NCBI GenBank assembly: GCA_003945285.1 | Contig: AP019005.1 | Coordinates: forward strand, 1,626,001-1,690,000 | Direction: 5' to 3' | DNA from: Hydrogenimonas sp. | GTDB taxonomy: Bacteria > Campylobacterota > Campylobacteria > Campylobacterales > Hydrogenimonadaceae | Length of the DNA stretch: 64,000 bases | In this document: positions 1-64,000 of the stretch, piece after piece | Layout: every line of letters starts with the position of its first letter | How positions within the stretch are numbered: the first letter of the stretch is position 1 | Notes under the pieces: generated by a model | The model's database searches: none | The model's input: only the letters and a program-made list of their open reading frames with translations | Told to the model about the DNA's origin: nothing | Position numbers and translations under genes: made by a program

Positions 1-2276
1 ACATATATCTCGGGCAGCTGCATAATCTCCATAGCGGCCCAGAAGAGCAGGAACGAAGACATAACACCGGCCGCTCCGAGCCAGCTGGAGAGTACCAGCA
101 TCTCACGCATATCCCAACGCACCGGTTTAGCACGCATCTTCGTCCTGTCGGTCGCAATCATAAGGATAGGCAGGTCGTTCAGAAGAGCCAGCAGAATGAT
201 CATGACAGATGTGATCGGATAGAATTCGAAGAGTACTATGGCCAGTGTCATGAAGAGTATGATTCTTATGGTCTCGGCTATCCTGTATACGGTGTAGCTC
301 TTCATCCGCTCGAACGTGATGCGGGAGAGCTCTATCGCATCCACTATCACCCGAAGACCCGGTGCGGTCAGAACTATATCGGCCGCCGCACGCGCGGCAT
401 CCGTCGCGCCGCTGACGGCGATTCCGCAGTCCGCCTTTTTGAGAGCCGGGGCGTCGTTTACCCCGTCACCCGTCATACCTACGATATGGTCGGCCTTCTG
501 CAGCTCATCCACGATGAAGTATTTATCTTCCGGGAATACCTGCGCAAAGCCGTCCGCCTTCTCTATCAGCTCTATAATCTCGGACTCATGCTTCTTTACG
601 GTCCCCTGGGGCAGCTCTATATGCAGAAGCTCATCTTTCACCTCTTCCACGATCTCTTTTACATACCGCTCTATCTCCTCTTTGGCAAGCTTGGGATAGA
701 GCACTTTCGTGAAAGCGCGCGCAAGAAGTTCCGAGAGGAGTATATACTCCCCGACCCCCTGACCGCGAAGTTCCCGTACATCCAGAATATTGCCGCCTAT
801 TCCAAGAACCTCGGCGATATACTTCGCGACCGCTATATTGTCACCGGTTACCATCTTGACGGTGACCCCGTACCTTTTAGCCTCCGCAATCGCATCCTTT
901 GAGTCCTCCCTGGGAGGATCGTAGAGAGGAATGAGGCCGACGAAGGTATACTCCTCATCTTCATACCTTCTAAAGGCGACACCTATGGTTCTGAACCCCT
1001 TCTGTGCGAACGCTTCGATTCTCTCCTCTAACTTCCGCCTCTCTCCGCTCTCTATCCGGCTCAAAGAGAGGACAACCTGCGGCGCCCCCTTCGTCACGAC
1101 CGCTTCACACCCCTCTCCCTCTACGACCGCTTCGGTCCTCTTTCTGACCGGATCGAACGGGATGAAGCGCTTCTGTTCACAACGTAAGAGCCTCTCTCTG
1201 AGCCCATGGTGGTCTAGATGTTCGAAAATCGGTATCTCTATCGGGTCGTGGTTCTCCTCCCTGCTGGCCAGAGCGGCATAGAAGAAGAGGTCGTCGACAC
1301 TGAAGCCGCCGACCGTAAAGGGTTCGGCAAGTGTCATACGGTTCTTCGTCAGCGTCCCCGTCTTGTCGGAGCAGAGAATATCCATTCCCGCAAGCTCTTC
1401 TATGGCGGCTAGCCTGCTGACAATCGCATCTTTAGCCGCCAAAACCCTTGCACCGGCAGCCATAGTGACCGTAAGTACAGCAGGCATCGCAACCGGAATC
1501 GCCGAGATGGTGAGAACGAGAGAGAATACCAGCAGCTCTACAGTCGGCTCACTTCTCGAGATGCCGACATAGAGAATCAGGGCGATCATAACCAGCGTCA
1601 CCGCTATAAGGAAGTTCCCGACGGAGATGACCATCTTCTGGAAGTGGCTTCTCTCCTCCCGTTCCGCTTTCGCGACCAGGCCGACGGTCTTTCCGAAGTA
1701 GGTATTTTTGCCGGTTCTGGTCACCACGGCTACCATCTCCCCCTGTTTTACCACGGCGTTGGAGTAGATCTCTTCACCGGCTCTTTTCGTAACGGGCAGC
1801 GACTCCCCGGTAAGTGCGGACTGGTCGACCAGGAGGAACTCCCCTCCTCCAGCCAGTTTAGCATCGGCCGGAACAATGTCGCCTATCTTCACCTTTATCA
1901 CATCACCGGGAACAACCTCGGCCGCAGGGATCTCCCGCCATACTCCGTCACGAAGAACGAGGGCTCTTGCCGCAAGCTTCCGCTTGAGAACCCTTATGGC
2001 ACTTAGAGCCTTGGACTCCTGGTAGAAATCGACCAGCGCGTTTACGAACAGCAGCACCGTTATGATCGTAAAATCCTCCCACCGTCCGACTAGAGCCGAC
2101 AGGAGGGCGGCTGCCTCTATCATCCACGGGATAGGTCCCCAAAAACGTTTCATAAGTCTCGAGAACCACCCCTCCTCTCTCTCCTCTATCGTGTTGGGGC
2201 CGTACTCTTTGAGTCTTCTTGCAGCCTCGTCGGATGTGAGTCCTTTTGAGATGTCGGTTTTTTCAGGTTCGTTCAT
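1..2276 (-). CDS. Plasma-membrane-type proton-exporting P-type ATPase (P3A), C-terminus cut by window edge
   Basis: ATP-driven cation pump of the inner membrane, expected to export protons. Reading the minus strand from the ATG at 2276 gives 758 codons without a stop to the window edge, so the end is missing. Visible motifs are the actuator TGES at residues 156-159, the phosphorylation loop DKTGTLT with the acceptor Asp at about 304, a KGAPQ nucleotide-binding segment, and the hinge TGDGVNDAPA near residues 600-610. These are followed by hydrophobic helices and the phrase LLALLNDLPILMIATD, typical of the P3A H+-ATPase family. The short N-terminus has no heavy-metal-binding domain, which argues against a P1B metal pump. 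Frame continuity was checked at four points and is intact. The downstream neighbour on the same strand is a beta-CASP nuclease whose gene lies upstream in transcription, 64 bases away. Confidence 0.9.
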   Translation of the reverse strand, partial: MNEPEKTDISKGLTSDEAARRLKEYGPNTIEEREEGWFSRLMKRFWGPIPWMIEAAALLSALVGRWEDFTIITVLLFVNALVDFYQESKALSAIRVLKRKLAARALVLRDGVWREIPAAEVVPGDVIKVKIGDIVPADAKLAGGGEFLLVDQSALTGESLPVTKRAGEEIYSNAVVKQGEMVAVVTRTGKNTYFGKTVGLVAKAEREERSHFQKMVISVGNFLIAVTLVMIALILYVGISRSEPTVELLVFSLVLTISAIPVAMPAVLTVTMAAGARVLAAKDAIVSRLAAIEELAGMDILCSDKTGTLTKNRMTLAEPFTVGGFSVDDLFFYAALASREENHDPIEIPIFEHLDHHGLRERLLRCEQKRFIPFDPVRKRTEAVVEGEGCEAVVTKGAPQVVLSLSRIESGERRKLEERIEAFAQKGFRTIGVAFRRYEDEEYTFVGLIPLYDPPREDSKDAIAEAKRYGVTVKMVTGDNIAVAKYIAEVLGIGGNILDVRELRGQGVGEYILLSELLARAFTKVLYPKLAKEEIERYVKEIVEEVKDELLHIELPQGTVKKHESEIIELIEKADGFAQVFPEDKYFIVDELQKADHIVGMTGDGVNDAPALKKADCGIAVSGATDAARAAADIVLTAPGLRVIVDAIELSRITFERMKSYTVYRIAETIRIILFMTLAIVLFEFYPITSVMIILLALLNDLPILMIATDRTKMRAKPVRWDMREMLVLSSWLGAAGVMSSFLLFWAAMEIMQLPEIY

Positions 2277-2340
2277 GAGATCTCCTTCTTGACGGACTTT
2301 TCGGACCAAAGCCCGGGTATCCACAGCTTTAGGAGGCACC

Positions 2341-3738
2341 CTATAGATATATCCTCTCCTTGAATCTTACGATGTGCGCCTTTTTCCCCAACTCTTTGCG
2401 TATCGCCTTTTTGAATATGCGCTCCTTCTCTCTCTCGCCGTGTACAAGGCAGATTCGCCCGAGGTGCCCTATTCTGCCCATCCACCCTATCAGCTCTTTC
2501 TGGTCCGCATGTGCCGAGAATCCGTTTATCGTGAATATCTTCGCCTCTATGCGTATATCTTCATTGTAGATACGCACCCATTTGGCTCCCTCTACTATAT
2601 ATCTTCCGAGAGTACCCTCCGCCTGGTAGCCGACGAATATGACGCTGTTTCTTCTGTTCCAGAGTCTGTTTTTGAAGTGGTGCAGAATCCTTCCGCCGGT
2701 ACACATACCGCTGCCGGCTATGATGACCGCTCCGCGCTCTATCTCGTTGATCTTTTTCGAATCCTCCACATCGCTGGTAAAACGGAGCCACGGAAAACCG
2801 AAGACATCACCGTCCTCTTTGTAGAAACGGCGGCAGACCTGCCCAAGCTCGGCATGATATTTCGAAAATAACTGCGTCGCCTTTATAGCCATAGGAGAGT
2901 CTAGAAAAATTTTGCAGTGGGGAAGTTCACGATCCCGGTACATCTCCTTGAGGAGGCAGAGAACCTCCTGTGTCCTCTCGATAGCAAAAGATGGGATAAT
3001 GACATTTCCCCTGTTGATCAGCGTTTCGCGAACGGCGCTCTTGAACTCCTCTTTGCTCTTCTTGATACTCTTGTGATTCCTGTCCCCGTAGGTAGACTCT
3101 ATGAATAGGGTATCGGCCCTCGGAATATCGGCCACGTATGGAGTGACGATATCGTGCCGGTTTCCGAGATCTCCGCTGAAAACAATCTTTTTGCTCTCTC
3201 CCTCTTCGCTGAAACCTATCTCTACCGTAGCGGAGCCGAGTATATGTCCCGCATTCCTGAATATCGCATATACACCTTTTGCGATCTTCAAAGGCTTGTC
3301 ATAACGGGCACGTATATGCGTAAGCATAAAGACGTTTTCGACATCTTCCCTGGTATAAAGAGGTTTGGGAACCAGCCTCTCCTCCCCTCTGCGCTGCGCT
3401 TTTTTGTAACGGGTTCTGTACTCCTCCTCCATCAGCCCTGCACTGTCCATCAAGACCACATGCGCAAGCTCCATAGTTGGCCCGGTCGCCACTATGATAC
3501 CGTCGAACCCCTCTTTCACCAGCTTTGGAATACGCCCCACATGATCGAGGTGGGCGTGAGTGATCAGGAGAATATCTACCTTTTTCGGATTGAAGCCGAA
3601 CGGCTTTTCATTCCGCTCCTCCTCTCTTCCCTGAAACATTCCGCAGTCGACCAGGATTCTCAAACCGTTCTTCAGCCGAAGCAGATGGCAAGAGCCTGTA
3701 ACCACCTCCGCGGCACCGTACGAACACAAATAGGCCAT
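2341..3738 (-). CDS. Beta-CASP metallo-beta-lactamase-fold RNase (CPSF/Ysh1-like)
   Basis: Predicted zinc-dependent ribonuclease of 465 residues. The metallo-beta-lactamase core has the metal-binding motif HAHLDH at residues 61-66 and a later His in the GHILGSA segment. The beta-CASP cap follows, with SGMCTGGRILHHF and the C-terminal GFSAHADQ motif of the RMMBL domain. This architecture is that of bacterial and archaeal CPSF73-like exo/endonucleases such as TTHA0252, acting on RNA in the cytoplasm. The start is the ATG at 3738. The P-type ATPase lies downstream on the same strand and may be co-transcribed. The substrate cannot be told from sequence. Confidence 0.88.
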   Translation of the reverse strand: MAYLCSYGAAEVVTGSCHLLRLKNGLRILVDCGMFQGREEERNEKPFGFNPKKVDILLITHAHLDHVGRIPKLVKEGFDGIIVATGPTMELAHVVLMDSAGLMEEEYRTRYKKAQRRGEERLVPKPLYTREDVENVFMLTHIRARYDKPLKIAKGVYAIFRNAGHILGSATVEIGFSEEGESKKIVFSGDLGNRHDIVTPYVADIPRADTLFIESTYGDRNHKSIKKSKEEFKSAVRETLINRGNVIIPSFAIERTQEVLCLLKEMYRDRELPHCKIFLDSPMAIKATQLFSKYHAELGQVCRRFYKEDGDVFGFPWLRFTSDVEDSKKINEIERGAVIIAGSGMCTGGRILHHFKNRLWNRRNSVIFVGYQAEGTLGRYIVEGAKWVRIYNEDIRIEAKIFTINGFSAHADQKELIGWMGRIGHLGRICLVHGEREKERIFKKAIRKELGKKAHIVRFKERIYL

Positions 3739-3810
3739 GACAACTCCTTTTTCACCTCATATGGAGCTATTTTACAGCGGAGTTCATTCAGCGGGAATAA
3801 AAAAGAGGGT

Positions 3811-4020
3811 AATTCAAAACCGGGCGTGAAGAAGAAAAATATCAATAAAATCGTAACAGATACAGGTTATAGAAACCTCTGAGCAGATGCGGTTTGTACT
3901 TAGGGACGCGGCAACGGGGCTGAAAACCGCAAATTCCTACGGAACCCTTCGGGCACGAGCGGTTCTCTTAACGCCCAGCTGCCGCTCGAATCGCAATGCT
4001 AACAGATTTCGCCGATCCGT
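3811..4020 (-). repeat. Dispersed intergenic repeat, inverted copy
   Basis: The sequence between the beta-CASP gene and groEL is an inverted copy of the repeat at 23315-23520. The roughly 50-base block at 3903-3953 matches the reverse complement of 23386-23435 with only a few differences, and 3811-3840 matches the reverse complement of about 23490-23515. No gene was seen here. Confidence 0.65.
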
Positions 4021-4056
4021 CTCTTAATATATCTTGAGTGTTGAGTTACCGTGCAT

Positions 4057-4091
4057 AAAAAAAGGGGAGCTCCGGAAAACCGGGGCTCCCC
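4057..4091 (-). terminator. Intrinsic terminator of groESL
   Basis: Read on the minus strand just after the groEL stop: a 12-bp stem (one G-T pair, arms 4080-4091 and 4064-4075), an AAAA/TTTT loop, then seven T residues. This is a textbook Rho-independent terminator. Confidence 0.85.
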
Positions 4092-4115
4092 TGGAGAAGT
4101 TTTCGAAGGCGGGGC

Positions 4116-5771
<1,656 letters not shown>

Positions 5772-6041
5772 TTATTTCAAAATTCCAAGAATGTCATCAC
5801 TGCTGAGAATAAGCAGCTCTTTTCCGTCAACGGTTATATCCGTTCCACTATATTTTCCGAATACAACTTTGTCACCCACTTTGATGTGGCCCTCCTCTTC
5901 TACTTCCGGCCCTATAGCCAGAACTACGGCCTCCTGGGGTTTCTCCTTCGCGTTGTCGGGAATTATGATCCCGGATGCTGTCTGTTGCGGCTCGTCAACC
6001 CGTTCTACCAGAACTCTGTTGGCTAGTGGTTGGAAACTCAT
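5772..6041 (-). CDS. groES: Co-chaperonin GroES (10 kDa)
   Basis: Lid of the GroEL folding chamber. The 89-residue protein begins MSFQPLANRVLVERVDEP and has the mobile-loop segment TASGIIIPDNAKEKP. An in-frame upstream extension exists (to 6056), but the ATG at 6041 is preferred because AAAGGAGAG sits a few bases upstream of it and the family begins at this position. It is the first gene of the groESL operon. Confidence 0.97.
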   Translation of the reverse strand: MSFQPLANRVLVERVDEPQQTASGIIIPDNAKEKPQEAVVLAIGPEVEEEGHIKVGDKVVFGKYSGTDITVDGKELLILSSDDILGILK

Positions 6042-6065
6042 TGACTCTCCTTTCATTCTTGAGAT

Positions 6066-6092
6066 TTAGCAGTTACTTTTTATAAGTGCTGA
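6066..6092 (-). promoter_or_regulatory. Degenerate CIRCE operator (HrcA site)
   Basis: The consensus CIRCE is TTAGCACTC-N9-GAGTGCTAA. Here the plus strand reads TTAGCAGTT, exactly nine bases, then AAGTGCTGA. Seven of nine positions pair between the arms and the spacing is exact. It lies immediately downstream of the groES -10 box, where HrcA would block transcription start. hrcA is not in the window. Confidence 0.7.
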
Positions 6093-6093
6093 A

Positions 6094-6122
6094 ATTTTAT
6101 CCCAATTTTTTTCCATTGTCAA
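6094..6122 (-). promoter_or_regulatory. Sigma70 promoter of groESL
   Basis: On the minus strand, TTGACA (6122-6117), a 17-base spacer, then TAAAAT (6099-6094). It is a near-consensus promoter directly upstream of the CIRCE-like operator and groES. Confidence 0.82.
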
Positions 6123-6239
6123 GAGATATTGCAATTTTCTTAGTTTATTTATATCATATTATTGAGTCTTATTGGCTCATATTTCTGTTTTTGTTCCGAT
6201 TTTATCCGTACCATTTTTGTGCTACAATATTGGATCTGG

Positions 6240-6414
6240 ATGTTACGTAAGTAGAGAGTGTAAAAAAACCGCTTCACGGCTAAAAGATATACGTTTGAAG
6301 AGAGACGGGGCCGATGTTGCGCAAAAGAGTAGCCAAAACAGGATTTTCCTTCCGGGGCCTGGAAGTCGCGAATAGCATCGGTCAACGAAAAGTCTCCGGT
6401 TTTTTGCGTAACAG
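6240..6414. repeat. MITE-like intergenic repeat, family A
   Basis: About 175 bases between groES and the AsmA-like gene, bounded by ATGTTACGTAA on the left and TTTTTGCGTAACAG on the right. These are imperfect terminal inverted repeats of the type seen at 28163, 32221 and 55599. The interior is diverged. Confidence 0.45.
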
Positions 6415-6450
6415 CCTGACATCTATATTTCTCTGAAGGATAGCTGAACC

Positions 6451-7950
6451 ATGAAATATATTGTAGCTTTCGTTGCGGTTTTACTCCTTATTCTGGGGAT
6501 CGCTTACGGAGTACTTTTCACCGCTCCCGGAAACGGGGTGCTGAAACCGGTAATAGAGTCGAAAATCGCGCAGAATGTTCCTCTGCCTACAAAGCTGGAG
6601 AGATTTGTACTACGGCCGGACCGCTTCGATATCCTGCTCAAAATCGGAGACGGCACCGCTATAGAGGCGAAAGGTACAATGAACCTGTTTTCCCGGTATA
6701 TCGACGCTTTATACAGTGTGGATATAAAAGAGCTCTCCAGCCTCGAAAAGCTGCTGGGCACCAGACTCAACGGACCATTCAGAACGGAGGGTACCGTAAA
6801 GGGCGACGAAAGGCTTCTGAAGATAGTCGGCAAAAGCGATGTCGCCGCGAGTGAAACCGCCTACGGGATAGACCTGGAAAAGTTCGAGCCGGCCAACCTG
6901 ACCGCGAAAATTGCCCATCTGCAAATAGATAGACTTCTATATATGATAAACCTGCCGCAATACGCAAAAGGGAGAGTCGATATAGATGCGGAAATCTCAA
7001 ACCTGGATCTCGACAATCTCGACGGCTCCGTCGTTACACGGATCAGAGACGGGGTTGTAGTTCCACAGCCTGTGAAGAGGGATTTCAACCTTTCGATTCC
7101 CTCCGACCTTACATTCAAAGGTGACGTAGATACGAAACTGACGGAAAGCAGGGCGGTATCGAAAGTAGACTTCATCACTTCGGTGGCCACCCTCACGACC
7201 GAAGCGCTGACCTACGATATCAAAAAAGGTGCTCTCTCCACCGATTACAGAGCCGATGTCCCGGACCTCGACAGACTCTTTTTCTTAACCGGACAGCACA
7301 TGAAGGGTGGCATTGTCGTGACCGGCGACGTGACGACATCGAAAGAGAAGGTTCGAGCCACCGCACACTCAGATACACTCGGTGGAGCCGTTGATGCACT
7401 CTTTGAAAACGGCAAAGCAGCCGTGAAGATCAGGAACATTCAGACGGTGGCGTTGACCGACATGCTTATGTACCCCCACATATTCGACTCACGCGCCAAT
7501 ATGAAACTGGACTACGACACCGTAAAACAGCTCGGAACACTGCACGCTGAGCTGCTCAACGGCCAGATACTGCCGAACAGAATGAGTTTCATACTTCAAC
7601 AGATGGCTAACTTCGATATCACGAAAGAGGTGTACGAACGCACAACTATAGATACGAAAATAGTCAAAAAGAGGCTCATCTCCGACCTCTACATGAAAAG
7701 CCGCCTGACTGAAATAGTCTCCAAAAGAGGAGTCATAGACCTGGATAACGGCACAATAGATACTACGCTTGAAATCAAGATAAGAAAAGCGATGATACCC
7801 GTAACACTCAAAGGAGAGCTCACATCTCCGCAGATAAAAGTGGATGCGAAAGAGGTGCTGAGATCGAAAGCGAAAGAGGAGATAGAGAAGCGTCTGCCGA
7901 AAAACCTGAAAGAGAGCCCGGCCGGAGAGCTGCTGAAAGGACTCTTCTAG
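6451..7950 (+). CDS. AsmA-like inner-membrane-anchored periplasmic protein
   Basis: Protein of 499 residues with one N-terminal membrane helix (about residues 3-22), then a long, beta-rich periplasmic body and a charged C-terminal helix ending in KESPAGELLKGLF. Repeating short strands, and a late segment of the type 'rkamipvtlkGelTsPqikvd', resemble AsmA/TamB-like proteins involved in outer-membrane biogenesis or lipid transfer. No enzyme motif is visible. A weak GAAGGAT ribosome-binding site precedes the ATG. It stands alone on the plus strand. The family call rests on fold-like features, so the exact role is open. Confidence 0.55.
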   Translation: MKYIVAFVAVLLLILGIAYGVLFTAPGNGVLKPVIESKIAQNVPLPTKLERFVLRPDRFDILLKIGDGTAIEAKGTMNLFSRYIDALYSVDIKELSSLEKLLGTRLNGPFRTEGTVKGDERLLKIVGKSDVAASETAYGIDLEKFEPANLTAKIAHLQIDRLLYMINLPQYAKGRVDIDAEISNLDLDNLDGSVVTRIRDGVVVPQPVKRDFNLSIPSDLTFKGDVDTKLTESRAVSKVDFITSVATLTTEALTYDIKKGALSTDYRADVPDLDRLFFLTGQHMKGGIVVTGDVTTSKEKVRATAHSDTLGGAVDALFENGKAAVKIRNIQTVALTDMLMYPHIFDSRANMKLDYDTVKQLGTLHAELLNGQILPNRMSFILQQMANFDITKEVYERTTIDTKIVKKRLISDLYMKSRLTEIVSKRGVIDLDNGTIDTTLEIKIRKAMIPVTLKGELTSPQIKVDAKEVLRSKAKEEIEKRLPKNLKESPAGELLKGLF

Positions 7951-7975
7951 GCCCGGCTGCCTCCCGGCCCAACGG

Positions 7976-8131
7976 TACAGCCGGAATATACGCTTTTAGC
8001 ACCGCTGCCGCCTCCCGAATGGCAGATCGCATCTGCGTAGATGTTTTGCCTGCAGGCCCGGCTCTTTCTCTTTACACCCGGTTTCGAATGCAGGCCCAAA
8101 TCTCGAAATAGAATAGTTTGAGATTTGGGGC
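7976..8131. repeat. Composite intergenic repeat (family A core plus family B palindrome)
   Basis: Positions 8000-8090 resemble the right part of the repeat at 23430-23515 (cctcccgaa-ggcagatcgca, then tctttac-cccggttt). They are followed at 8096-8131 by CCCAAATCTC, 16 bases, then GAGATTTGGG, a perfect 10-bp inverted repeat. Part of this matches the right end of the element at 46954-47116. Confidence 0.6.
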
Positions 8132-8142
8132 AGGAAAAATTC

Positions 8143-8171
8143 TTGACAGAGCATCAGTTTTAGGCTAAAAT
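8143..8171 (+). promoter_or_regulatory. Sigma70 promoter of the tRNA-Met gene
   Basis: TTGACA at 8143-8148, a 17-base spacer, and TAAAAT at 8166-8171, about 22 bases before the tRNA. Both boxes are at or near consensus. Confidence 0.8.
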
Positions 8172-8192
8172 ACCGCTCCACAAAGAGAGGTT

Positions 8193-8269
8193 GGCTGGGT
8201 AGCTCAGCTGGTTAGAGCGCTGGTCTCATAAGCCGGAGGTCGGGAGTTCAAGTCTCCCCCCCGCCACCA
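8193..8269 (+). tRNA. tRNA-Met (anticodon CAT, probably elongator)
   Basis: A 77-nt cloverleaf with encoded CCA. The D arm is GCTC/GAGC, the anticodon loop CTCATAA gives CAT, the T arm is GGGAG-TTCAAGT-CTCCC, and the 3' end is CCACCA. Acceptor pairing GGCTGGG with CCCCGCC leaves one T4-C69 mismatch. The anticodon stem has two T-G pairs at 28-42 and 31-39. The body resembles elongator tRNA-Met of Campylobacterota; the alternative is tRNA-Ile2 read through lysidine, which shares the CTCATAA loop. It lies convergent to the V/A-ATPase operon. Confidence 0.85.
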
Positions 8270-8291
8270 AAACCTTTTCTACAACCTTCAA

Positions 8292-8903
8292 TCAGATTTT
8301 TTCACTCTCTTTCGTCAATATCTTGAGTATGGTCAGAAACTCCCTTTCACTCTCTTCAAGAGCCGATTCGATATCTTTTATCTCTTTTCTGTATCTTGGA
8401 AGGTAGTAGTTTTTAAGTGCGTTTACGCGGACAATACTCTTTTTCAGCTCTTTTGCGAGCCTCCAGACCTTTATCTCCACACTGGAGAGCTCAAGTATAA
8501 GTTTCACCGCATCCGTAAACGAGACTCTTGCCAGGTCCAGATAGATCGATTCGGCAGCATATCCGGAAGGGAGCGGGCGGCTCTTCGTCTTTACGGAGAC
8601 CTCCGGAACCACTATACCGATGAAGCTTTTACGCACAACATTCAGCTCGGCTTCGAACTCGACCAGCCTGCTCTCCTGTTCGACCCGCTCGCGGCCGCTC
8701 TCCATGAAGGCTTTGATGAGCAGCCTATAACTCTTCTCCACCGCTTCATCCGCCCTTTCGCGCAGATTCTGCACCTCGTCCAGCATAGACATGATCTCTT
8801 TGAGGATGATATTGCGCTTCTGTTCCAGTATCTCTTCACCGCCCGAAGCGGCTTCGAAGTCGGCTCTCAGTTCAAGAAGCGCCGTCTTGCTCTTCAGTGC
8901 CAT
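8292..8903 (-). CDS. V/A-type ATPase subunit D (central rotor shaft)
   Basis: The 203-residue protein is almost wholly alpha-helical, with N- and C-terminal coiled coils flanking a short middle segment, as in ATPase subunit D. It forms the central shaft that turns inside the A3B3 head and couples to the membrane rotor. The opening [20 protein letters not shown] and the C-terminal [20 protein letters not shown] match the family's conserved 'RvNALe...iP' region. It overlaps the end of subunit B by 32 bases and is the last gene of the operon. Confidence 0.9.
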
Positions 8904-10242
8904 CTATATACTCCGCTATATCTTCCGGCTTCAAACGGGTAAGCTCTGTATGCGGCAGAAGGCGAAGCAGTCTCCACCCGATCTCCAGCGTCTCCTCCAG
9001 GCTCCTCTTTTCATAGCTCCCCTGTGAAATGAAATCTTTTTCAAACGCCTTCGCGAACTCCAGGTAACTTTTGTCCGTTTCGGATATCTCCTCCTCACCC
9101 ACGATGGAAGCTAGCATCTGGGCCCTTTTGGCCTTGGCGTAGGCGGCATACAACTGGTTCGCCTCTCTCTGGTGCACCTTGGAGATACCCTTGTTCATCA
9201 GCCTCGATAGCGAAGGAAGCACGTTTATCGGCGGGTAGAGCCCGGCCTGGTGCAGCCCGCGGTCCAGAACTATCTGCCCTTCGGTGATATACCCGGTCAG
9301 ATCGGGTATCGGGTGCGTTATATCGTCGTCCGGCATCGTCAGAACCGGAATCTGGGTCAAAGAGCCCTCTTTTGTCTTGAGTATCCCGGCCCTTTCGTAT
9401 ATGGAGGCCAGGTCGCTGTACATATAGCCCGGATACCCCTTCCGTCCGGGAATCTCCTCTCTCTTCGCCGAAACCTCCCGCAGGGCGTCGCAGTAGTTCG
9501 CCATATCGTAAAGCACCGCCACGACATCGTACCCCTCTTCGAACGCCAGGTACTCCGCCAGTGTAAGTGCGCTTCTCGCGAGAAGCAGCGAATTTACACT
9601 CGGTTCGTCGGCCGTGTTGAGAAAGAGTGCAGTATTGGAGTGCTGCCCGCTCGCCATGATGTTCTTTAGAAAGTAGTCGGCGTTTTCATGCTTGATGCCG
9701 ATGGCGGCAAAGAGTACCGCGCTCCGCTCCCCGCCGCTCCCTATCTGCCTCACTATCTGTGCGACCAGTTCATCGGTCGAGACGCCGGAAAGTGCGAAAA
9801 TGGGAAGCTTCTGCCCCTTTACAAGAGTGTTGAGTCCGTCTATCGCGCTTATTCCGGTTCTTACCGCCTCTTTCGGGTGGAGCCTCCGGGCGGGATTGTA
9901 TGCCGAACCGGCTATATCGACCCTCTTTTCGGTGATCGGCGGCCCCATTCCGTCGACCGGTTCGCCGAATGCGTCGAAAGCCCGCCCCAGCATAGAGCTG
10001 CCGACGCCGATCCTGAAGGGTTCGCCGCTGAATTTGACCCTGAGATCCTCCACGCCCATACCATGGGTCTCACCCAGCATCTCTATGAGCGTCACCTTTT
10101 CACTTATGGCGGCGACCCTGCCGTATATCTCCCTCCCGCCGTACTTCACCGTCACCTTTTCGCCGTATCCCGCCTCTTCGACGGTTTCGAAAAAGAGAAT
10201 GTTTCCTTTGATGCTTTCGGCACCCCTGTACTCTATGAACAT
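8872..10242 (-). CDS. V/A-type ATPase subunit B (non-catalytic head subunit)
   Basis: Regulatory nucleotide-binding subunit of the A3B3 head, 456 residues from the ATG at 10242. Conserved B-subunit phrases are [11 protein letters not shown], the [20 protein letters not shown] region, and the [17 protein letters not shown] segment. There is no canonical Walker A, as expected for subunit B. The start was placed at MFIEYRG, one base after the subunit A stop; an in-frame upstream extension to 10299 would lie inside subunit A. It overlaps subunit D downstream. Confidence 0.95.
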
Positions 10243-10243
10243 C

Positions 10244-11983
10244 TCATGCCCCGCTGTACTCCCGGGCAAGCCTCTCGTAGCTCTCCACGATTCTCTCACG
10301 AAGCTCGTCGTACCTGTTCAGCTCACTGTTGGGTATCTCATATTTCGACCTTACAAACTCCGCTATGACAGGCTGCCGCTTCAGAACATCCACAGGTATC
10401 CGCTCCTCTTTGTGGCATCTGATCCATAGCTGCTGTATCGTCTTTATGATAGAGGCCATCTTCACGATTCTCTGCGGGGGAGAGTAGGCGTCGATATCGT
10501 CAAATGCGTTCTGCTGCAAAAAGACCTCCTTCACAAGCGACGCCGCCTCCACCGTCAGCTTCTGCTCTTCCGGCAGAGCCTCGCTTCCAAGCAGTTTTAC
10601 TATCTTCTGCAAAGAGGCGTCCTCCTGCAGAAGCGAGAGCATCCACTCTCTAAGAGCCGCCGCATCCTCTTCCCTCTGCATCCACCACTCTTTCAGCATC
10701 TCCGCATAGGCGCTGTAGCTTCTGGAGTAGTTGATCGCCGGGAAAAAGCGGGAACTCGCCAGTTCCCGGTCCAGCGCCCAGAAGGCGCTGGTGTAGCGCC
10801 TGGTGTTTCTTGTCACCGGCTCCGAGAGGTCACCTCCCGGCGGAGAGACCGCCCCTATTATCGTAACGGAGCCGTGCCCGCCGCCAAGCGTTTCGACCAT
10901 AGCCGCACGCTCGTATATGGCCGCTATACTGGAAGCGAGATATGCCGGAAAGCCCTCCTCCGCCGGAAGCTCGTTGAGCCTTCCCGATATCTCCCTCATC
11001 GCCTCGGCCCACCTGGAGGTGGAGTCGGCCATAAGCGCCACATGGTAACCCATATCGCGGTAATATTCGGCTATTGTCAAACCGAGAAGAATGGAAGCTC
11101 CGCGGGCGGAGACAGGCATGTCGGAAGTGTTGGCTATGAGCACCGTCCGCTCTATCAACTTTTTTCCGCTTCTGGGATCGCTCAGCTGAGGGAACTCTTC
11201 CAGCACTTCCGTCATCTCGTTTCCCCTCTCGCCGCACCCTACATATACGATGACGTCGGCATCACTCCACTTCGCCAGCGTCTGCTGCAAAATCGTCTTT
11301 CCGGTACCGAAGCCGCCGGGAATGGAGGCCGCTCCCCCTTTGGCTATAGGGAATAGAAAATCTATGATCCTCTGTCCGGTAAGAAGCGGCTCTTTGACGC
11401 TTTCACGCCCAATGAAGCCTCTGGGGGTTCTCAGCGGCATCTTCTGCACCATGCTCATGGAGAATCCGCCTCTGAGCCGCAGAATCTCCTCTTTTACCGT
11501 ATACTCCCCCTCGGGGGCGATATACTCCACCTCCCCTTCGACATCCGCGGGAAGCATCAGGCGGTGAAGAAGGCCGAACTCCTCCACCTCGCCGACGAAC
11601 TCGCCGGGGCCGACCATCCGGCCTCTCAAGACCAGCGGACGGAAACGGTAGGCTCTCCCGGTGTCCAACGCGTAAACGGTGCTCCCTTTTTCTATCTTAT
11701 CCCCGATCTTATCCAGCGGTCTCTGGATACCGTCGAAAACACTCCCCAAAAGCCCGGGGCCGAGATGGGCGCAGAACATCTCTCCGCTGAATCTGACCGG
11801 CTCTTTGAGTTTCATCCCCTCACTGTTTTCGTAGACCTGCAGCACGGCCTCGTTTTGCGAAACTTCGACGACTTCAGCCACCAAAGACGCCTCTCCCGCA
11901 AAGGCGAGCTCGTAGAGCTTCACACTCTCTCCCTCGAGGGCTGCTTTCAGTACAGGGCCGGAAATATAGGAGATATAGGCCAT
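10244..11983 (-). CDS. V/A-type ATPase catalytic subunit A
   Basis: Catalytic ATP-hydrolysing or -synthesising subunit, 579 residues, the normal length. The N-terminal beta-barrel is followed by the 'non-homologous' bulge segment and the P-loop GGFGTGKT at residues 223-230. Next come the GERGNEM motif and the segment [19 protein letters not shown]. The P-loop differs slightly from the common GPFGSGKT or GAFGSGKT. It starts immediately after subunit E in a tightly packed operon. Such a V/A ATPase is not the standard F-type enzyme of Campylobacterota. Confidence 0.97.
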
Positions 11984-12523
11984 CTAAACCCCGATCCGTT
12001 TCGCCAACTCTTCATCTATCAGTTCGCCGTACTCCTCCATCAGAGAGCGCGGGTCAAACTCCATTATCAGGTTATCTTTTGAGAAAACTATACTCTTTCG
12101 GCCGGTTTTGACCACCTTGAAAGAGTCCAGGCCTTCGGTATCGAGCTTCTCATATATCTGAAGCTCTCCCTCCCCGAACCTCTTTTTCAGCCACTCCAGA
12201 AAAATCTCAGCCGACTCCCCGAACCTCTCTTCGAGCTCTCTTTCGACACCCTCCAGTACGCCGGACTTCAGCCCGGAGAGAAAGTGCTGCCGCTCTCTCT
12301 CAGTTTCGCTTTCGATCTTCGCTCTTCGCTCCTCCTCGAAAGAGCGAAGCTCCTTTCCCAAAATCTCCTCGGATTCAGCTAAGATTTCGGCGGCCTCCTT
12401 CTCCGCCTCATGCACCTTTTCTTCGGCACGCGCCTTCGCCTCTTCCACTATCTTTTCCGCACGGTTCAGCGCGGAAGCGGTTATCTTTTTGGAAAAGTTT
12501 TCAAAGTCTGATTCCGAGTACAC
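11984..12523 (-). CDS. V/A-type ATPase subunit E (peripheral stalk)
   Basis: Peripheral-stalk (stator) subunit, 179 residues. Residues 10-90 are a long charged coiled coil rich in Ala, Glu, Lys and Arg. The C-terminal half is globular and would bind the head. Position between F and A, size and heptad pattern identify it rather than short motifs. Its start overlaps the end of subunit F by 23 bases. Confidence 0.82.
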   Translation of the reverse strand: MYSESDFENFSKKITASALNRAEKIVEEAKARAEEKVHEAEKEAAEILAESEEILGKELRSFEEERRAKIESETERERQHFLSGLKSGVLEGVERELEERFGESAEIFLEWLKKRFGEGELQIYEKLDTEGLDSFKVVKTGRKSIVFSKDNLIMEFDPRSLMEEYGELIDEELAKRIGV

Positions 12524-12803
12524 CTGAGAGATAACCTTTTATATCCGTTTTTATATGCCTTCCGTCCATGGAGGGGACGAAAACTACGGCCGGGACCGCC
12601 CTCTTTTGCATCTTGGCCGAAAACCTTTCGGAGTATCTGCCGAAAAAGCGGTCGGCGGCTATTATCACACCCGCATCCTCCCTCTCCAGAAGCTCCTCCA
12701 TCTTCTCCGTAAACTCCTTCTCACTCCCTACGGCGAATGTCTGCGCCCCGGCCAGAGCAAAGCCGAGGCACTCATCTTCGTTCCCGAGAAAAAAGAGTCT
12801 CAA
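12501..12803 (-). CDS. V/A-type ATPase subunit F (central shaft cap)
   Basis: A 100-residue protein of the Rossmann-like subunit F fold. It opens MRLFFLGNEDECLGFALAGA, matching the family's 'iaviGd.dtvlGFrLaGv' pattern, and later has DAGVIIAADRFF and a PAVVFVPSMDG loop. Subunit F binds D in the central shaft and modulates ATPase activity. It overlaps subunit K upstream by four bases and E downstream. Confidence 0.88.
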   Translation of the reverse strand: MRLFFLGNEDECLGFALAGAQTFAVGSEKEFTEKMEELLEREDAGVIIAADRFFGRYSERFSAKMQKRAVPAVVFVPSMDGRHIKTDIKGYLSGVLGIRL

Positions 12804-13081
12804 TCGATCTTTCCCAGAATCATTATGGAGACTATAAGGCCGTAGATGGCGATGCCTTCGGCCAACCCGAGAAAGATGAGCGCCCTGCCGGAGATTTCCG
12901 GTTTTTCACCCATCGTGCCCATGGCGGCCGCACCGACCAGCCCCACCGCGATACCGGCGGCTATACAGGCGAGCCCCACCGAAAGGGCGGCGGCTATATA
13001 GGCCCAGGCCTCGGAATCTCCCTCGGCCCACAAAAGAGCGGGAAACATAAGCAGAAGCGGTAGAAGGGATCTCTTTTTCAT
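12800..13081 (-). CDS. V/A-type ATPase membrane rotor subunit K (c-ring)
   Basis: A 93-residue protein: a cleavable-looking signal (residues 1-19, LLWA then EGD), followed by two membrane helices. The second carries the ion-binding Glu75 in LAEGIAIYG. It is a single hairpin, as in Thermus, not the doubled four-helix form of Enterococcus NtpK. I see no Gln in helix 1 and no Ser/Thr next to Glu75, the features usual in Na+-binding rings, so proton coupling is inferred. Confidence 0.92.
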   Translation of the reverse strand: MKKRSLLPLLLMFPALLWAEGDSEAWAYIAAALSVGLACIAAGIAVGLVGAAAMGTMGEKPEISGRALIFLGLAEGIAIYGLIVSIMILGKID

Positions 13082-14895
13082 AGTTCACTCTCCAGCACGA
13101 AAGGCTTGTAGGGCTTGCCGCCCCCTTTGAAAAAACGCTTGAAAAATTCGTAGTATTCGAGTCTCAGCGTCTGTATGGTCACTACGACGCCCTCAAGAAC
13201 TATTATAAAGCAATTTCCTAAAACGATGATAAACCAGTACCCGACTCCGCGGCTGTCGGCTTTCGAGAGGATGTCGGCGATGGAGAATAGGGCCAGGAAG
13301 AGGGCTCCGTGCGCGAGAGCGAATGCTCCCAACCGCGCGAAAGATATGGTGTTTACGGCCTGCTCGAACATCTGGATGAGAGCATCGAGCATGGTCTGTG
13401 CATACTCTCTCCTCTTTATCAGAAGCAGAACTATCAAAAGAGCGACCATCGCACCCAGAAAATAGAGCTCGTATCTGACCGGAAGCTCGAATATCAGCGC
13501 TTTTGCCGCGATGCCTATGGCAAACCAGTAGACCAATAGCCAGAGTACTCCCCCTTCACCCAGAAAGAGGGCCGATATCTCTCCCCTTCGGCCCAAAGAG
13601 ACGATATTGAGCAAAAATCCGACTGTAATGAAAAAGATTCCGATAGCTATGCCGGTGAAGATGCTCAAATCGACGTTTTCGACGGGGACGAAGAGCAGTG
13701 GCGGCACTAAGTCGTGAAATCCGAAAAAAGAGCCGTAGAGGAGTCCGAAGAGCGCCGACCCGGCCCCTGCAAGCATATAGACCTTCCCGAGATCTTCATA
13801 TTTTCCGAATTTTTTCGAGACGAAAAAGCCTGCGGCTATGAGAACCAGGCCATGCCCGATATCGCCGAACATGGCGCCGAACATGACCATAAATGCAAGC
13901 GCAAACGGCACTGTCGGATTTATCTCGTTGTAGCCCGGGTAGGAGAAGCTCTTTATGAGGCTCTCGAAGGGTTTCAATATTTTCGGTGTCTTCAGCAGCA
14001 CGGGCGCATCGTCGCCGGCCCGGGAGAAGCTGACATCGGCATACCCGAGCGCTTCAGCGAAACTCTTCGCCTGCCGCCTGGGCACCCAGCCGTAAAGAAA
14101 ATAGTGGTCCCCCGCCTTCTGCAGAGCACTCCTGACCGCAAAGATCCCAATAGCTCTTTTGAGTTCAAGGTATATATCCTGCAGCCTCTTCGCGTAACGT
14201 TCCGAAACCTTTTTGAACTCACTCTCCAGTTCGCTTCGCATTGCCTCTATCTCGGCCCGTTTGCCCTGAAGCAGATACTCTTTTTCTATCTCGTCGGCTT
14301 CCGTTTTCGATATCGCATTCAATATATGCGCCTCGTCAGGAGGGTCGTAAAAAAGAAGCATGGCGACACTCCCCGATGTGAGAGGCGCATATACCGCAAA
14401 AGGGTCGTAACGCTTGAGTGCCAGCATGAACATCTCTACACTGTCATGCGCCAGAACGACGGCCCTCACTCCTGCATACTCCACCCTCCGTACTATCTCT
14501 TTAGTATCTATATCGCTCTTCAGGGCATCCACGAAGAGCTCGGCACGCTCCAGCCGGTTCTCTTCGCTCTTGAGCCTCTTTCGCCTGTTGGCTAGAGACT
14601 CTATAGAAGGTGCGGCGGAAGAGACGAGTCTCTCCGCCTCCGTCAAAAAGAGTTCATAATCCTCTACACCCTCTTTCGCTCCCCTTTCAGGAACCTTGAC
14701 ACCGAGTATCTCCAGATACCCCTCCACCCTCTCCAGAAGCTTCCCCGCACGCTCCTGAAGCTCGTGAAAAAGGGGCTTCTCACCGCTTCTGTCTATATGA
14801 AGAACTCCGCACTTCCCTATCTCTTCTATGGTCCGGTAGAGATGCGCCGCAGGTATCGAAATCTCCACCCTGACCATTCTTTCGGGAAAGAGCAC
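13078..14895 (-). CDS. V/A-type ATPase subunit I (membrane stator, a-subunit homologue)
   Basis: Large membrane stator subunit of 605 residues. The first half is a soluble, coiled-coil arm. The second half has about seven to eight membrane helices, including the conserved GAMFGDIGHGL segment and the SFARLGAFALAHGALF helix, whose Arg is expected to face the c-ring Glu. Length and layout match family PF01496. It overlaps subunit K by four bases and sits two bases after subunit C, so translation is probably coupled. Confidence 0.93.
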   Translation of the reverse strand: MLFPERMVRVEISIPAAHLYRTIEEIGKCGVLHIDRSGEKPLFHELQERAGKLLERVEGYLEILGVKVPERGAKEGVEDYELFLTEAERLVSSAAPSIESLANRRKRLKSEENRLERAELFVDALKSDIDTKEIVRRVEYAGVRAVVLAHDSVEMFMLALKRYDPFAVYAPLTSGSVAMLLFYDPPDEAHILNAISKTEADEIEKEYLLQGKRAEIEAMRSELESEFKKVSERYAKRLQDIYLELKRAIGIFAVRSALQKAGDHYFLYGWVPRRQAKSFAEALGYADVSFSRAGDDAPVLLKTPKILKPFESLIKSFSYPGYNEINPTVPFALAFMVMFGAMFGDIGHGLVLIAAGFFVSKKFGKYEDLGKVYMLAGAGSALFGLLYGSFFGFHDLVPPLLFVPVENVDLSIFTGIAIGIFFITVGFLLNIVSLGRRGEISALFLGEGGVLWLLVYWFAIGIAAKALIFELPVRYELYFLGAMVALLIVLLLIKRREYAQTMLDALIQMFEQAVNTISFARLGAFALAHGALFLALFSIADILSKADSRGVGYWFIIVLGNCFIIVLEGVVVTIQTLRLEYYEFFKRFFKGGGKPYKPFVLESEL

Positions 14896-14897
14896 GG

Positions 14898-15749
14898 CTA
14901 GACTCCCCCTATCATCTTCTCTATCTCCTCACGCGGAAGCCTGTAGTGGACCCCCTCTATCAGAGACCTTATATCTCTTATCTCCATCTCTTTCATTCTC
15001 AGAAGCGAAAAGATTATCGAGAGCTTGAAAGGGTAGCCGTACCAGACTCCGCGAAGAGTCTTCATATGATATTGGGCAAGTGCCTGCCTGAACTCATGAT
15101 AGCCCGAAAAGGGGCGGCCCACTTTTTCATGAACCAGATCCGATATCTCACCGATCGTCGACATACCCGCCGCCTCGGCAAGAGCGGCCATATCGAAAGA
15201 GAGGCCGTAAGGGGCCAGAAACGGTACAATCTCCTCCGGCTCGAGCCCGTAGAGAATCCTCAGCCGGACCACCGTGTAGAGGTTCAGTATGTCGAAGTAG
15301 CTTCCCAAAATCTTGGAAAGATCGCGTCTGGGCCCACGCTCCATCCCGTAGAGGGTCCGCTCTATCTTCTCTATATACTCGAGGTCCGCCGCTCTATACT
15401 CACTCCTGCTTCCTCCGGCTCTGCCGAGCTCCAGCTTCCGCTTCGCCAGGCGCTCACGCTCGAAGAAGAAGAGGTCGAATATCTCCCTCTCCCTTTTCCC
15501 GAGCATCGATGTACTCTTTTTGTATAGCTCTTCAAAGGAGGCTTCAAGCCCCCTCTCCATGCTCTCCTTTTCGGCATCCGGAATATATTCGGCATAGCGG
15601 CTCCGCTTCAAAAGAGCGTAGATGTCGCCCAGCCCCTCCGCCTGAAGCGCCTTTTCGTAAAATCCTCTGTCGAGCAGGTCGGATTTCAGAGTTCTGCATT
15701 TTGCGTTGATATATCCATATTTCACCGGTTTGAGCATCAACATTCCCAT
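14898..15749 (-). CDS. V/A-type ATPase subunit C (rotor connector, d homologue)
   Basis: Subunit that joins the central shaft to the c-ring, about 284 residues and all alpha-helical. The N-terminal KYGYINAKCRTLKSDLL segment fits the family's 'YgYanarvrames.LL' start. A TTG at 15755 overlapping the preceding stop is an alternative start; the ATG at 15749 has AGAAGGGA about 11 bases upstream and is preferred. Gene position directly before subunit I supports the call. Confidence 0.85.
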   Translation of the reverse strand: MGMLMLKPVKYGYINAKCRTLKSDLLDRGFYEKALQAEGLGDIYALLKRSRYAEYIPDAEKESMERGLEASFEELYKKSTSMLGKREREIFDLFFFERERLAKRKLELGRAGGSRSEYRAADLEYIEKIERTLYGMERGPRRDLSKILGSYFDILNLYTVVRLRILYGLEPEEIVPFLAPYGLSFDMAALAEAAGMSTIGEISDLVHEKVGRPFSGYHEFRQALAQYHMKTLRGVWYGYPFKLSIIFSLLRMKEMEIRDIRSLIEGVHYRLPREEIEKMIGGV

Positions 15750-15751
15750 CT

Positions 15752-16099
15752 TCAAAGATCCCTTCTCATCTCCGAAGAGAACCGCCGCAAAATCGCATCC
15801 GCAATCTCTTTTGCAGCCTTTTTGTCTGAGAAACCGGAGGCCATGCGCCTCTTCCAGGCTTCAAGCTCTTCCAGCTTTTTACGCTCCAAAAGTTCGAGCG
15901 ACCTCTGCAGCTTCGAAAACTCTTCGTGCCTCTTTCGTGCCGCATCTCTTTGGGCTCCTGACACGATCTCTTCACTGCGGCGCTCCGCACGTGAGACAAT
16001 CTCGGCCGCTTCACTCTCGGCACTCGAGACTATCTGTGCTGCTCTCCTGTCGACTTCGATAACCCTGTGTGTAAGATCCGCCATATTTGCCCTTTTCAT
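15752..16099 (-). CDS. V/A-type ATPase subunit G/H (peripheral stalk)
   Basis: A 115-residue charged coiled-coil protein, the usual partner of subunit E in the peripheral stalk. Residues 15-90 show uninterrupted heptads rich in Ala, Glu, Arg and Lys. It is the first gene of the ATPase operon, 28 bases after the nucleotidyltransferase stop. No short motif is diagnostic; the call rests on size, composition and position. An internal ATG (MADLTHRV) is a possible alternative start. Confidence 0.8.
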   Translation of the reverse strand: MKRANMADLTHRVIEVDRRAAQIVSSAESEAAEIVSRAERRSEEIVSGAQRDAARKRHEEFSKLQRSLELLERKKLEELEAWKRRMASGFSDKKAAKEIADAILRRFSSEMRRDL

Positions 16100-16127
16100 C
16101 CGTTATAACGGCCTGCTAACGATTATA

Positions 16128-17213
16128 TCAAAAAAGGTGTTTTCGTATATGGTAGATGATGTATCGCAAGAGGGCGAGCGGGTACTCCCTCTTCGATCTG
16201 AGACCGTAGAAGCTCTTCAGTGCCTCGTATGAGTAGATATCCCCCCTCTCCGTATATGCCCTGTAGAGTTTGAAGATTTTCGTATCCTCCTCCAGTGTAG
16301 ATTGCCATAGCGACTTTTTCAGGTGGAGCCATCCTCCAAGGCGATTAAACCCGATAGGAGTCTTCAACCCGAAGAGAGCCCCGGCGCCGTATAGAAAATC
16401 TTCCAGAATCTTCTCATGCCCGTACCTTCGGGCAAGCTCGTAGAGTTCACTCCACTCTACTCTATCTTCATAGGCTTCGGCAATCATCACGAAGTCGTAG
16501 AGATATCGCAGCCCCAGCCTCCATCTGTCGTGGTTCCGGTCTATAACCGCGCTGTGCAGAAAAGCGTGGTAGAGATGCCATGTAGGCTTGAGAACACGTG
16601 AATCGGCGAAAAGGGGATTTGAGCTCTGCATCGAACTCGTTTCACTGTACGGTATATACTCGATCTCCGGGTCGAAAACTATCCGAAAGTGCGGCTCCAA
16701 CGCTGCAGGATACCCCTCTTTGGCCATTCTCCTCGTATGATGGTGCCAGCGTCCGAGCTCTCTTCCGAACTCTGCATAGCCGCTCTCCCTGAGCAGAAGA
16801 AGCGCTCTTTTGAAAAATCTCTCTTCGATCATGATATCGATATCGTTCATAAGACGCATTCCGATATCCGGGTAGAGCCCTTCGCTCAGAACCGCGGCCC
16901 CCTTCAGAAAAAGGGGGACTATCCCCTCTTTTCGGAGTGTGCTCTGAATATCCTGAAGCTGAAGAACGATATTTTCGTTTCGCTTTCTGTTCAGTTCGTA
17001 TATCTCCCGCAGAAAGCCTTTGAGCATATCGTCGTTCAACAGCTTAAGCAGCCCTCCCTCTCTCAAAACCGCAAAGAGTGCCGGAGTCAGCAGCTCGGTA
17101 TTCGCCACTTCAACAAGATACTCCCACTCCACAAGCCCGTTTTCTATGAGGCGGGCGCTCTCTTCCAGCCTGCCGCCGCGTTGGGCTGATGAGAGCATTT
17201 TACACAGCTGCAC
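16128..17213 (-). CDS. Nucleotidyltransferase family protein (PF14907-like) of a RiPP-like cassette
   Basis: Predicted nucleotidyl-transferring enzyme of the pol-beta-like fold. The segment LFLKGAAVLSEGLYPDIGMRLMNDIDIMI carries the expected KG and D-x-D metal-binding pair; numbered from an ATG at 17279 these are about residues 126 and 146-148. The rest is alpha-helical. That ATG lies 53 bases inside the kinase gene. The GTG at 17213, with AAAAGAGAT upstream, is preferred here. Family members are known from peptide-modification loci (including some lasso-peptide clusters) and beside HprK-related kinases. Here it directly follows such a kinase. The substrate is unknown; the peptide encoded upstream is the obvious candidate. 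Confidence 0.72.
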   Translation of the reverse strand: MQLCKMLSSAQRGGRLEESARLIENGLVEWEYLVEVANTELLTPALFAVLREGGLLKLLNDDMLKGFLREIYELNRKRNENIVLQLQDIQSTLRKEGIVPLFLKGAAVLSEGLYPDIGMRLMNDIDIMIEERFFKRALLLLRESGYAEFGRELGRWHHHTRRMAKEGYPAALEPHFRIVFDPEIEYIPYSETSSMQSSNPLFADSRVLKPTWHLYHAFLHSAVIDRNHDRWRLGLRYLYDFVMIAEAYEDRVEWSELYELARRYGHEKILEDFLYGAGALFGLKTPIGFNRLGGWLHLKKSLWQSTLEEDTKIFKLYRAYTERGDIYSYEALKSFYGLRSKREYPLALLRYIIYHIRKHLF

Positions 17214-17226
17214 TATCTCTTTTCGT

Positions 17227-18357
17227 CTATCGGCCAACCAACCGCTCCAGACTCTCCACCCCCTCTTCGAGCGATCCATACTCCATCGAGTATGCCGGCA
17301 CCGACAGAATCGTGGAGAGAATCTCTTCGAAGCTACTGACGGTAAGAGGAGAACCGAGCTGGTACCCGGCCTCCTTTATAAGCTTAAGTGTCTCACATGC
17401 GCCGAGGCTCCTGACGCGGCTCTCACCCCCCTCTATATATCGCGGGAAGACCAGCACCGATACCTCTCCTCTCCTCTTGGAAAGGTTTCTCGGCGGCAGT
17501 GACTTCACCCTCCGGCCGTCAAACCGCATATAGGTCCGGGCATCTTTTAAAGATGGATACCTATCACTCAGAACTTCCCAACTCCCCTCTTTGATATTGA
17601 TGCCGAAAGGTATTGCAGAGACTCCGCCGTCACTATCTACAAGAGCTATCTCATCGGAAAAGAGAGAGTGGCCTTTGGAGAGAAGAGCGGCTGTAAGAGT
17701 ACTTTTGCCTGAGCCGCTCGAACCGGGGAGAAGCAGGGTGGCAGACCCCACTCCTACAGCTCCCGCATGTATCGCCATGAGGTAGGGTTCGCACTGGTAG
17801 TAGAGTATGATCATATTCTCCTGCAGAATCAGAGGTATCGTATCTCCCCGCGCCGCAGTAGCTACAGGGGTTGAATTGAAAAGGAGCCTCCAGCCGGACC
17901 CGACCGCTTCGAAGTCCACATTGACCCTCTTTTTACCCCCCGCTTCACCGCGCATATGCGCAAAAAGAGGATCAATCTTCTCTTCCAACTCCCCGTTGGG
18001 ATAGGCTATATGAAAAATCACCCTTCCGGTATCGTAGCAGAATCTCTCTCTATCCTCTTCTATGAACTCGCCCAGACTCAACGGAGCTTCATACTCTTCA
18101 TGCCCCTCTTCGAACCGTCCGAATCTGAGATCTATCAATCTTTTGATATCTGAAGGAGAAATTTTGGGGAGTAGTGTCGGTATAGAGTTCTCCTCATGCT
18201 TTTCGAGAAGCTCATCTATCTGTAGGAACAGTGCGGCCTGCTCCCTCTCGAGCCCGTATACACGGCCGCTTCTTTCAAAAAAGAGAAGCAGAGACTCCCC
18301 GTCGATATAGGCGAGGGCGGAGTCGGCATAGAGAGGGCACTTTTGAAACTTTTCCAA
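17227..18357 (-). CDS. HPr-kinase-like enzyme with N-terminal PqqD-like segment
   Basis: Protein of 376 residues. The C-terminal half resembles the HPr kinase/phosphorylase P-loop fold: AIHAGAV (His197), P-loop PGSSGSGKST at 211-220, and an acidic SDEIALVD at 234-241. It is too divergent and in the wrong context to be genuine HprK. Residues 15-60 (ESLLLFFERSGRVYGLEREQ onward) look like a PqqD/RRE peptide-binding domain. The start is a TTG 24 bases after the small peptide gene; no good ATG was found upstream. I infer a peptide kinase that recognises the leader of the adjacent peptide. NCBI families of 'HprK-related kinase A' with PqqD partners are the nearest known concept, cited from memory. 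Confidence 0.7.
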   Translation of the reverse strand: MEKFQKCPLYADSALAYIDGESLLLFFERSGRVYGLEREQAALFLQIDELLEKHEENSIPTLLPKISPSDIKRLIDLRFGRFEEGHEEYEAPLSLGEFIEEDRERFCYDTGRVIFHIAYPNGELEEKIDPLFAHMRGEAGGKKRVNVDFEAVGSGWRLLFNSTPVATAARGDTIPLILQENMIILYYQCEPYLMAIHAGAVGVGSATLLLPGSSGSGKSTLTAALLSKGHSLFSDEIALVDSDGGVSAIPFGINIKEGSWEVLSDRYPSLKDARTYMRFDGRRVKSLPPRNLSKRRGEVSVLVFPRYIEGGESRVRSLGACETLKLIKEAGYQLGSPLTVSSFEEILSTILSVPAYSMEYGSLEEGVESLERLVGR

Positions 18358-18381
18358 AAAAGTTATGCTGTCTTCATCTTC

Positions 18382-18579
18382 TTACGGTCCTTGATGCCCA
18401 TGATGCCCATGATGTCCATGGTGCCCACAGGAGCCCGACGCCTGGGCTTTGGAGGAGCCTGGTCCCATCAGAAGATACATTCCAAGAGGTGCGGAAGCGG
18501 CAAATTTACCGTATTTGATCATAAACTCCCGTTTCGCCTCATCCACACTCACTTCTTTCTGTTTTATATCTCTTTTCAC
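18382..18579 (-). CDS. Putative ribosomally made, modified peptide precursor with Gly-His-His tail
   Basis: A 65-residue peptide from a GTG start with AAAGGA seven bases upstream. Residues 1-25 are charged (leader-like). Residues 25-42 are hydrophobic (YGKFAASAPLGMYLLMGPG). Then follow SSKAQASGS and a 15-residue C-terminal tail CGHHGHHGHHGHQGP with one Cys and seven His. The tail could be a modified core or a metal-binding tag, and AQA could be a cleavage site. It lies directly upstream of the kinase and nucleotidyltransferase genes on the same strand. No known precursor family was recognised; coding status is supported by the SD site and the clear leader/tail layout. Confidence 0.65.
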   Translation of the reverse strand: MKRDIKQKEVSVDEAKREFMIKYGKFAASAPLGMYLLMGPGSSKAQASGSCGHHGHHGHHGHQGP

Positions 18580-18678
18580 GGTATATCCTTTCTCTCCATT
18601 CCAACTATTAGAACATATTTGACTTTATACATATCTTAACTTGTACAAATGGAAAAAATGCAATAGGCGCAGATATCT

Positions 18679-19941
18679 TCAGTATCTGATAAAATCGCCC
18701 ATTGCCACATATGTGCCGGGCAGCTTAATCGATTTAGATACCCACAGATAATCGAGATCGATCGAATAGAATTTAGCCTCACAGTTCGCACAGCTGTAGA
18801 AGTAGCGTCCGCTCTCGTCGATATAGCTCGTATGCGCCTGGGCATTCTTGCCGGCTGCCCACTCTTCGGAAGTGAGGGGTTTCGCCACTTCGATGTTGCC
18901 CACAACCTTCGGGCTCTGCGGGTTCGAGAGATCGACAACCGTTACATATGTAGCTTTATGGTTGGTTACGACAGCCAGCCTTTTGGGGATGGAGAAGGTT
19001 ATGTGCCCGGCACCCAGACCCGCCCGGAAAGCGGCGACTGAACTCATACTGTTTTTGTCAACCACATAGACCTTTCCGCTGTAGGTAGGCATGAAGATAT
19101 ACTTGTCACCGTAGAACGCGGCATGATGGACCCCTCCGTCTTCGTGGGCAGCATGGAAGACCGTATCGACCGTTATCGCGTTCGAAGAGTCTATCGTGAA
19201 TTTCATGATGCCGGCGGCCGGTATGGAGCCATTTTCAGCATCATTGGGCCCTTCAAGAGTCATATAGTATGTTCCGTTGCCTGAGGAGTCGACTTCGGAA
19301 GAGAGGGTCAGAACATGGTGTGCCGTTGTCTCCGTATCGATCTGCGCAAGCGGTGTCTCGCTATCTTTGCTGTAGAGAATAAGTTTTCTGTTTACTCTAT
19401 CGAGCATCAGAAAGCGTCTGCCGTCGGCAAGCCAGAAGGGGTGACCGGTAGCGTTGCCTCCCCCGAAATAGTTTGACGAGTCTACCGGGTGAACCGAGGT
19501 ATCGACATCTTCACCGAAGTACCTTTTTACCTCATGATCCGTTTTACCTATGGTGGCAGACATCGGTTTTGTTTTGCCTGACACCAGCACAAGATCCAGG
19601 TTGTCTAGGGTAGCGGTAGACCTGGGGTGAAATTTCAGCGGGATCACCTTGACAACCCTGTTCTCTCTGAAGTTTATCACCGCTATGGAGTCTCCCCTGC
19701 GCGTAAGAGCGAAAGCTTCCGTATCGGTTTCACAATCGACCCCGTAGGGCCCCAGGGCAGGGGAGACATTCATTACAGCATCGAGACTCATTCTGTCGAC
19801 ATCTATGTTGAAGACTTTGGTCGACTCATAGTCACCGTAAAGGGCATGTGTACTCGGCTCTACACCGTTGCCGTCGCTGTCACATCCGCTAAGGCCGAAG
19901 AGGGCGGCGGTTACAACAGCAGCCAGGAGTGGCTTTCTCAT
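18679..19941 (-). CDS. Beta-propeller lipoprotein upstream of the RiPP-like genes
   Basis: Secreted lipoprotein of about 420 residues. The start chosen is the ATG at 19941 (MRKPLLAA), with AAAGGATG upstream. A lipobox LSGC follows at residues 18-21. The body has repeated strand blocks such as DSIAVINFRENRVVKV, KLILYSKDSETPLAQI, KVYVVDKNSMSSV and YVTVVDLSNPQSPKV, as in seven-bladed YVTN/LVIVD-type propellers. A late CANC pair could bind metal. It precedes the His-tailed peptide gene by about 100 bases on the same strand, so it may act on or receive that peptide outside the cytoplasm. That link is inferred. Confidence 0.7.
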   Translation of the reverse strand: MRKPLLAAVVTAALFGLSGCDSDGNGVEPSTHALYGDYESTKVFNIDVDRMSLDAVMNVSPALGPYGVDCETDTEAFALTRRGDSIAVINFRENRVVKVIPLKFHPRSTATLDNLDLVLVSGKTKPMSATIGKTDHEVKRYFGEDVDTSVHPVDSSNYFGGGNATGHPFWLADGRRFLMLDRVNRKLILYSKDSETPLAQIDTETTAHHVLTLSSEVDSSGNGTYYMTLEGPNDAENGSIPAAGIMKFTIDSSNAITVDTVFHAAHEDGGVHHAAFYGDKYIFMPTYSGKVYVVDKNSMSSVAAFRAGLGAGHITFSIPKRLAVVTNHKATYVTVVDLSNPQSPKVVGNIEVAKPLTSEEWAAGKNAQAHTSYIDESGRYFYSCANCEAKFYSIDLDYLWVSKSIKLPGTYVAMGDFIRY

Positions 19942-20173
19942 TGTACATCCTTTCACAGGTCATGATCCTCGTCCGAAAAACAGTGACACCGGTTATATGT
20001 TTGATTATATCGTCAAATATATTAAAATATAAATATGTATACACAACTGTTAACTTTCGTTAACTAATCTCGCGGCAGGAGCTAGGGACATCGGCGGTTT
20101 ATTGGTAGTTTGCGGTGCCCCGCTGGGAGAGTCCGCCCGTTAGGAGGATTCTATGCGGCGTGAAGAGACCGAC
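19942..20173. other. Intergenic region between proB and the propeller lipoprotein gene
   Basis: Contains a minus-strand TATAAT at 20009-20004 that may serve the lipoprotein gene, with only a weak -35. A repeated GTTAAC-TTTC-GTTAAC lies near 20048-20063. No gene was seen. Confidence 0.4.
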
Positions 20174-20941
20174 TCAATCTCGGTTCAGAAAAAGGGTCCC
20201 CCCCTCGTGACGACCCTCTATAAGGTAGGCGTAGGCATCTTTTAGATCGAAGCCGCTTGCCAGAAACATTTTTCGTCCACGTTTAAGAAGAAAATCGGCG
20301 GCTTTCAGTTTTGTAACTATGCCTCCTGTAGCAAAAGATGTATTCGGAGTAGACTCGGCGACCAGATCCTCTTTTGGAATCTCATGCACCACTTTCAGAG
20401 GCACGGCATCTTCATAACGGTTGGGATCTTTGTCGTAGTAGCAGTCTATATCGGAGAGAATGACAAGAAGCTCCGCATCGAAGTAGAAGGCCACATGGGC
20501 GGAGAGCTGATCGTTGTCTCCGAAAACCAGCTCCTCTGTCGCAGTGACGTCGTTTTCATTGATGATGGGGACGACACCCTGAGCAAGCAGGGTCTCTACG
20601 GCACACTTTGCGTGATAAGTACGTTTACGGGAATCGAAATCGTCGGCTGTCAGAAGAATCTGCGAAACTGTCACATCGTGACGCGCGAACTTCTTCTGGT
20701 ACATGGCGATGAGCTTGGGCTGGCCGATCGATGCCAGGGCCTGCCGGTTGGCCACCACTCTTTTATCCAGACGGCAGAGGGTGTAACCGGCGGCGACGGC
20801 TCCGGAACTTACCAGAATAACCTCCGTCTCCCTCTTCCTGATCTCCGCTATGAGGTCGACAAGGGCCGACATACGCTCCTTCGCGACCCTGTTCTGCTCC
20901 GTCAGTACCGCACTTCCGACCTTTATAACTATCCTCTTCAC
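20174..20941 (-). CDS. proB: Glutamate 5-kinase, short form without PUA domain
   Basis: Phosphorylates glutamate in the first step of proline synthesis. The 255-residue protein covers the amino-acid kinase domain (KVGSAVLT near the start, [12 protein letters not shown], then the [17 protein letters not shown] active-site region). It lacks the C-terminal PUA domain of the 367-residue E. coli enzyme, as is usual in Campylobacterota. The start is a GTG that overlaps the obgE stop (GTGA), so the two are translationally coupled. Confidence 0.95.
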
Positions 20942-22032
20942 GACTCTGTTTCTCTCTCTTTTTCTATCGCATCGCTCAATGCGAATATGAGCGGCTTCAC
21001 ATTTATCTGCGCAATCGAAGAGATCGGCATCACGAAGAGGGGCCCCTCCGTACCCTCCGACTCCGATCCGTAGCCGATATATCTCTCGTCACTGCCGTAT
21101 CTCTTCAAAGCGCTGTTGGGTTCGAGTCCCAAAGCTTCGAGAAGCTGCTCTGTCTTCGAGTTCACCTCTTCATCCGTCAGGGCGTCGATTCTGGTCAGTG
21201 CGACGGCGAAAGGGCGTTTCGCCAGTTCGGCGCTGTAGCGCTGCAGCTCCAGTTTGAGAGCTTCGTACTGGTGCGCCGTTTCGCGGTAGTTGGCCGCATC
21301 TATCATCAGAAGGAGTGTCTTAGTCCTCTCGATATGCTTCAAAAACTCGATTCCCAGCCCTCTTCCGTCGCTGGCACCTTCGATAATCCCCGGAATATCG
21401 GCCATCACGAAAGATCTGAACTCATCTATCGCCACGACACCCAGTTTCGGAGTGAGTGTGGTGAATTCGTAGTTGGCCACCTCCGGATGAGCATTGGAAA
21501 CTTTCGATATCAGAGTCGATTTTCCGACATTCGGAAACCCGACCAGCCCCACATCCGCTATTAGCTTCAGTTCGAGCCGTACATCTCTCTCCTCACCGGG
21601 TTTGCCGGGCTGGGCATATGTGGGCCGCTGGTTGGTGGAGGATTTGAAGTGGACATTGCCGAGCCCGCCTTTACCGCCCTCCAGGAACTTCACCTTCTGC
21701 CCATCTTCGGTCAGGTCCAGAAGCACTTCACCGCTCACTCTGTCTATCACCTGCGTTCCGGGCGGGACTCTCACATATAGCGACTCCCCGGTCTTTCCGG
21801 CACACTTTCTCGGTTGTCCGGGGCGACCGTTCTGTGCTTTGAGATGGGTCTTGCCTTTGAAGTGGGAAAGGGTGTCGGTATTCTTGTCCACGACAAACCA
21901 GACATCTCCGCCACGGCCGCCGTCTCCGCCGTCCGGCCCCCCTTTGGGAACGAACTTCTCACGTCTGAAAGATGAGCAGCCCTGCCCCCCTTTGCCGGAA
22001 CTGAGTTTCAGTTCTACACTGTCTACAAACAT
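20938..22032 (-). CDS. obgE: Obg GTPase (ribosome assembly)
   Basis: Essential GTPase for large-subunit ribosome assembly, 364 residues. The glycine-rich Obg fold is residues 1-158. G1 is GFPNVGKST (165-173), G3 is [10 protein letters not shown], and G4 is TRID. There is no long C-terminal OCT domain. It lies downstream of rplU-rpmA, the standard bacterial arrangement, and overlaps proB by four bases. Confidence 0.97.
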
Positions 22033-22144
22033 ATATTGCCTCTGTTTCTCTGGGATTTTGGTGATAAAATATCAGATTTGAAAAAAATTGTCAAAAGAGT
22101 GGGTGGAAGAGAGGTGCGGCACACAGCGGTGCCGCAGCGGAAGG

Positions 22145-22399
22145 TTATGCGGGGTAGACTGAAACTTTTTTTCTCTTTTTGTCTTTTCGCTCATATTTGA
22201 CGACACCGTCTATCAGTGCAAAAAGCGTGTGGTCTTTGCCCATCCCGACATTGTTGCCCGGATGAATCTTCGTACCGCGCTGGCGATAGATGATGTTTCC
22301 TGCGACTACCGCTTCTCCGCCGATTTTCTTGACGCCCAGTCTTCGACCCGCTGAATCGCGGTTATTCTGGGTAGATCCCTGACCTTTCTTGTGAGCCAT
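22145..22399 (-). CDS. rpmA: 50S ribosomal protein L27
   Basis: An 84-residue ribosomal protein beginning [20 protein letters not shown], the conserved N-terminal arm that reaches the peptidyl-transferase centre. It shows no N-terminal extension needing Prp cleavage. The gene sits between rplU and obgE, and the SD site AAGGAG lies just upstream. Confidence 0.98.
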
Positions 22400-22463
22400 T
22401 ACTTCTCCTTAAAACATCTTGTTCTTGATAGTGCCGGAAGCTCTCCGCTTCCGCCGACCGATA

Positions 22464-22772
22464 CTACGCAATCTTGGTGATGCGTACTCTTGTGAAATCT
22501 CTACGGAAGCCGCGCTTGAGCTTGCTGTCTTTACGACGTCGTTTTTTGAAGATTACGATCTTTCTCTCACGACCTTCGTTGATCACTTCCGCTTCGACTA
22601 CAGCGCCGTCGACAAACGGTGTACCTACCTTCAGGTCTCCGTCGTTTTCGACAGCCAGTACCTCTTTGATCTCGACTTTGGCTTTCGGCTCTAGGCCCAT
22701 ATAGTCGAGGCAGAGGATATCGCCTTCGTTGACCTTGTACTGCTTGCCGCCATGCTTGATAATTGCTGTCAT
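22464..22772 (-). CDS. rplU: 50S ribosomal protein L21
   Basis: A 102-residue ribosomal protein starting [18 protein letters not shown], with the [20 protein letters not shown] segment of the L21 C-terminus. It is the first gene of rplU-rpmA-obgE-proB. Confidence 0.98.
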
Positions 22773-22860
22773 GCCGTGTCCTTTTGAATTCGTGAAACGA
22801 TTTTAGTGGCGAATTATACCCATACTATATTTAAGAATAGTTTAATGCGGCCCGCTATTC

Positions 22861-23253
22861 TCAACCGGGAATCTGCAGATCCTCCAAAGCGATACACTCT
22901 ATCTCTACAAGTGCGTTTTTGGGCAGCGTCTTTACCGCAACGGTACTGCGTGCGGGCTTGTGGTCGGCGAACCACTCTTCATATATCTCGTTGACGGCTG
23001 AAAAGTCATCCATATCGGCGAGGTAAATGGTGGTTTTGACCACACTCTGCAAAGAGCTGCCCGCAGCTTCCAGAACGGCTTTGAGGTTTCTCATGACCTG
23101 TGCGGTCTGCAGTCTCACATCATTTTGCACCATTACCCCGTCGGGCGTAAGGGCTATCTGGCCGGAGGTGAATATGAACTCCCCGGTTTTAATCGCCTGT
23201 GAGTATGGGCCTATGGCCTGCGGAGCTTCGTTTGTCTGTACGCTTTTCATCAT
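22861..23253 (-). CDS. RidA family enamine/imine deaminase
   Basis: A 130-residue YjgF/YER057c/UK114-type protein that removes reactive 2-aminoacrylate. Signature segments are APQAIGPYSQAIK near the N-terminus, FTSGQIALTPDG, and STVAVKTLPKNALVEIECIA, whose Arg/Glu region forms the trimer-interface active site. Two adjacent ATG codons are possible starts. Confidence 0.93.
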   Translation of the reverse strand: MMKSVQTNEAPQAIGPYSQAIKTGEFIFTSGQIALTPDGVMVQNDVRLQTAQVMRNLKAVLEAAGSSLQSVVKTTIYLADMDDFSAVNEIYEEWFADHKPARSTVAVKTLPKNALVEIECIALEDLQIPG

Positions 23254-23314
23254 TATGGACCTCTCTTTTTTTTAAGGATTATTATACATTAAGATGCGGG
23301 GTACTATCATTAAG

Positions 23315-23520
23315 TAACTGACCTTACGTAAAATTTGTCAGCCCCGGGATTTGAGCGTAAAAATATCGTTCAAAAAACCGTGCTTGCCCGAAGGGCTCCG
23401 TAGGAATTTGCGGTTTTAGCCCCGTTGCCGCATCCCGAAGGGCAAATCGCACCTGCGCAGAGATTTTGCCGACCCGTCTCGGTTTTTCTCTTTACGCCCG
23501 GTTTTGAATTGCCGTACTTA
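23315..23520. repeat. MITE-like intergenic repeat, family A (long copy)
   Basis: Starts with TAACTGACCTTACGTAAAA, the reverse complement (one mismatch) of the right end at 28295-28313. Positions 23330-23380 match 28172-28225 closely, and 23386-23515 matches the inverted copy at 3811-3955 in parts. The right end runs up to the M20 hydrolase gene. Confidence 0.65.
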
Positions 23521-23561
23521 TGCTGAAAGATAACCCCCATCATCTGCAAAAGGAGGGTGCC

Positions 23562-24761
23562 GTGAAAGTTGAAAAGCTGGTTCAAAAGGAGATCGATTCG
23601 ATTTTCGACCGTATCGTGCGGATTAGGCACGATATCCACCAAAACCCGGAGCTCTCGGGAGAGGAGGAGGAGACACGTCTGCTGATACGCTCGATCCTCG
23701 AAGCGGAGGGTATCCCTTTCAAAACTTTCGAGGGGCACTACGGCGTCGTCGCCGACATCATCAAAGACCCGGCCCTGCCCACCGTTGCTATCCGCGGGGA
23801 TATGGATGCGCTTCCCATGCCGGAGAACAGCCCCAAGCCCTACGCATCGAGAAAGGAGGGGATCATGCACGCCTGCGGCCACGATGCGCATACCGCCATC
23901 GCCCTTGGGTGCGCACTCTCCCTCAACAGGATAAAGGAGCGTCTGCCCGGTAATATACGCATCATCTTTCAACCTTCGGAAGAGGTACTGGCCGGAGGCA
24001 GCAGCCAGATGATCGCCGACGGGGCCCTGGAGGGGGTATCGGCCATATTCGGTCTGCATGTCTACCCATACCTCAGAACGGGGCAGATCGGTTACAAATA
24101 CGGAGTTATGATGGCTTCTGCCGACACGTTCAGCTTCGATATCTACGGCAAGACGGCCCACGGTGCGAGACCGCACGAGGGCATAGACGCCGTACTCGTA
24201 ACCGCGATGGCGATAGACTCCCTGAACCATATAGTCAGCCGCCGGATAGACCCGATCCACCCGGCAGTCATCTCGATGGGAAAGATCGAAGGGGGGAAAG
24301 CCCCCAACGTCATCTGCGACTTCGTAACCGTAGCCGGAACCGTAAGAACCGTAAACGAATCGGTCCGCAAAAAGATTCCGGAGATGATGGAGGCTACGAT
24401 AAAAGGAATTTGTGAAGCGATGGATGCGAAATACCATTTCAACTACGAATTCGGTCCGCCGGAGCTGAAAAACAGCGACAGGATGGTTGATATCGTCAAA
24501 GCCGCCGCAGAAGAGGTGGTGGGCAAAGAGGGGCTTGTGGATCTGGTCGACCCGGTAATGGGAGGAGAGGACTTCTCCAGATATCTGCAGGTCGTTCCCG
24601 GCGCATTCTTCAGGCTCGGAGTCTGTAACGAAGAGAAGGGGACATGCGTACCTCAGCACAACACCAGGTTCGATGTCGATGACGACTCCCTTCTCATAGG
24701 GATGAAGGTTCTCGCCCTGAGCACACTCAAGTCGCTTGAAGAAGAGGCCCGGAAGGTATGA
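23562..24761 (+). CDS. M20 family amidohydrolase (N-acyl-amino-acid hydrolase type)
   Basis: Zinc peptidase-fold amidohydrolase, about 399 residues from the GTG at 23562, which has AGGAGG five bases upstream. The in-frame ATG at 23520 lies in repeat sequence and lacks an SD site. Motifs are GDMDALPMPE, MHACGHDAHTA (metal ligands), and FQPSEEV with the catalytic Glu. These match the hippurate/IAA-amino-acid/N-acetyl-amino-acid hydrolase group. Its stop overlaps the next gene's start (ATGA), implying coupled translation. Confidence 0.88.
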   Translation: MKVEKLVQKEIDSIFDRIVRIRHDIHQNPELSGEEEETRLLIRSILEAEGIPFKTFEGHYGVVADIIKDPALPTVAIRGDMDALPMPENSPKPYASRKEGIMHACGHDAHTAIALGCALSLNRIKERLPGNIRIIFQPSEEVLAGGSSQMIADGALEGVSAIFGLHVYPYLRTGQIGYKYGVMMASADTFSFDIYGKTAHGARPHEGIDAVLVTAMAIDSLNHIVSRRIDPIHPAVISMGKIEGGKAPNVICDFVTVAGTVRTVNESVRKKIPEMMEATIKGICEAMDAKYHFNYEFGPPELKNSDRMVDIVKAAAEEVVGKEGLVDLVDPVMGGEDFSRYLQVVPGAFFRLGVCNEEKGTCVPQHNTRFDVDDDSLLIGMKVLALSTLKSLEEEARKV

Positions 24762-26203
24762 AACATACCGTTTCTCTTACAGTCCCGAACGAGAAGAGGT
24801 ATGTACCTCTCTGCATCGATCTGATCAAAAACGCCCTGCGGCTGGCAAAGATCGGGGACGACGATGCGGTGATGATCGTCGCCGCCGCACGGGAACTCAT
24901 CTTCAACGCGATAAGTCACGCCTATCCGCAGAATATGGGCGGTGTGATAGATATAGATATAAGATTTCTTCCCCACGGTGTGAAGATAAGCGTCCACGAC
25001 CTGGGGCTTCCGTTCGACTTCGACGCCTACATGCGTTCCGAAAAGGAGGGAGGCCTGAAGAGAATCGGAAGCTACGTGGATGAGCTCAGTTTCGCGAACC
25101 TTGGGAAAAAAGGGAAAGTGTTCACGATATTCAAAGCCCATCCTCTCGACTTTTCCGAACTGAATTTCCAACCATACTCCGATCTCGGCGATGAGTCACC
25201 GGCATCTTTGAAACCGGCATCTATACAGATACGCGATTTCGAACCGGGAGACGAGGAGGCCGTCAGCAGGCTGATCTACAACAACTATACCTACAGCTAC
25301 TACAAATCTCTCTTCTACTATCCGAAAAAGATAGCGAAGCTGAACGAAAAGGGGGAGATAGCCTCCGTAGTGGCCGAAACGAGAGAGGGGAAGATAGTCG
25401 GGCACTTCGCGCTCGTCCGTATTCCAGACTCCAATATTGCGGAGATAGGAGTCGCAGTCGTAGATCCGGACTACAAGGGGAAAGGGATTATGAACTCGAT
25501 GCTGGGGCGTATCGAGCAGCGTGCGAAAGAGATGGGGCTGGATGCGATCTTCGGAGAGGCGTTGATGCTTCACCCTTTCAGCCAGAGGGCAAACCTGCGT
25601 CACGGGTTCGGCGAGAGTGCACTGCTTCTGGGGATAGTACCCAATACCGTCTCCCTGACAGATCCGAATGCCGTACGGACAGAAAAGAGAGCCGCAGTTC
25701 TTGTCGCCTACAAGATACTCAACGAAGTAAAGAGAAGAGAGGTTTTCATACCGGAGCGATACAGAGAGCTCATAGAGCAGATCTATGCCAACAACTCGCT
25801 CGAGACAGCACCCGCCGAAAACGGCGGGTGCGAAGGAGGAGATCTGATAGAGTACGAGTTGAGCAGATATACCCAGAGCGGAACGCTCGTAATCGACAGA
25901 ATATGCGACAACTTTTCACATACACTCCGGCACTACCTCCATATACTCTACAAAAAACATGTAGATATGATCTACGCCGATATCAATATGATGAGATGCG
26001 CCCGTATCGAACGTGCGGTGGAGATCCTGAAGGAGGAGGGGTTCGTCTTCAGCGGAGTTCTCTTTTACCGCAGAGGGGGAGAGGACTACCTAAGGCTCCA
26101 GATGCCCAACAGCGACAATGTCGAGACTGAACATATTGTGTGCCACTCCGACTTCTGCAGCCGGCTCCTCTCCTTTATCGGTGAAGAGCTCGACTCCTTT
26201 TGA
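24758..26203 (+). CDS. Fusion of anti-sigma-type HATPase domain and GNAT acetyltransferase
   Basis: A 481-residue, two-part protein. Residues 1-130 are a GHKL ATPase of the RsbW/SpoIIAB type, with an ELIFNAISHAYP N-box (Glu46, Asn50) and a DLGLPFD G1-like turn. Residues 155-310 form a GNAT acetyltransferase, with ASVVAETREGKIVGHFALV and the acetyl-CoA loop VVDPDYKGKGIMNSML. A third, C-terminal region of about 150 residues is unrecognised. It is coupled to the M20 amidohydrolase and overlaps the convergent thioredoxin-like gene by 29 bases. Role unknown; regulatory kinase plus acetylation is inferred. Confidence 0.75.
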   Translation: MKHTVSLTVPNEKRYVPLCIDLIKNALRLAKIGDDDAVMIVAAARELIFNAISHAYPQNMGGVIDIDIRFLPHGVKISVHDLGLPFDFDAYMRSEKEGGLKRIGSYVDELSFANLGKKGKVFTIFKAHPLDFSELNFQPYSDLGDESPASLKPASIQIRDFEPGDEEAVSRLIYNNYTYSYYKSLFYYPKKIAKLNEKGEIASVVAETREGKIVGHFALVRIPDSNIAEIGVAVVDPDYKGKGIMNSMLGRIEQRAKEMGLDAIFGEALMLHPFSQRANLRHGFGESALLLGIVPNTVSLTDPNAVRTEKRAAVLVAYKILNEVKRREVFIPERYRELIEQIYANNSLETAPAENGGCEGGDLIEYELSRYTQSGTLVIDRICDNFSHTLRHYLHILYKKHVDMIYADINMMRCARIERAVEILKEEGFVFSGVLFYRRGGEDYLRLQMPNSDNVETEHIVCHSDFCSRLLSFIGEELDSF

Positions 26204-26591
26204 AAACCCTGACCGCCAGTTTCAGATCGCTCATGTAGTCGTAGGGGTCCCAGTATCCGGGAACCGGTTTTATGAGCATCTCCCCGCCCGGGGTCAGAAA
26301 GAAGGTCGTCGGAACATATTTCGACTTTATAAAGTCCGGGTAACTGTCTCTCTCCCTGTCGACCAGTATGGGTACGAAGCGCCTGTTGATAAAGTTTTCC
26401 ACATCCGGGTTGGCTAACGTTTCACTCTCCAGTTTACGGCACCATCTGCAGTGTTCGGAGACCAGAAGAACCAGTATCGGCCTCTTTAGCTCTTTAGCCT
26501 TTTTCTGAGCCTCTTCATAGGAGCTCTGCCAATTTATCTCCGCAAACAGTGACGTTGTCAACAGCAACGCTGCAAAAAATATCTTCTTCAA
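26175..26591 (-). CDS. Periplasmic thioredoxin-fold protein (SoxW/DUF255-like)
   Basis: A 138-residue exported protein with a signal peptide (residues 1-17, cleavage after LFA), a CRWC redox motif at residues 48-51, and the cis-Pro loop VPTTF. It belongs with thioredoxin_7-type periplasmic reductants, and the Cys pair suggests disulfide reduction. It overlaps the convergent GNAT fusion gene. Confidence 0.85.
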   Translation of the reverse strand: MKKIFFAALLLTTSLFAEINWQSSYEEAQKKAKELKRPILVLLVSEHCRWCRKLESETLANPDVENFINRRFVPILVDRERDSYPDFIKSKYVPTTFFLTPGGEMLIKPVPGYWDPYDYMSDLKLAVRVFKRSRALHR

Positions 26592-26655
26592 ATCGGACTC
26601 CTTTCGCTCTTATAGTATCCGTTCTTCGTGCACTTTTTGTGGAGGTGCCCCGGAG

Positions 26656-27759
26656 TCAAAAAGCCGCTATGACTCTGTCGAAAATCTCTTTAAGGCTCTC
26701 TACCTCTTCCGGCGTTGTCCTTTCGTTCGGTGCATGAATGGTGTCGTTCTTCACACCGAACTCCACTACATCCACCCCGAACTCCGCGAAAAATCTGGCA
26801 TCGCTCGTACCTCCGGCCGTCGAGTATTTCGTCTCTACCCCGGTTACATCCCGTATGGCGCCGACAAGAGCCTTTACCACTTCAGAATCTTTCTCCGTCA
26901 TAAACGGTTTCGCCGACTGGGTCAGTGTGAGAATATAGTTCATATCTTTGAAGTATCTGTCCACAAACGCCTCTATATCCTCTTTCGATGTCTTGGTATT
27001 GTTACGCACATTGAACATCATGCGCAGTTTTCCCGGTGTGACGTTGGTGACCTCCATACCGGCACGTATGTCGGTAATGACGAATTTGCTGGGCGCGAAA
27101 AACTCGTCGCCGCCGTCGAGATCGACACCGGCTATATGCGGTAGAACCTGCGCAACTTTGTGGATGGGGTTGTGCGCCTTCTCCGGGTATGCCGCATGGC
27201 CCTGCTTCCCGATCTTTTCGATCACCCCGTTGATGGAACCTCGGCGGCCGATCTTTATCGCATCGCCGAAAACCTCTTCGCATGTCGGTTCGGCGACTAT
27301 CGCGTAATCGGGAAGCAGCTCTCTCTCCTTCAGGTACCTGAGCACTTCGATGGTACCGTGCCTTGCCTCCCCCTCTTCGTCACTTGTAAGCAGAAGCGAA
27401 AGGGTCCCGTTGAAATTTTCTGCATCACGGCACGCCTGCACGAAGGCGGCGACACCGCTCTTCATATCCTGGGCTCCCCTTGCATATATATACCCATCTT
27501 CGAACTTCGGTACGAAAGGATCACTCTCCCATCCGTCGCCCGGAGGAACGACATCGATGTGGCCGGCGAAACAGAGGTGCGGCCCCTCACCGAAACGTCT
27601 GTGCAAAAAGATGTTCTTGACATTCACCCTGTTTACCCATTCGGCTTCAAAGTCGTAGAGGTAGTCCCTTATAAATGAGAGCGCACCTCTGTCTTCCGGT
27701 GTTACCGACGGGTACGAAAGAAGTTTGATGAAAAGTTCAACCGTCTCTAGTCTTCGCAC
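26656..27759 (-). CDS. dapE: Succinyl-diaminopimelate desuccinylase
   Basis: Removes succinate from N-succinyl-LL-diaminopimelate in lysine and cell-wall synthesis. It has 367 residues with M20-family metal ligands in CFAGHIDVVPPGD (His67, Asp69), GAQDMKSG (Asp98) and the catalytic TSDEEGEA (Glu128/129). The start is a GTG with AGGAGA five bases upstream. The GTSDARFF segment near the C-terminus is typical of DapE. Confidence 0.93.
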   Translation of the reverse strand: MRRLETVELFIKLLSYPSVTPEDRGALSFIRDYLYDFEAEWVNRVNVKNIFLHRRFGEGPHLCFAGHIDVVPPGDGWESDPFVPKFEDGYIYARGAQDMKSGVAAFVQACRDAENFNGTLSLLLTSDEEGEARHGTIEVLRYLKERELLPDYAIVAEPTCEEVFGDAIKIGRRGSINGVIEKIGKQGHAAYPEKAHNPIHKVAQVLPHIAGVDLDGGDEFFAPSKFVITDIRAGMEVTNVTPGKLRMMFNVRNNTKTSKEDIEAFVDRYFKDMNYILTLTQSAKPFMTEKDSEVVKALVGAIRDVTGVETKYSTAGGTSDARFFAEFGVDVVEFGVKNDTIHAPNERTTPEEVESLKEIFDRVIAAF

Positions 27760-27767
27760 CTGTTCTC

Positions 27768-28109
27768 CTATTTTTCCGGATTCTCGTAGAAGATATAGGG
27801 GGTGTAATTGCTGATCTCGAAATAGAGTTTCTTCTCACCCTCATCGACCTTGTAGTTTAGATTTTTGTCGTAGTATCCGTAGCCGTAGCGGTACTGCCTC
27901 GGTGTATTGTCATCGGTCCCCTTGGCCGTAGATAGCTTGTCTATCTTGATGAACCTCATGACGAGCTTCTCACCTTCGTAGATATCCAGTACACCGTTTG
28001 TGCCTGTCCAGTTCTGTATAGCACGTCCGAATTTGTTCTGCGTCTCCTGGGTACACCCGCCCAGCCAGAAGATGGATCCTATTAGCAATATTAGGCTAAA
28101 TCTCTTCAT
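27768..28109 (-). CDS. Small lipoprotein of unknown function
   Basis: A 113-residue protein with a signal peptide and lipobox LGGC (Cys19). The mature part (DIYEGEKLVMRFIKIDKLST, then a Tyr-rich RQYRYGYGYYDKNLNY stretch) is beta-rich and conserved-looking but not recognised. It lies nine bases upstream of dapE and may be co-transcribed. Confidence 0.75.
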   Translation of the reverse strand: MKRFSLILLIGSIFWLGGCTQETQNKFGRAIQNWTGTNGVLDIYEGEKLVMRFIKIDKLSTAKGTDDNTPRQYRYGYGYYDKNLNYKVDEGEKKLYFEISNYTPYIFYENPEK

Positions 28110-28162
28110 TTCACTTTCCTTTCCGTTGCGGGGTTAGAGGCTATTTCCCCATTGAATCTTAT

Positions 28163-28313
28163 CTACCTAAACGCAAAATTTGTCAGCACCGGGATTTGAG
28201 CGAAAAGTATCATTCAAAAAACCGCGAATGCCTGTCAGGATGCCGTTCGATATTTTTCAGCATCTGGCAGGGCAAATCCCGCTCGGCGTGCGGATTTTGC
28301 GTAAGGTCAGTTA
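28163..28313. repeat. MITE-like intergenic repeat, family A
   Basis: About 150 bases with a right end TTTTGCGTAAGGTCAGTTA (28295-28313) and a degenerate left end CTACCTAAACGCAAAA. The interior 28175-28225 matches the copy at 23330-23380. The gap 28110-28629 otherwise holds two small hairpins (GTTACAC-AAAAA-GTGTAAC at 28448-28466, and GAAATC-TGC-GATTTC just after) and another left-end-like TTGACTTTACGCAAAA near 28540. No gene was seen. Confidence 0.7.
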
Positions 28314-28629
28314 TTTATCTTTCCCATATCAACCATCCGATTGTACCATTCCCCGGACTCTTTTTCAAATACATATCTGCATTTACATGGGTCAATACCT
28401 CATTAAAAAAGCCGATATACCGATATGGGTATATCTCAAAAACAGACGTTACACAAAAAGTGTAACCTCAATTCCGAAATCTGCGATTTCTAAGCTAAAT
28501 AGGGGTAAGGGAGAACGGTCTTTTCCCTTCCTTGAGTATTGACTTTACGCAAAATAGGACAAAAAAATCTAAAGCAGGGGCTTAGCAGATATCGAACTAC
28601 AGTCAGGATCGCCTTTTTTTGGATAAATC

Positions 28630-30678
28630 ATGATAAAGCATATATCTTTACGATTTCTCATTATATTTATCGCCTTTGTGGTAGCCGGTCTCTTTTCCGT
28701 CAACAGTCTAAGCCGCTCCATGGATCTGAACCGGGAGGTGGAGAGGTTCAACAGGGAGATTCTGGAAAATATAGACTCTCTCTCACTGCTGCTCGCAAAG
28801 CTGCATAATGAGGCGCTGCTGTCATTGCCGCCGTATCAGAAAAAGGTCCGGCCGATCTCCCAAAACGGAAAAAACCTTATATCTGCCGAAACTTTTTTCA
28901 ACGCACTTGAGCACTTTTCATTTTCAGGCTCCAAACATCAAAATCTACTTAAACATCTACATACACTCAAAATGGACTGGAAGGGCTATCTGGATATCAG
29001 AAAAGTACTCCTGAAGAGTCTCAAGAGCGGCAAAGAAGAGAGTCTCAAGAGGGTGCTGCCCCCGTATATGATCGCCTACGGCAACCTCTCCCACAACATA
29101 AGCGACCTGAAACACCACTACATACGGGAGTTCGGCAGGTATGTAGAGGATTTGAGAGATCAGGCCATGAACTCTTTTTACATTGGCCTCGTTATTGCGG
29201 TCTCAACTCTCATTCTTCTCTTTTTCCTTCTTATGGAGGTAAATACCATAAACAGAAAACTCCAGTCATATCTTGAGGAGAAGGAGCTCTTCCAGAAGAA
29301 GCTGGCAAATGCGAACAAAGCGCTTACACAATACTCCGAAGCGCTCGAGGACGAGGTGAAAAAAAGGACCGACGAAGCGCTTGAACATCTCATGAAAAAC
29401 CCTCTTACCAAACTGCACAACCGCCTCAGCTTCGTCAAACGGCTGGAAAAGAACTCAAGAGCTTCCGTGGCTATATTCAATATAGACAGATTCCAGTCAT
29501 ACAACGACCTTTTCGGCGCCAAAGTGGGTGACAGAATCATACAGGAGTATGCAGCATATCTCAGGCAGACCATTCCCTATCTTTATGAGATATACCATCT
29601 GCAGGGAGACGAGTTCGCCATAATAGAGCCGGACAAAAAGGCCTCATCGACTTTTCTGGCTATGGTCAAACGGGTTGCCGAACTGGCTCGGGAATTCCAC
29701 TATACCGATGAGAACGGAAGTTTCATTCTTCAAGCCTCCATAGGTGTCTGTATAGATGAGGAACAGCCGTTGACAAAAGCGGATATGGCTCTGAAAAAGG
29801 CGAAAAACTCGTCTGAAAGCCTCGTGGTATACAGTGAGAACATCATAAAGAAGCAGAGGTATCTCGAAAATATCACTATGACAAAAGTCTTGAGCAAAGC
29901 TATAAAAGATGACAGGATTGTTCCCTACTATCAGCCTATTTTCGATGCACGGACCGGAAAAGTTTTCAAATACGAAGTACTGGCCAGATTGGTGGACGAA
30001 AACGGTCTGGTAATACCTCCGGCCCACTTTATCACACTTGCTAAACAGATCAAGCTCTACTCCGAACTTACGAAAATCATCTTCGACAAAGCGATGGAAA
30101 GCATAGAAGAGCACGGTCTGCACCTTAGTATCAATCTGTCCGCCGACGATATCCATCACCGGCCGACCAGGGACTACATCATGGACAGGATCGCCATGTC
30201 CGCCTTCAGCAACCATGTGACATTCGAGCTTCTGGAGTCTGAAGAGACTACGAACTACGATGATTTAAGCGCCTTTATCCAGAGGGTGAAACAGTACGGG
30301 GTGAAGATCGCCATAGACGATTTCGGTTCCGGCTACTCAAACTTCGCCAAAATACTCAAATTGAAAGTCGACTACATAAAAATAGACGGCTCTTTCATAA
30401 AGAAGATAGACACAGATGCCGACTCGAAAGAGTTTGCTGAGATCATCCATAAACTGGCAAATAGCTACAACATGAAAACCGTCGCGGAATTCGTGGCGGA
30501 TGAATCGATCTACAATACGGTCCGAGAAATCGGCATAGATTTCGTACAGGGATACCATTTCGGAAAGCCGATCCCTCTTTCCGAGATAGTAAAACCCGAT
30601 GAAATCGCTGAAGCGGAGAGGCCCGACAACAGCGAGACGGAAAGGCGGAACGAAGTTAGCGATATGGTCTGGGACTGA
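28630..30678 (+). CDS. Membrane-bound GGDEF/EAL protein, probable c-di-GMP phosphodiesterase
   Basis: A 682-residue sensor. Membrane helix 1 spans residues 6-24, a periplasmic helical sensor about 28-178, and helix 2 about 182-202. A coiled coil covers 205-250, GGDEF about 255-405 and EAL about 415-665. The GGDEF signature is QGDEF (325-329) and the preceding motif is NPLTKLHNR, so cyclase activity is doubtful. The EAL domain keeps Glu449 (EVL instead of EAL), Asn502, DDFGSGYS (Asp563-564) and IKIDGSF, so phosphodiesterase activity is likely. NnrS follows on the same strand. Confidence 0.92.
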   Translation: MIKHISLRFLIIFIAFVVAGLFSVNSLSRSMDLNREVERFNREILENIDSLSLLLAKLHNEALLSLPPYQKKVRPISQNGKNLISAETFFNALEHFSFSGSKHQNLLKHLHTLKMDWKGYLDIRKVLLKSLKSGKEESLKRVLPPYMIAYGNLSHNISDLKHHYIREFGRYVEDLRDQAMNSFYIGLVIAVSTLILLFFLLMEVNTINRKLQSYLEEKELFQKKLANANKALTQYSEALEDEVKKRTDEALEHLMKNPLTKLHNRLSFVKRLEKNSRASVAIFNIDRFQSYNDLFGAKVGDRIIQEYAAYLRQTIPYLYEIYHLQGDEFAIIEPDKKASSTFLAMVKRVAELAREFHYTDENGSFILQASIGVCIDEEQPLTKADMALKKAKNSSESLVVYSENIIKKQRYLENITMTKVLSKAIKDDRIVPYYQPIFDARTGKVFKYEVLARLVDENGLVIPPAHFITLAKQIKLYSELTKIIFDKAMESIEEHGLHLSINLSADDIHHRPTRDYIMDRIAMSAFSNHVTFELLESEETTNYDDLSAFIQRVKQYGVKIAIDDFGSGYSNFAKILKLKVDYIKIDGSFIKKIDTDADSKEFAEIIHKLANSYNMKTVAEFVADESIYNTVREIGIDFVQGYHFGKPIPLSEIVKPDEIAEAERPDNSETERRNEVSDMVWD

Positions 30679-30728
30679 TTTTTCGCTACAATTGCGTTTT
30701 TCAAAACAGTACTCCAAGGAAAACAGCG

Positions 30729-31943
30729 ATGCAACAGCCGAAAGAGGCGTCAAAGAAGAGCCCCCTCTTTTCATACTTTCTGTCACAACCGCACCAGCCC
30801 TTCTTTCTCACCGGTATCGTATGGGCGGTTTTGGCCATGCTCTTTTTTACGGCGGGATACAGGGGAATACTCCCTTTCACTATCGATACAACCTTCTTTC
30901 ACGCCTACTCCATGATCTATATAGTCATCAGCCACTTTTTTCACGGGTTTTTACTGACCACTTTTCCGCGTTTTTGTATGAGCGCACCGGTTCCGCGGCA
31001 GATCTACCTGAAACTTTTCGGCATATATGAAACTGGGGGAGTACTCTTTTTTATCGGAGCGCTCTTCTACGCACCTGCCGCACTCGCCGGAACGGCCCTT
31101 ATCCTCGCCGGACACGCTCTGGTAGTCAGCAACTTCAGGCAGATATATCTGGCGGGCGGCTCCCCGGAAAAGAGAGATCCATTCTGGCTGCTCATAGCCC
31201 ACCTGACCGGCCTGGCCGTACATCTGCTCTTCGTTGCCGCTCTTGCACTCGATCTGCTCGGGATCGATCTTCAGTGGCAAAACGGGCTATACAGCGGCGG
31301 CTTCTATCTCTACCTTATATTCCTCACATTTACGGTAGCACAGAGGATGATACCCTTCTTCAGTCACGTAATGGCGGATAAACCGACCTACTTTCTTCCC
31401 CTCGTCTATGCTGCACTGGCGCTGAAAACGATCTTTATTGCCGTCGGGTCAGATCTGATGGATGCGGCGGTCACACTGGTGCTGGCCCTCTATCTTCTCA
31501 AGGAGTTTCTGGGCTGGAAGCTCCCGGTTTTCAGCTCTCCGGCGATACTTTGGATTCTGCACATGGGCCTCTTCTGGCTTCCGGCGGCTCTACTGATAGA
31601 TGCCGTTACGACGCTGGCCCGGGTATGGATGCAGACCTCTTTCGTTTTCGGCGGAATGCACCTTGCCGCAATCGGCTTTATGGTTACCATACTCATAGGG
31701 TTCGGCACCAGGGTCACCCTGGGACACTCCGGACAGGTCCCGCACGCAGACAGGTTGACGATAGCACTTTTCTGGTTCACCGAAGCTGTAGTCCTGGCAC
31801 GCTTCAGCTACTCTCTCGCCATGGGCCTCGGCCTCGATCTGCAGTGGCTGTTCGACCTCTCGGCGGCTATGTGGATAGTGCTCTTTTGTGTATGGGGAGC
31901 CCGTTTCGGACCTATACTCTTCAGAGGCAAAAAAGGGGGCTGA
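30729..31943 (+). CDS. nnrS: NnrS family heme/copper membrane protein
   Basis: A 404-residue protein with about 12 predicted membrane helices. It has the family's early HQPFFLTGIVWAVLAML and YSMIYIVISHFFHGFLLTTFPRF segments, and later FGTRVTLGHSGQ with conserved His. NnrS proteins relieve nitrosative stress and accompany denitrification genes. Its position next to the nos cluster (convergent) fits this. SD AAGGAAAA precedes the ATG. Confidence 0.92.
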   Translation: MQQPKEASKKSPLFSYFLSQPHQPFFLTGIVWAVLAMLFFTAGYRGILPFTIDTTFFHAYSMIYIVISHFFHGFLLTTFPRFCMSAPVPRQIYLKLFGIYETGGVLFFIGALFYAPAALAGTALILAGHALVVSNFRQIYLAGGSPEKRDPFWLLIAHLTGLAVHLLFVAALALDLLGIDLQWQNGLYSGGFYLYLIFLTFTVAQRMIPFFSHVMADKPTYFLPLVYAALALKTIFIAVGSDLMDAAVTLVLALYLLKEFLGWKLPVFSSPAILWILHMGLFWLPAALLIDAVTTLARVWMQTSFVFGGMHLAAIGFMVTILIGFGTRVTLGHSGQVPHADRLTIALFWFTEAVVLARFSYSLAMGLGLDLQWLFDLSAAMWIVLFCVWGARFGPILFRGKKGG

Positions 31944-31947
31944 GCGC

Positions 31948-32205
31948 CTACCCTTCGGAGAGACCCATATTCTCCTGGTACTCGCGCATCAGCCCTCTTA
32001 TCTCGTTTATATAGGCGGGAATGACACCCTCGCCCTGGCTCCACTCAACCTCGATATCGGGACCGTACTCCGCCCCCATCTCCTCTATTTTGTTCATATA
32101 CTCCTCTATCGTATCGCACACCACACTCATTCCGGTCTGTTCGTCGGTCAGCTCTATATACCATCCGCCCAGCGGCTTCGCCTTAATTACAGATTTGAAC
32201 TTCAC
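31948..32205 (-). CDS. Small conserved-looking protein at the end of the nos cluster, function unknown
   Basis: An 85-residue protein from a GTG at 32205 with AAAGGAGA four bases upstream. A longer reading frame to 32241 would start inside the repeat at 32221-32265. It is soluble and acidic, with GGWYIELTDEQTGMSVVCDT and WSQGEGVIPAYINEIRGL. No family was recognised. It may be the last gene of the nos operon, but 160 bases and a repeat separate it from the NosL-like gene. Confidence 0.7.
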   Translation of the reverse strand: MKFKSVIKAKPLGGWYIELTDEQTGMSVVCDTIEEYMNKIEEMGAEYGPDIEVEWSQGEGVIPAYINEIRGLMREYQENMGLSEG

Positions 32206-32220
32206 TCGATCTCCTTTACT

Positions 32221-32265
32221 GATGTTACGCAAAACCTGCACACCGGGCGGGGTTTGCGTAACATC
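32221..32265. repeat. Compact inverted repeat with family A termini
   Basis: GATGTTACGCAAAACC and GGTTTGCGTAACATC form a 15-bp inverted repeat (one bulged base) around a 14-base centre. It overlaps the region just upstream of the 85-residue gene. The core TTACGCAAAA is the same as in the longer elements. Positions 32290-32360 add diverged family A core sequence. Confidence 0.7.
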
Positions 32266-32365
32266 ACTATACTATACCTACTCCACAGTAGCAGCAAACC
32301 CGCCTCCCAAAGGGCAGATCGCACCTTCGCACAGCTTCTGCCGACCCGTGCTTTAAACCCGGATT

Positions 32366-32854
32366 CTACTCTTCTGCGTACAGCACTCTCTTCGAGATCT
32401 CACCGAACCTCAAAACTATTTTGCCGTTACGGCTATCTTTGAACTCTTCGGCGGCCTGCTTTGTTTCAAAGGGTACCAACTCCACTTTCAGACCCTTCTT
32501 GCCGGGAGCGGCGATATATACATACCATGCACGTTTCGCCAGGATCGGCTTTTTTGAAGAGTGGTCTCTTACGACAATCTTCAATATATGCATCTTGATA
32601 TTTCCGAAATCGCCCCAGCGGTTCGGCTCAAGGTAGAACTTCATCATATCCGCTGCACCGTCGAAGGCGAGGTATCTCATTTTTCCGCTCTTCTCATAGT
32701 ATATAAAAGCGGCCTTTTCGGGGTGTTTATAGACAAAAGCACCGCAGACGGGACACTTGTCGTAACCGAAGCCGTCTGCGGACCCCGCCACGCAAAACGG
32801 CGCCGCCGCAAGAAGCATCAATGTGACCGTCAGCGGCGATAGCGCTCTTCTCAC
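32366..32854 (-). CDS. NosL-family periplasmic protein (distal copy)
   Basis: Exported protein of about 162 residues. A GTG at 32854 (VRRALSPLTVTLMLL) is preferred because the longer frame to 32917 would overlap the previous gene and hide the signal peptide. After cleavage near FCVA comes DKCPVCGAFVYKHPEKAAF, a CxxC of the NosL type. The later RAWYVYIAAPGK and VPFETKQAAEEF segments also occur in NosL. It may handle copper for NosZ. Confidence 0.75.
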   Translation of the reverse strand: MRRALSPLTVTLMLLAAAPFCVAGSADGFGYDKCPVCGAFVYKHPEKAAFIYYEKSGKMRYLAFDGAADMMKFYLEPNRWGDFGNIKMHILKIVVRDHSSKKPILAKRAWYVYIAAPGKKGLKVELVPFETKQAAEEFKDSRNGKIVLRFGEISKRVLYAEE

Positions 32855-32873
32855 AGCCTCTGCGATCCTCCGC

Positions 32874-33347
32874 CTACATATCCAGATAGCGTACAAGACC
32901 GGCTGAAAGCTTTCCAAACTCCATTACTCTTGTTCCGCCGTATCTTTTCACAAAGAGTTCGGCACGTGTTTTGGACGAGAGCGGTATGAGGTCGTCTCCA
33001 TGCGGACCTACGAGACGGCTGCCGAAGACATACCACGCCTTTTTGGCATCTATACTGCTGCCGTCGAGATAATCTTTTACGTACATTCTGTCGATCTGCC
33101 CGCTATCTTTGACTCCATACTCCGGATATCTGTACGGGCTGAAGAAAAAGTGCAACATGGACTTTACACAGCAGAAACGGATCTTCTTTCCGTTTTTCAG
33201 AACCATTTCCGACTGAAACTTCGGATATTTGTCAACACTGAGCTGATATACGGGATCCAGCTTGTTGGGCGTATCTCCCCACCCGCTTTCGGATCCGTAA
33301 AGAGCCAACACGGACAGTGCGGCAAACAGAAGAAAAACTCTTCTCAT
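32874..33347 (-). CDS. NosL-family periplasmic protein (middle copy)
   Basis: A 157-residue exported protein from the ATG at 33347 (MRRVFLLF), with AAAAAGGAG upstream. A signal peptide covers about residues 1-22. The mature part has IRFCCVKSMLHFFF and AKKAWYVFGSRLVGPHGDDLIPLSS, matching the NosL layout. The N-terminal metal motif is a CC pair, not MCxxCxM, and there is no lipobox. It follows nosY. Confidence 0.72.
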   Translation of the reverse strand: MRRVFLLFAALSVLALYGSESGWGDTPNKLDPVYQLSVDKYPKFQSEMVLKNGKKIRFCCVKSMLHFFFSPYRYPEYGVKDSGQIDRMYVKDYLDGSSIDAKKAWYVFGSRLVGPHGDDLIPLSSKTRAELFVKRYGGTRVMEFGKLSAGLVRYLDM

Positions 33348-33405
33348 AGAGGGTCTCCTTTTTTCACCTGATGATGTTACGACGTTTGGGCAACATCCGC
33401 TGTCG

Positions 33406-34233
33406 TTACAAAAGATCTCTCTTTCTAAAGGCCACATACCCCAAAAGGGCGAAGATGATTCCGAGCACTATCGGGTACAACACCGCATAGAGCATCAAAA
33501 AAGTGTGTCCCAACGAGTCGAGCAGATAGTAGGCCACCGGGCCTATGACGGTCAGCTCCGGATCGAAAAGTGCGATAGCGCCTATGCGAAACGCTTCGAG
33601 CGGATTGAGCATGGCTATGGTCAAAATGATCTCATCGGAGACTCGGTTCTGCATCATGAGCCCTATCAGCGCGACATCTATGAAGGCGAGCAGGACGATC
33701 CAGACGGTAAAAGAGAGGCCCAGGGCCACGTCGTGCGATTTTACCACGGTAGATATCAGGAAAGCTATACCCAAAAAGACGCTGCATATCGAGAAGATAA
33801 GCGCGGAGTAGAGCGTTATCATCCCCCACGGCATCTCTCCCCCCTTGAAAAGTCCCCATGCGACACCGACGAATAGGGCCACTATAACCGGGAAAAAGAC
33901 GGTGACGAAGCGGCCGAGAAGTTTCCCCCAGTAGTACTCCTTCAAAGAGATCGGAAATGAGAGCATATACTCCAGCACATTGCTCTCACGGTCGCTTGAT
34001 ATCGACTTTACCGTCGTAATGAGTATGAAGATAGGAAGAATTATAATGGTAACCTGTATAAACACAAGAAGCAGCCTGCTCAGACCGGTAAACCCCATCA
34101 CTACGGAGTCGGTTATACCGCTTATGAAGAAGAGCCCCATAAGACCGCCGAAGACGAAGGCGTAGACATAAAACCACCTCGCCCTGAGGCTCTCTTTTAT
34201 GTCCAGGTACGCTACGAGCCCCAGATTCTTCAT
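33406..34233 (-). CDS. nosY: NosY ABC transporter permease
   Basis: A 275-residue inner-membrane permease with six predicted helices. With NosF and NosD it forms the complex that supports assembly of the NosZ Cu-Z centre. Family phrases are SDRESNVLEYMLSFPISLKEYYWGK and the LSFTVWIVLLAFIDVALIGL region. It starts one base after the nosL stop. Confidence 0.93.
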   Translation of the reverse strand: MKNLGLVAYLDIKESLRARWFYVYAFVFGGLMGLFFISGITDSVVMGFTGLSRLLLVFIQVTIIILPIFILITTVKSISSDRESNVLEYMLSFPISLKEYYWGKLLGRFVTVFFPVIVALFVGVAWGLFKGGEMPWGMITLYSALIFSICSVFLGIAFLISTVVKSHDVALGLSFTVWIVLLAFIDVALIGLMMQNRVSDEIILTIAMLNPLEAFRIGAIALFDPELTVIGPVAYYLLDSLGHTFLMLYAVLYPIVLGIIFALLGYVAFRKRDLL

Positions 34234-34686
34234 CTACCTGCCCCGCTTCAGGACCCGTTCAATAACCTCATCGAAACCTATCGTCTCTTTGCCGCCGGCT
34301 TCATCCGGGCTTTTGTATGCCGCAAACCCGAATCCCATAGGTGTTACGTTTCCGGTTGTGTAATAGGCCTTTTTCGCATCTATCCACTCTCCGGTTTTCG
34401 CATCGTTCACCCATATTACGGCATCCTTCATCCATCCGTATCCGTTCTCTTTGAACCAGAGAAGTGCACAGCCGATATCGTCAAACTTGTAGTGCTTGTG
34501 TGTTTTCGGATCTACAACCTCAACTGCATAGTTCCTGTCGCTAACGGCCATCTTGCAACGCTCGCACATATCACGGTCCCAGTGCATCTTCTCCGGAACG
34601 CGCCAATCCTTCTTTTCACAACCTCCGAAACCGGCCATGAAAGTGAAAGAGAGCAGCAGCAGCACCATCCATTCAAATCTTCTCAT
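34234..34686 (-). CDS. nosL: NosL copper-binding lipoprotein
   Basis: A 150-residue lipoprotein with lipobox GFGGC, then MCERCKMAVSDRNYAVEV, the Cu(I)-binding MCxxCxM motif of NosL. YKFDDIGCALLWF and WIDAKKAYYTTGNVTPMGFGFAAY are further family signatures. It delivers copper to the NosDFY assembly route. The ATG at 34686 is preferred over a TTG two codons upstream. It overlaps nosF by 14 bases. Confidence 0.94.
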   Translation of the reverse strand: MRRFEWMVLLLLSFTFMAGFGGCEKKDWRVPEKMHWDRDMCERCKMAVSDRNYAVEVVDPKTHKHYKFDDIGCALLWFKENGYGWMKDAVIWVNDAKTGEWIDAKKAYYTTGNVTPMGFGFAAYKSPDEAGGKETIGFDEVIERVLKRGR

Positions 34687-35317
34687 CTTCAACCACCTTT
34701 CCTAGATCCATATAAATTTTTCGGTTCACCAGACCCTCCACCTCTTCAAGACGATGGGTAATGAAGATGGTGGAGTGTTCGTAATCAAGAGAATTCAGCA
34801 GCTTGTAGAAGTGCTCCCTCGCCTTAGGGTCGAGGTTAGCCGTAGGTTCGTCGAATACCAGCAGACGGCTCCGCTTCGCCAGTGCTATTGCTATCAGCAG
34901 CTTCTGCTTCATACCGCCCGAGAGTTTGAAAAAGGGTTTGTCGATATGCCTTTTGATATCCAGCTCCATAGCCTCCGCCTGTGCCGTAATCTGCTCTTTC
35001 CCGGCCCCGGTACTTCTGTGCACGAAAGTGAGCAGCTCCGATACACTCAGCTTTACAGGCGGCGGAAGCTGCGGTATGAAGCCTATATTTTCCAGAACCC
35101 TGGTCCGCTCTTCGACGGGGTTGTAGCCGTTTACACGGACGGTACCGCCGTCGAGATGGTAAAATCCCAGAATTGCACGCACCAGCGTCGTCTTTCCCGC
35201 TCCGTTGGGACCCATCATCGCAACTCTCTCCCCCAACCCTATATCGAGAGAGACATCATCGAGCACTTTGGCTCCCATGAATCTCTTGGTCACGTTCCGC
35301 GCTTCTACAATCTTCAC
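34673..35317 (-). CDS. nosF: NosF ABC transporter ATPase
   Basis: A 214-residue ATPase of the NosDFY complex: Walker A GPNGAGKTT, signature LSGGMKQK, Walker B LLVFDEPTANLD, switch His in IFITHRLEE. It is shorter than many NosF proteins (about 300), lacking a C-terminal extension. It sits between nosH and nosL. Confidence 0.95.
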   Translation of the reverse strand: MKIVEARNVTKRFMGAKVLDDVSLDIGLGERVAMMGPNGAGKTTLVRAILGFYHLDGGTVRVNGYNPVEERTRVLENIGFIPQLPPPVKLSVSELLTFVHRSTGAGKEQITAQAEAMELDIKRHIDKPFFKLSGGMKQKLLIAIALAKRSRLLVFDEPTANLDPKAREHFYKLLNSLDYEHSTIFITHRLEEVEGLVNRKIYMDLGKVVEDEKI

Positions 35318-35326
35318 GCCTCTCCC

Positions 35327-36238
35327 TTAAACCAGATCTTTGAGTCTGAATGTGTAATTATACGCATCTGTATGGCAAACGTCAAAACATCTGGCGCACA
35401 GAGTGCAGTCTCCGTTGATTACAAGCTGCTTGTCGATACCCTTCTCTTTGCGCTCTTTGTCATATTTGGGCTTCGTGAACTCTATGACATGGTTTTCGAA
35501 ACAGGCATCCAGACATGCGCCGCAATGGTCGCACTTCTCCATATCCCACTGCACTTTGGTGGTGCTAACCCAGCCGAGGAAGTTGTATGTGGTACCGACA
35601 GGGCATATATATCTGCACCACATCCTCCTGGAGTAGAATATCTCGAAAAGCAGAATCACTACAACCCATACGATCGCAAGGCTCCAGCCGTATACGATAA
35701 AACGGCTCAAAATTCCGATAGGGTTTATCACTTCGAAAACCAGATAGCCGTCGACGAAAGTGACAAAGAGTATGACGGCCCAGAATGCGAAGCGTATTCT
35801 CGGATCCCAGTGACGCTCTTTTATCCACTTCCGGGAAACCAGCTTCTGGTGAATATGCTCCCCTATTTCACTTACTACGCCGTAGGGGCAGGCCCAGGCG
35901 CAGAAACTCTTCCCGCCCACGAGCAGATAGAAAACTGCAATGGTTACGGAGCCTATAATCATGTTCGTATGCAGTTTGTGTGTCGCCGCAAAAGTCTCTA
36001 TGACTGTAAAGAGGTCGATCAGGTGAAAGCCCAGAAGGCGCGAACCGTTCATCGTGCCTTCGAGCAGCTGGACATCTACATGATAGGATATGAAAAAAGC
36101 TATATTTATAACGATTACACTTATCCAGCGCCAGAATCTCCATGTGGGACGTATACCTCCGCTCTTGCTTCTGTAGTAGAAGGTCGAGAGAAACGGTGCA
36201 CGTATGATCTCTCTTATACTGCTGTTGTATCTATCCAT
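35327..36238 (-). CDS. nosH: NosH (NapH-like) membrane polyferredoxin
   Basis: A 303-residue protein with four to five membrane helices and membrane-proximal CAWACPYG and CRYICPVG. It also has two C-terminal 4Fe-4S clusters (CDHCGACLDAC, CTLCARCFDVCH). With NosG it should pass electrons from menaquinol towards the cytochromes and NosZ. Clade II nos clusters carry this NapGH-like pair in place of NosR. Confidence 0.92.
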   Translation of the reverse strand: MDRYNSSIREIIRAPFLSTFYYRSKSGGIRPTWRFWRWISVIVINIAFFISYHVDVQLLEGTMNGSRLLGFHLIDLFTVIETFAATHKLHTNMIIGSVTIAVFYLLVGGKSFCAWACPYGVVSEIGEHIHQKLVSRKWIKERHWDPRIRFAFWAVILFVTFVDGYLVFEVINPIGILSRFIVYGWSLAIVWVVVILLFEIFYSRRMWCRYICPVGTTYNFLGWVSTTKVQWDMEKCDHCGACLDACFENHVIEFTKPKYDKERKEKGIDKQLVINGDCTLCARCFDVCHTDAYNYTFRLKDLV

Positions 36239-36264
36239 TATCTATCCTTGCGGGATGCGGATAC

Positions 36265-36783
36265 CTATCTGTCGGCCGCATCCAGTTTCTCTTTGAACGT
36301 TCCTATCTCTTTGCTGAGAGCTTTGATATCTTCATCACTCATTTTGGAGAGGAGCCCGTACATTACGTAGTTTTTGCGCTTCCCGGATTTGAAGCTCGTA
36401 AGTGCGTCGTAGACCTCCGCTTCGCTCTTTCCGATAAGCCTCGGACCTATCGCACCCTCTCCGTTGACGCCGTGGCACGAGGAGCACTTCTGTTTATAGA
36501 GCGGGCTAACCTTGAACGCCATCGCACTTCCGGCACGCTCCTTGAGCGCCTTCAGCTTTTTGGCGACCTCGTCTTCCTCCTCTTTCGCCTCCTGTGCAGC
36601 CGATACCTGCGGCTGCTTCGTAGGCTCTACTCTCTCCGCCGTTTGAATAGGCACCTCTTTCGACTTTTCGATTATCTCATGAATCTGCCTGAACCTCTCG
36701 GCCTTCTTGTCGAGTTGTATCATGAAAACGACCGCCCAGAGCGCCAGTAGTGTAGCTATCGCGGCAATAATATGTCTTATCAT
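36265..36783 (-). CDS. nosC2: NosC2 membrane-anchored c-type cytochrome
   Basis: A 172-residue protein with an N-terminal membrane helix, a charged linker (residues 25-90), and a C-terminal monoheme domain with CSSCHG and a later Met ligand in YGLLSKMSDEDIKALS. It is expected to relay electrons to NosZ in the periplasm. Its start overlaps the nosC1 stop by four bases. Confidence 0.9.
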   Translation of the reverse strand: MIRHIIAAIATLLALWAVVFMIQLDKKAERFRQIHEIIEKSKEVPIQTAERVEPTKQPQVSAAQEAKEEEDEVAKKLKALKERAGSAMAFKVSPLYKQKCSSCHGVNGEGAIGPRLIGKSEAEVYDALTSFKSGKRKNYVMYGLLSKMSDEDIKALSKEIGTFKEKLDAADR

Positions 36784-37343
36784 TGTTGTCCTTTTCTAAG
36801 TTCTTGAATCTGTCGGTTGAACTCGGCAATCTCATCGGCTATGCTTCTGAGCTTCTCGTCGTCCATTCCCGCAAGCAGCTCCTTCATCAGCACATTCTTC
36901 TTACTGCCGCTTTTGAATTCAACCATACGTTCATATATGTATGCCCCGTCTTTTCCCAGAAGCGACGGTCCTATGACACCGTTGGCATAGTCGTCGTGAC
37001 ACGGTGAACACTTGACTATGAAATCTCTGCTCAATTTGTTGATCATCATAGTCACCATAACACGCTCATAGGGAGAGCGTATATGAAGATAGGCATCTAT
37101 CGTCGTGCGTCGCTTCTGCTCCGGAGCTTCCTCTCCCTTCTCCTTGTTATATGAGTAGTAGAACTCACCCGTGTTCTCTTTGGAGGCCTCTTCTCCTGAA
37201 CTCTTCTTCACGGCACCCGGTGTAACTTTAATCTCTCCGGAAGGGGATGCACTCTCCAGACTCTTCTCATCTTTTTTCTCCCCGCATCCGCTCAAAGCCG
37301 CCATCATCAGCCCTGCAAGCAACAATAGAACTACTTTATGCAT
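36780..37343 (-). CDS. nosC1: NosC1 c-type cytochrome lipoprotein
   Basis: A 187-residue protein with lipobox LSGC (Cys20), a low-complexity linker, and one heme-binding motif CSPCHDDYANG. The layout after the heme (GPSLLGKDG...KNVLMKELLAGMDDEKLRSIADEI) parallels NosC2, which implies an old duplication. It is an electron carrier of the nos system. Confidence 0.9.
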   Translation of the reverse strand: MHKVVLLLLAGLMMAALSGCGEKKDEKSLESASPSGEIKVTPGAVKKSSGEEASKENTGEFYYSYNKEKGEEAPEQKRRTTIDAYLHIRSPYERVMVTMMINKLSRDFIVKCSPCHDDYANGVIGPSLLGKDGAYIYERMVEFKSGSKKNVLMKELLAGMDDEKLRSIADEIAEFNRQIQELRKGQQ

Positions 37344-37352
37344 CTACTCCCC

Positions 37353-38138
37353 CTAAGTTTTGTAAATATCCGCGTAGCTCTTGCGCGGAATGATCTTTAT
37401 GACATCGACCGGGCAGAGTTCGACACACGCCCCGCACCCGTTGCACGCCTCTCTGATCTCGGGAAGCATACCGCCACCATCGGCTGCGACCATTCCTATC
37501 GCGAGCGTATGGTCGGGATGGAAAGGGCACATATCGGCACATATCGTACAGGACTCCTCGCCGCGATGTTTTTCAAGTTTTACAAGAAGCTCCTTCTGCA
37601 GCTTCACCTTCTCCGGATCGTTCGGATCGATCTCCACTTTTCTGCTGCTGCGTTCGGCCTCTGTCAGAACTTTTGTATGGTCATATATTCGGTCTATCCC
37701 CTCATCAGGAACCGGTTTGCCGATTTTCGCCAGACATCCGTCAGGGTTGTGGACCAGAGCTATACCCATATGGACATATTCGATACTGTCATGTTCATGA
37801 TCGAGTGCACCGCTCGGGCATGCAAGAATGCACGGAAACGCTTCACAAAGGTAGCATCCGCGTTCTCTAGGCTCTATATAGGCCATACCGACTCCGGCCT
37901 TGCCGTCTATATCCTCCAAAAGTATGGAGTCGTAGGGGCATACCTGCAGGCACTGTCCGCACTTTATACAGAGCCCGAGAAACTCATCCTCTTCCACGGC
38001 TCCCGGGGGCCTTAGGCGAGGCTCTGCCGGTTTTAGATACGGCCCACCGACGATTCCGGCGGCGGCGACCAGGCCCAACACTCCCAGGCCGGAGATCTGC
38101 TGGATAAATTTACGCCTCTTCTTCTCTTCAGGTGTCAT
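37353..38138 (-). CDS. nosG: NosG (NapG-like) periplasmic ferredoxin
   Basis: A 261-residue protein with a twin-arginine-type start (KKRRKFIQQISGLGVLGL) and four cysteine clusters: CIKCGQCLQVCP, CYLCEAFPCILACP, CTICADMCP and CNGCGACVELCP. It is exported folded and pairs with NosH. The ATG overlaps the nosD stop by four bases. Confidence 0.92.
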   Translation of the reverse strand: MTPEEKKRRKFIQQISGLGVLGLVAAAGIVGGPYLKPAEPRLRPPGAVEEDEFLGLCIKCGQCLQVCPYDSILLEDIDGKAGVGMAYIEPRERGCYLCEAFPCILACPSGALDHEHDSIEYVHMGIALVHNPDGCLAKIGKPVPDEGIDRIYDHTKVLTEAERSSRKVEIDPNDPEKVKLQKELLVKLEKHRGEESCTICADMCPFHPDHTLAIGMVAADGGGMLPEIREACNGCGACVELCPVDVIKIIPRKSYADIYKT

Positions 38139-39373
38139 CGTGCTACCCCTCTTTCTAGATCTTTTTCAAACATGACCGGATGAGCATCGCTCAGCAGTTT
38201 CACAGGTTCCGAAATAGGTGCCAGTTTGGCAAGAAAATTCATAATCGTAATTACCGGCGAAGCGTAAAAGAATTTGACATTTGGGTTGAGAAGCCACATT
38301 CTGTCCGCATAGTAATATAGTGTATACGGGGTGTCTCCTACACCGTCCCTGTCTTTGTCAAATCCTTCGTAGTCATCCCAGTAGTTTCCGTCCCAGTGGT
38401 TCTGCGACGAGTGCATCAGGTTCTCGTCATCGTCAACCACATTTTCTATATTCCCCTTGAAGATGTTGCCTACGATATTGTTCGCTATGCTCAGTGAGTG
38501 GAAATGGATCCCCTCGGAGTTGTATATTATTCTGTTGCCAGTGATCGTATTGTTCTGATCGGGCTCATAGGGCGAACGGTCGATATAGAGCCCTCTTGCA
38601 CAATAGATTACGGTATTGTCCTTTATGACGAAATTACTCGCATCTTTGAGCCCGATTCCCAGGCCTGTGGTCCCCAGCGAGTTCTTTATTATATTGCCTA
38701 TCGCAACGGTATCCCTGGAGTACATGAAAAATATACCTACAGAGTTGTGCTCATACCTGTTGTTCAGCACATCATTCCTTCCCGTATACATGAAGTGGAG
38801 CGAATAGCGGCTGTACTCCCCGAAATTATCTGCAATGGTATTGCCGTGGGAGTACCAGACAACTACATCCCTAGAGTGCGTAACATGGTTCCCGCTTATG
38901 TTGTTGTCATTGCTGTACCAGAGCCTGATCGCGTCGCCCCTCAGGCCCAGTGAGTACGGCTTGGAGCGAATCCAGTTACGGGTTACGGACGAGTTGCTCA
39001 CCTGCTCCAGGTCTATACCGAACAGACAGTCGTCTATTTTGCAGTTGTCTATTGTGACGTGATCAGCCTTCTTAACGGAGACAGCGGCATCGATGGATTG
39101 ATGCTCGCTTCCGCTTCCCACGATGGTAAGGTTTTTCAACGTAACATAGGAGCTTCTGATCTTTATGACCGTCCCGTTCCCATCACCCACAATCTTAGCA
39201 CCTCTGTCTATACCGTCGATTATCAGGGGCTTCTCGATCAGGATATTGCCCCGGTACTCCCCCGCCGGAAGTTCGAGCCTGGACCCCGGTTCGGCACGGT
39301 CTATCGCCTCCTGCAGTACATTGGAGTACGCAAGTGATAGAGCGAAAAGAATCAGAAAACCGGCTCTAGCCAC
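38135..39373 (-). CDS. nosD: NosD periplasmic beta-helix protein
   Basis: About 412 residues from the GTG at 39373, placed 10 bases after the nosB stop with GGGGGAG upstream. A longer frame to 39523 would lie inside nosB and hide the signal peptide (ARAGFLILFALSLAYS). The body is a right-handed parallel beta-helix with repeated NxI/NxF turns (CASH repeats), for example NNISGNHVTHSRDVVVWYSH. It partners NosFY in Cu-Z assembly. Confidence 0.93.
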   Translation of the reverse strand: MARAGFLILFALSLAYSNVLQEAIDRAEPGSRLELPAGEYRGNILIEKPLIIDGIDRGAKIVGDGNGTVIKIRSSYVTLKNLTIVGSGSEHQSIDAAVSVKKADHVTIDNCKIDDCLFGIDLEQVSNSSVTRNWIRSKPYSLGLRGDAIRLWYSNDNNISGNHVTHSRDVVVWYSHGNTIADNFGEYSRYSLHFMYTGRNDVLNNRYEHNSVGIFFMYSRDTVAIGNIIKNSLGTTGLGIGLKDASNFVIKDNTVIYCARGLYIDRSPYEPDQNNTITGNRIIYNSEGIHFHSLSIANNIVGNIFKGNIENVVDDDENLMHSSQNHWDGNYWDDYEGFDKDRDGVGDTPYTLYYYADRMWLLNPNVKFFYASPVITIMNFLAKLAPISEPVKLLSDAHPVMFEKDLERGVAR

Positions 39374-39383
39374 AACGCTCCCC

Positions 39384-40172
39384 CTATGCCGCCTCTGCTC
39401 TCTGCCTGCGTGCTTTGCGTTTGGAGATGATCGCAAGAAGAGAGAAGAGGGAGATGGCCAGAAGAAGCCAGAAACCGGTCGTCGGGTAGGAGTGCGTAGT
39501 AAACTGCGCAACCTTTCCGTCACCGAAGACCGTCGGCATGAACGGTTTTATCTTGAAAGCTCCCCATGAGTGCATATGGTGGCCGAACCAGTAGAGCCAG
39601 TAGGCATAAAAACCCAGAAAGATAAGCGGCAGAAATACTGGTATCAGCATCAGCAGATCCAATATTTTCGAGTCGTACAGAATGTAGTAGACCATCAAAA
39701 GAGCAACGAAGACGAGCGCGTACGGTGCAAGTGCCCTCAGATACGGCGCGCCCCTCTCCATAGGATCCATCCCGATATAGTGGTTGATCGTATTCATCTC
39801 ATGCACATCGCCGCTGAAACCGTCGAAATGGTAATAGACCGGAATCCCTTCCGGGAACGTCTCTTTTGGATAGTTGGGAGCCTCCAGCGCCACATACCAT
39901 ATGGGAGCGGTGACTACAAAAAGCTCCGCATCTTCCTCTATCATCTTTTTCAGATCTCCCACCGCATCTTTCGGAGCGGTGTTGCTGACATACTGCCCTT
40001 TGCTGTAGTAGTTCCAGACTTTATAGGAGATAGCCGGAATCTCATCCGCCTTGCCGATTCTGGCCAACTCGACTACATTGTGGGTCAATACGGCCGGAAT
40101 CACGAACCAGTAAAGCAGAATTCCCAGTGCAATCAAGGTAAAAATCCTAGATTTGACCAGTGAATTTTTCAT
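39384..40172 (-). CDS. nosB: NosB membrane protein of clade II nos clusters
   Basis: A 262-residue protein with about five membrane helices: one at residues 10-30, then a periplasmic region of about 110 residues (YYHFDGFSGDVHEMN), then four helices with a GHHMHSWGAFKI loop. Size and position directly after nosZ match NosB, which is unique to Sec-type N2O reductase clusters. Its precise role is not settled. Confidence 0.85.
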   Translation of the reverse strand: MKNSLVKSRIFTLIALGILLYWFVIPAVLTHNVVELARIGKADEIPAISYKVWNYYSKGQYVSNTAPKDAVGDLKKMIEEDAELFVVTAPIWYVALEAPNYPKETFPEGIPVYYHFDGFSGDVHEMNTINHYIGMDPMERGAPYLRALAPYALVFVALLMVYYILYDSKILDLLMLIPVFLPLIFLGFYAYWLYWFGHHMHSWGAFKIKPFMPTVFGDGKVAQFTTHSYPTTGFWLLLAISLFSLLAIISKRKARRQRAEAA

Positions 40173-40327
40173 AAGAAGTTCCTTTCATTCGGGAATTAGT
40201 AGATTATACCCCAACTACATGTAAAAATATTTTGACTGAAATCAATATTATTCCTGAAAATTATATTATTAATTAATTGAAAAAATACTTTTATATGCAA
40301 TTGCGGTAATGTTTCCCTTTTGGGAGA

Positions 40328-40353
40328 GGGATCGGGATTGTTATCCCGATCCC
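40328..40353 (-). terminator. Strong hairpin after nosZ
   Basis: A perfect 11-bp stem GGGATCGGGAT/ATCCCGATCCC with a four-base loop, nine bases after the nosZ stop. No T-run follows on the minus strand. It may attenuate transcription into nosB or protect the 3' end of the nosZ message. Confidence 0.6.
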
Positions 40354-40361
40354 ATATTGCA

Positions 40362-42965
40362 TCAGAAGAGGTTGGCGTTTTCGTCAACCCATTTGAAGTA
40401 CTCGATGATATCTTTAACTTCCTGGTCGCTCATACCCTGGTTGGGCATTCGCAGATTGAAGTAGTCGATCATCGACTTGACATACGGATCTTTGTACATC
40501 TTTTCAGGGTTCTTGATGAAGTTGTAAACCCACTGCTCTCCGTTCTCATGGCGCTGGAGAACACCTGTAAGGTCAGGTCCGGAGCTAACTTTTCCGATGA
40601 CGTGACAACCGCCGCAGCCTCCCTCGTTAAAGGCTACTTCTCCTCTTTTTGCGGCTTCACTCATAGGAGTCGCAACTTTTCTGATAAGAAGGTCGCGTGC
40701 ACGGATACCGACATCCGCCGTCTTGACCATATACTGCCAGATCATATTTTCAAAGAGAATTGCTTTTTCGAGATCACCCTTCTTGTAATACTCGTCGGCT
40801 TTCTTCTTCTGTTCAGGAATCTTGCCGTACTGGTCGAGCGCATCCTGCACAAGAGCTTTTATCGTAGGATACTTCTCGTAATGGTTCTCTTTGAGGAACT
40901 TGACGACACTCTGGATGACTTTGTCGGTTGCGGCATTTGTCGCTACGATCTTGTCATACTCTTTCTTGAGCTCTTCCGGAGACATCTTCGCCATCTTCAG
41001 CTTCTGTGCTGAGACATACTTCTTGTTCGGATCTTTAACAGTCAGATAACCCATCATCTCCAGGTGCAGTGCCGAACAGAACTCGGTACAGTAGTAGGGG
41101 AACACTCCCTCTCTGTCGGCTTTGAATGTAAGAGCCACCGTTTTGCCCGGTTCGAGCGAAGCGTGAACGTTGTACTGATCCACCGTGAATCCGTGTGTCT
41201 CATCTTCCGCACGCTCCAGGTTTGTCAGGTAGAATGTAACGGTATCGCCGAGGTTGACATTGACATGTTCGGGGTTGATGTGAGATCGCACCACAGTTCC
41301 GTAGACATATACATGGTTCCCTTTACGGACAATCTTCTCCTGCCCTGCCAGAGTCTTCCCTTCATGAGTCTTTCCGGTAAACGGATTGGTGCCCATTTTG
41401 TAGCGTACATGCGTATGAAGCTTGCTTGCCCTGATAGCAACCGCCTGGTGCGGCTCTCCGAGAGGCAGAGGCATATCGTACAGAAGCTGCATCTTCTTGC
41501 CGCTTATATCTATAAGCTGGTGGTTCTGCGGATGCAGAGGTCCTATCTCATTGAAGCGGTCGATCGCCAGTTTGTTCAGAGCGATGATATATTCACCCTG
41601 CGGATCTTCAGTCTTACCCTCCATTCCGCACAGATGTCCGATGTTGTAGTTGACATTGACACGGTCTTCCACTTTACACTGCAGGTAGTTCCATTTTACG
41701 ACCTGACTGTCGACATACAAAGAGGTGTATATTTCGCCTTCCGTCTTCCACTTCGGTCCATACTGGTTGTGGAGTGGTCCAAGGCCGAGTTCCGCCTGGC
41801 AGTGAGCCGCTTTTTTGAGATCTAGAATCGGAATACCGCAGGGGTCTTTTCCGGCATAGTCGCGGTTTTTGATAAGTTTCTGGATTTTTTCCCAGCTGTA
41901 TACAGTCGCATGAGTATCGAGCTTACCGCATACAACGATATACTTTCCGTCCGGGCTCACATCGACTCCGTGGGGAGATTTGGGCTCCGGAATGAGGAAG
42001 AGCGCATCGTTTTTGACCGCCACTTCGATCGGAATGACCCTGTGCCCGTTTATCACTTTTACATTCTTCGGGTTTTCGGCAAGTTTGGCCAGCTTCTTCC
42101 AGTTGTATACATGAAGGAAGTCGGTATCGTTCCTACTCATACCAGCTTCAAACGGCGGAAGACCCTTCTCTATACCGCCCGTATACATCTCGGAGTTGAA
42201 GGAGTTGGTGAAGCCCCAGCCGTAGCTCGCCTCTTTACCGGCATCGGAGAGATCCTGCATATAGGGCGGCATCTCGATCGTGAAAGATTTTTCAGGAATG
42301 ATCCTGCCCTTCTTGTGGTCGAATTTCCATACCGTCACACCGCCGCGATAAGTCTCTTTGTACTCTTCAATCGGATGGTAGTTGTTGTCGAACGGTGCCG
42401 CATACTGGCACGCCTCGAGAATATACTCGCTGTTGGGAGTGAAGAAGGCGCCGCCGTGGTCCGATTTGAAAATCGGGTTAACCACGATCTGTTTGGTAAC
42501 GAAGTCCGAAAGATCGATAACGGCCAGACGCGGGTTCGCCTTGTCGTTTATGACAAGCCATTTGCCGTCGTAGCGACCGTTCGTTTCAGAGATTGCCGGG
42601 TGGTGGGTATCACCCCATGTAATCTCTTTTCCGCGTATCCAACCCTGCTTCAAGATCTTTTTCGTATCGTCGTCATATCCCCACCCCTGCCACGGTTCCG
42701 GGGTAAAGACACCGATATACTTCAAAATACGCATAGAAGGGACTCCATATACTATAACCTGCCCGGATTGCCCGCCCGAACTGAAAACTATATATTTGTC
42801 CCTTCCGCCGCTTGGCGTATAGGTCTTGGCCGCCGCGAGCAGATCCTGCTGCGTCAAACCGCGCTCCTTCATCACTTTTTCAAGCTCAGAAGCCGCGGAA
42901 GCCATTGACACGCCAACCATCGTTCCGATAGCTACCATAGATAGCTTCTTGATGATTGAACCCAT
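40362..42965 (-). CDS. nosZ: Nitrous oxide reductase, Sec-type (clade II) with C-terminal cytochrome c domain
   Basis: Periplasmic enzyme reducing N2O to N2, 867 residues. The Sec signal (residues 1-24, SMASA) lacks twin arginines, marking clade II. A seven-bladed propeller with His ligands (HHPA, HGGAFF, SPHGVD, GLGPLH, EPHQAV) would hold Cu-Z. A cupredoxin domain with YYCTEFCSALHLEMMGY binds CuA. The extra C-terminal heme domain (GCGGCHVIGKV) is typical of Campylobacterota NosZ. SD AAGGAGGTAGC precedes the ATG. A PAS protein gene is divergent. Confidence 0.97.
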   Translation of the reverse strand: MGSIIKKLSMVAIGTMVGVSMASAASELEKVMKERGLTQQDLLAAAKTYTPSGGRDKYIVFSSGGQSGQVIVYGVPSMRILKYIGVFTPEPWQGWGYDDDTKKILKQGWIRGKEITWGDTHHPAISETNGRYDGKWLVINDKANPRLAVIDLSDFVTKQIVVNPIFKSDHGGAFFTPNSEYILEACQYAAPFDNNYHPIEEYKETYRGGVTVWKFDHKKGRIIPEKSFTIEMPPYMQDLSDAGKEASYGWGFTNSFNSEMYTGGIEKGLPPFEAGMSRNDTDFLHVYNWKKLAKLAENPKNVKVINGHRVIPIEVAVKNDALFLIPEPKSPHGVDVSPDGKYIVVCGKLDTHATVYSWEKIQKLIKNRDYAGKDPCGIPILDLKKAAHCQAELGLGPLHNQYGPKWKTEGEIYTSLYVDSQVVKWNYLQCKVEDRVNVNYNIGHLCGMEGKTEDPQGEYIIALNKLAIDRFNEIGPLHPQNHQLIDISGKKMQLLYDMPLPLGEPHQAVAIRASKLHTHVRYKMGTNPFTGKTHEGKTLAGQEKIVRKGNHVYVYGTVVRSHINPEHVNVNLGDTVTFYLTNLERAEDETHGFTVDQYNVHASLEPGKTVALTFKADREGVFPYYCTEFCSALHLEMMGYLTVKDPNKKYVSAQKLKMAKMSPEELKKEYDKIVATNAATDKVIQSVVKFLKENHYEKYPTIKALVQDALDQYGKIPEQKKKADEYYKKGDLEKAILFENMIWQYMVKTADVGIRARDLLIRKVATPMSEAAKRGEVAFNEGGCGGCHVIGKVSSGPDLTGVLQRHENGEQWVYNFIKNPEKMYKDPYVKSMIDYFNLRMPNQGMSDQEVKDIIEYFKWVDENANLF

Positions 42966-43196
42966 GCTACCTCCTTAATATTTCCTGAATTGACAGGCTG
43001 AATTTTTCTATTAATGAAAAAATTCAAACTGCATATTAGAATAATAGTTAATTTAGTGTTAATTTTTCTTGAAATCACCCCAGATTCTTTACGAAAAAAT
43101 TATAATGCTTATAATATTGGCTTTTTCAATGGCCTTTGGCGTCCGCCAGCTCCAAAATTGGCTACAATATTGGAAAATGAAGCATAAGGAGAGACA

Positions 43197-43727
43197 ATGG
43201 CTCAACAAAGACCGATGCCGATAGATGTAGAGATAGTTCTGGACAACAGCAAATATATCGAAAGCGAGACCGATATACACGGTAACATAGTCGCCTGTAA
43301 CGACTACTTCGCCGAAATATCGGGCTACTCCAAAGATGAGCTTATCGGGCAGCCCCACAATATAGTACGCCATCCCGATATGCCCAAAATCATTTTCAAA
43401 ATATTGTGGGATCGTATCCGCAGCGGCCACAATATAACCGCCGTCATCAAAAATATGGCCAAAGACGGTCGATACTACTGGGTCTTTACCCATTTCGAGA
43501 TAATACGGGATATAAACACGAAAGAGATCAAAGGGTACAGGGCCTACAGGAAGATGGTCTCGCCCCACATCAAAAAGGTACTCGACCCCCTCTATAAAAG
43601 ATTGACCGAAATAGAGAAAGAGGGAGGCATGGAGGCCAGCGAAAAGGCTCTGAACGAATTTTTACACGAAGGGGGTGAACATATCACTCTCGATAATCTG
43701 ATGGAGGAGATACACCGGTTCTATTAA
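43197..43727 (+). CDS. Single-PAS protein (Aer-like sensor, no output domain)
   Basis: A 176-residue soluble protein. Residues 20-130 form a PAS domain of the Aer group, with GNIVACNDYFAEISGYSKDELIGQPHNIVRHPDMPK and a DGRYYWVFTHFEIIRD strand. The remaining helical tail (FLHEGGEHITLDNLMEEIHRFY) has no methyl-accepting or kinase domain. SD AAGGAGA precedes the ATG. It is divergent from nosZ and shares a 231-base intergenic region, so a redox-sensing role near N2O respiration is possible. Confidence 0.88.
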   Translation: MAQQRPMPIDVEIVLDNSKYIESETDIHGNIVACNDYFAEISGYSKDELIGQPHNIVRHPDMPKIIFKILWDRIRSGHNITAVIKNMAKDGRYYWVFTHFEIIRDINTKEIKGYRAYRKMVSPHIKKVLDPLYKRLTEIEKEGGMEASEKALNEFLHEGGEHITLDNLMEEIHRFY

Positions 43728-43733
43728 TTTAAA

Positions 43734-43780
43734 CAAATAGCGGGCAAAGCCCGCTATTTGGCGGGGACTGACCGTCCCCT
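43734..43780 (+). terminator. Double hairpin after the PAS gene
   Basis: A perfect 12-bp stem CAAATAGCGGGC/GCCCGCTATTTG with an AAA loop (43734-43760), followed by GGGGAC-TGACC-GTCCCC (43763-43779). It lies seven bases after the stop and likely ends transcription, though no T-run follows. Confidence 0.6.
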
Positions 43781-43913
43781 GCACCCCCCTAAAGCTTCGA
43801 AATCACAGATTTCGAGATAATGATTCCGATTGAGCTTAATACCCGTCATTAATCCAAATTCGCAAAAGTGGCAAAGCCCGCTATTTGGCGGGGACTGGCC
43901 GTCCCCTGCACCA
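43748..43913. repeat. Directly repeated hairpin unit
   Basis: About 36 bases (AAGCCCGCTATTTGGCGGGG, ACTGRCC, GTCCCCTGCACC) occur at about 43747-43783 and again at about 43873-43911 with one difference. Between them is AT-rich filler with TCGAAATCACAGATTTCGA, a small palindrome. No gene was seen in 43728-43971. Confidence 0.8.
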
Positions 43914-43971
43914 CCTGAAGCTTTAAAAGGAGCGTAGCGCAGTCTCTTTCTGGATGATTTTACGTCTCTGT

Positions 43972-46164
43972 TTAACTAGCGGGGGCCTTAAGCAGAGAGG
44001 CTCCCACCTCCTTTTCCAGCCACTCGAAGAGTCTGTCGAAAGGGGTATTGGGCTCCAGCGTAGTGCGGTTTCCTATCATAATGAGCTTGCTTTTTGCTCG
44101 TGTCATCGCGACGTTCAGCCGGCGGCTATCCTTTACGAAACCTATCTCCCGGGCCAGGTTGGAGCGCACGAAGGATATAATTACAACCTCTTTCTCTCTC
44201 CCCTGGAAACCGTCGACGCTCCTTACTTCACACTGCAGATCCTCTCTCTCCAGCATCTCTCTGATCAGCTTCACCTGCGAGAGGTAGGGGGTTATTATCC
44301 CTATATCTCCCTCCTTCACACCGCACTCTACAAGAGATTTAACGGCCGAAGTAACCAGTCCGGCTTCGAACTCGTTCTCGTATGAGGTGGAGCGCGGCCT
44401 GAGTCTCTCGTCGGCATCGACGGAGGGTGTATCGATGAAGGTGACAGCTTTTTCCGGCTCGATAAGACTCCTCTGGAAAGGGTCGGACGGAACCCTTTCG
44501 AGCTTCAGTATGCGGCCGGCCACGGAAGGGTCCGCCTCGAGGAGACCGTCGTACATAAGAGTATTTGGAAAATCCATTATCGTCCCGTTCATCCTGTACT
44601 GTACCCCCAGCATCGTGGAGACGATGCCTCCCGCCTGCATCAACCTCTCAAAGAGTGAGTCTCTGAGAATATCCAGACCGCTCAAAACGGTCGGGGGAAG
44701 CTGCCGGTGATCACCCGCCAGGACCGCTCTGGGCGCCCTCAACATCGGCAGCAGCGTAGAGGGCTCCATCTGCTGGCTCGCTTCGTCTATGACGGCAAGA
44801 TCGAAATATATCCCCTCGAGCGCTTCGGAGCCGACCATCCCGTTTGTAGAGAGAACGACATCGGCCCGGGTGACGATCCGCCGCACCGTCGCCTCCTCGA
44901 GTGCGCGAATCCTCTCAAAGAGCCTCTGAACCTTCTCATCCTCCGCTATCCACCGGGCCATGGACCTGATAGTCGCAGTATCTACACCGCGGTAACTCCT
45001 GCCTGAGGCTGCCAGGGTTCTTATTCTCTCTCTCGACATTCCGCGCAGACGGGCCGGAGTCGGTTTGGAGTGAACGTTTCTCGCCTCTATATGCTCACGT
45101 ACCTCCTCGACAAGCTCTCTTATCTCCGCGTTGGCCGGATCGTTTTCCATAAGGGTGAACAGCGCATAACGCTCCAGCCCCTCTCCCACCCTTGCCGGGT
45201 GCCCTATCCGGACCAAGTTGAGACCTTCTACCTTCGAAAGCTTTCTGAGCATATTGTCTACAGCGACATTCGAATCGGCGGACGCCAGGACTCTCTGCCC
45301 CCTTTTAACCGCCTGAACTATAACTTCGGTTACCGTGGTTGTCTTTCCCGTACCGGGCGGACCGTGAATGAGTACCGTTTCACTGCCGCCCAGGGCCGAA
45401 GAGACGGCCTCGAGCTGAGTTTCGTTGAGATCGCCGTTGAAGGCCTCTATTTCGGTCGTTGCGCTTTTCGAGGCGCTTTTCAGTCCCAAAACGATATCTC
45501 TCACGTCGGAATAGGGAGCTTTTATATGGCGCATCTTTTCGAGATTGCTCTCCATCCTTTTGAAAGTGATATCGTTGACATAGAGGTCGACCCTTATCCC
45601 TTCACTCCTTACCCATGCAGGCGGCTTTTGTGAAAATGCCGCCTCTATATAGTTTTTCGCAACAGACATCACGGTGGCCGTAAGGTCGCTTTTGAGAGGC
45701 TCTCCCCGGCTTATCAGGACTATGTCGCCGCTGCCTATCTCTGTATCTATCACCTTGTCTCGACTGAAGCGCACGATGAAAAGGTCGAACTTCATGCCTT
45801 CGCCGCGCCCTTTTAGTCCCAGTATGGCCCGGCCGTAAACCTCCCTTTCGCGCCCGCTCAGAGTGCGGATCTCGTTTCTCTGCGCATCCATCTCCGCCCT
45901 GCGCTCCAGATCTATCAGGCTCCTATACTCTTCGATGTAGTCGTGAATCCTCTTTATGCGGTGTTCCAGTTCACGACCGGGTATCATCTCTTTGGGAAGT
46001 TTGAAAAAGCTCTTTTTCGTGGGTATATAGAGAATCCAGCCGTCGGCTTCATATATTTTCGCTATGTTTGATGGTTTTATTTTATAGCGCCTGAGCTGTT
46101 TCAGGCGTGCCCGCTCGTCGAGGCGGGCTGGGAGAATGAAAGGGAGCGCCCTTTTTTGAGCCAT
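43972..46164 (-). CDS. Superfamily 1 DNA/RNA helicase, Upf1/IGHMBP2-like
   Basis: A 730-residue helicase. Motif I is GPPGTGKTTTV, motif II (Walker B) DEASQ, motif III GDHRQLPPT, motif V VDGFQGREKEVVIISFVRS and motif VI NVAMTRAKSKLIMIG. An N-terminal beta-barrel domain with an SGDIVLISRGEP stretch precedes the motor, as in IGHMBP2/SMUBP-2-like proteins. The substrate is unknown. Its start overlaps the DUF2231 stop by one base. Confidence 0.9.
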   Translation of the reverse strand: MAQKRALPFILPARLDERARLKQLRRYKIKPSNIAKIYEADGWILYIPTKKSFFKLPKEMIPGRELEHRIKRIHDYIEEYRSLIDLERRAEMDAQRNEIRTLSGREREVYGRAILGLKGRGEGMKFDLFIVRFSRDKVIDTEIGSGDIVLISRGEPLKSDLTATVMSVAKNYIEAAFSQKPPAWVRSEGIRVDLYVNDITFKRMESNLEKMRHIKAPYSDVRDIVLGLKSASKSATTEIEAFNGDLNETQLEAVSSALGGSETVLIHGPPGTGKTTTVTEVIVQAVKRGQRVLASADSNVAVDNMLRKLSKVEGLNLVRIGHPARVGEGLERYALFTLMENDPANAEIRELVEEVREHIEARNVHSKPTPARLRGMSRERIRTLAASGRSYRGVDTATIRSMARWIAEDEKVQRLFERIRALEEATVRRIVTRADVVLSTNGMVGSEALEGIYFDLAVIDEASQQMEPSTLLPMLRAPRAVLAGDHRQLPPTVLSGLDILRDSLFERLMQAGGIVSTMLGVQYRMNGTIMDFPNTLMYDGLLEADPSVAGRILKLERVPSDPFQRSLIEPEKAVTFIDTPSVDADERLRPRSTSYENEFEAGLVTSAVKSLVECGVKEGDIGIITPYLSQVKLIREMLEREDLQCEVRSVDGFQGREKEVVIISFVRSNLAREIGFVKDSRRLNVAMTRAKSKLIMIGNRTTLEPNTPFDRLFEWLEKEVGASLLKAPAS

Positions 46165-46937
46165 CAGTGGGTGGGAATCGGCACCGGTGAGCTGTTGTTC
46201 ATCTTAACGGGCTCAGACTCCCGGTAGGATGGAACGGCGCTGGCGTTCTCCTCGGCCGGCTTCTCGGAAACTGCAGGCTCCGCTGCAGGCTCTGCGGGAG
46301 AGGAAGGTACAATGACGGGGGCGGGGGCGGTAACATTGCCCTCTTCAGCAGCCGGAGCGGCCATGTTTTTATCGGCACACTCCGCTTTCGCCTTCTGAAG
46401 CTCCTCTTTCAGATCTTCCATATCGAACTCCATATCGTCGAGTCTATCCTGCAAACTCATAACCGGTTTCACGTTTACGCCATACTCGTAGACCAGTTCC
46501 CCTCCATCTTTTCCCTGCTTCAAAAGAACCGCTATGAAGATCAGCAGAAAAACTATGAAAGTGTTCCTCGCCCATGCTCTTCTTATCGCCATCGCTCCGG
46601 CTTTGAGAAGAAGCAGCACGGGTGTACCGTAGACAAGGTATGTTCCCAGCAGTTTGTGAAACTTCAGCTCCTCTTTCGCTTCCGGAGTAAGCAGAGAGAA
46701 GGCTTCCGAACCGTCGGCCTTGCCGGTAAAGAAGGCTCCGGCATAGACTATGACGGCCAGCGTAAGAAGAAATAGCGACGTTACACTGACCGCAGGCTTC
46801 TTCGCCTTCAGGTTTATAAGCTCTATAAGCAGAACGATTATAGGGATCGCCACTGCGAAGTGAACGAATATCGGGTGCACCAGGAGAGGCACATCGAACG
46901 GCAGCTTGACTGGTATGTCGATAATCGGAAGATTCAT
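46164..46937 (-). CDS. DUF2231-like membrane protein with Ala/Pro-rich tail
   Basis: A 257-residue protein from the ATG at 46937 (MNLPIIDIP), with AAGGAG upstream. Four helices include HPIFVHFAVAIPIIVLLIEL with conserved His, typical of DUF2231. Residues 160-190 form a coiled coil. The rest is a Pro/Ala/Glu-rich, probably periplasmic tail. Function unknown. Confidence 0.8.
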   Translation of the reverse strand: MNLPIIDIPVKLPFDVPLLVHPIFVHFAVAIPIIVLLIELINLKAKKPAVSVTSLFLLTLAVIVYAGAFFTGKADGSEAFSLLTPEAKEELKFHKLLGTYLVYGTPVLLLLKAGAMAIRRAWARNTFIVFLLIFIAVLLKQGKDGGELVYEYGVNVKPVMSLQDRLDDMEFDMEDLKEELQKAKAECADKNMAAPAAEEGNVTAPAPVIVPSSPAEPAAEPAVSEKPAEENASAVPSYRESEPVKMNNSSPVPIPTH

Positions 46938-46953
46938 GAAGGCTCCTTGTTTA

Positions 46954-47116
46954 CCCAAATCCCGAAATAGAGATAGAAGAACCCGTCACGACCGTTGCAG
47001 CCATGCACTTCCGGGAAAACCGTCGACGCACCTGACGGGTGCGCCTCAAACTTTCCCGAAACCGCCTGATTACAAGCATCACAACGTTTTCAAACTATTC
47101 TATTTCGAGATTTGGG
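46954..47116. repeat. MITE-like element, family B
   Basis: A 163-base element with 18-bp terminal inverted repeats, CCCAAATCCCGAAATAGA on the left (46954-46971) and TCTATTTCGAGATTTGGG on the right (47099-47116), one mismatch. It carries no gene. The right end matches the reverse complement of 8096-8122 over about 26 bases. Confidence 0.75.
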
Positions 47117-47149
47117 TTTTACGTTAAACTCGATCGGAAAACTGTATGA

Positions 47150-50149
47150 TTATACATCATTTTCCATATACCGAAGCTGTAACCCCTCATCCGTCATGAC
47201 GAAGCCCTGTATCGTGACTCTCCCTTCATGTACGAGTCTGTGGTGTTTTTTGCACAGGGGAATCAGGTTGTATTTGTGGTTTTGGTGAAAGTGGCCTATA
47301 CGGCCGTGCTTGTCGGACTCCGCCTGCGGAGCTATATGGTGCACCTCTTCTACCGGAGCACCGCAAAGGGCGCAGCTGCTTAGATAGAGCTCCTTGTTGT
47401 AGCGGCTTCTCCTCTTCTTTTTGAGCCGGCTCAGCTTCCCCTCTTCCTCTCCCAGCGACTCCCTGACGGCGTATGCGGTCTCTATGAAGCTTCTGTCCAT
47501 ATGCAGAGATTTCGCAAATTCCAGGCCGTAAAGCGTGCTTCCGGACCCAGGAGTCAGTTTGCGGTTGTATAGAAGCCTGTCTCTCTCCTCGTCATACTCT
47601 ACCCCCAGATGGAGGAAGATGACCCCCTCCATCTCGTTTACTATCTTCAACTCCTTCAGTCTGTGTAGGTGGGTTGCCACTATGAAGATGGCGTCAAGTT
47701 CATAGAGTCGCTTGAGGGCACTCGCCACTATCGCCACCGCGGACTCGGTCTCCGTTCCGTGGCTGATCTCGTCTCCTAGTACCAGCGACCCTTTCGAAGC
47801 GCGGTTGAATATGTTTTTGAGCTCCATCATCTCTATGGCGAATGTGCTGAGACCTTTGTAGAGGTTGTCCTTGCTGACGATTCTGGTGAAGAGTTTGTCG
47901 AAGAGATGGAACTTCATGGCAGCGGCGGGAACGAAGAAACCGGCCTGGGCCATGATAACCGCCATCCCGACACTCTTCATCAAAGAGCTCTTTCCGCTCG
48001 AATTTATTCCATAAAGAAGTATGCCCTGCACCGGCCTGTTGCCGCTCGCACTCAATGTTACATGGTCGTGCTCCACCGGTTCCGACAGATCCCCCATATA
48101 TATATCGTTGGGTATATATATGCCATTCTCTTCCCTCGACTCTATCAGAGGGTGCCTCAGCCCGATAATATCGAGTCTCTGCTCCTCCTCTCTCCTGTTC
48201 AGAATTTCGGGGCGCACATAGTTGTAGCGTTTGGCGGCCCTGGCCGTGGCTATGGCCACATCGAAGCGGCCCACGAAAGAGATGATCTGCTCGAGAAGCT
48301 GCGAGTAGCGTTTCTCCAGCAGTTGGAGAGATTCGACGTAACTCTGTTTTACAAGTGCAACGATGCGCGCCCGGTTGGCCATGACCGCCTTCGATATAGC
48401 ATCTATGAGCCCCGAAGTTATCTTGACACTGTTTTTCAGTTTTTTGTAGTTGAAGTCGCGCAGAAAATAGTGGTTTCCGTCAAGAAGGAGAAAACTCTCC
48501 ATAAGCTCCTTCTCTATCATGCCGAAGCGGGTGCGGGTTACATTCAGGTGGTAACCTTCGCTCTCGAGCCATCCGATACTCACAAACTCCGCGTCGATCT
48601 TCTCTCCACGGTCGAAAAAGTTCTCTATATGCAGCCTGACCGCCTCAAGCTTCTCCAGCTCTTTTCTGTTCTCTTCAACCACCTGATCAACGAAGAGGTT
48701 TATACCGGGCTGAAATATGTTGCTCTCTATCTGGTCTCTTCTATACTTCCCGCACTCTTCAAAAACGAACGTCTTTTCGAGTTCGGCGGCGAAACCCTCT
48801 ATATGGAGTCTAAGATCCTCCTCCACCTCTACACCGACCCCTTTCGCCTCCCAAACCATCCGCTCCAGCGCTTTGAGCGAATCGTATAGATATACGATTT
48901 CGAAAGGGTGTAGTTTCCCGAGCTTTATGCGGCGCAAAATTCGCTCCAGATCGTAGACCTCTTTCAGGGTATTCGAGAAGTTCTGGGTATGCTCCATCAC
49001 TTTTTCGGCCAGCTCGTAGCGTCTTCTGAGCTCTTTGGCATCGCATATCGGATTCAAAAGGCGCTCTTTGAAGAGCCTCTTCCCTATCGCCGTCGATGTC
49101 AGGTCTATAAGCTTGAGCAGCGTCATCTCGTCGGGGTCACGGCTGATGATATTGAGCTGTTCCAGGGCGTTGTTTCCTAGATATACGAAGTGCTGCCCTC
49201 CCAGAAAGATGGGACGGTTCATCTTCTCAATCAATGCGGCGTCGTGCTCAATGATGAAGTCGATCAGAAGAGAGAGGGATTCCGAAGCGTAGGGGTAGCG
49301 CTCAAGATCGAGATACTCCACGGGACTCAGGAACGATCTTATATCGTAGACATTAGCGAAAAGTTCGTTCTGATAGGCGATCTTGTGACGGGTTTTGCCG
49401 ACGGTATAGCTTATGTGACCCTCTATTTCGAGATATCTCAAGATCCATTCTACATCTATCGAGGAGTCGTTCGTAGTAAGAAGCAGTTCAGATGTATTGT
49501 AACTCTGCAGCAGGTTGAAAATCTCATCGAGCGCAAAAGTCTTGTCTTCCCTGGTACCGTGCACTTCGTTTAGAAAGGTTTTGCCGGTACTGACGTCGAT
49601 GGCACTGTAACCGCAGGAGTAGATTCCACTGTTTAGATCGACGATCAGTGACACTATGTAGTTCTCCGACGGCTCGGCTATATAGTCGAAATTTGTACCC
49701 GGGGAGAGAATATTTCCGATATAGCGCTTTATTTTCGGCGGGGTACCCTTCTGTCGTACAATGACCACGGTGTACTTTTTGCTCTGAACCAGTCTCGAGA
49801 GATACCTCTCTATTGAGACGGTCGGAACACCGGCCATCAGCGGGTTCGCAATGGAGTTTTCAAGTATGGTCTTGTTTTTTCTGGTCAGCTGGATATTCAG
49901 AAGTTCGGCAACCTCTTTTGCTTTGCCGATCTTCATCTCATCGTTGTTGACTTCGTAGACTTCGAAGAAGGTGCCGACCTCCATCAAGACGACCGTGTCA
50001 GCTCCGTACTTCTGTTCGAAGATTCTCTGCAGCTCGAAATAGATATCTGTCAGTAGTCTCTTTTTGTCATTGAGAAGTTCGTTGATCGCCTCGTTCCGCA
50101 CTTGTTTGGGCCCCGTATGCAACCGATGAATACGAACCGCTCGCAACAT
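47150..50149 (-). CDS. MutS7-type mismatch repair protein with C-terminal HNH nuclease
   Basis: A 999-residue protein. The N-terminal mismatch-recognition domain keeps GTFFEVYEV (the Phe-x-Glu motif). The lever/clamp region is followed by the ATPase: P-loop GINSSGKSS, Walker [17 protein letters not shown], and ATHLHRL. Residues about 920-970 form an HNH domain: [13 protein letters not shown], then [14 protein letters not shown]. This is the MutS7 architecture known from Campylobacterota, octocoral mitochondria and giant viruses, which couples mismatch binding and nicking in one chain. The ATG at 50149 has no SD site; a GTG at 50101 is an alternative start. Confidence 0.93.
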
Positions 50150-50228
50150 CGGTTTTTCATACGATTATATCCTATCGGGGCTTGCGTGAAACTCAATCGG
50201 GCGCAGATTCCTCATTTTGGCTGTTCTG

Positions 50229-50519
50229 TTACATGCCTCCGCATTTACCGGGAGCACACTTCATCCCTTTGCTGCCGCATTTGCCTTTCGCCCCCTCTTT
50301 TTTATCGCTCCCGGAGTTGTTTTTCTCACAGTTGCAGTTCATTTTCTTCATGGCTTCACCGGGCTGCTCTTCACTCATGGGGCCGCTCTTTTCAGACTTC
50401 ATCATGGAGCCGCCGCATTTTCCCGGGGCACATTTCATCTCCGCATGGAGACCGGTAGCTGCGAAAGCGATTGCTCCTGCAACCATCAACATAACTTTCA
50501 AACCTGACATCTTTGCCAT
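50229..50519 (-). CDS. Cys/Met-rich secreted peptide with repeated KCAPGKCGG motif
   Basis: A 96-residue protein from the ATG at 50519, with AAGGATG upstream. The signal peptide ends near GLHA. The mature part of about 70 residues holds seven Cys and many Met. The motif MKCAPGKCGG appears at both ends, with NCNCEKN and KGKCGSKG between. Copper or other soft-metal binding is likely. The pattern recalls low-complexity GKCG proteins whose Cys are modified by MNIO enzymes in other bacteria, but no such enzyme is in the window. Confidence 0.8.
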   Translation of the reverse strand: MAKMSGLKVMLMVAGAIAFAATGLHAEMKCAPGKCGGSMMKSEKSGPMSEEQPGEAMKKMNCNCEKNNSGSDKKEGAKGKCGSKGMKCAPGKCGGM

Positions 50520-50622
50520 CACTCATCCTTTTTCTATTTTTGTGAAGGTGTATTATACATTAATGATCGTGTAATGATTGTGTATTCAGGAATAAAGGAG
50601 TATAAACGGATGTTTCTACACC

Positions 50623-51087
50623 TCACTCCATCCGCAGCAGCAGATCGAAATCCGTATCCGGATATATCTTTTTCAGCAGTTCAAGATTCTTTCTGAAATT
50701 TTGCGGCTCCATTCCGCTTTTTCTCAACATCTTTATGTAGGTTTTCGCCGCCTTGTACTCGTTGAAGAAGAGTGAGGCTTCGGCGGCATACTCGGCGGCA
50801 TATATCTGCCCCTCATCTATCGCCAGCTTGGCCGCTGGAAGCGCTCTGTCAGGTTTGCCGCCAAGCAGGTAGTACCATGCCGCCTTCGCGTGGGACCCAT
50901 CGTTGTCCACCGCATCAGCATACTCTTCACAAAAGCTTTTTTTACTCAGATCGCCTTTTATCTTCACGTAATATTCGCACTGTAGCATTAATTTGGCAGT
51001 ATCACATCCGCTGCAGTTGGGCTCTCCGGCGGATAGAACCGAAACCTGCATCATCATAAAACAGATTATTGCATTTAGCTTTTTCAC
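50623..51087 (-). CDS. Exported helical-repeat protein, function unknown
   Basis: A 154-residue protein with a signal peptide (residues 1-20), an early CSGCDTAKLMLQC stretch, and then TPR/Sel1-like helical pairs (AAWYYLLGGKPDRALPAAKLAIDEG, YAAEYAAEASLFFNEYKAAKTYI). The start is a GTG that overlaps the PilZ gene stop by four bases, so the two are coupled. Confidence 0.75.
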   Translation of the reverse strand: MKKLNAIICFMMMQVSVLSAGEPNCSGCDTAKLMLQCEYYVKIKGDLSKKSFCEEYADAVDNDGSHAKAAWYYLLGGKPDRALPAAKLAIDEGQIYAAEYAAEASLFFNEYKAAKTYIKMLRKSGMEPQNFRKNLELLKKIYPDTDFDLLLRME

Positions 51088-52229
51088 TCTCTGCCCCCTT
51101 TCAGCTTCCTGCCGGCCATACTCTTTATCTCCTTCATCAAAGAGAGTTCACACCTGGAGACAAATGAGGAGAGTATCGCTTCCTTCCTGGGATTTGCGTG
51201 CAGAAAGATGTGATATCTGCGCCGTTGGTCTCCGTGTGGGGAGATATACTGAAGAGAGCCTCTCATCGCGATACTCCTCACGGTTCCATCCTCCTGGGGA
51301 ATAGGAAGAGTCACCTCCACCTGTTCATAGAGAGGCAGTCCGTAACCGACATCTGCCTGAAGACAAACACCCTTACCGGATATATCGATAACATCTACGT
51401 CAAACTGCCTTCCCAGAGCGGTTATTCTGGCTTTCAGCGGGGTGTCGAGTGAGACCCTTACACGCTTTCTGCGCTGCGCGATGCTGTCTATCCAGGAAGG
51501 GTTGTCCGCCTGCGCCACGGCAACTTTTCCGCTGTAGGCTACACGCTCTATCTTCATCTCGATCGCAAAAGGCTCCATCCTCCTGTCGAAACAGACGACC
51601 CTCCCCTCACGTTCGGCCACCACACCTCTTTCTGCCGGCATCTGAAGCACCACCGAGCCGCTGCTGCTACGGCCGACTACAGCATCGTAGATGACAGGAA
51701 TTCCCTTATAGACGTTAAGAAGTCTCACAGACCTGCCGGATGGCAGCCACTTCTCAACCTCATCCGGCTTCAAAGAGAGATTGGTGGCGAACTCATGCTC
51801 CACATCGGCCTGCAGCACGCTTTTCAAATAGTCCTGAACAGCATCGAAATAGAGAGAGAGCGTAGCCAGGTACCTGAAAAGGTCCCTGTCGTCGGCATAG
51901 TCGCTGACCAGCCTCAGGGTGAAGGAAGATAGCAGTTTCTGAAGCAGCAGGAGCGGTACTATACCGCGGTTTTTGATATTAAGGAAGTCATCGACCACAC
52001 CGCTTTGTACAGGACTCTTGAAGTCGAAAAGAGCGTCGTAGAGTGTCGAAGAGAGGGTGAACAGAAACTTCTCTCTCATTTTCGAGGAGCCTATCTCTTT
52101 TCTGATCTCCTCTATGAAGTGTGCCGTGAATATCTCTTTATAGCCCTTTATGAAAGGGGTGATCGGCATCAGGTTCCGCCGCTCTTTCAGCATTCTCCCG
52201 TATACATCGCTCTCTCTTGGTAGAATCAT
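51084..52229 (-). CDS. PilZ domain protein (c-di-GMP receptor)
   Basis: A 381-residue protein. The first 170 residues are helical and unrecognised. Residues about 175-255 form a YcgR-N-like beta domain. The C-terminal PilZ domain has QRRKRVRVSLDTPLKA (RxxxR) and VDVIDISGKGVCL (the D/NxSxxG motif). It should bind c-di-GMP and could act on motility or attachment. It sits at the end of a same-strand run after exbB-exbD. Confidence 0.88.
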   Translation of the reverse strand: MILPRESDVYGRMLKERRNLMPITPFIKGYKEIFTAHFIEEIRKEIGSSKMREKFLFTLSSTLYDALFDFKSPVQSGVVDDFLNIKNRGIVPLLLLQKLLSSFTLRLVSDYADDRDLFRYLATLSLYFDAVQDYLKSVLQADVEHEFATNLSLKPDEVEKWLPSGRSVRLLNVYKGIPVIYDAVVGRSSSGSVVLQMPAERGVVAEREGRVVCFDRRMEPFAIEMKIERVAYSGKVAVAQADNPSWIDSIAQRRKRVRVSLDTPLKARITALGRQFDVDVIDISGKGVCLQADVGYGLPLYEQVEVTLPIPQEDGTVRSIAMRGSLQYISPHGDQRRRYHIFLHANPRKEAILSSFVSRCELSLMKEIKSMAGRKLKGGRE

Positions 52230-52236
52230 GTGAGCC

Positions 52237-52614
52237 TCACTGTCTGGTTTCGATACTGATCTTTTTGAAGCCGTTCGACTTCAGTATATCTATAACTTTC
52301 ACAAAGCTCTGGAAACGGCTTTTGGCATCACTTTTGATCAGTACCGCATCCTCTTTCGGATCAAGCTTCAGAACGAGCCGTTCAAGCTCGCTCGCCGTAA
52401 CCTCTCTATCTTCGAAGTAGAGTTTTCCGTCACTCTTTATGACGATGGTCTTCACCTTCTGAACCGGCGCCTCTTTACTGGAGGCTTCGGGCAGATCTAC
52501 CGGAATGGTCCCTTTGGCTACGAATGAAGCGGTAGTCAATACCACGACAAGCAGAACCAGCATGATGTCAATAAAAGGGAGGACATTTATCTGGTCGAAC
52601 TTTTTGACTTTCAC
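52237..52614 (-). CDS. exbD: ExbD/TolR family biopolymer transport protein
   Basis: A 125-residue protein with one membrane helix (about residues 11-31) containing the proton-pathway Asp16 in LPFIDIMLVLLV. A periplasmic domain ends KSNGFKKISIETRQ. With ExbB it uses proton-motive force to energise TonB-dependent uptake or a Tol-like system. No tonB is next to it. Confidence 0.93.
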   Translation of the reverse strand: MKVKKFDQINVLPFIDIMLVLLVVVLTTASFVAKGTIPVDLPEASSKEAPVQKVKTIVIKSDGKLYFEDREVTASELERLVLKLDPKEDAVLIKSDAKSRFQSFVKVIDILKSNGFKKISIETRQ

Positions 52615-53057
52615 TCCGGTCCGCTCCCTTTACGCTTTTGCAAAACCTCCCACTTTGCGGCTATTATCTCCGCACGTCTTGTCAGGAGGTTGTAAAACCA
52701 GATCGTAGGGATCGCTACCAGAATTCCGCCTGCCGTGGTCTTGAGTGCAAGTGCGAGCCCTACCATAATCTCTTTCGTCTCAATCAGGCCGCTCTGTCCA
52801 ATCGTCACGAATGTCACCATTATCCCCACAACGGTTCCCAGCAGCCCTATGAAGGGAGCGTTTGAGCCTATGGAAGCGAGCATGGTGAGATTTTCTCCGA
52901 GTGCTATCTCCAGCTCCTCTTTGTGCGAAAAACTGTTCAGGTCTATATGTTTGTAGTAGAAGTAGCGCTCCAGCGCCAGCCAGAGCGCAATAACGCTCAG
53001 CAGCCCGAGAGCCCCTATGAAAATGTAGTCGACACTATCAATCATCCAGTCGTTCAA
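52611..53057 (-). CDS. exbB: ExbB/TolQ family proton channel protein
   Basis: A 148-residue, three-helix protein with the family segment LTMLASIGSNAPFIGLLGTVVGIMVTF and the later GLALALKTTAGGILVAIPTIWFYNLL. The short form is typical of Campylobacterota ExbB. It overlaps exbD by four bases and follows the histidine kinase gene by three bases. Confidence 0.93.
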   Translation of the reverse strand: MNDWMIDSVDYIFIGALGLLSVIALWLALERYFYYKHIDLNSFSHKEELEIALGENLTMLASIGSNAPFIGLLGTVVGIMVTFVTIGQSGLIETKEIMVGLALALKTTAGGILVAIPTIWFYNLLTRRAEIIAAKWEVLQKRKGSGPE

Positions 53058-53060
53058 TCT

Positions 53061-53903
53061 CTATCTCCTAACAGATGCGAAGTTTAGGCGAAAGGTCGTA
53101 CCTTCCCCCTTTTTAGAATCTATCTTGATCTCTATTCCGTGCTCATCGCAGAATGTTTTGACTATATGAAGCCCTATTCCGTAACCGGATGCGCTCAGGT
53201 CACTCTGATAGTAGCGGTCGAAGATGCGAAAAAGTGTCGTCTCATCCATCCCGACTCCGCTATCTTTTATGACCAGCCACCCGTTATCTTCGTATATCCA
53301 TACGCTCCCGCCGGGCCGGTTGTACTTTATCGCGTTTCCAAGAAGATTGTCCACAGCCTTCTGGCAACCGCGTCTGTCGGCGGTTATATCCATTCCGAAC
53401 GCTCTATATTGTATCGAAATTCCGCCTGTTATATCCTCCATCTTGGCTACGCTTCTCTCCACGACCTTGCCGAGATCGAAACTCTCAAGCTCGACACCGC
53501 CTATCTCTTTCTTGATGAAATAGTCCAGGTCCTCGTAAAGTTCACCGAGATTCTCACCAGCCTTCTCTATCCTTTCGAGCCTTTTCAGCTTTTTGGGGTC
53601 ATCCTCTTTTCGTTTAAGCATGGATACGTTGGCGAATATCGTAGAGAGTGGTATGTTCAACTCATGCAGAGTATCTTTCAGAAGCCTCTCTAGCAGATCG
53701 TTGGTAACCGAAAGCGGCTCAAGTGCCACTTTGGAGAGGATATATCCGAAAAGAAGCGAGAGCGGCAGAAGCATAGCTATCACGATCATAAAGTTTCTGT
53801 TGGAGTATCCGAAAGTTTCGAAAACCGTCCACATGAGCCCGGCCATAGCTGCGAAGGATACGACATAGAAGATGAGAACCTTCCATATCTCGCTACGCTT
53901 CAA
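53061..53903 (-). CDS. Membrane sensor histidine kinase
   Basis: A 280-residue kinase with two N-terminal membrane helices (about 10-28 and 38-58) and almost no periplasmic loop. The H-box is DTLHELNIPLS (His80). The ATPase domain has N-box NLLGNAIKYNRPGG, G1 KDSGVGMD and G2 GYGIGLHIVK. The lack of a sensor domain suggests membrane or redox cues. Its partner regulator lies just upstream in transcription, overlapping by 11 bases. Confidence 0.92.
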   Translation of the reverse strand: MKRSEIWKVLIFYVVSFAAMAGLMWTVFETFGYSNRNFMIVIAMLLPLSLLFGYILSKVALEPLSVTNDLLERLLKDTLHELNIPLSTIFANVSMLKRKEDDPKKLKRLERIEKAGENLGELYEDLDYFIKKEIGGVELESFDLGKVVERSVAKMEDITGGISIQYRAFGMDITADRRGCQKAVDNLLGNAIKYNRPGGSVWIYEDNGWLVIKDSGVGMDETTLFRIFDRYYQSDLSASGYGIGLHIVKTFCDEHGIEIKIDSKKGEGTTFRLNFASVRR

Positions 53904-54546
53904 AGCGGTACCCTATTCCTCTTATGTTGACTATCGCCTCTTTGCCGAAGAGCTGCTTGAGCTTGTTTATGTAGACTCTGAGAGCGCCGGTCCCCGGAGA
54001 GTCGTCGCCGTATATTTCGCTCAAAATCTCCTCGGTACTCAGAACCTCTTTGCGGTTTTTCAAAAAGAGAGCCAGCAGTTCGGCAAGCTTCCTGGGAAGT
54101 GCGACCGGCTCGTTCTCCCTGTAGAGAACCAGCCTCTCCATATCGAACAGAAACTCCCCGACGGAGACTTTCGCCGGGTTGCGTGTGCGCCTCAACTGCG
54201 CCTCAACTCTCAGCAGAAGCTCATCGAGATCTATCGGCTTCTTCATGTAGTCGTCCGCTCCGCTGCCGAAACCTTCGACAAGAGCCTCCTTGTCCCGTGC
54301 TGAGGTTATATATACGGCAGGAGTCTCGTCACCGCTCTCCCTAAGCTGTTTAAGCAGTTCGAATCCGTTCATATCGGGAACGTTTACATCCAGAAGGTAG
54401 AGGTCGAACTTCCGCCCGTATGTAGCCTCTATCGCCTCTTTGGCGCCGATGCAGTGCAGCACATCGTACCCCTCACCCTCCAGAAAATCCACCAGTGTCT
54501 CACCGAAGAGCCTGTCATCTTCCAAAAGAAGGATTTTACCCGGCAC
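53893..54546 (-). CDS. OmpR-type response regulator
   Basis: A 217-residue regulator with receiver residues Asp10-Asp11, phospho-acceptor Asp53 in [11 protein letters not shown], a TSA segment and Lys near [10 protein letters not shown] winged-helix DNA-binding domain ends [25 protein letters not shown]. The start is a GTG overlapping the pyrC stop. It pairs with the downstream histidine kinase. Confidence 0.93.
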
Positions 54547-55549
54547 TCAAAACCCTCCACTCCAGGCTCCGGCCCGCAAACATGGGCACGACGGTACCCT
54601 CGTATATTTCGGGAACCAGATAGGGGCTCTTCTCGAGTACGACCTCTTTCGCCGGAGGGGTTATGCCGTATATCCGCTTCGCGTTGTCGCTTACGAAAGC
54701 CTGCAGGCTCTCCAGCGCCCCGTGCTTCTCGAAAAGCTGTGCAAGCGCCGGAAGCGCCAACGGGGCCGTGAAGACACCGGCGGCGCATCCGGGAGCCTCT
54801 TTCGCCTCTCTCGGGTGCGGAGCCGAATCGGAGCCGAACATAACTTTGGGGTTCGCTTTAAGCGCCGCATCCAAAAGAGCCTCTCGGTCTTCAGGTCTCT
54901 TTGCGATAGGCTTGCAGAAGAGGTGCGGCTGCAGCAACCCACCGGCTACATCGTCGAGAGTTATATAGAGATGGTGCAGGGTGACGGTTGCGTAGAGATT
55001 TTCGAATCTACCCAGGGCATCTACCGCCTCTTTCGTCGTTATATGCTCCATAACTATCTTCAGATCGGGGAAGTTGCGTGCAAGCTTCTCGTAGACAGGT
55101 ATGAACTCGGCCTCCCTGTCCATAACGAAACCGCCGGTCTCACCGTGCACGCAGAGCGGGATCCCTAGATCACTCATAACGTTGAGAACCGGGGCAAGCT
55201 CCAGCAGGTCGAATCCGCTCACTCCACCCTCCGAGTTTGTCGTGATCCCCGCCGGATAGAGCTTTACAGCCAGAATCTCATCTCTGACCGACTCCAGAAA
55301 TTCAGGTGTATAGTCCGATTTGAAAAAGAGTGTCATATAGGGGTTGAAAGAGTCGTTTCCGGCTGCCTTGACGACTCTTTTTCTGTACGACTCGACAGCC
55401 TCCTTCGTCGTTACCGGCGGGACCAGATTGGGCATGATCAGAGCGCCGCTGAAAGTTTCGGCACTCAGCGGAGCTACAATATCGAGCATCCTTCCGTCGC
55501 GAAGATGGAGGTGCATATCGAGAGGTTCATTTAATGAGACGACCATCAT
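54536..55549 (-). CDS. pyrC: Dihydroorotase
   Basis: Closes carbamoyl-aspartate to dihydroorotate in pyrimidine synthesis. The 337-residue protein has DMHLHLRDG (zinc ligands His13 and His15) and later [13 protein letters not shown], with the catalytic Asp and the substrate-loop His. It matches class II (E. coli PyrC-type) dihydroorotase in length. Confidence 0.96.
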
Positions 55550-55598
55550 TTTGACCTTGTTTGAAAAAAGTTGTTGTATTATATCGTTTACTTTTATT

Positions 55599-55735
55599 GA
55601 TTGACCTTACGTAAAAGCGGAAAAATATCGTTCAAAAAACAGTACCTGCCCGCCGGGCGCCGAAGGCGTCAGCGGTTTTCGGCGTCTGAGAGGACAGTTC
55701 CGGTCAAACATGAGGGTTTTGCGTAAGATCAGTTA
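55599..55735. repeat. MITE-like intergenic repeat, family A (both ends intact)
   Basis: A 137-base element bounded by GATTGACCTTACGTAAAA (55599-55616) and TTTTGCGTAAGATCAGTTA (55717-55735), near-perfect inverted repeats. Next to the left end is AAAAATATCGTTCAAAAAAC, shared with the copy at 23362. It lies just upstream of the DedA gene. Confidence 0.78.
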
Positions 55736-55753
55736 TTAACAAGGGCGAAGTCT

Positions 55754-56383
55754 ATGCATGAAATAGTCAACTGGATCGTAGAGACCGTCGGGGCCATGGG
55801 CTACCTGGGTATTTTTATAATGATGTTCCTGGAGAGCTCCTTCTTCCCCTTTCCTAGTGAAGTTGCGATGATTCCCGCCGGGTACCTGGCAAGCAAGGGA
55901 GAAATGAGCCTCGTCGCGGCATTTCTTGCCGGGGCTGGCGGTTCGCTGGCCGGAGCTCTTTTCAACTACGCCCTCGGGCACAGGCTCGGCAGGGCGTTTT
56001 TGATCAGGTATGGAAAATATATCTTTCTGAAGCCGGAGACGGTCGACAAGACGGAAGCCTTCTTCGCCAAATACGGCCCTGCCAGCACCTTCTGGGGGCG
56101 TCTGCTCCCCGGAATACGCCAGTATATCTCGCTGCCTGCCGGCATAGGGAAAATGCCTCTTTTGGCATTCAGCATCTACACATTTCTGGGTGCCGGCATC
56201 TGGTGTGCCGTGCTGCTCGGCCTCGGCTACATCTTCGGAGAGCACGAAGATCAGATAAAAGAGGTGCTGCACTATCTGATCGGAGGTATCATCCTAATGG
56301 TCATCGGGGTTTTCTACTACTACAGAAAGAGAAACAAAAAGATAGAGGAGAAATTCATAGAGGAGCTCGAAAGCGAAAAGTAG
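55754..56383 (+). CDS. DedA family membrane protein
   Basis: A 209-residue integral membrane protein with the DedA/SNARE-associated signatures FLESSFFPFPSEVAMIPAGYLA and FFAKYGPASTFWGRLLPGIRQYISLPAG (conserved Gly and Arg). Members take part in undecaprenyl-phosphate or lipid flipping and envelope integrity. The C-terminus is a charged cytoplasmic helix. Confidence 0.9.
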   Translation: MHEIVNWIVETVGAMGYLGIFIMMFLESSFFPFPSEVAMIPAGYLASKGEMSLVAAFLAGAGGSLAGALFNYALGHRLGRAFLIRYGKYIFLKPETVDKTEAFFAKYGPASTFWGRLLPGIRQYISLPAGIGKMPLLAFSIYTFLGAGIWCAVLLGLGYIFGEHEDQIKEVLHYLIGGIILMVIGVFYYYRKRNKKIEEKFIEELESEK

Positions 56384-56402
56384 GAGACGGCAATGCCGTC
56401 TC
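56384..56402. terminator. Hairpin between convergent DedA and PII genes
   Basis: GAGACGGC-AAT-GCCGTCTC, a perfect 8-bp stem directly after the DedA stop and before the end of the convergent PII gene. It probably works in both directions. Confidence 0.55.
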
Positions 56403-56422
56403 TCCCCTACTATCTCCCGGCG

Positions 56423-56782
<360 letters not shown>

Positions 56783-56790
56783 TTACAGCT

Positions 56791-56891
56791 GTTACGCAAA
56801 AAGCGGCTATTCCCTCTTCGCTTCTTCGATATTTTGCGGCGCCGCCCGGGAGGGCAGATCCGCACGGCGTGCGGGTTTTGCGCAAGGCGGT
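56791..56891. repeat. Intergenic repeat, family A-like, between amt and PII genes
   Basis: About 100 bases from GTTACGCAAAAAGC to GGGTTTTGCGCAAGGC, with the shared interior phrase GGGAGGGCAGATCCGCACGG. It is inserted inside an operon. Confidence 0.6.
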
Positions 56892-56907
56892 GATTTCAGC
56901 ACCGAAA

Positions 56908-58086
56908 TCAGAACGCCCTTTTGAACTCCGGATAGGCTTCAACACCGCACTCACTGACGTCGATTCCCTCCATCTGCTCATCGTCGCTTGCCCTGAAACG
57001 GACCGCCTTGTCGATTGCAAACATCGAGATGTATGATACCACAAACGCAAAGATTCCCACTACCGCGACACCCTTGAGCTGTGCGGCGAAAGAGACATCT
57101 TCGGCGAAGATCCCGACCGCCAGGGTACCCCAAATACCGTTCACAAGGTGTACCGAGAGTGCTCCAACCGGATCGTCCAGCCTGAAGCGGTCGAACAGAG
57201 GTACCGCGAAGACGACTAGAGCTCCTCCGATAAGACCTACGAGTATCGGTGTGTATATATCGAAAAGGTCCGCTCCGGCCGTAATAGCCACCAGTCCGCC
57301 GAGTGCACCGTTTAGAATCATCGTTATATCGAACTTTTTATACTGGATATAGACGATAACGGCGGCGATGATGGCACCGGCAAGTCCCGCGGTATTTGTA
57401 TTCATAATCGTAAGAGCCACCAGATCCGCATTCTCTCTGGATGAAATCGACCCGACTGAACCGCCGTTGAAACCGAACCATCCTATCCAAAGAACCATCG
57501 CCCCCAATGTAACCAGCGGGATGTTGGAGGCGGGAATCACCTTGACCTTTCCGTCGACGTAGCGCCCTTTACGCGGTCCTATAATCAAAATAGCGGCCAG
57601 CAGCGCCCAGGCCCCCGTTGAGTGAATAACGGTGGAACCGGCCAGGTCGTGCATGGCGCTAATATCCAGAAACGTACCTTCCAGCATATTGGCTCCCCAT
57701 GTCCAGTTAACCACCAGCGGATAGATGACGGCGGCCATAAGCACCGTGAATATCATTAGGGGAATGATACGTGTCCTCTCACTTACACCACCGCTCATGA
57801 TGTTCACGGTCTTGCCGACAAATGCCATCTGAAACAGAAAAGCGGCCCACTTGCTGACGCTGTCGTTCTCCCATGTCCCGAACGCCAGCTGGTAGCCGAT
57901 AAGCAGAAATGCCATCGAAGCGACGGCATAGATCATCGTATTGACCGTCAAAACGGCACTCACATTCTTTGTACGCACAATTCCGGCTTCAAGCATCGCA
58001 AAACCGGGGACCATAAATATGATCAGCGTCATTGCGAAGAGCAGGAAAAGCGTATCCACTATATAGGAAAAATCTCCAACCGGCAT
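56908..58086 (-). CDS. amt: Ammonium transporter, copy 1
   Basis: A 392-residue, 11-helix ammonium channel. The ATG at 58086 (MPVGDFSYIVDTLF) has GAAGGAG upstream; a longer frame to 58179 is disfavoured. Signatures are DLAGSTVIHSTGAWALLAAILIIGPRKGRY (twin-His pore) and VHLVNGIWGTLAVG. It has no clear cleavable signal peptide, unlike copy 2. A sigma70 promoter and a palindrome lie upstream. Confidence 0.93.
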   Translation of the reverse strand: MPVGDFSYIVDTLFLLFAMTLIIFMVPGFAMLEAGIVRTKNVSAVLTVNTMIYAVASMAFLLIGYQLAFGTWENDSVSKWAAFLFQMAFVGKTVNIMSGGVSERTRIIPLMIFTVLMAAVIYPLVVNWTWGANMLEGTFLDISAMHDLAGSTVIHSTGAWALLAAILIIGPRKGRYVDGKVKVIPASNIPLVTLGAMVLWIGWFGFNGGSVGSISSRENADLVALTIMNTNTAGLAGAIIAAVIVYIQYKKFDITMILNGALGGLVAITAGADLFDIYTPILVGLIGGALVVFAVPLFDRFRLDDPVGALSVHLVNGIWGTLAVGIFAEDVSFAAQLKGVAVVGIFAFVVSYISMFAIDKAVRFRASDDEQMEGIDVSECGVEAYPEFKRAF

Positions 58087-58184
58087 AACGACTCCTTCTG
58101 GGATCGGCCGAACATCAAGAAGCACAACCCAAAATTGGGTCGAAAAAGCGGATGCTCCTCTGTACGGCACCAATTTCAACGCTC

Positions 58185-58212
58185 ATTATAAAACTTGGAT
58201 TAATTATTTCAA
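58185..58212 (-). promoter_or_regulatory. Promoter of amt copy 1
   Basis: On the minus strand, TTGAAA (58212-58207), a 16-base spacer, then TATAAT (58190-58185), about 100 bases before the ATG. Confidence 0.65.
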
Positions 58213-58215
58213 ATA

Positions 58216-58227
58216 GTACAATTGTAC
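58216..58227. promoter_or_regulatory. Palindromic candidate operator upstream of amt copy 1
   Basis: A perfect 12-bp palindrome GTACAATTGTAC, four bases upstream of the -35 box. It may bind a dimeric regulator; no regulator is identified. Confidence 0.4.
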
Positions 58228-58337
58228 AATTTTTATACAGATTATTGAATTTTGGAAGAGTTGGAAGGTTTTTTCTGATTAATTATTAGGCAGCACCCTC
58301 CACCCGAAGGCTGTGGGCGCGCTGCTATGGTTGCCCG

Positions 58338-58688
<351 letters not shown>

Positions 58689-58742
58689 CTAAAGAATATT
58701 CTAAATTAGCCGCCGGCAAAGCCGGCAGAGCGATCCATGGGA

Positions 58743-59996
58743 TCAGAGGTTTAGTGCGCGCTCACCGTGAACCGATTCGTCGAGTCCCATTGTCTCTGTC
58801 TCTTCATCGACTCTTCCGCCGCCGGTAACCGCCGCTGCGATGAAATATACGATTGCGGTAACTACACCGCTGTAGACTATGGTGAGGCCGACAGCCATAA
58901 GTTGGCTTACAAGCTGACTGCCGAGGCTGTAATCCTCAGGCATCGCATAGTCCGCTATGAAGAGCGCGGTGGCTATAGAGCCCCAGATACCGACCAGACC
59001 GTGTACCCAGAAGGCATCCAGGGAGTCGTCCACTTTGAACATCTTCTTTATCTTGGTTACAGCGAGGAAACCGAGGAAGCCGCCTACCAGACCGATGATA
59101 ATGGCGCCGCCCACTCCGGCCGTACCGGATGCGGGGGTAATCGCTACAAGGCCGGCAACCGCACCTGAAGCGCCGCCGACAAGCGTCGGCTTCTTGAAGA
59201 TCAGCCACTCACCGAGAATCCACCCTATAACACCCAGCGACGCAGCCACGTTGGTAACCAGGAAAGCGGAAGCCGCCGTACCGTCTGCCGCAACCTGGGA
59301 GCCGGCGTTGAAGCCGAACCATCCGAACCAGAGCAGCATCGCCCCGAGCACTACGAGAATCGGGGAGAAGGGCTTTATGGCCGCTTTTTCATAATCTCTT
59401 CTGCGTCCAAGGATCATAGCTACGACAAACCCGGCCACACCGGCGTTGATATGAACGACGGTACCGCCAGCGAAGTCGATCTCACCGAAGTTCAGCGTTT
59501 CACCGCCGCCCCATGCCCAGTGGGTGATGGGAGCGTATACGGCCACGATCCAGAGAGCCGCAAAAACGACAAATGTGGAGAACTTGACCCTCTCTATCAT
59601 CGAACCGCTGGCTATCGCCACGGTAATCGCCGCGAAAGTTCCCTGGAACGCTACGAAAAGAAGCTCGGGGATAGTCCCGCTTAGTGTATCTGAACCTATT
59701 CCGGAAAGGAGAACCTTGCCTGTACCTATAAGGTCGCCGTCACCGAATGCGATAGAGTAGCCGACAAGGACCCATACCAGTGTTCCGACGGCATAGGCAG
59801 CAAGACTCATTCCCATCGTGTTGAGCACGTTTTTGCTGCGTGTAAGACCGCCGTAGAAGAGTGCGAGACCGGCGGGTGTCATCAACATTACGAACGCCGT
59901 CGCGACAAGCATCCAAGCCGTATCGCCGCTGTTCAGCGTATCTTCCGCGAAAGCCATTGCCGGAAGCATCGGCAGAGCGAGTAGCCATTTCTTCAT
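58743..59996 (-). CDS. amt: Ammonium transporter, copy 2
   Basis: A 417-residue ammonium channel with a cleavable signal peptide (residues 1-17, AMAFA). Signatures are GLALFYGGLTRSKNVLNTMGMS, FAGGTVVHINAGVAGFVVAMILG and FWVHGLVGIWGSIATAL with twin-His residues. It is followed by glnK copy 2. The two Amt proteins are clearly diverged, which argues against a recent duplication. Confidence 0.95.
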   Translation of the reverse strand: MKKWLLALPMLPAMAFAEDTLNSGDTAWMLVATAFVMLMTPAGLALFYGGLTRSKNVLNTMGMSLAAYAVGTLVWVLVGYSIAFGDGDLIGTGKVLLSGIGSDTLSGTIPELLFVAFQGTFAAITVAIASGSMIERVKFSTFVVFAALWIVAVYAPITHWAWGGGETLNFGEIDFAGGTVVHINAGVAGFVVAMILGRRRDYEKAAIKPFSPILVVLGAMLLWFGWFGFNAGSQVAADGTAASAFLVTNVAASLGVIGWILGEWLIFKKPTLVGGASGAVAGLVAITPASGTAGVGGAIIIGLVGGFLGFLAVTKIKKMFKVDDSLDAFWVHGLVGIWGSIATALFIADYAMPEDYSLGSQLVSQLMAVGLTIVYSGVVTAIVYFIAAAVTGGGRVDEETETMGLDESVHGERALNL

Positions 59997-60317
59997 AAGA
60001 TCTCCTTTGGTAAAAATATGCTCGAAGTATACAAGTTAAAAGAGCCCAAAGATAGATGTTTATTGATTAAAAAATAGGCACATGGATGTTTCAAGGCGAT
60101 TGAAAAGAGGAGGTATAGAGCTGCACATTGGCCAAAACATTAAATTCCGAAGCAGACGGTCCGAAAAACCGGTCTAAAGCGGCGCTTGCCGTCCTGGAGA
60201 CAGAAAGTAGCACGGTTTTCGGTATTACCATAATATATTACAGAACTTGTTCCTAAGAACATTAAGGAAGAGTTAGATAAAATCTACATTAAAATTTTTC
60301 AAAGCAAAAGGTTTTGA
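59997..60317. other. Intergenic region between amt copy 2 and gyrA
   Basis: About 320 bases between divergent genes. It holds an AT-rich stretch near each start (TAAAAT at about 60278 may be the gyrA -10) and a diverged block at 60140-60230 (CCGAAAAACCGG, TAGCACGGTTTTCGG) that faintly resembles the other intergenic repeats. No gene was seen. Confidence 0.4.
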
Positions 60318-62801
60318 ATGTCCGATCTGTTCAAAGAGAGTGAAGATATACAGGAGATTTCGATAGAAGATAGCATCAAAGGAAGCTATCTAGACTACTC
60401 CATGAGCGTCATTATAGGCCGTGCCCTCCCGGATGCGAGAGACGGTCTGAAACCGGTACACAGGCGCATACTCTACGCCATGCACGAACTCGGCCTGACC
60501 TCCAGAGCAGCCTATAAGAAGAGTGCGCGTATCGTCGGTGACGTAATAGGTAAATACCATCCGCACGGTGATACGGCGGTATACGACGCCCTTGTAAGGA
60601 TGGCGCAGGACTTCTCCATGCGTATTCCGCTGGTAGACGGCCAGGGAAACTTCGGCTCCATCGACGGTGACAACCCGGCCGCCATGCGTTACACGGAGGC
60701 CCGCATGACCCGCTTAGCCGAAGAGCTGCTTAGAGACATCGACAAAGATACCGTCGACTTCATCCCCAACTACGACGATACGATGCAGGAGCCGGACGTA
60801 CTGCCGAGCCGTGTTCCCAACCTCCTGCTCAACGGTTCGAACGGAATCGCCGTCGGTATGGCCACCAACATCCCTCCCCACAGGCTCGACGAACTCATCG
60901 ACGCCCTTCTGGTCATGATAGACAACCCGGCCGCTGAGCTGAACGACCTGATGGAGCATATCAAAGGGCCGGACTTTCCGACAGGGGGCATAATATTCGG
61001 CCGAAAAGGGATACTCGACGCCTACAGTACGGGACGGGGCCGCATCAAGGTAAGAGCCAAAACCCATATCGAGAAGAAGGGAAACCGCGAGGTTATCGTA
61101 ATAGATGAACTCCCCTACCAGGTAAACAAAAGCAAGCTGATAGAGAATATCGCCCAACTTGCCAAAGATAAAGTGATAGAAGGTATAAGCGAGGTAAGAG
61201 ACGAGAGTGACCGCGAAGGGATAAGGGTGGTAATAGAGCTCAAAAAAGATGCAATGAGCGAAATAATACTCAACAATCTCTTCAAGTCGACCCAGATGCA
61301 GACCACCTTCGGCATAATTCTGCTGGCCATACAGAATAAAGAGCCGAAAATATTTACGCTTACGGAGCTGCTGAACCTTTTCATCCAGCACAGAAAAACC
61401 ATAATAATAAGACGCACCATCTTCGAACTCGAAAAGGCGAAGGCGCGTGCGCACATTCTCGAAGGCCTGAGAATAGCACTCGACAACATCGACGAGATAG
61501 TCGCGCTAATAAGAGCTTCCAAGGATGCCGTAGAAGCAAGAGAAGGGCTTATGGAGCGCTTCAGTCTCAGCGAAAAGCAGGCACAGGCCATTCTGGATAT
61601 GCGCCTGCAGCGTCTTACCGGCCTTGAGCGCGACAAGATAGAGAAGGAGTACAGAGAGCTGATGGCCGAAATAGAGCGCCTGAGCAGTATCCTCAAAAGC
61701 GAAGATCTTCTGAACCAGATCATAAAAGAGGAGCTCCTGGATATAAAAGAGCACTTCTCCACACCGCGTCTTACAGAGATTGTGGATGACTACGAAGATA
61801 TAGATATAGAAGATCTGATTCCCAACGAACCGATGGTTGTCACGATAACCCATAGAGGCTACATCAAGCGCGTTCCGGTCAAACAGTATGAGAAGCAGCA
61901 CAGGGGAGGCAAGGGGAAGACTGCCGTAACGACGCATGAAGATGATTTCATCGAGAACTTCTTCATATCCAATACGCACGATACGCTTATGTTCGTAACC
62001 GACCGCGGGCAGCTCTACTGGCTCAAGGTCTACAAGATTCCCGAAGGTTCCAGAACCGCGAAAGGGAAGGCTGTAGTGAACCTGATACAGCTTCAGCCGG
62101 ATGAAAACATCATGGCGATCATCCCCACCACCGATTTCGACGAAAGCAAGTCGCTCGCCTTCTTCACCAAAAACGGAATAGTGAAGCGCACAAATCTGAG
62201 CGAATTCAAAAATATCCGCTCCGTCGGGGTCAGAGCCATAACGCTAGATGAAGAGGATGACCTGGTGACGGCCAAGATAGTCCTCCCCGAAACCCAGTGG
62301 CTCTTTGTTCTTACGAAGAAAGGGATGTGCATACGCTTCCCGGTAAGCGATGCGAGGGAGATCGGGCGGACAGCGCGCGGTGTGACTGCGATCCGCTTCA
62401 AGATAGACGGTGACCATGTAGTGGGTGCCACGACGATCAGAGATGAGGAGCAGGAGTTGCTGACAGTCGCCGAGAAGGGTATCGGCAAGCGTACGGAAGC
62501 TGGAGAGTACAGGCTTCAAAGCAGGGGCGGCAAAGGCGTTCTGGCTATGAAGCTGACACCCAAAACGGGGGATGCCGTAGGTGTTGTCATCGTAGATGAA
62601 AACAAAGACCTTATGGTGCTTACACAGACCGGCAAGATGATACGTGTGGATATGCAGAGTATAAGAAAAGCCGGCAGAAACACCAGCGGGGTGAAAATAG
62701 TCCGGCTCGACAGCGGTGACAGAGTGAACTCGATAGCGAGCTGCCCCAAGGAGGAGGTAGAGGAAGATACTTTCGAAAAGCGTGAGGGTGAAGGAGAATA
62801 G
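60318..62801 (+). CDS. gyrA: DNA gyrase subunit A
   Basis: An 827-residue type II topoisomerase subunit that breaks and rejoins DNA during negative supercoiling. The catalytic Tyr lies in [11 protein letters not shown]. The quinolone-resistance region reads [22 protein letters not shown], with Thr at the position of E. coli Ser83 and Asp at 87. The C-terminal beta-pinwheel has the GyrA-box-like [14 protein letters not shown]. The C-terminus is acidic. SD AAAAGG precedes the ATG. Confidence 0.98.
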
Positions 62802-62845
62802 GAACGGTTTTTGCTGGTTGCAAAAGAAAACATCAGGAGTTTTCT

Positions 62846-63382
62846 ATGAAAAAACGGTCACTGCTCGTACTGGGTCTGATTTCCACCGCTCTTATGGCCG
62901 AAACCTGCCCCGCTCCGAAAGTGGAGTCAAGTCCCGGGAATACCGAAGTATCTGCTCAGAAGAGCGGCATCGTATCCCGGCAGGAGATAAGCAAGGTAGA
63001 ATCTCTGAATTCGTATGAAGCGGATAGAACGGGAGACAATACATGTACATTGTCCAAAAGCAATACCATACATTTTCAGGTTGTAGGTCAGGGAGTCGCT
63101 CCCTTAAACACCGTATCGCCGGCACAGGCAATGGCCCTGGCAAAGCGTGCCGCCATAGCTGATGCGTACCGTCAACTCGGAGAGAAGATATGCGGAGTCA
63201 GAGTCGAAGGGCGTGATCTCATCAGGAACATGATGATAAGCCGCTCCACTGTCAGAACAGAGATCGACGCGTTGATCAAAAATGCGAGGATTCTGGACAC
63301 GAAGTTCAAAGACGGCCTGTGCGAGGTGGAGATGGAAGTGACACTGAACGGCAAAGAGTGGTACGCCAGGCTCTCACGCTGA
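62846..63382 (+). CDS. LPP20/FlgP-like exported protein
   Basis: A 178-residue protein with a signal peptide (residues 1-18, ALMA). The C-terminal two thirds match the LPP20 family: AMALAKRAAIADAYRQLGEKICGVRVEGRDL. In Campylobacter, FlgP of this family forms an outer-membrane basal disk of the flagellar motor. The next two genes (a small exported protein and an FlgR-like regulator) support a flagellar link. The cleavage-site region AETC has no clear lipobox. Confidence 0.82.
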   Translation: MKKRSLLVLGLISTALMAETCPAPKVESSPGNTEVSAQKSGIVSRQEISKVESLNSYEADRTGDNTCTLSKSNTIHFQVVGQGVAPLNTVSPAQAMALAKRAAIADAYRQLGEKICGVRVEGRDLIRNMMISRSTVRTEIDALIKNARILDTKFKDGLCEVEMEVTLNGKEWYARLSR

Positions 63383-63741
63383 CACTGCTTCTGGCCGCAT
63401 ACGCAGCGGCAGAGGAGTATTACATCTCCTACTCACTGACCAGCCGTAATCTTCTGGCTGTCGGAGAGTCCCTGAAGATAAGCAGGGCCATGACTCCGCT
63501 GCATGGCGGAACCGTACCTCTATGCAGCTTTGAAACAGAGGAGAAGAGCTTCCTATCATGGGCACGGAAAAACAGAGCGGCGCTTACCGAGTGTCTCCTC
63601 TCACACGCCGCTTCTATCCGCTCCTACAACAGCTACGTCTCTTTGACCGCAAAGAGGAACCTGGACATTCTGACCACCCCGGTAATACCTGTACAAGTCG
63701 ATTTTAATGATGGATTGGTTACCATAAAAAAAATCCAATAA
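63358..63741 (+). CDS. Small exported protein downstream of the FlgP-like gene
   Basis: About 127 residues from a GTG at 63358 (VVRQALTLTLLLAAYAAA), a signal peptide that overlaps the preceding gene by 25 bases. The mature part (EEYYISYSLTSRNLLAVGESLKISRAMTP) has two Cys and ends VDFNDGLVTIKKIQ. It occupies the place of flgQ in Campylobacter, but I cannot confirm homology from sequence alone. Confidence 0.65.
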   Translation: MVRQALTLTLLLAAYAAAEEYYISYSLTSRNLLAVGESLKISRAMTPLHGGTVPLCSFETEEKSFLSWARKNRAALTECLLSHAASIRSYNSYVSLTAKRNLDILTTPVIPVQVDFNDGLVTIKKIQ

Positions 63742-63756
63742 TCGGGTAGCCGCCAT

Positions 63757-64000
63757 ATGAAAATCGCCATCGTCGAAGACGATATAAATATGCGAAAATC
63801 GCTTGAGATCGCACTCGGAGATTACGACGAGTTCGAAGTCAAGACATTCAGAAACGCCAAAGAGGCTTTAAAGAGACTCGACGAGAGCTACGACCTTGTA
63901 ATTTCCGATATAACGATGCCGGGCATGAACGGCATAGAGTTCGTCGAGGAGCTTCAGGGGCGCTATGAGGTCATAATAATTACAGGCAACGCAACACTGG
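63757..64000 (+). CDS. FlgR-like sigma54 response regulator, N-terminus only
   Basis: The first 81 residues of a receiver domain, cut by the window edge: acidic pocket Glu7-Asp8-Asp9, phospho-acceptor Asp51 in VISDITMPGMNG, and IIITGNATL. The sequence closely recalls the N-terminus of epsilonproteobacterial FlgR (NtrC-type activator of flagellar sigma54 genes). The AAA+ and DNA-binding domains would lie beyond the edge, so the call is partly inferred. Confidence 0.75.
   Translation, partial: MKIAIVEDDINMRKSLEIALGDYDEFEVKTFRNAKEALKRLDESYDLVISDITMPGMNGIEFVEELQGRYEVIIITGNATL

Follow-up and report, generated by a model that had tools for sequence, protein, structure and literature searches.

What does an HprK-like kinase phosphorylate in a bacterium without HPr? 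The question is raised by four genes within a 64,000-nucleotide stretch of the genome of Hydrogenimonas sp. (contig AP019005.1, positions 1,626,001 to 1,690,000; hereafter the window), encoding a β-propeller lipoprotein, a 65-residue peptide, the kinase and a PF14907 protein (Table 1). All four open reading frames are present as listed in an earlier, sequence-only reading, which proposed that the peptide is phosphorylated and/or nucleotidylated and then exported, with the propeller as partner. The main elements of that proposal, namely a precursor with a leader and a variable core, an HprK-like kinase bearing an RRE and a nucleotidyltransferase, are upheld by the present analysis, whereas the histidine tail is not a defining part and the propeller is not obligatory. 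We consider the cassette to be, with a probability of about two in three as judged from sequence, structural models and analogy, a RiPP-like system for export-coupled peptide phosphorylation.

Table 1. The cassette and its parts, in window coordinates
Feature	Positions	Strand	Product	Basis or remark
β-Propeller lipoprotein	18679..19941	(-)	420 aa	several invariant His; optional partner
Precursor peptide (putative)	18382-18579	(-)	65 aa, GTG start	
Precursor leader (putative), ending ...GSSKAQA	18439..18579	(-)	residues 1-47	leader conservation and co-occurrence with kinase
Precursor core (putative), SGSCGHHGHHGHHGHQGP + stop	18382..18438	(-)	residues 48-65	core +1 Ser invariance; cleavage after AQA inferred from AxA motif
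RRE-HprK-like fusion kinase (RRE predicted)	17227..18357	(-)	376 aa, TTG start	
Kinase N-terminal RRE/PqqD-like domain (predicted)	18118..18357	(-)	residues ~1-80	AF2 model, homologues' PF05402 matches, profile comparison
Kinase HprK/PEPCK-fold domain	17227..17790	(-)	residues ~190-376	family match, invariant H197/K218/D235, fold match
PF14907 nucleotidyltransferase-like protein	16128..17279	(-)	383 aa as listed	PF14907 E=3.1e-37; overlaps kinase end

The kinase and its neighbours

The NCBI family nearest to the kinase is HprK-related kinase A (TIGR04352), matched at 93.7 bits, below the 200-bit cut-off, and the score against the HprK equivalog falls far below its own cut-off. The three residues named in Table 1 are invariant across 19 kinase homologues. 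An AF2 model built from 19 sequences reaches a mean pLDDT of 92.8, and a whole-chain fold search with this model returns PEPCK and HprK structures, with PqqD absent among the matches listed. The sequence-only reading was right that the window holds no canonical HPr, and the absence (PF00381) extends to the whole genome and all 18 congeners.

The assignment of the kinase N-terminus to the RRE/PqqD-type fold, also proposed earlier, is a prediction that reaches the window protein indirectly, via its homologues. In the AF2 model, residues 15-78 form three strands followed by three helices, which is the RRE/PqqD layout. Although a Pfam search with the window kinase itself gives no PqqD match at the N-terminus, the distant fused homologues L049 and L053 exceed the Pfam cut-off for PqqD (PF05402), and the N-terminus of L049 matches the lasso-pathway B1 proteins TbiB1/TfuB1 in the PDB. 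Profile comparison of kinase N-termini from outside the Campylobacterota with stand-alone PqqD proteins gives P=1.5e-12. The Campylobacterota-only profile matches both stand-alone PqqD (P=0.018) and the other kinase N-termini (P=0.008) weakly, in the right register, and the P=9.4e-8 of the combined profile against PqqD is non-independent, as that profile contains the clear homologues.

Downstream of the kinase, the Pfam match confirms the PF14907-like nucleotidyltransferase, although homologue lengths suggest a true start nearer 17237. The gene directly follows the kinase in those congeners whose contig covers the region, except at L040, where its orientation is opposite. Just downstream of the cassette (11984-16099) lie minus-strand genes that, judged by eye, resemble V/A-type ATPase subunits, among them a proteolipid (12800-13081) and a subunit I-like protein (13078-14895).

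The partnership of the propeller proved to be partial: the gene adjoins the kinase in eight of the 11 genomes that carry the enzyme and is present in one of the seven that lack it (association p=0.05), but it is optional, and kinase loci outside the genus showed no copy. Matches in the PDB include cd1 nitrite reductase, NirF, NirN, AztD and other propellers, and no single function fits. A distant paralogue (L044 3951-5309, genome G074), with 27% identity, keeps His167, 208, 263, 272, 273, 313, 328 and 370, which suggests a metal site near the propeller axis; both proteins weakly match the L-NosZ model. A second propeller copy in genome G249 (L042 10078-11349) lies beside proB/obg, in the company of neither peptide, kinase nor PF14907 gene.

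A leader that accompanies the kinase

Pfam and NCBIfam searches with the 65-residue peptide return no family match. Among nine relatives, codon differences within the leader comprise 547 synonymous and 200 non-synonymous changes when read in frame, and in the other two frames the ratios are 60:710 and 43:733; this reversal out of frame marks the peptide as the product of a real gene. Mean identity of the leader is 84% over 35 residues (nine relatives), versus 48% for the kinase.

The distribution of the leader follows that of the kinase. A kinase profile search finds the enzyme in 11 of 18 congeneric genomes; with a profile of the leader alone, exactly these 11 give a match and the seven lacking the kinase give none (exact p=3e-5). 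Within 397 Campylobacterota genomes the leader occurs in two only, both congeners with a full-length kinase match; in one further genome of this set, the match to the kinase profile is confined to a P-loop stretch of 56 residues. Weak leader-like matches in two genomes (G001 and G145) lie inside open frames of 851 and 391 codons, were not confirmed by the leader profile and were rejected. At ten of the 11 loci the precursor gene lies immediately upstream of that for the kinase, so that the small gene is indeed kept beside the kinase in relatives. Genome G264 (L040) carries three precursors some 3 to 5 kb from the kinase, on the same strand of the kinase contig. Two precursors share the kinase contig in G258, and G251 has a second precursor unlinked to the kinase (L145 4886-5407), with a full leader and a 122-residue core.

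The proposed layout of a leader plus a tail is borne out by the relatives, in which the leader is conserved and the core is not. After the AxA motif the sequences diverge into GHHGHHGHHGHQGP, GHGGHGGHGG, RPGRPGRPCRPRP, RHRHRRKSRRNRQHHRP or domains of ~50-120 residues, so that one leader type precedes unrelated cores: GH-rich, RP-rich or RH-rich tails, or globular domains of up to 120 aa. The His/Gly-rich core is found in three species, and the cores of the others lack His richness. The His-rich tail, which had given the peptide its description, can therefore be dismissed as a conserved feature, since sister species pair the same leader with RP-rich, RH-rich or globular cores. What the tabulated cores do share is their first residue, Ser in all 15 precursors, a count that excludes two of the three G264 precursors, which have Asn there. 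The only hydroxyl residues of the window core are Ser48 and Ser50, and several of the precursors have Thr at core position +3.

The leader itself, of pattern DxxKRxFMxKxGK...AxA, combines a Tat-like KRxFM, a hydrophobic stretch and an AQA site, and hence also looks like an export signal of the Tat/Sec type. KRxFM is found in most of the genus, with RR at L041 and in other phyla. Use of the Tat route by the window leader is uncertain, as KR replaces RR; TatC is present in the genome, and the Sec route is also conceivable. None of 15 leaders checked contains [YW]xxP or Px9Fx[TA].

Related loci and known pathways

Relatives of the kinase in sphingomonads, planctomycetes, Chloroflexi and other groups adjoin PF14907 genes, and many of the loci outside the phylum also have PqqD, fused or separate. 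Filtering by a simple motif places a Tat-like open reading frame upstream at 19 of 49 kinase and PF14907 loci in other phyla; the corresponding counts are 6 of 170 for control windows and 5 of 49 for windows on the opposite strand. The filter found none in the remaining 30 loci and missed some known examples, so 19 is likely an undercount. In other phyla these upstream frames carry a true RRxFL motif. A conserved upstream Tat-signal protein was also noted at sphingomonad HprK_rel_A loci (L060, L061, L066-L068, L114, L116, L122 and others), mostly ending in GFTC[YF]ASLQMPR. A profile built from ten such sphingomonad sequences picks out a member at 24 sphingomonad-type loci, on the same strand as the kinase, mostly within ~350 bp upstream and otherwise ~1.6-1.8 kb upstream; at L117 it is an overlapping long open reading frame. 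None of the Tat-signal proteins tested has a named family. On these sequence grounds, the sphingomonad protein may be what the HPr-rel-A system (TIGR04352 kinase, TIGR04353 PqqD) acts on. The window cassette shares with that system the combination of PqqD, HprK-related kinase and PF14907, and differs in the low kinase score (93.7 vs the cut-off of 200, which the Sphingobium kinase of L063 exceeds) and in the fusion of its PqqD-like domain. A literature search of limited scope returned no paper on HPr-rel-A, TIGR04352, TIGR04353 or PF14907.

The closest described parallel is found in the clusters for linear polyphosphorylated peptides (LPP) of Bacillota, in which an HprK-like kinase is encoded together with a discrete RRE, an NTP transferase, an SpI-like peptidase and an MsbA-like exporter (PMC13381572). 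LPP precursors have a conserved leader (YxxPxVLxHQxIxFETxxS) and are otherwise highly variable, 35-200 aa in length, and their clusters contain no macrolactam cyclase (PMC13381572). LppK places several phosphates on core Ser3 and rejects the S3T variant (PMC13381572). The window likewise pairs an HprK-like kinase and an NTP transferase with a variable-core precursor. In contrast to LPP, its RRE-like domain is fused to the kinase, its leader is Tat-like and without YxxP or [Y/W]xxP, and its host is a diderm. Inspection by eye of the neighbouring open reading frames of the window and of the congener loci listed recognised neither an SpI-type peptidase nor an MsbA-type exporter. The system shares the logic of the LPP pathway but falls outside LPP as judged by leader motif and discrete RRE.

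A second parallel is the tailoring of paeninodin and pseudomycoidin (PadeK, ThcoK, PsmK, PsmN), which also joins an HprK-like kinase and an annotated nucleotidyltransferase on a ribosomal peptide substrate. PsmK phosphorylates pseudomycoidin, and PsmN is required for its hexoses, which are carried on phospho-Ser (PMC9266682). Nucleotidylation of the peptide, as proposed in the sequence-only reading, is consequently only one reading of PF14907. The window system differs in having no B2 protease, and the serines of its core lie next to the leader, whereas the modified Ser of lasso peptides is C-terminal.

A model of export-coupled phosphorylation and its alternatives

In the model that we propose, the 65-residue protein would be a precursor whose leader serves both as docking site for the kinase-fused RRE and as export signal. 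In the cytoplasm, the RRE would hold the leader while the HprK-like domain phosphorylates Ser48 and/or Ser50, the hydroxyls beside the cleavage site, and the PF14907 protein would then act on the phosphoserine, transferring a nucleotidyl group or a sugar. Export of the modified peptide by general machinery (Tat, or Sec) would follow, and a general signal peptidase would cleave it after AQA. We infer every one of these steps, from binding and phosphorylation, with its site, to the second reaction, export route and cleavage; phosphorylation fits, by analogy, the experimentally studied relatives LppK, PadeK and PsmK. Weighing against the model are the missing Pfam PqqD match of the window kinase and the weak profile scores of the Campylobacterota N-termini, the absence of PqqD from the fold matches listed, the lack of [Y/W]xxP in the leader, KR in its Tat-like motif, the 30 of 49 loci in other phyla that gave no Tat-like frame, and the Thr at +3 of several precursors, a residue that LppK does not accept in place of Ser3.

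Among other explanations, the small protein might be an ordinary exported metal-binding protein rich in histidine, with the two enzymes serving another target, such as a polysaccharide or another protein. The His/Gly-rich cores of three species, the AxA-type signal, the many invariant His of the propeller and the polysaccharide export, chain-length or glycosyltransferase genes adjoining the kinase/PF14907 loci L046, L075 and L040 would agree with this. It nevertheless appears unlikely, as other species have cores without such His richness and the conservation of the leader far exceeds the needs of export and tracks the kinase genome by genome. The same three loci, together with the location of LPP loci in polysaccharide regions (PMC13381572), might instead indicate that variable peptides are anchored to a surface glycan, PF14907 and glycosyltransferases adding sugars at phospho-Ser to yield peptide-polysaccharide conjugates. 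The PsmN-dependent hexoses offer a precedent for such a reaction, but the window cassette lies outside any evident polysaccharide region, and we hold this explanation to be quite improbable.

Two further identities have very little in their favour. A diverged lasso peptide cluster could contain a kinase and a nucleotidyltransferase, both known lasso tailoring enzymes, yet Transglut_core3 (the B2 protein, PF13471), whose absence contradicts a lasso identity, is found in none of the 18 congeneric genomes, neither the cassette genes nor the listed neighbour open reading frames of relatives include a recognised cyclase, and the leader lacks [Y/W]xxP; we give it hardly any weight. The HprK fold could point to a genuine HPr kinase engaged in PTS regulation. 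This too is extremely improbable, given the equivalog score, and with HPr missing from all 18 genomes the enzyme does not function as an HPr kinase: the PTS reading is refuted by the absence of an HPr-like substrate.

The proposed export-coupled peptide phosphorylation resembles the LPP pathway, described in 2026 from Gram-positive bacteria only, and is distinct from it in the fused RRE, the leader motif and the diderm host. As LPPs and paeninodins have been called restricted to Bacillota (PMC13381572), it would extend HprK-tailored ribosomal peptides to diderm bacteria, couple leader recognition to an export signal and provide candidate substrates for HprK-related/PqqD/PF14907 systems; leader-dependent phosphorylation at Ser48/Ser50 is its testable prediction. 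More tentatively, and with odds that we place clearly below even, the cassette may belong to a widespread class of ribosomal peptide modification, spanning at least Campylobacterota, Pseudomonadota, Planctomycetota and Chloroflexota. In such a class, recognition of a Tat-type export signal by a PqqD-type RRE would ensure that only phosphorylated (then nucleotidylated or phosphoglycosylated) proteins are exported. If true, this would reveal what the HprK-related kinase A/PqqD systems act on.

Follow-up and report, generated by a model that had tools for sequence, protein, structure and literature searches.

A small gene with a Tat-like leader beside an HprK-type kinase in Hydrogenimonas, a candidate precursor of a phosphorylated, exported peptide

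We analysed a stretch of 64,000 nucleotides from Hydrogenimonas sp. (contig AP019005.1), hereafter the window. On its minus strand, a strand that the initial annotation did not give, a 65-residue frame with a GTG start lies at 18382–18579 (MKRDIKQKEVSVDEAKREFMIKYGKFAASAPLGMYLLMGPGSSKAQASGSCGHHGHHGHHGHQGP). Conservation in relatives, the codon pattern and a leader profile suggest that it encodes a small exported precursor peptide. A Shine-Dalgarno-like AAAGGA (18586–18591, minus strand) is separated from the GTG by six bases. In the nearest relatives an ATG or GTG occupies a roughly equivalent position, and an AAAGGA-type site is found 5′ of most of them. The stop codon is followed after 24 bases by the start of a 376-residue protein (17227–18357, minus strand), in which a predicted RRE-like domain is fused to an HprK/PEPCK-type kinase. 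Farther along are a nucleotidyltransferase (16128–17279, minus strand) and a V/A-type ATPase operon (8292–16099), while a beta-propeller-like lipoprotein (18679–19956, minus strand) is encoded upstream of the small gene.

The 65-residue frame is a genuine gene. Across 39 leader codons, the differences from relative G005 at codon positions 1, 2 and 3 number 4, 1 and 23, and those from relative G001 number 3, 3 and 23, which indicates purifying selection on this frame. The plus-strand ORF at 18343–18639 is its antisense shadow. When a family leader profile that had been built with the window leader included was run over the 664 window ORFs of at least 25 residues, this gene was the single match. 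No fitting family for the peptide was present in Pfam or NCBIfam. The suspicion of a missed small gene is borne out, and none of the matches to the small frame contains an internal stop.

A search of 60 related genomes returned matches to the peptide in 12, of which 11 are among the 18 same-genus genomes (best E per genome 5e-41 to 1.8e-4). We dropped the twelfth (G029, E 0.009), which sits in an 851-residue frame at a locus without a leader-type small gene. The gene also occurs in two further MAGs, labelled Helicobacteraceae (L046) and Epsilonproteobacteria (L047). Tandem copies are present in G013 (two) and G016 (three), and G003 has an additional leader gene on a separate contig, away from its cluster.

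Residues 1–47 (DEAKREFMIKYGKFAASAPLGMYLLMGPGSSKAQAS; 18439–18579, minus strand) form the putative leader, which would combine a Tat-like signal peptide with an RRE recognition sequence and would be cut after AQA. In the 17 family members, leader residues D, K/R, R, F, M, K, G and K are invariant or nearly so, and the leader ends in an A-x-A-type site. The leaders of G002, G003, G007, G012 and G013 are 70–83% identical to the window leader, and the kinases of the same genomes are 40–47% identical to the window kinase. Of the two parts of the family peptide, the leader is conserved and the tail varies. The conserved leader, hydrophobic middle and AQA site raised in the initial annotation are also supported. 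The members are small proteins with an export-type front end in common, very different tails and, in most cases, an adjacent kinase.

The Tat-like motif of the window leader is K-R-E-F-M (18520–18534, minus strand), with Lys in place of the first Arg. This Lys is found in 16 of 17 family members and Arg in one. The window peptide is not matched by the Tat-signal model TIGR01409. A KR pair can function in a Tat signal, as it does in TtrB. The RR pair is present in the one family member, in the class I relatives described below and in the alphaproteobacterial relatives. An NCBIfam scan of 20 relatives left 19 without a match above the curated cut-off, L060 passing TIGR01409 (19.5 bits; cut-off 16.7), and a Pfam scan of ten relatives gave no matches. 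The peptides of L053, L054, L141 and L062 resemble TIGR04117 (Cys-Xaa-Xaa-Xaa repeat radical SAM target protein) weakly and below threshold, hinting at a leader style in common with another peptide-modification system.

The core or tail, residues 48–65 (SGSCGHHGHHGHHGHQGP; 18385–18438, minus strand), is hypervariable among relatives. With core starts placed by our own pattern, the tails of the 17 members are 8–122 residues long and of unrelated types: GHH repeats, RPGRPGRP, KPRKPRKPRK, HRHRRKSRRN, an 8-residue tail, and domains or folded-domain-like stretches of 90–120 residues. The cores do not align as one family. GH-rich tails occur in the window species, G005 and G001, and a longer His-rich tail in G003. 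The initial annotation had foreseen repeat copy-number variation between strains; the GHH/GHG count does differ among the first three of these, a comparison that applies to species only.

If the peptide is cut after AQA, Ser48 (core position 1) and Ser50 (core position 3) are the only hydroxyl residues of the window core, and the C-terminus is Pro. Core position 1 is Ser in 13 of the 17 members, and position +3 is Ser or Thr in 12. Cys is found within the first eight core residues in 14 members, and at least 7 His in four. A GNNGxGNGxDxxPGNS-like motif is shared by the tails of four peptides from two phyla (L140, 1624–1848; L137, 4554–4865; L062, 7072–7371; L081, 7188–7643), and may be a second conserved element.

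Of the 18 genus genomes, the 11 with a leader all encode the kinase, and the other seven do not. The proposed link to the kinase is upheld, and no kinase-bearing genome of the genus lacks the small frame (11 of 11). The kinase has a P-loop, GSSGSGKST (17698–17724, minus strand), which most homologues retain together with an [SD]D[DE] motif that comes after it. Over its C-terminal half the kinase scores 93.7 bits against TIGR04352, for which the curated cut-off is 200. In the structural model (mean pLDDT 91.9), residues 86–376 match PEPCK (Z 15.6, rmsd 4.4, 268 aligned), and HprK (HPr kinase) structures come next by E-value. In G021, an HprK-type kinase (L083, 8265–9143) lies in a ribosomal-protein gene region with no leader peptide close by.

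Because the VIA list for the whole kinase spans only residues 86–376, the N-terminal 91 residues were modelled separately (mean pLDDT 87.6). The model predicts an RRE/PqqD-like winged-helix domain at about residues 1–85 (18103–18357, minus strand). Lasso B1 RREs make up all six of the best PDB matches in Foldseek (E 0.015 to 0.15, best prob 0.98; nothing at E <= 0.001), and VIA ranks 1–6 are RRE-bearing RiPP proteins at modest Z values of 5.6–6.4 (rmsd 3.1–6.2, 69–76 aligned). At the sequence level the resemblance is weak: hhalign against two PqqD sets gives 9% and 13%, and the window kinase has no match to Pfam PqqD. The fused alphaproteobacterial homologues L139, L141 and L064 do pass that model (33.3, 34.4 and 36.9 bits; cut-off 23.4).

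The nucleotidyltransferase belongs to NTP_transf_5 (PF14907; 128.9 bits, cut-off 31.2) and has a D-x-D motif. It occurs in 10 of the 11 same-genus clusters, and in the eleventh (G013) the contig ends inside the cluster. In G016 it is on the opposite strand, and the peptides are about 3–5 kb upstream of the kinase.

The propeller lipoprotein was rejected as an obligate part and is probably not essential. It is adjacent in 8 of 11 genus clusters and absent from those of G003, G006 and G016; in G003 the cluster contig ends nearby, and there are no matches elsewhere in the genome. It also occurs without the cluster in G014, where the propeller gene (L134, 1642–2643) is followed by apparent transposase genes. 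A second copy in G001 (L135, C147, 5079–6350) has as its neighbour a gene that in other genomes borders the cluster, which may reflect a strain mixture in this MAG. The V/A-type ATPase operon is also beside the cluster in G005 and G001, and in G002 and G007 the cluster abuts other genes.

TatC is encoded in all 18 genus genomes. The cluster (1.642–1.645 Mb in the genome) contains neither an S26 signal peptidase nor an ABC transporter: the genome's two S26 genes are both elsewhere, the nearest at 1.278 Mb, and the nearest ABC_membrane match is at 1.056 Mb. Asn_synthase matches are all distant (0.100, 0.388, 0.408 and 2.106 Mb), and no separate PqqD was seen beside the cluster. MNIO (PF05114) has no match in the whole genome, and the same search was positive in 2 of 14 control genomes.

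In the phylum at large, a kinase profile run over 397 genomes identified 11 places in nine genomes. A small KR/RR Tat-type ORF is beside the kinase in nine of these places, the window's own and that of G007 included; the two without one are L058 and L055, the latter being the second of two kinases at the G256 locus. The phylum leaders outside the genus are of the RR type with a YVAPTVIALG-like signal core, which we call class I. This second class of leader has, inside the Tat signal, the motif [YW]xxPx[LVI]xxxG of lasso peptides and of linear polyphosphorylated peptides (LPPs). The looser pattern [YW]xxPx[LVIFA] is found in all nine class I peptides, including the second peptide of L081 and that of L064, versus 0 of 50 control Tat signals. 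The kinase-linked leader L061 belongs to class II and does not have this pattern. The window leader does not have the exact [YW]xxP spacing either; the nearest stretches are FAASAP or YAATAP, and in the window's FAASAPLG the distance from aromatic residue to Pro is five positions. In locus L077 of G256 (5558–12565), two HprK-type kinases, a cyclase of the Asn-synthase type, an ABC transporter and a PqqD accompany a Tat-type peptide with YAAPALVTLG. The locus also has a lasso-like precursor ORF (11682–11813, plus strand) with a canonical lasso-type leader, YAQPKLIVMG, such that both leader styles occur in one locus.

In Alphaproteobacteria we sampled ten kinase loci on plasmids, from 20 hit records of which the remainder were mostly near-duplicate species. 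Applied blindly to the 990 ORFs of these loci, the Hydrogenimonas leader profile selected exactly eight, one near the kinase in eight of the ten loci. In 30 Tat control loci it had no matches. All eight alphaproteobacterial leaders score 17.1–28.6 bits, and 50 ordinary Tat signals at most 10.1. Of these controls, 30 were the leading entries of a single list and for the most part resemble one another, and 20 were chosen for varied frame lengths; we take the 30 to be mostly NapA-type. By profile comparison, the Hydrogenimonas and alphaproteobacterial kinase-linked leaders are homologous (hhalign, 96.1%, E 3.4e-9). Given that the profile finds leaders in alphaproteobacterial kinase loci and nothing in Tat controls, the leader appears to be a kinase-linked recognition signal across two phyla, rather than any Tat signal.

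Among the alphaproteobacterial loci, L064 encodes a leader of class I upstream of the kinase, and L063 has a kinase and no leader ORF. The idea that leader class follows RRE type holds only in part: the kinase of L064 is fused although its leader is of class I, and the class II leaders of L139 and L141 go with a PqqD domain that Pfam detects.

Leaders also occur as orphans. On pSymB of Sinorhizobium meliloti 1021, a class II leader gene (L142, 5974–6282; tail GNNGWGNGPDPTNPGSS) has no kinase within 6 kb. Full-length matches show that this orphan is kept in no fewer than 25 plasmid records of Sinorhizobium. These 25 do not overlap with the 29 kinase-bearing ones, a comparison that covers plasmid records only, and a kinase encoded elsewhere might act in trans. 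In the S. meliloti records CP021802 and CP090106, no more than about 2.5 kb separates the leader from a kinase.

With moderate confidence, we interpret the gene as the precursor of a secreted, probably phosphorylated RiPP-type peptide, whose leader would double as an address for the RRE and as a Tat-type signal peptide. The neighbouring kinase probably recognizes the leader and phosphorylates the peptide before export. In the proposed scheme, the RRE-like N-terminal domain of the kinase would bind the leader near K-R-x-F-M-x-K-[FY]-G-K-[FY]-A-A-x-A-P, and the kinase would then phosphorylate Ser48, Ser50 or both. These sites are predicted because HprK-type kinases phosphorylate Ser of RiPP precursors and the window core has hydroxyls only at positions 1 and 3. 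The phosphate might then be decorated by the NTP_transf_5 enzyme, with either a sugar or a nucleotidyl group. The Tat system would export the peptide, and a housekeeping signal peptidase would cut after AQA. Since recognition would reside in the leader, the tail would be free to vary. The kinase could also act as a gate by masking the signal until modification, which would suit a Tat-leader peptide; for Sec-type bufferins, a similar gate has been speculated in the available part of PMC12452194. The suggestion in the initial annotation of a modified core is favoured by the two partner enzymes. Counted against the scheme are the members that lack core Ser1 (4 of 17) or Ser/Thr at +3 (5 of 17), the orphan leaders and the leaderless locus L063. 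The same holds for the departure of the window leader from [YW]xxP spacing, the Lys that stands for the first Tat Arg, and the weak sequence-level and modest Foldseek matches of the kinase N-terminus.

The peptides might instead be plain Tat-exported small proteins, with the kinase and nucleotidyltransferase acting elsewhere, for example on surface glycans, and sharing only an operon and its regulation. Orphan leader genes exist, the leader resembles a signal peptide, and several relatives are in polysaccharide loci, as judged by gene neighbours. However, the leader is conserved beyond a generic signal, and with its profile the kinase-linked leaders of both phyla can be told apart from the 50 Tat controls. 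Moreover, one of the two leader classes has the RRE motif of lasso and LPP leaders, and the predicted RRE fold of the kinase is a peptide-binding domain. We consider plain export rather unlikely. Anti-phage defence was also considered and rejected, as PADLOC gave nothing of note, only a weak HerA match (E 0.0064).

It is improbable, in our estimation, that the product is a periplasmic peptide that binds Ni, Cu or Zn, or that it is a RiPP that resembles bufferins in binding copper and having a signal peptide. The window tail, C-GHHGHHGHHGH, invites this idea, as do the four His-rich cores and the frequent early-core Cys, and bufferins have Sec signal peptides for leaders as well as RRE-type partners (PMC12452194, in the part available). 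Most relatives that share this leader and kinase, however, have tails that are not His-rich, and the absence of MNIO speaks against a bufferin. Metal binding, which the initial annotation had raised, is therefore not supported as a common function, and the small gene is not primarily a metal-binding oddity. A set of polymorphic secreted toxins or bacteriocins with a common trafficking leader, the cluster being their modification machinery, would account for hypervariable tails, one to three copies per genome and a patchy distribution. We recognized no immunity gene pattern and the tails are of low complexity, which together with the PADLOC result makes toxins very improbable. Regardless, toxins would be compatible with modification, and so overlap with the phosphorylated, exported precursor that we favour.

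For such a precursor, the final role might be an association with surface polysaccharide, or chemistry at the cell surface that involves other bacteria or metals. More tentatively, the peptides might represent a so far undescribed RiPP class of Gram-negatives, spanning Campylobacterota and Alphaproteobacteria at the least, where a Tat signal has assumed the role of the leader recognized by the RRE. In this class, the RRE-kinase would (poly)phosphorylate the Ser region at the new N-terminus, and the nucleotidyltransferase would link a sugar or surface polysaccharide. Masking by the kinase would allow only modified peptide to reach Tat, and housekeeping export and signal peptidase would replace the transporter and leader peptidase of LPPs. 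If true, the RiPP cassette of Bacillota and of lasso peptides runs in Gram-negatives with a Tat signal as leader, which would answer how such peptides are exported without a pump or leader peptidase of their own. The leader profile detects such peptides directly, and phosphate on Ser48/Ser50 is a precise prediction. The role of peptides near polysaccharide genes, a question that stands for LPPs too, would become testable because relatives occur in workable rhizobia such as Rhizobium tropici CIAT 899.

Our literature search, which covered open PubMed Central, found no description of a Tat-leader HprK system. Several known systems share parts of it. The HPr-rel-A system (kinase TIGR04352, PqqD TIGR04353) is similar in that the window kinase matches TIGR04352, albeit below its cut-off, but none of that system's precursor families was found in NCBIfam scans of these peptides. 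Bufferins and oxazolins, as described in the available part of PMC12452194, likewise are small exported peptides with a signal peptide instead of a leader and an RRE-type partner. By contrast with these MNIO RiPPs, the window system has a kinase and no MNIO, and its signal is Tat-like rather than Sec-like.

The phosphorylated or phosphoglycosylated lasso peptides paeninodin and pseudomycoidin resemble the window system in combining an HprK-type kinase, a nucleotidyltransferase and an RRE, which in the window is predicted, and class I leaders share [YW]xxPx[LVI]xxxG with them. According to the accessible text of PMC8498205, an HprK-type kinase phosphorylates the C-terminal Ser of paeninodin, and a nucleotidyltransferase extends the phosphate of pseudomycoidin by one or two hexoses. 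The window cluster, however, has no lasso cyclase or B2 peptidase nearby, and its peptide ends in Pro. Lasso peptides were rejected for want of Asn_synthase near the cluster.

The closest likeness is to LPPs, which were published in Nat Commun in May 2026 and are, by their authors' statement in the portion available, restricted to Bacillota (PMC13381572). That portion reports that the kinase phosphorylates core Ser3, that a Ser-to-Thr change is not accepted, that unmodified precursor is poorly cut, and that [YW]xxPx[LVI] is how lasso and LPP leaders bind the RRE. Both systems have an HprK-like kinase beside the precursor, an RRE, which in the window is predicted, and an NTP transferase in the cluster. 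LPP clusters have one to three precursors of 35–200 residues with a conserved N-terminus and a highly variable C-terminus, and they are often in polysaccharide loci, as are L046, L053, L054, L056 and L057 here. If the window peptide is cut after AQA, Ser is at core position 3, the position that the LPP kinase targets. Unlike the discrete RRE of LPPs, the RRE-like fold of the window is fused to the kinase, and the window cluster has no SipW-like peptidase or MsbA-like transporter. The window leader is also Tat-like, without an exact YxxP, and the phyla are different. By analogy, the window system is best read as a Gram-negative, signal-peptide-led counterpart of LPPs, with the putative chemistry and export route proposed above. 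It would work like LPPs, yet falls outside the definitions of LPPs, lasso peptides and bufferins.
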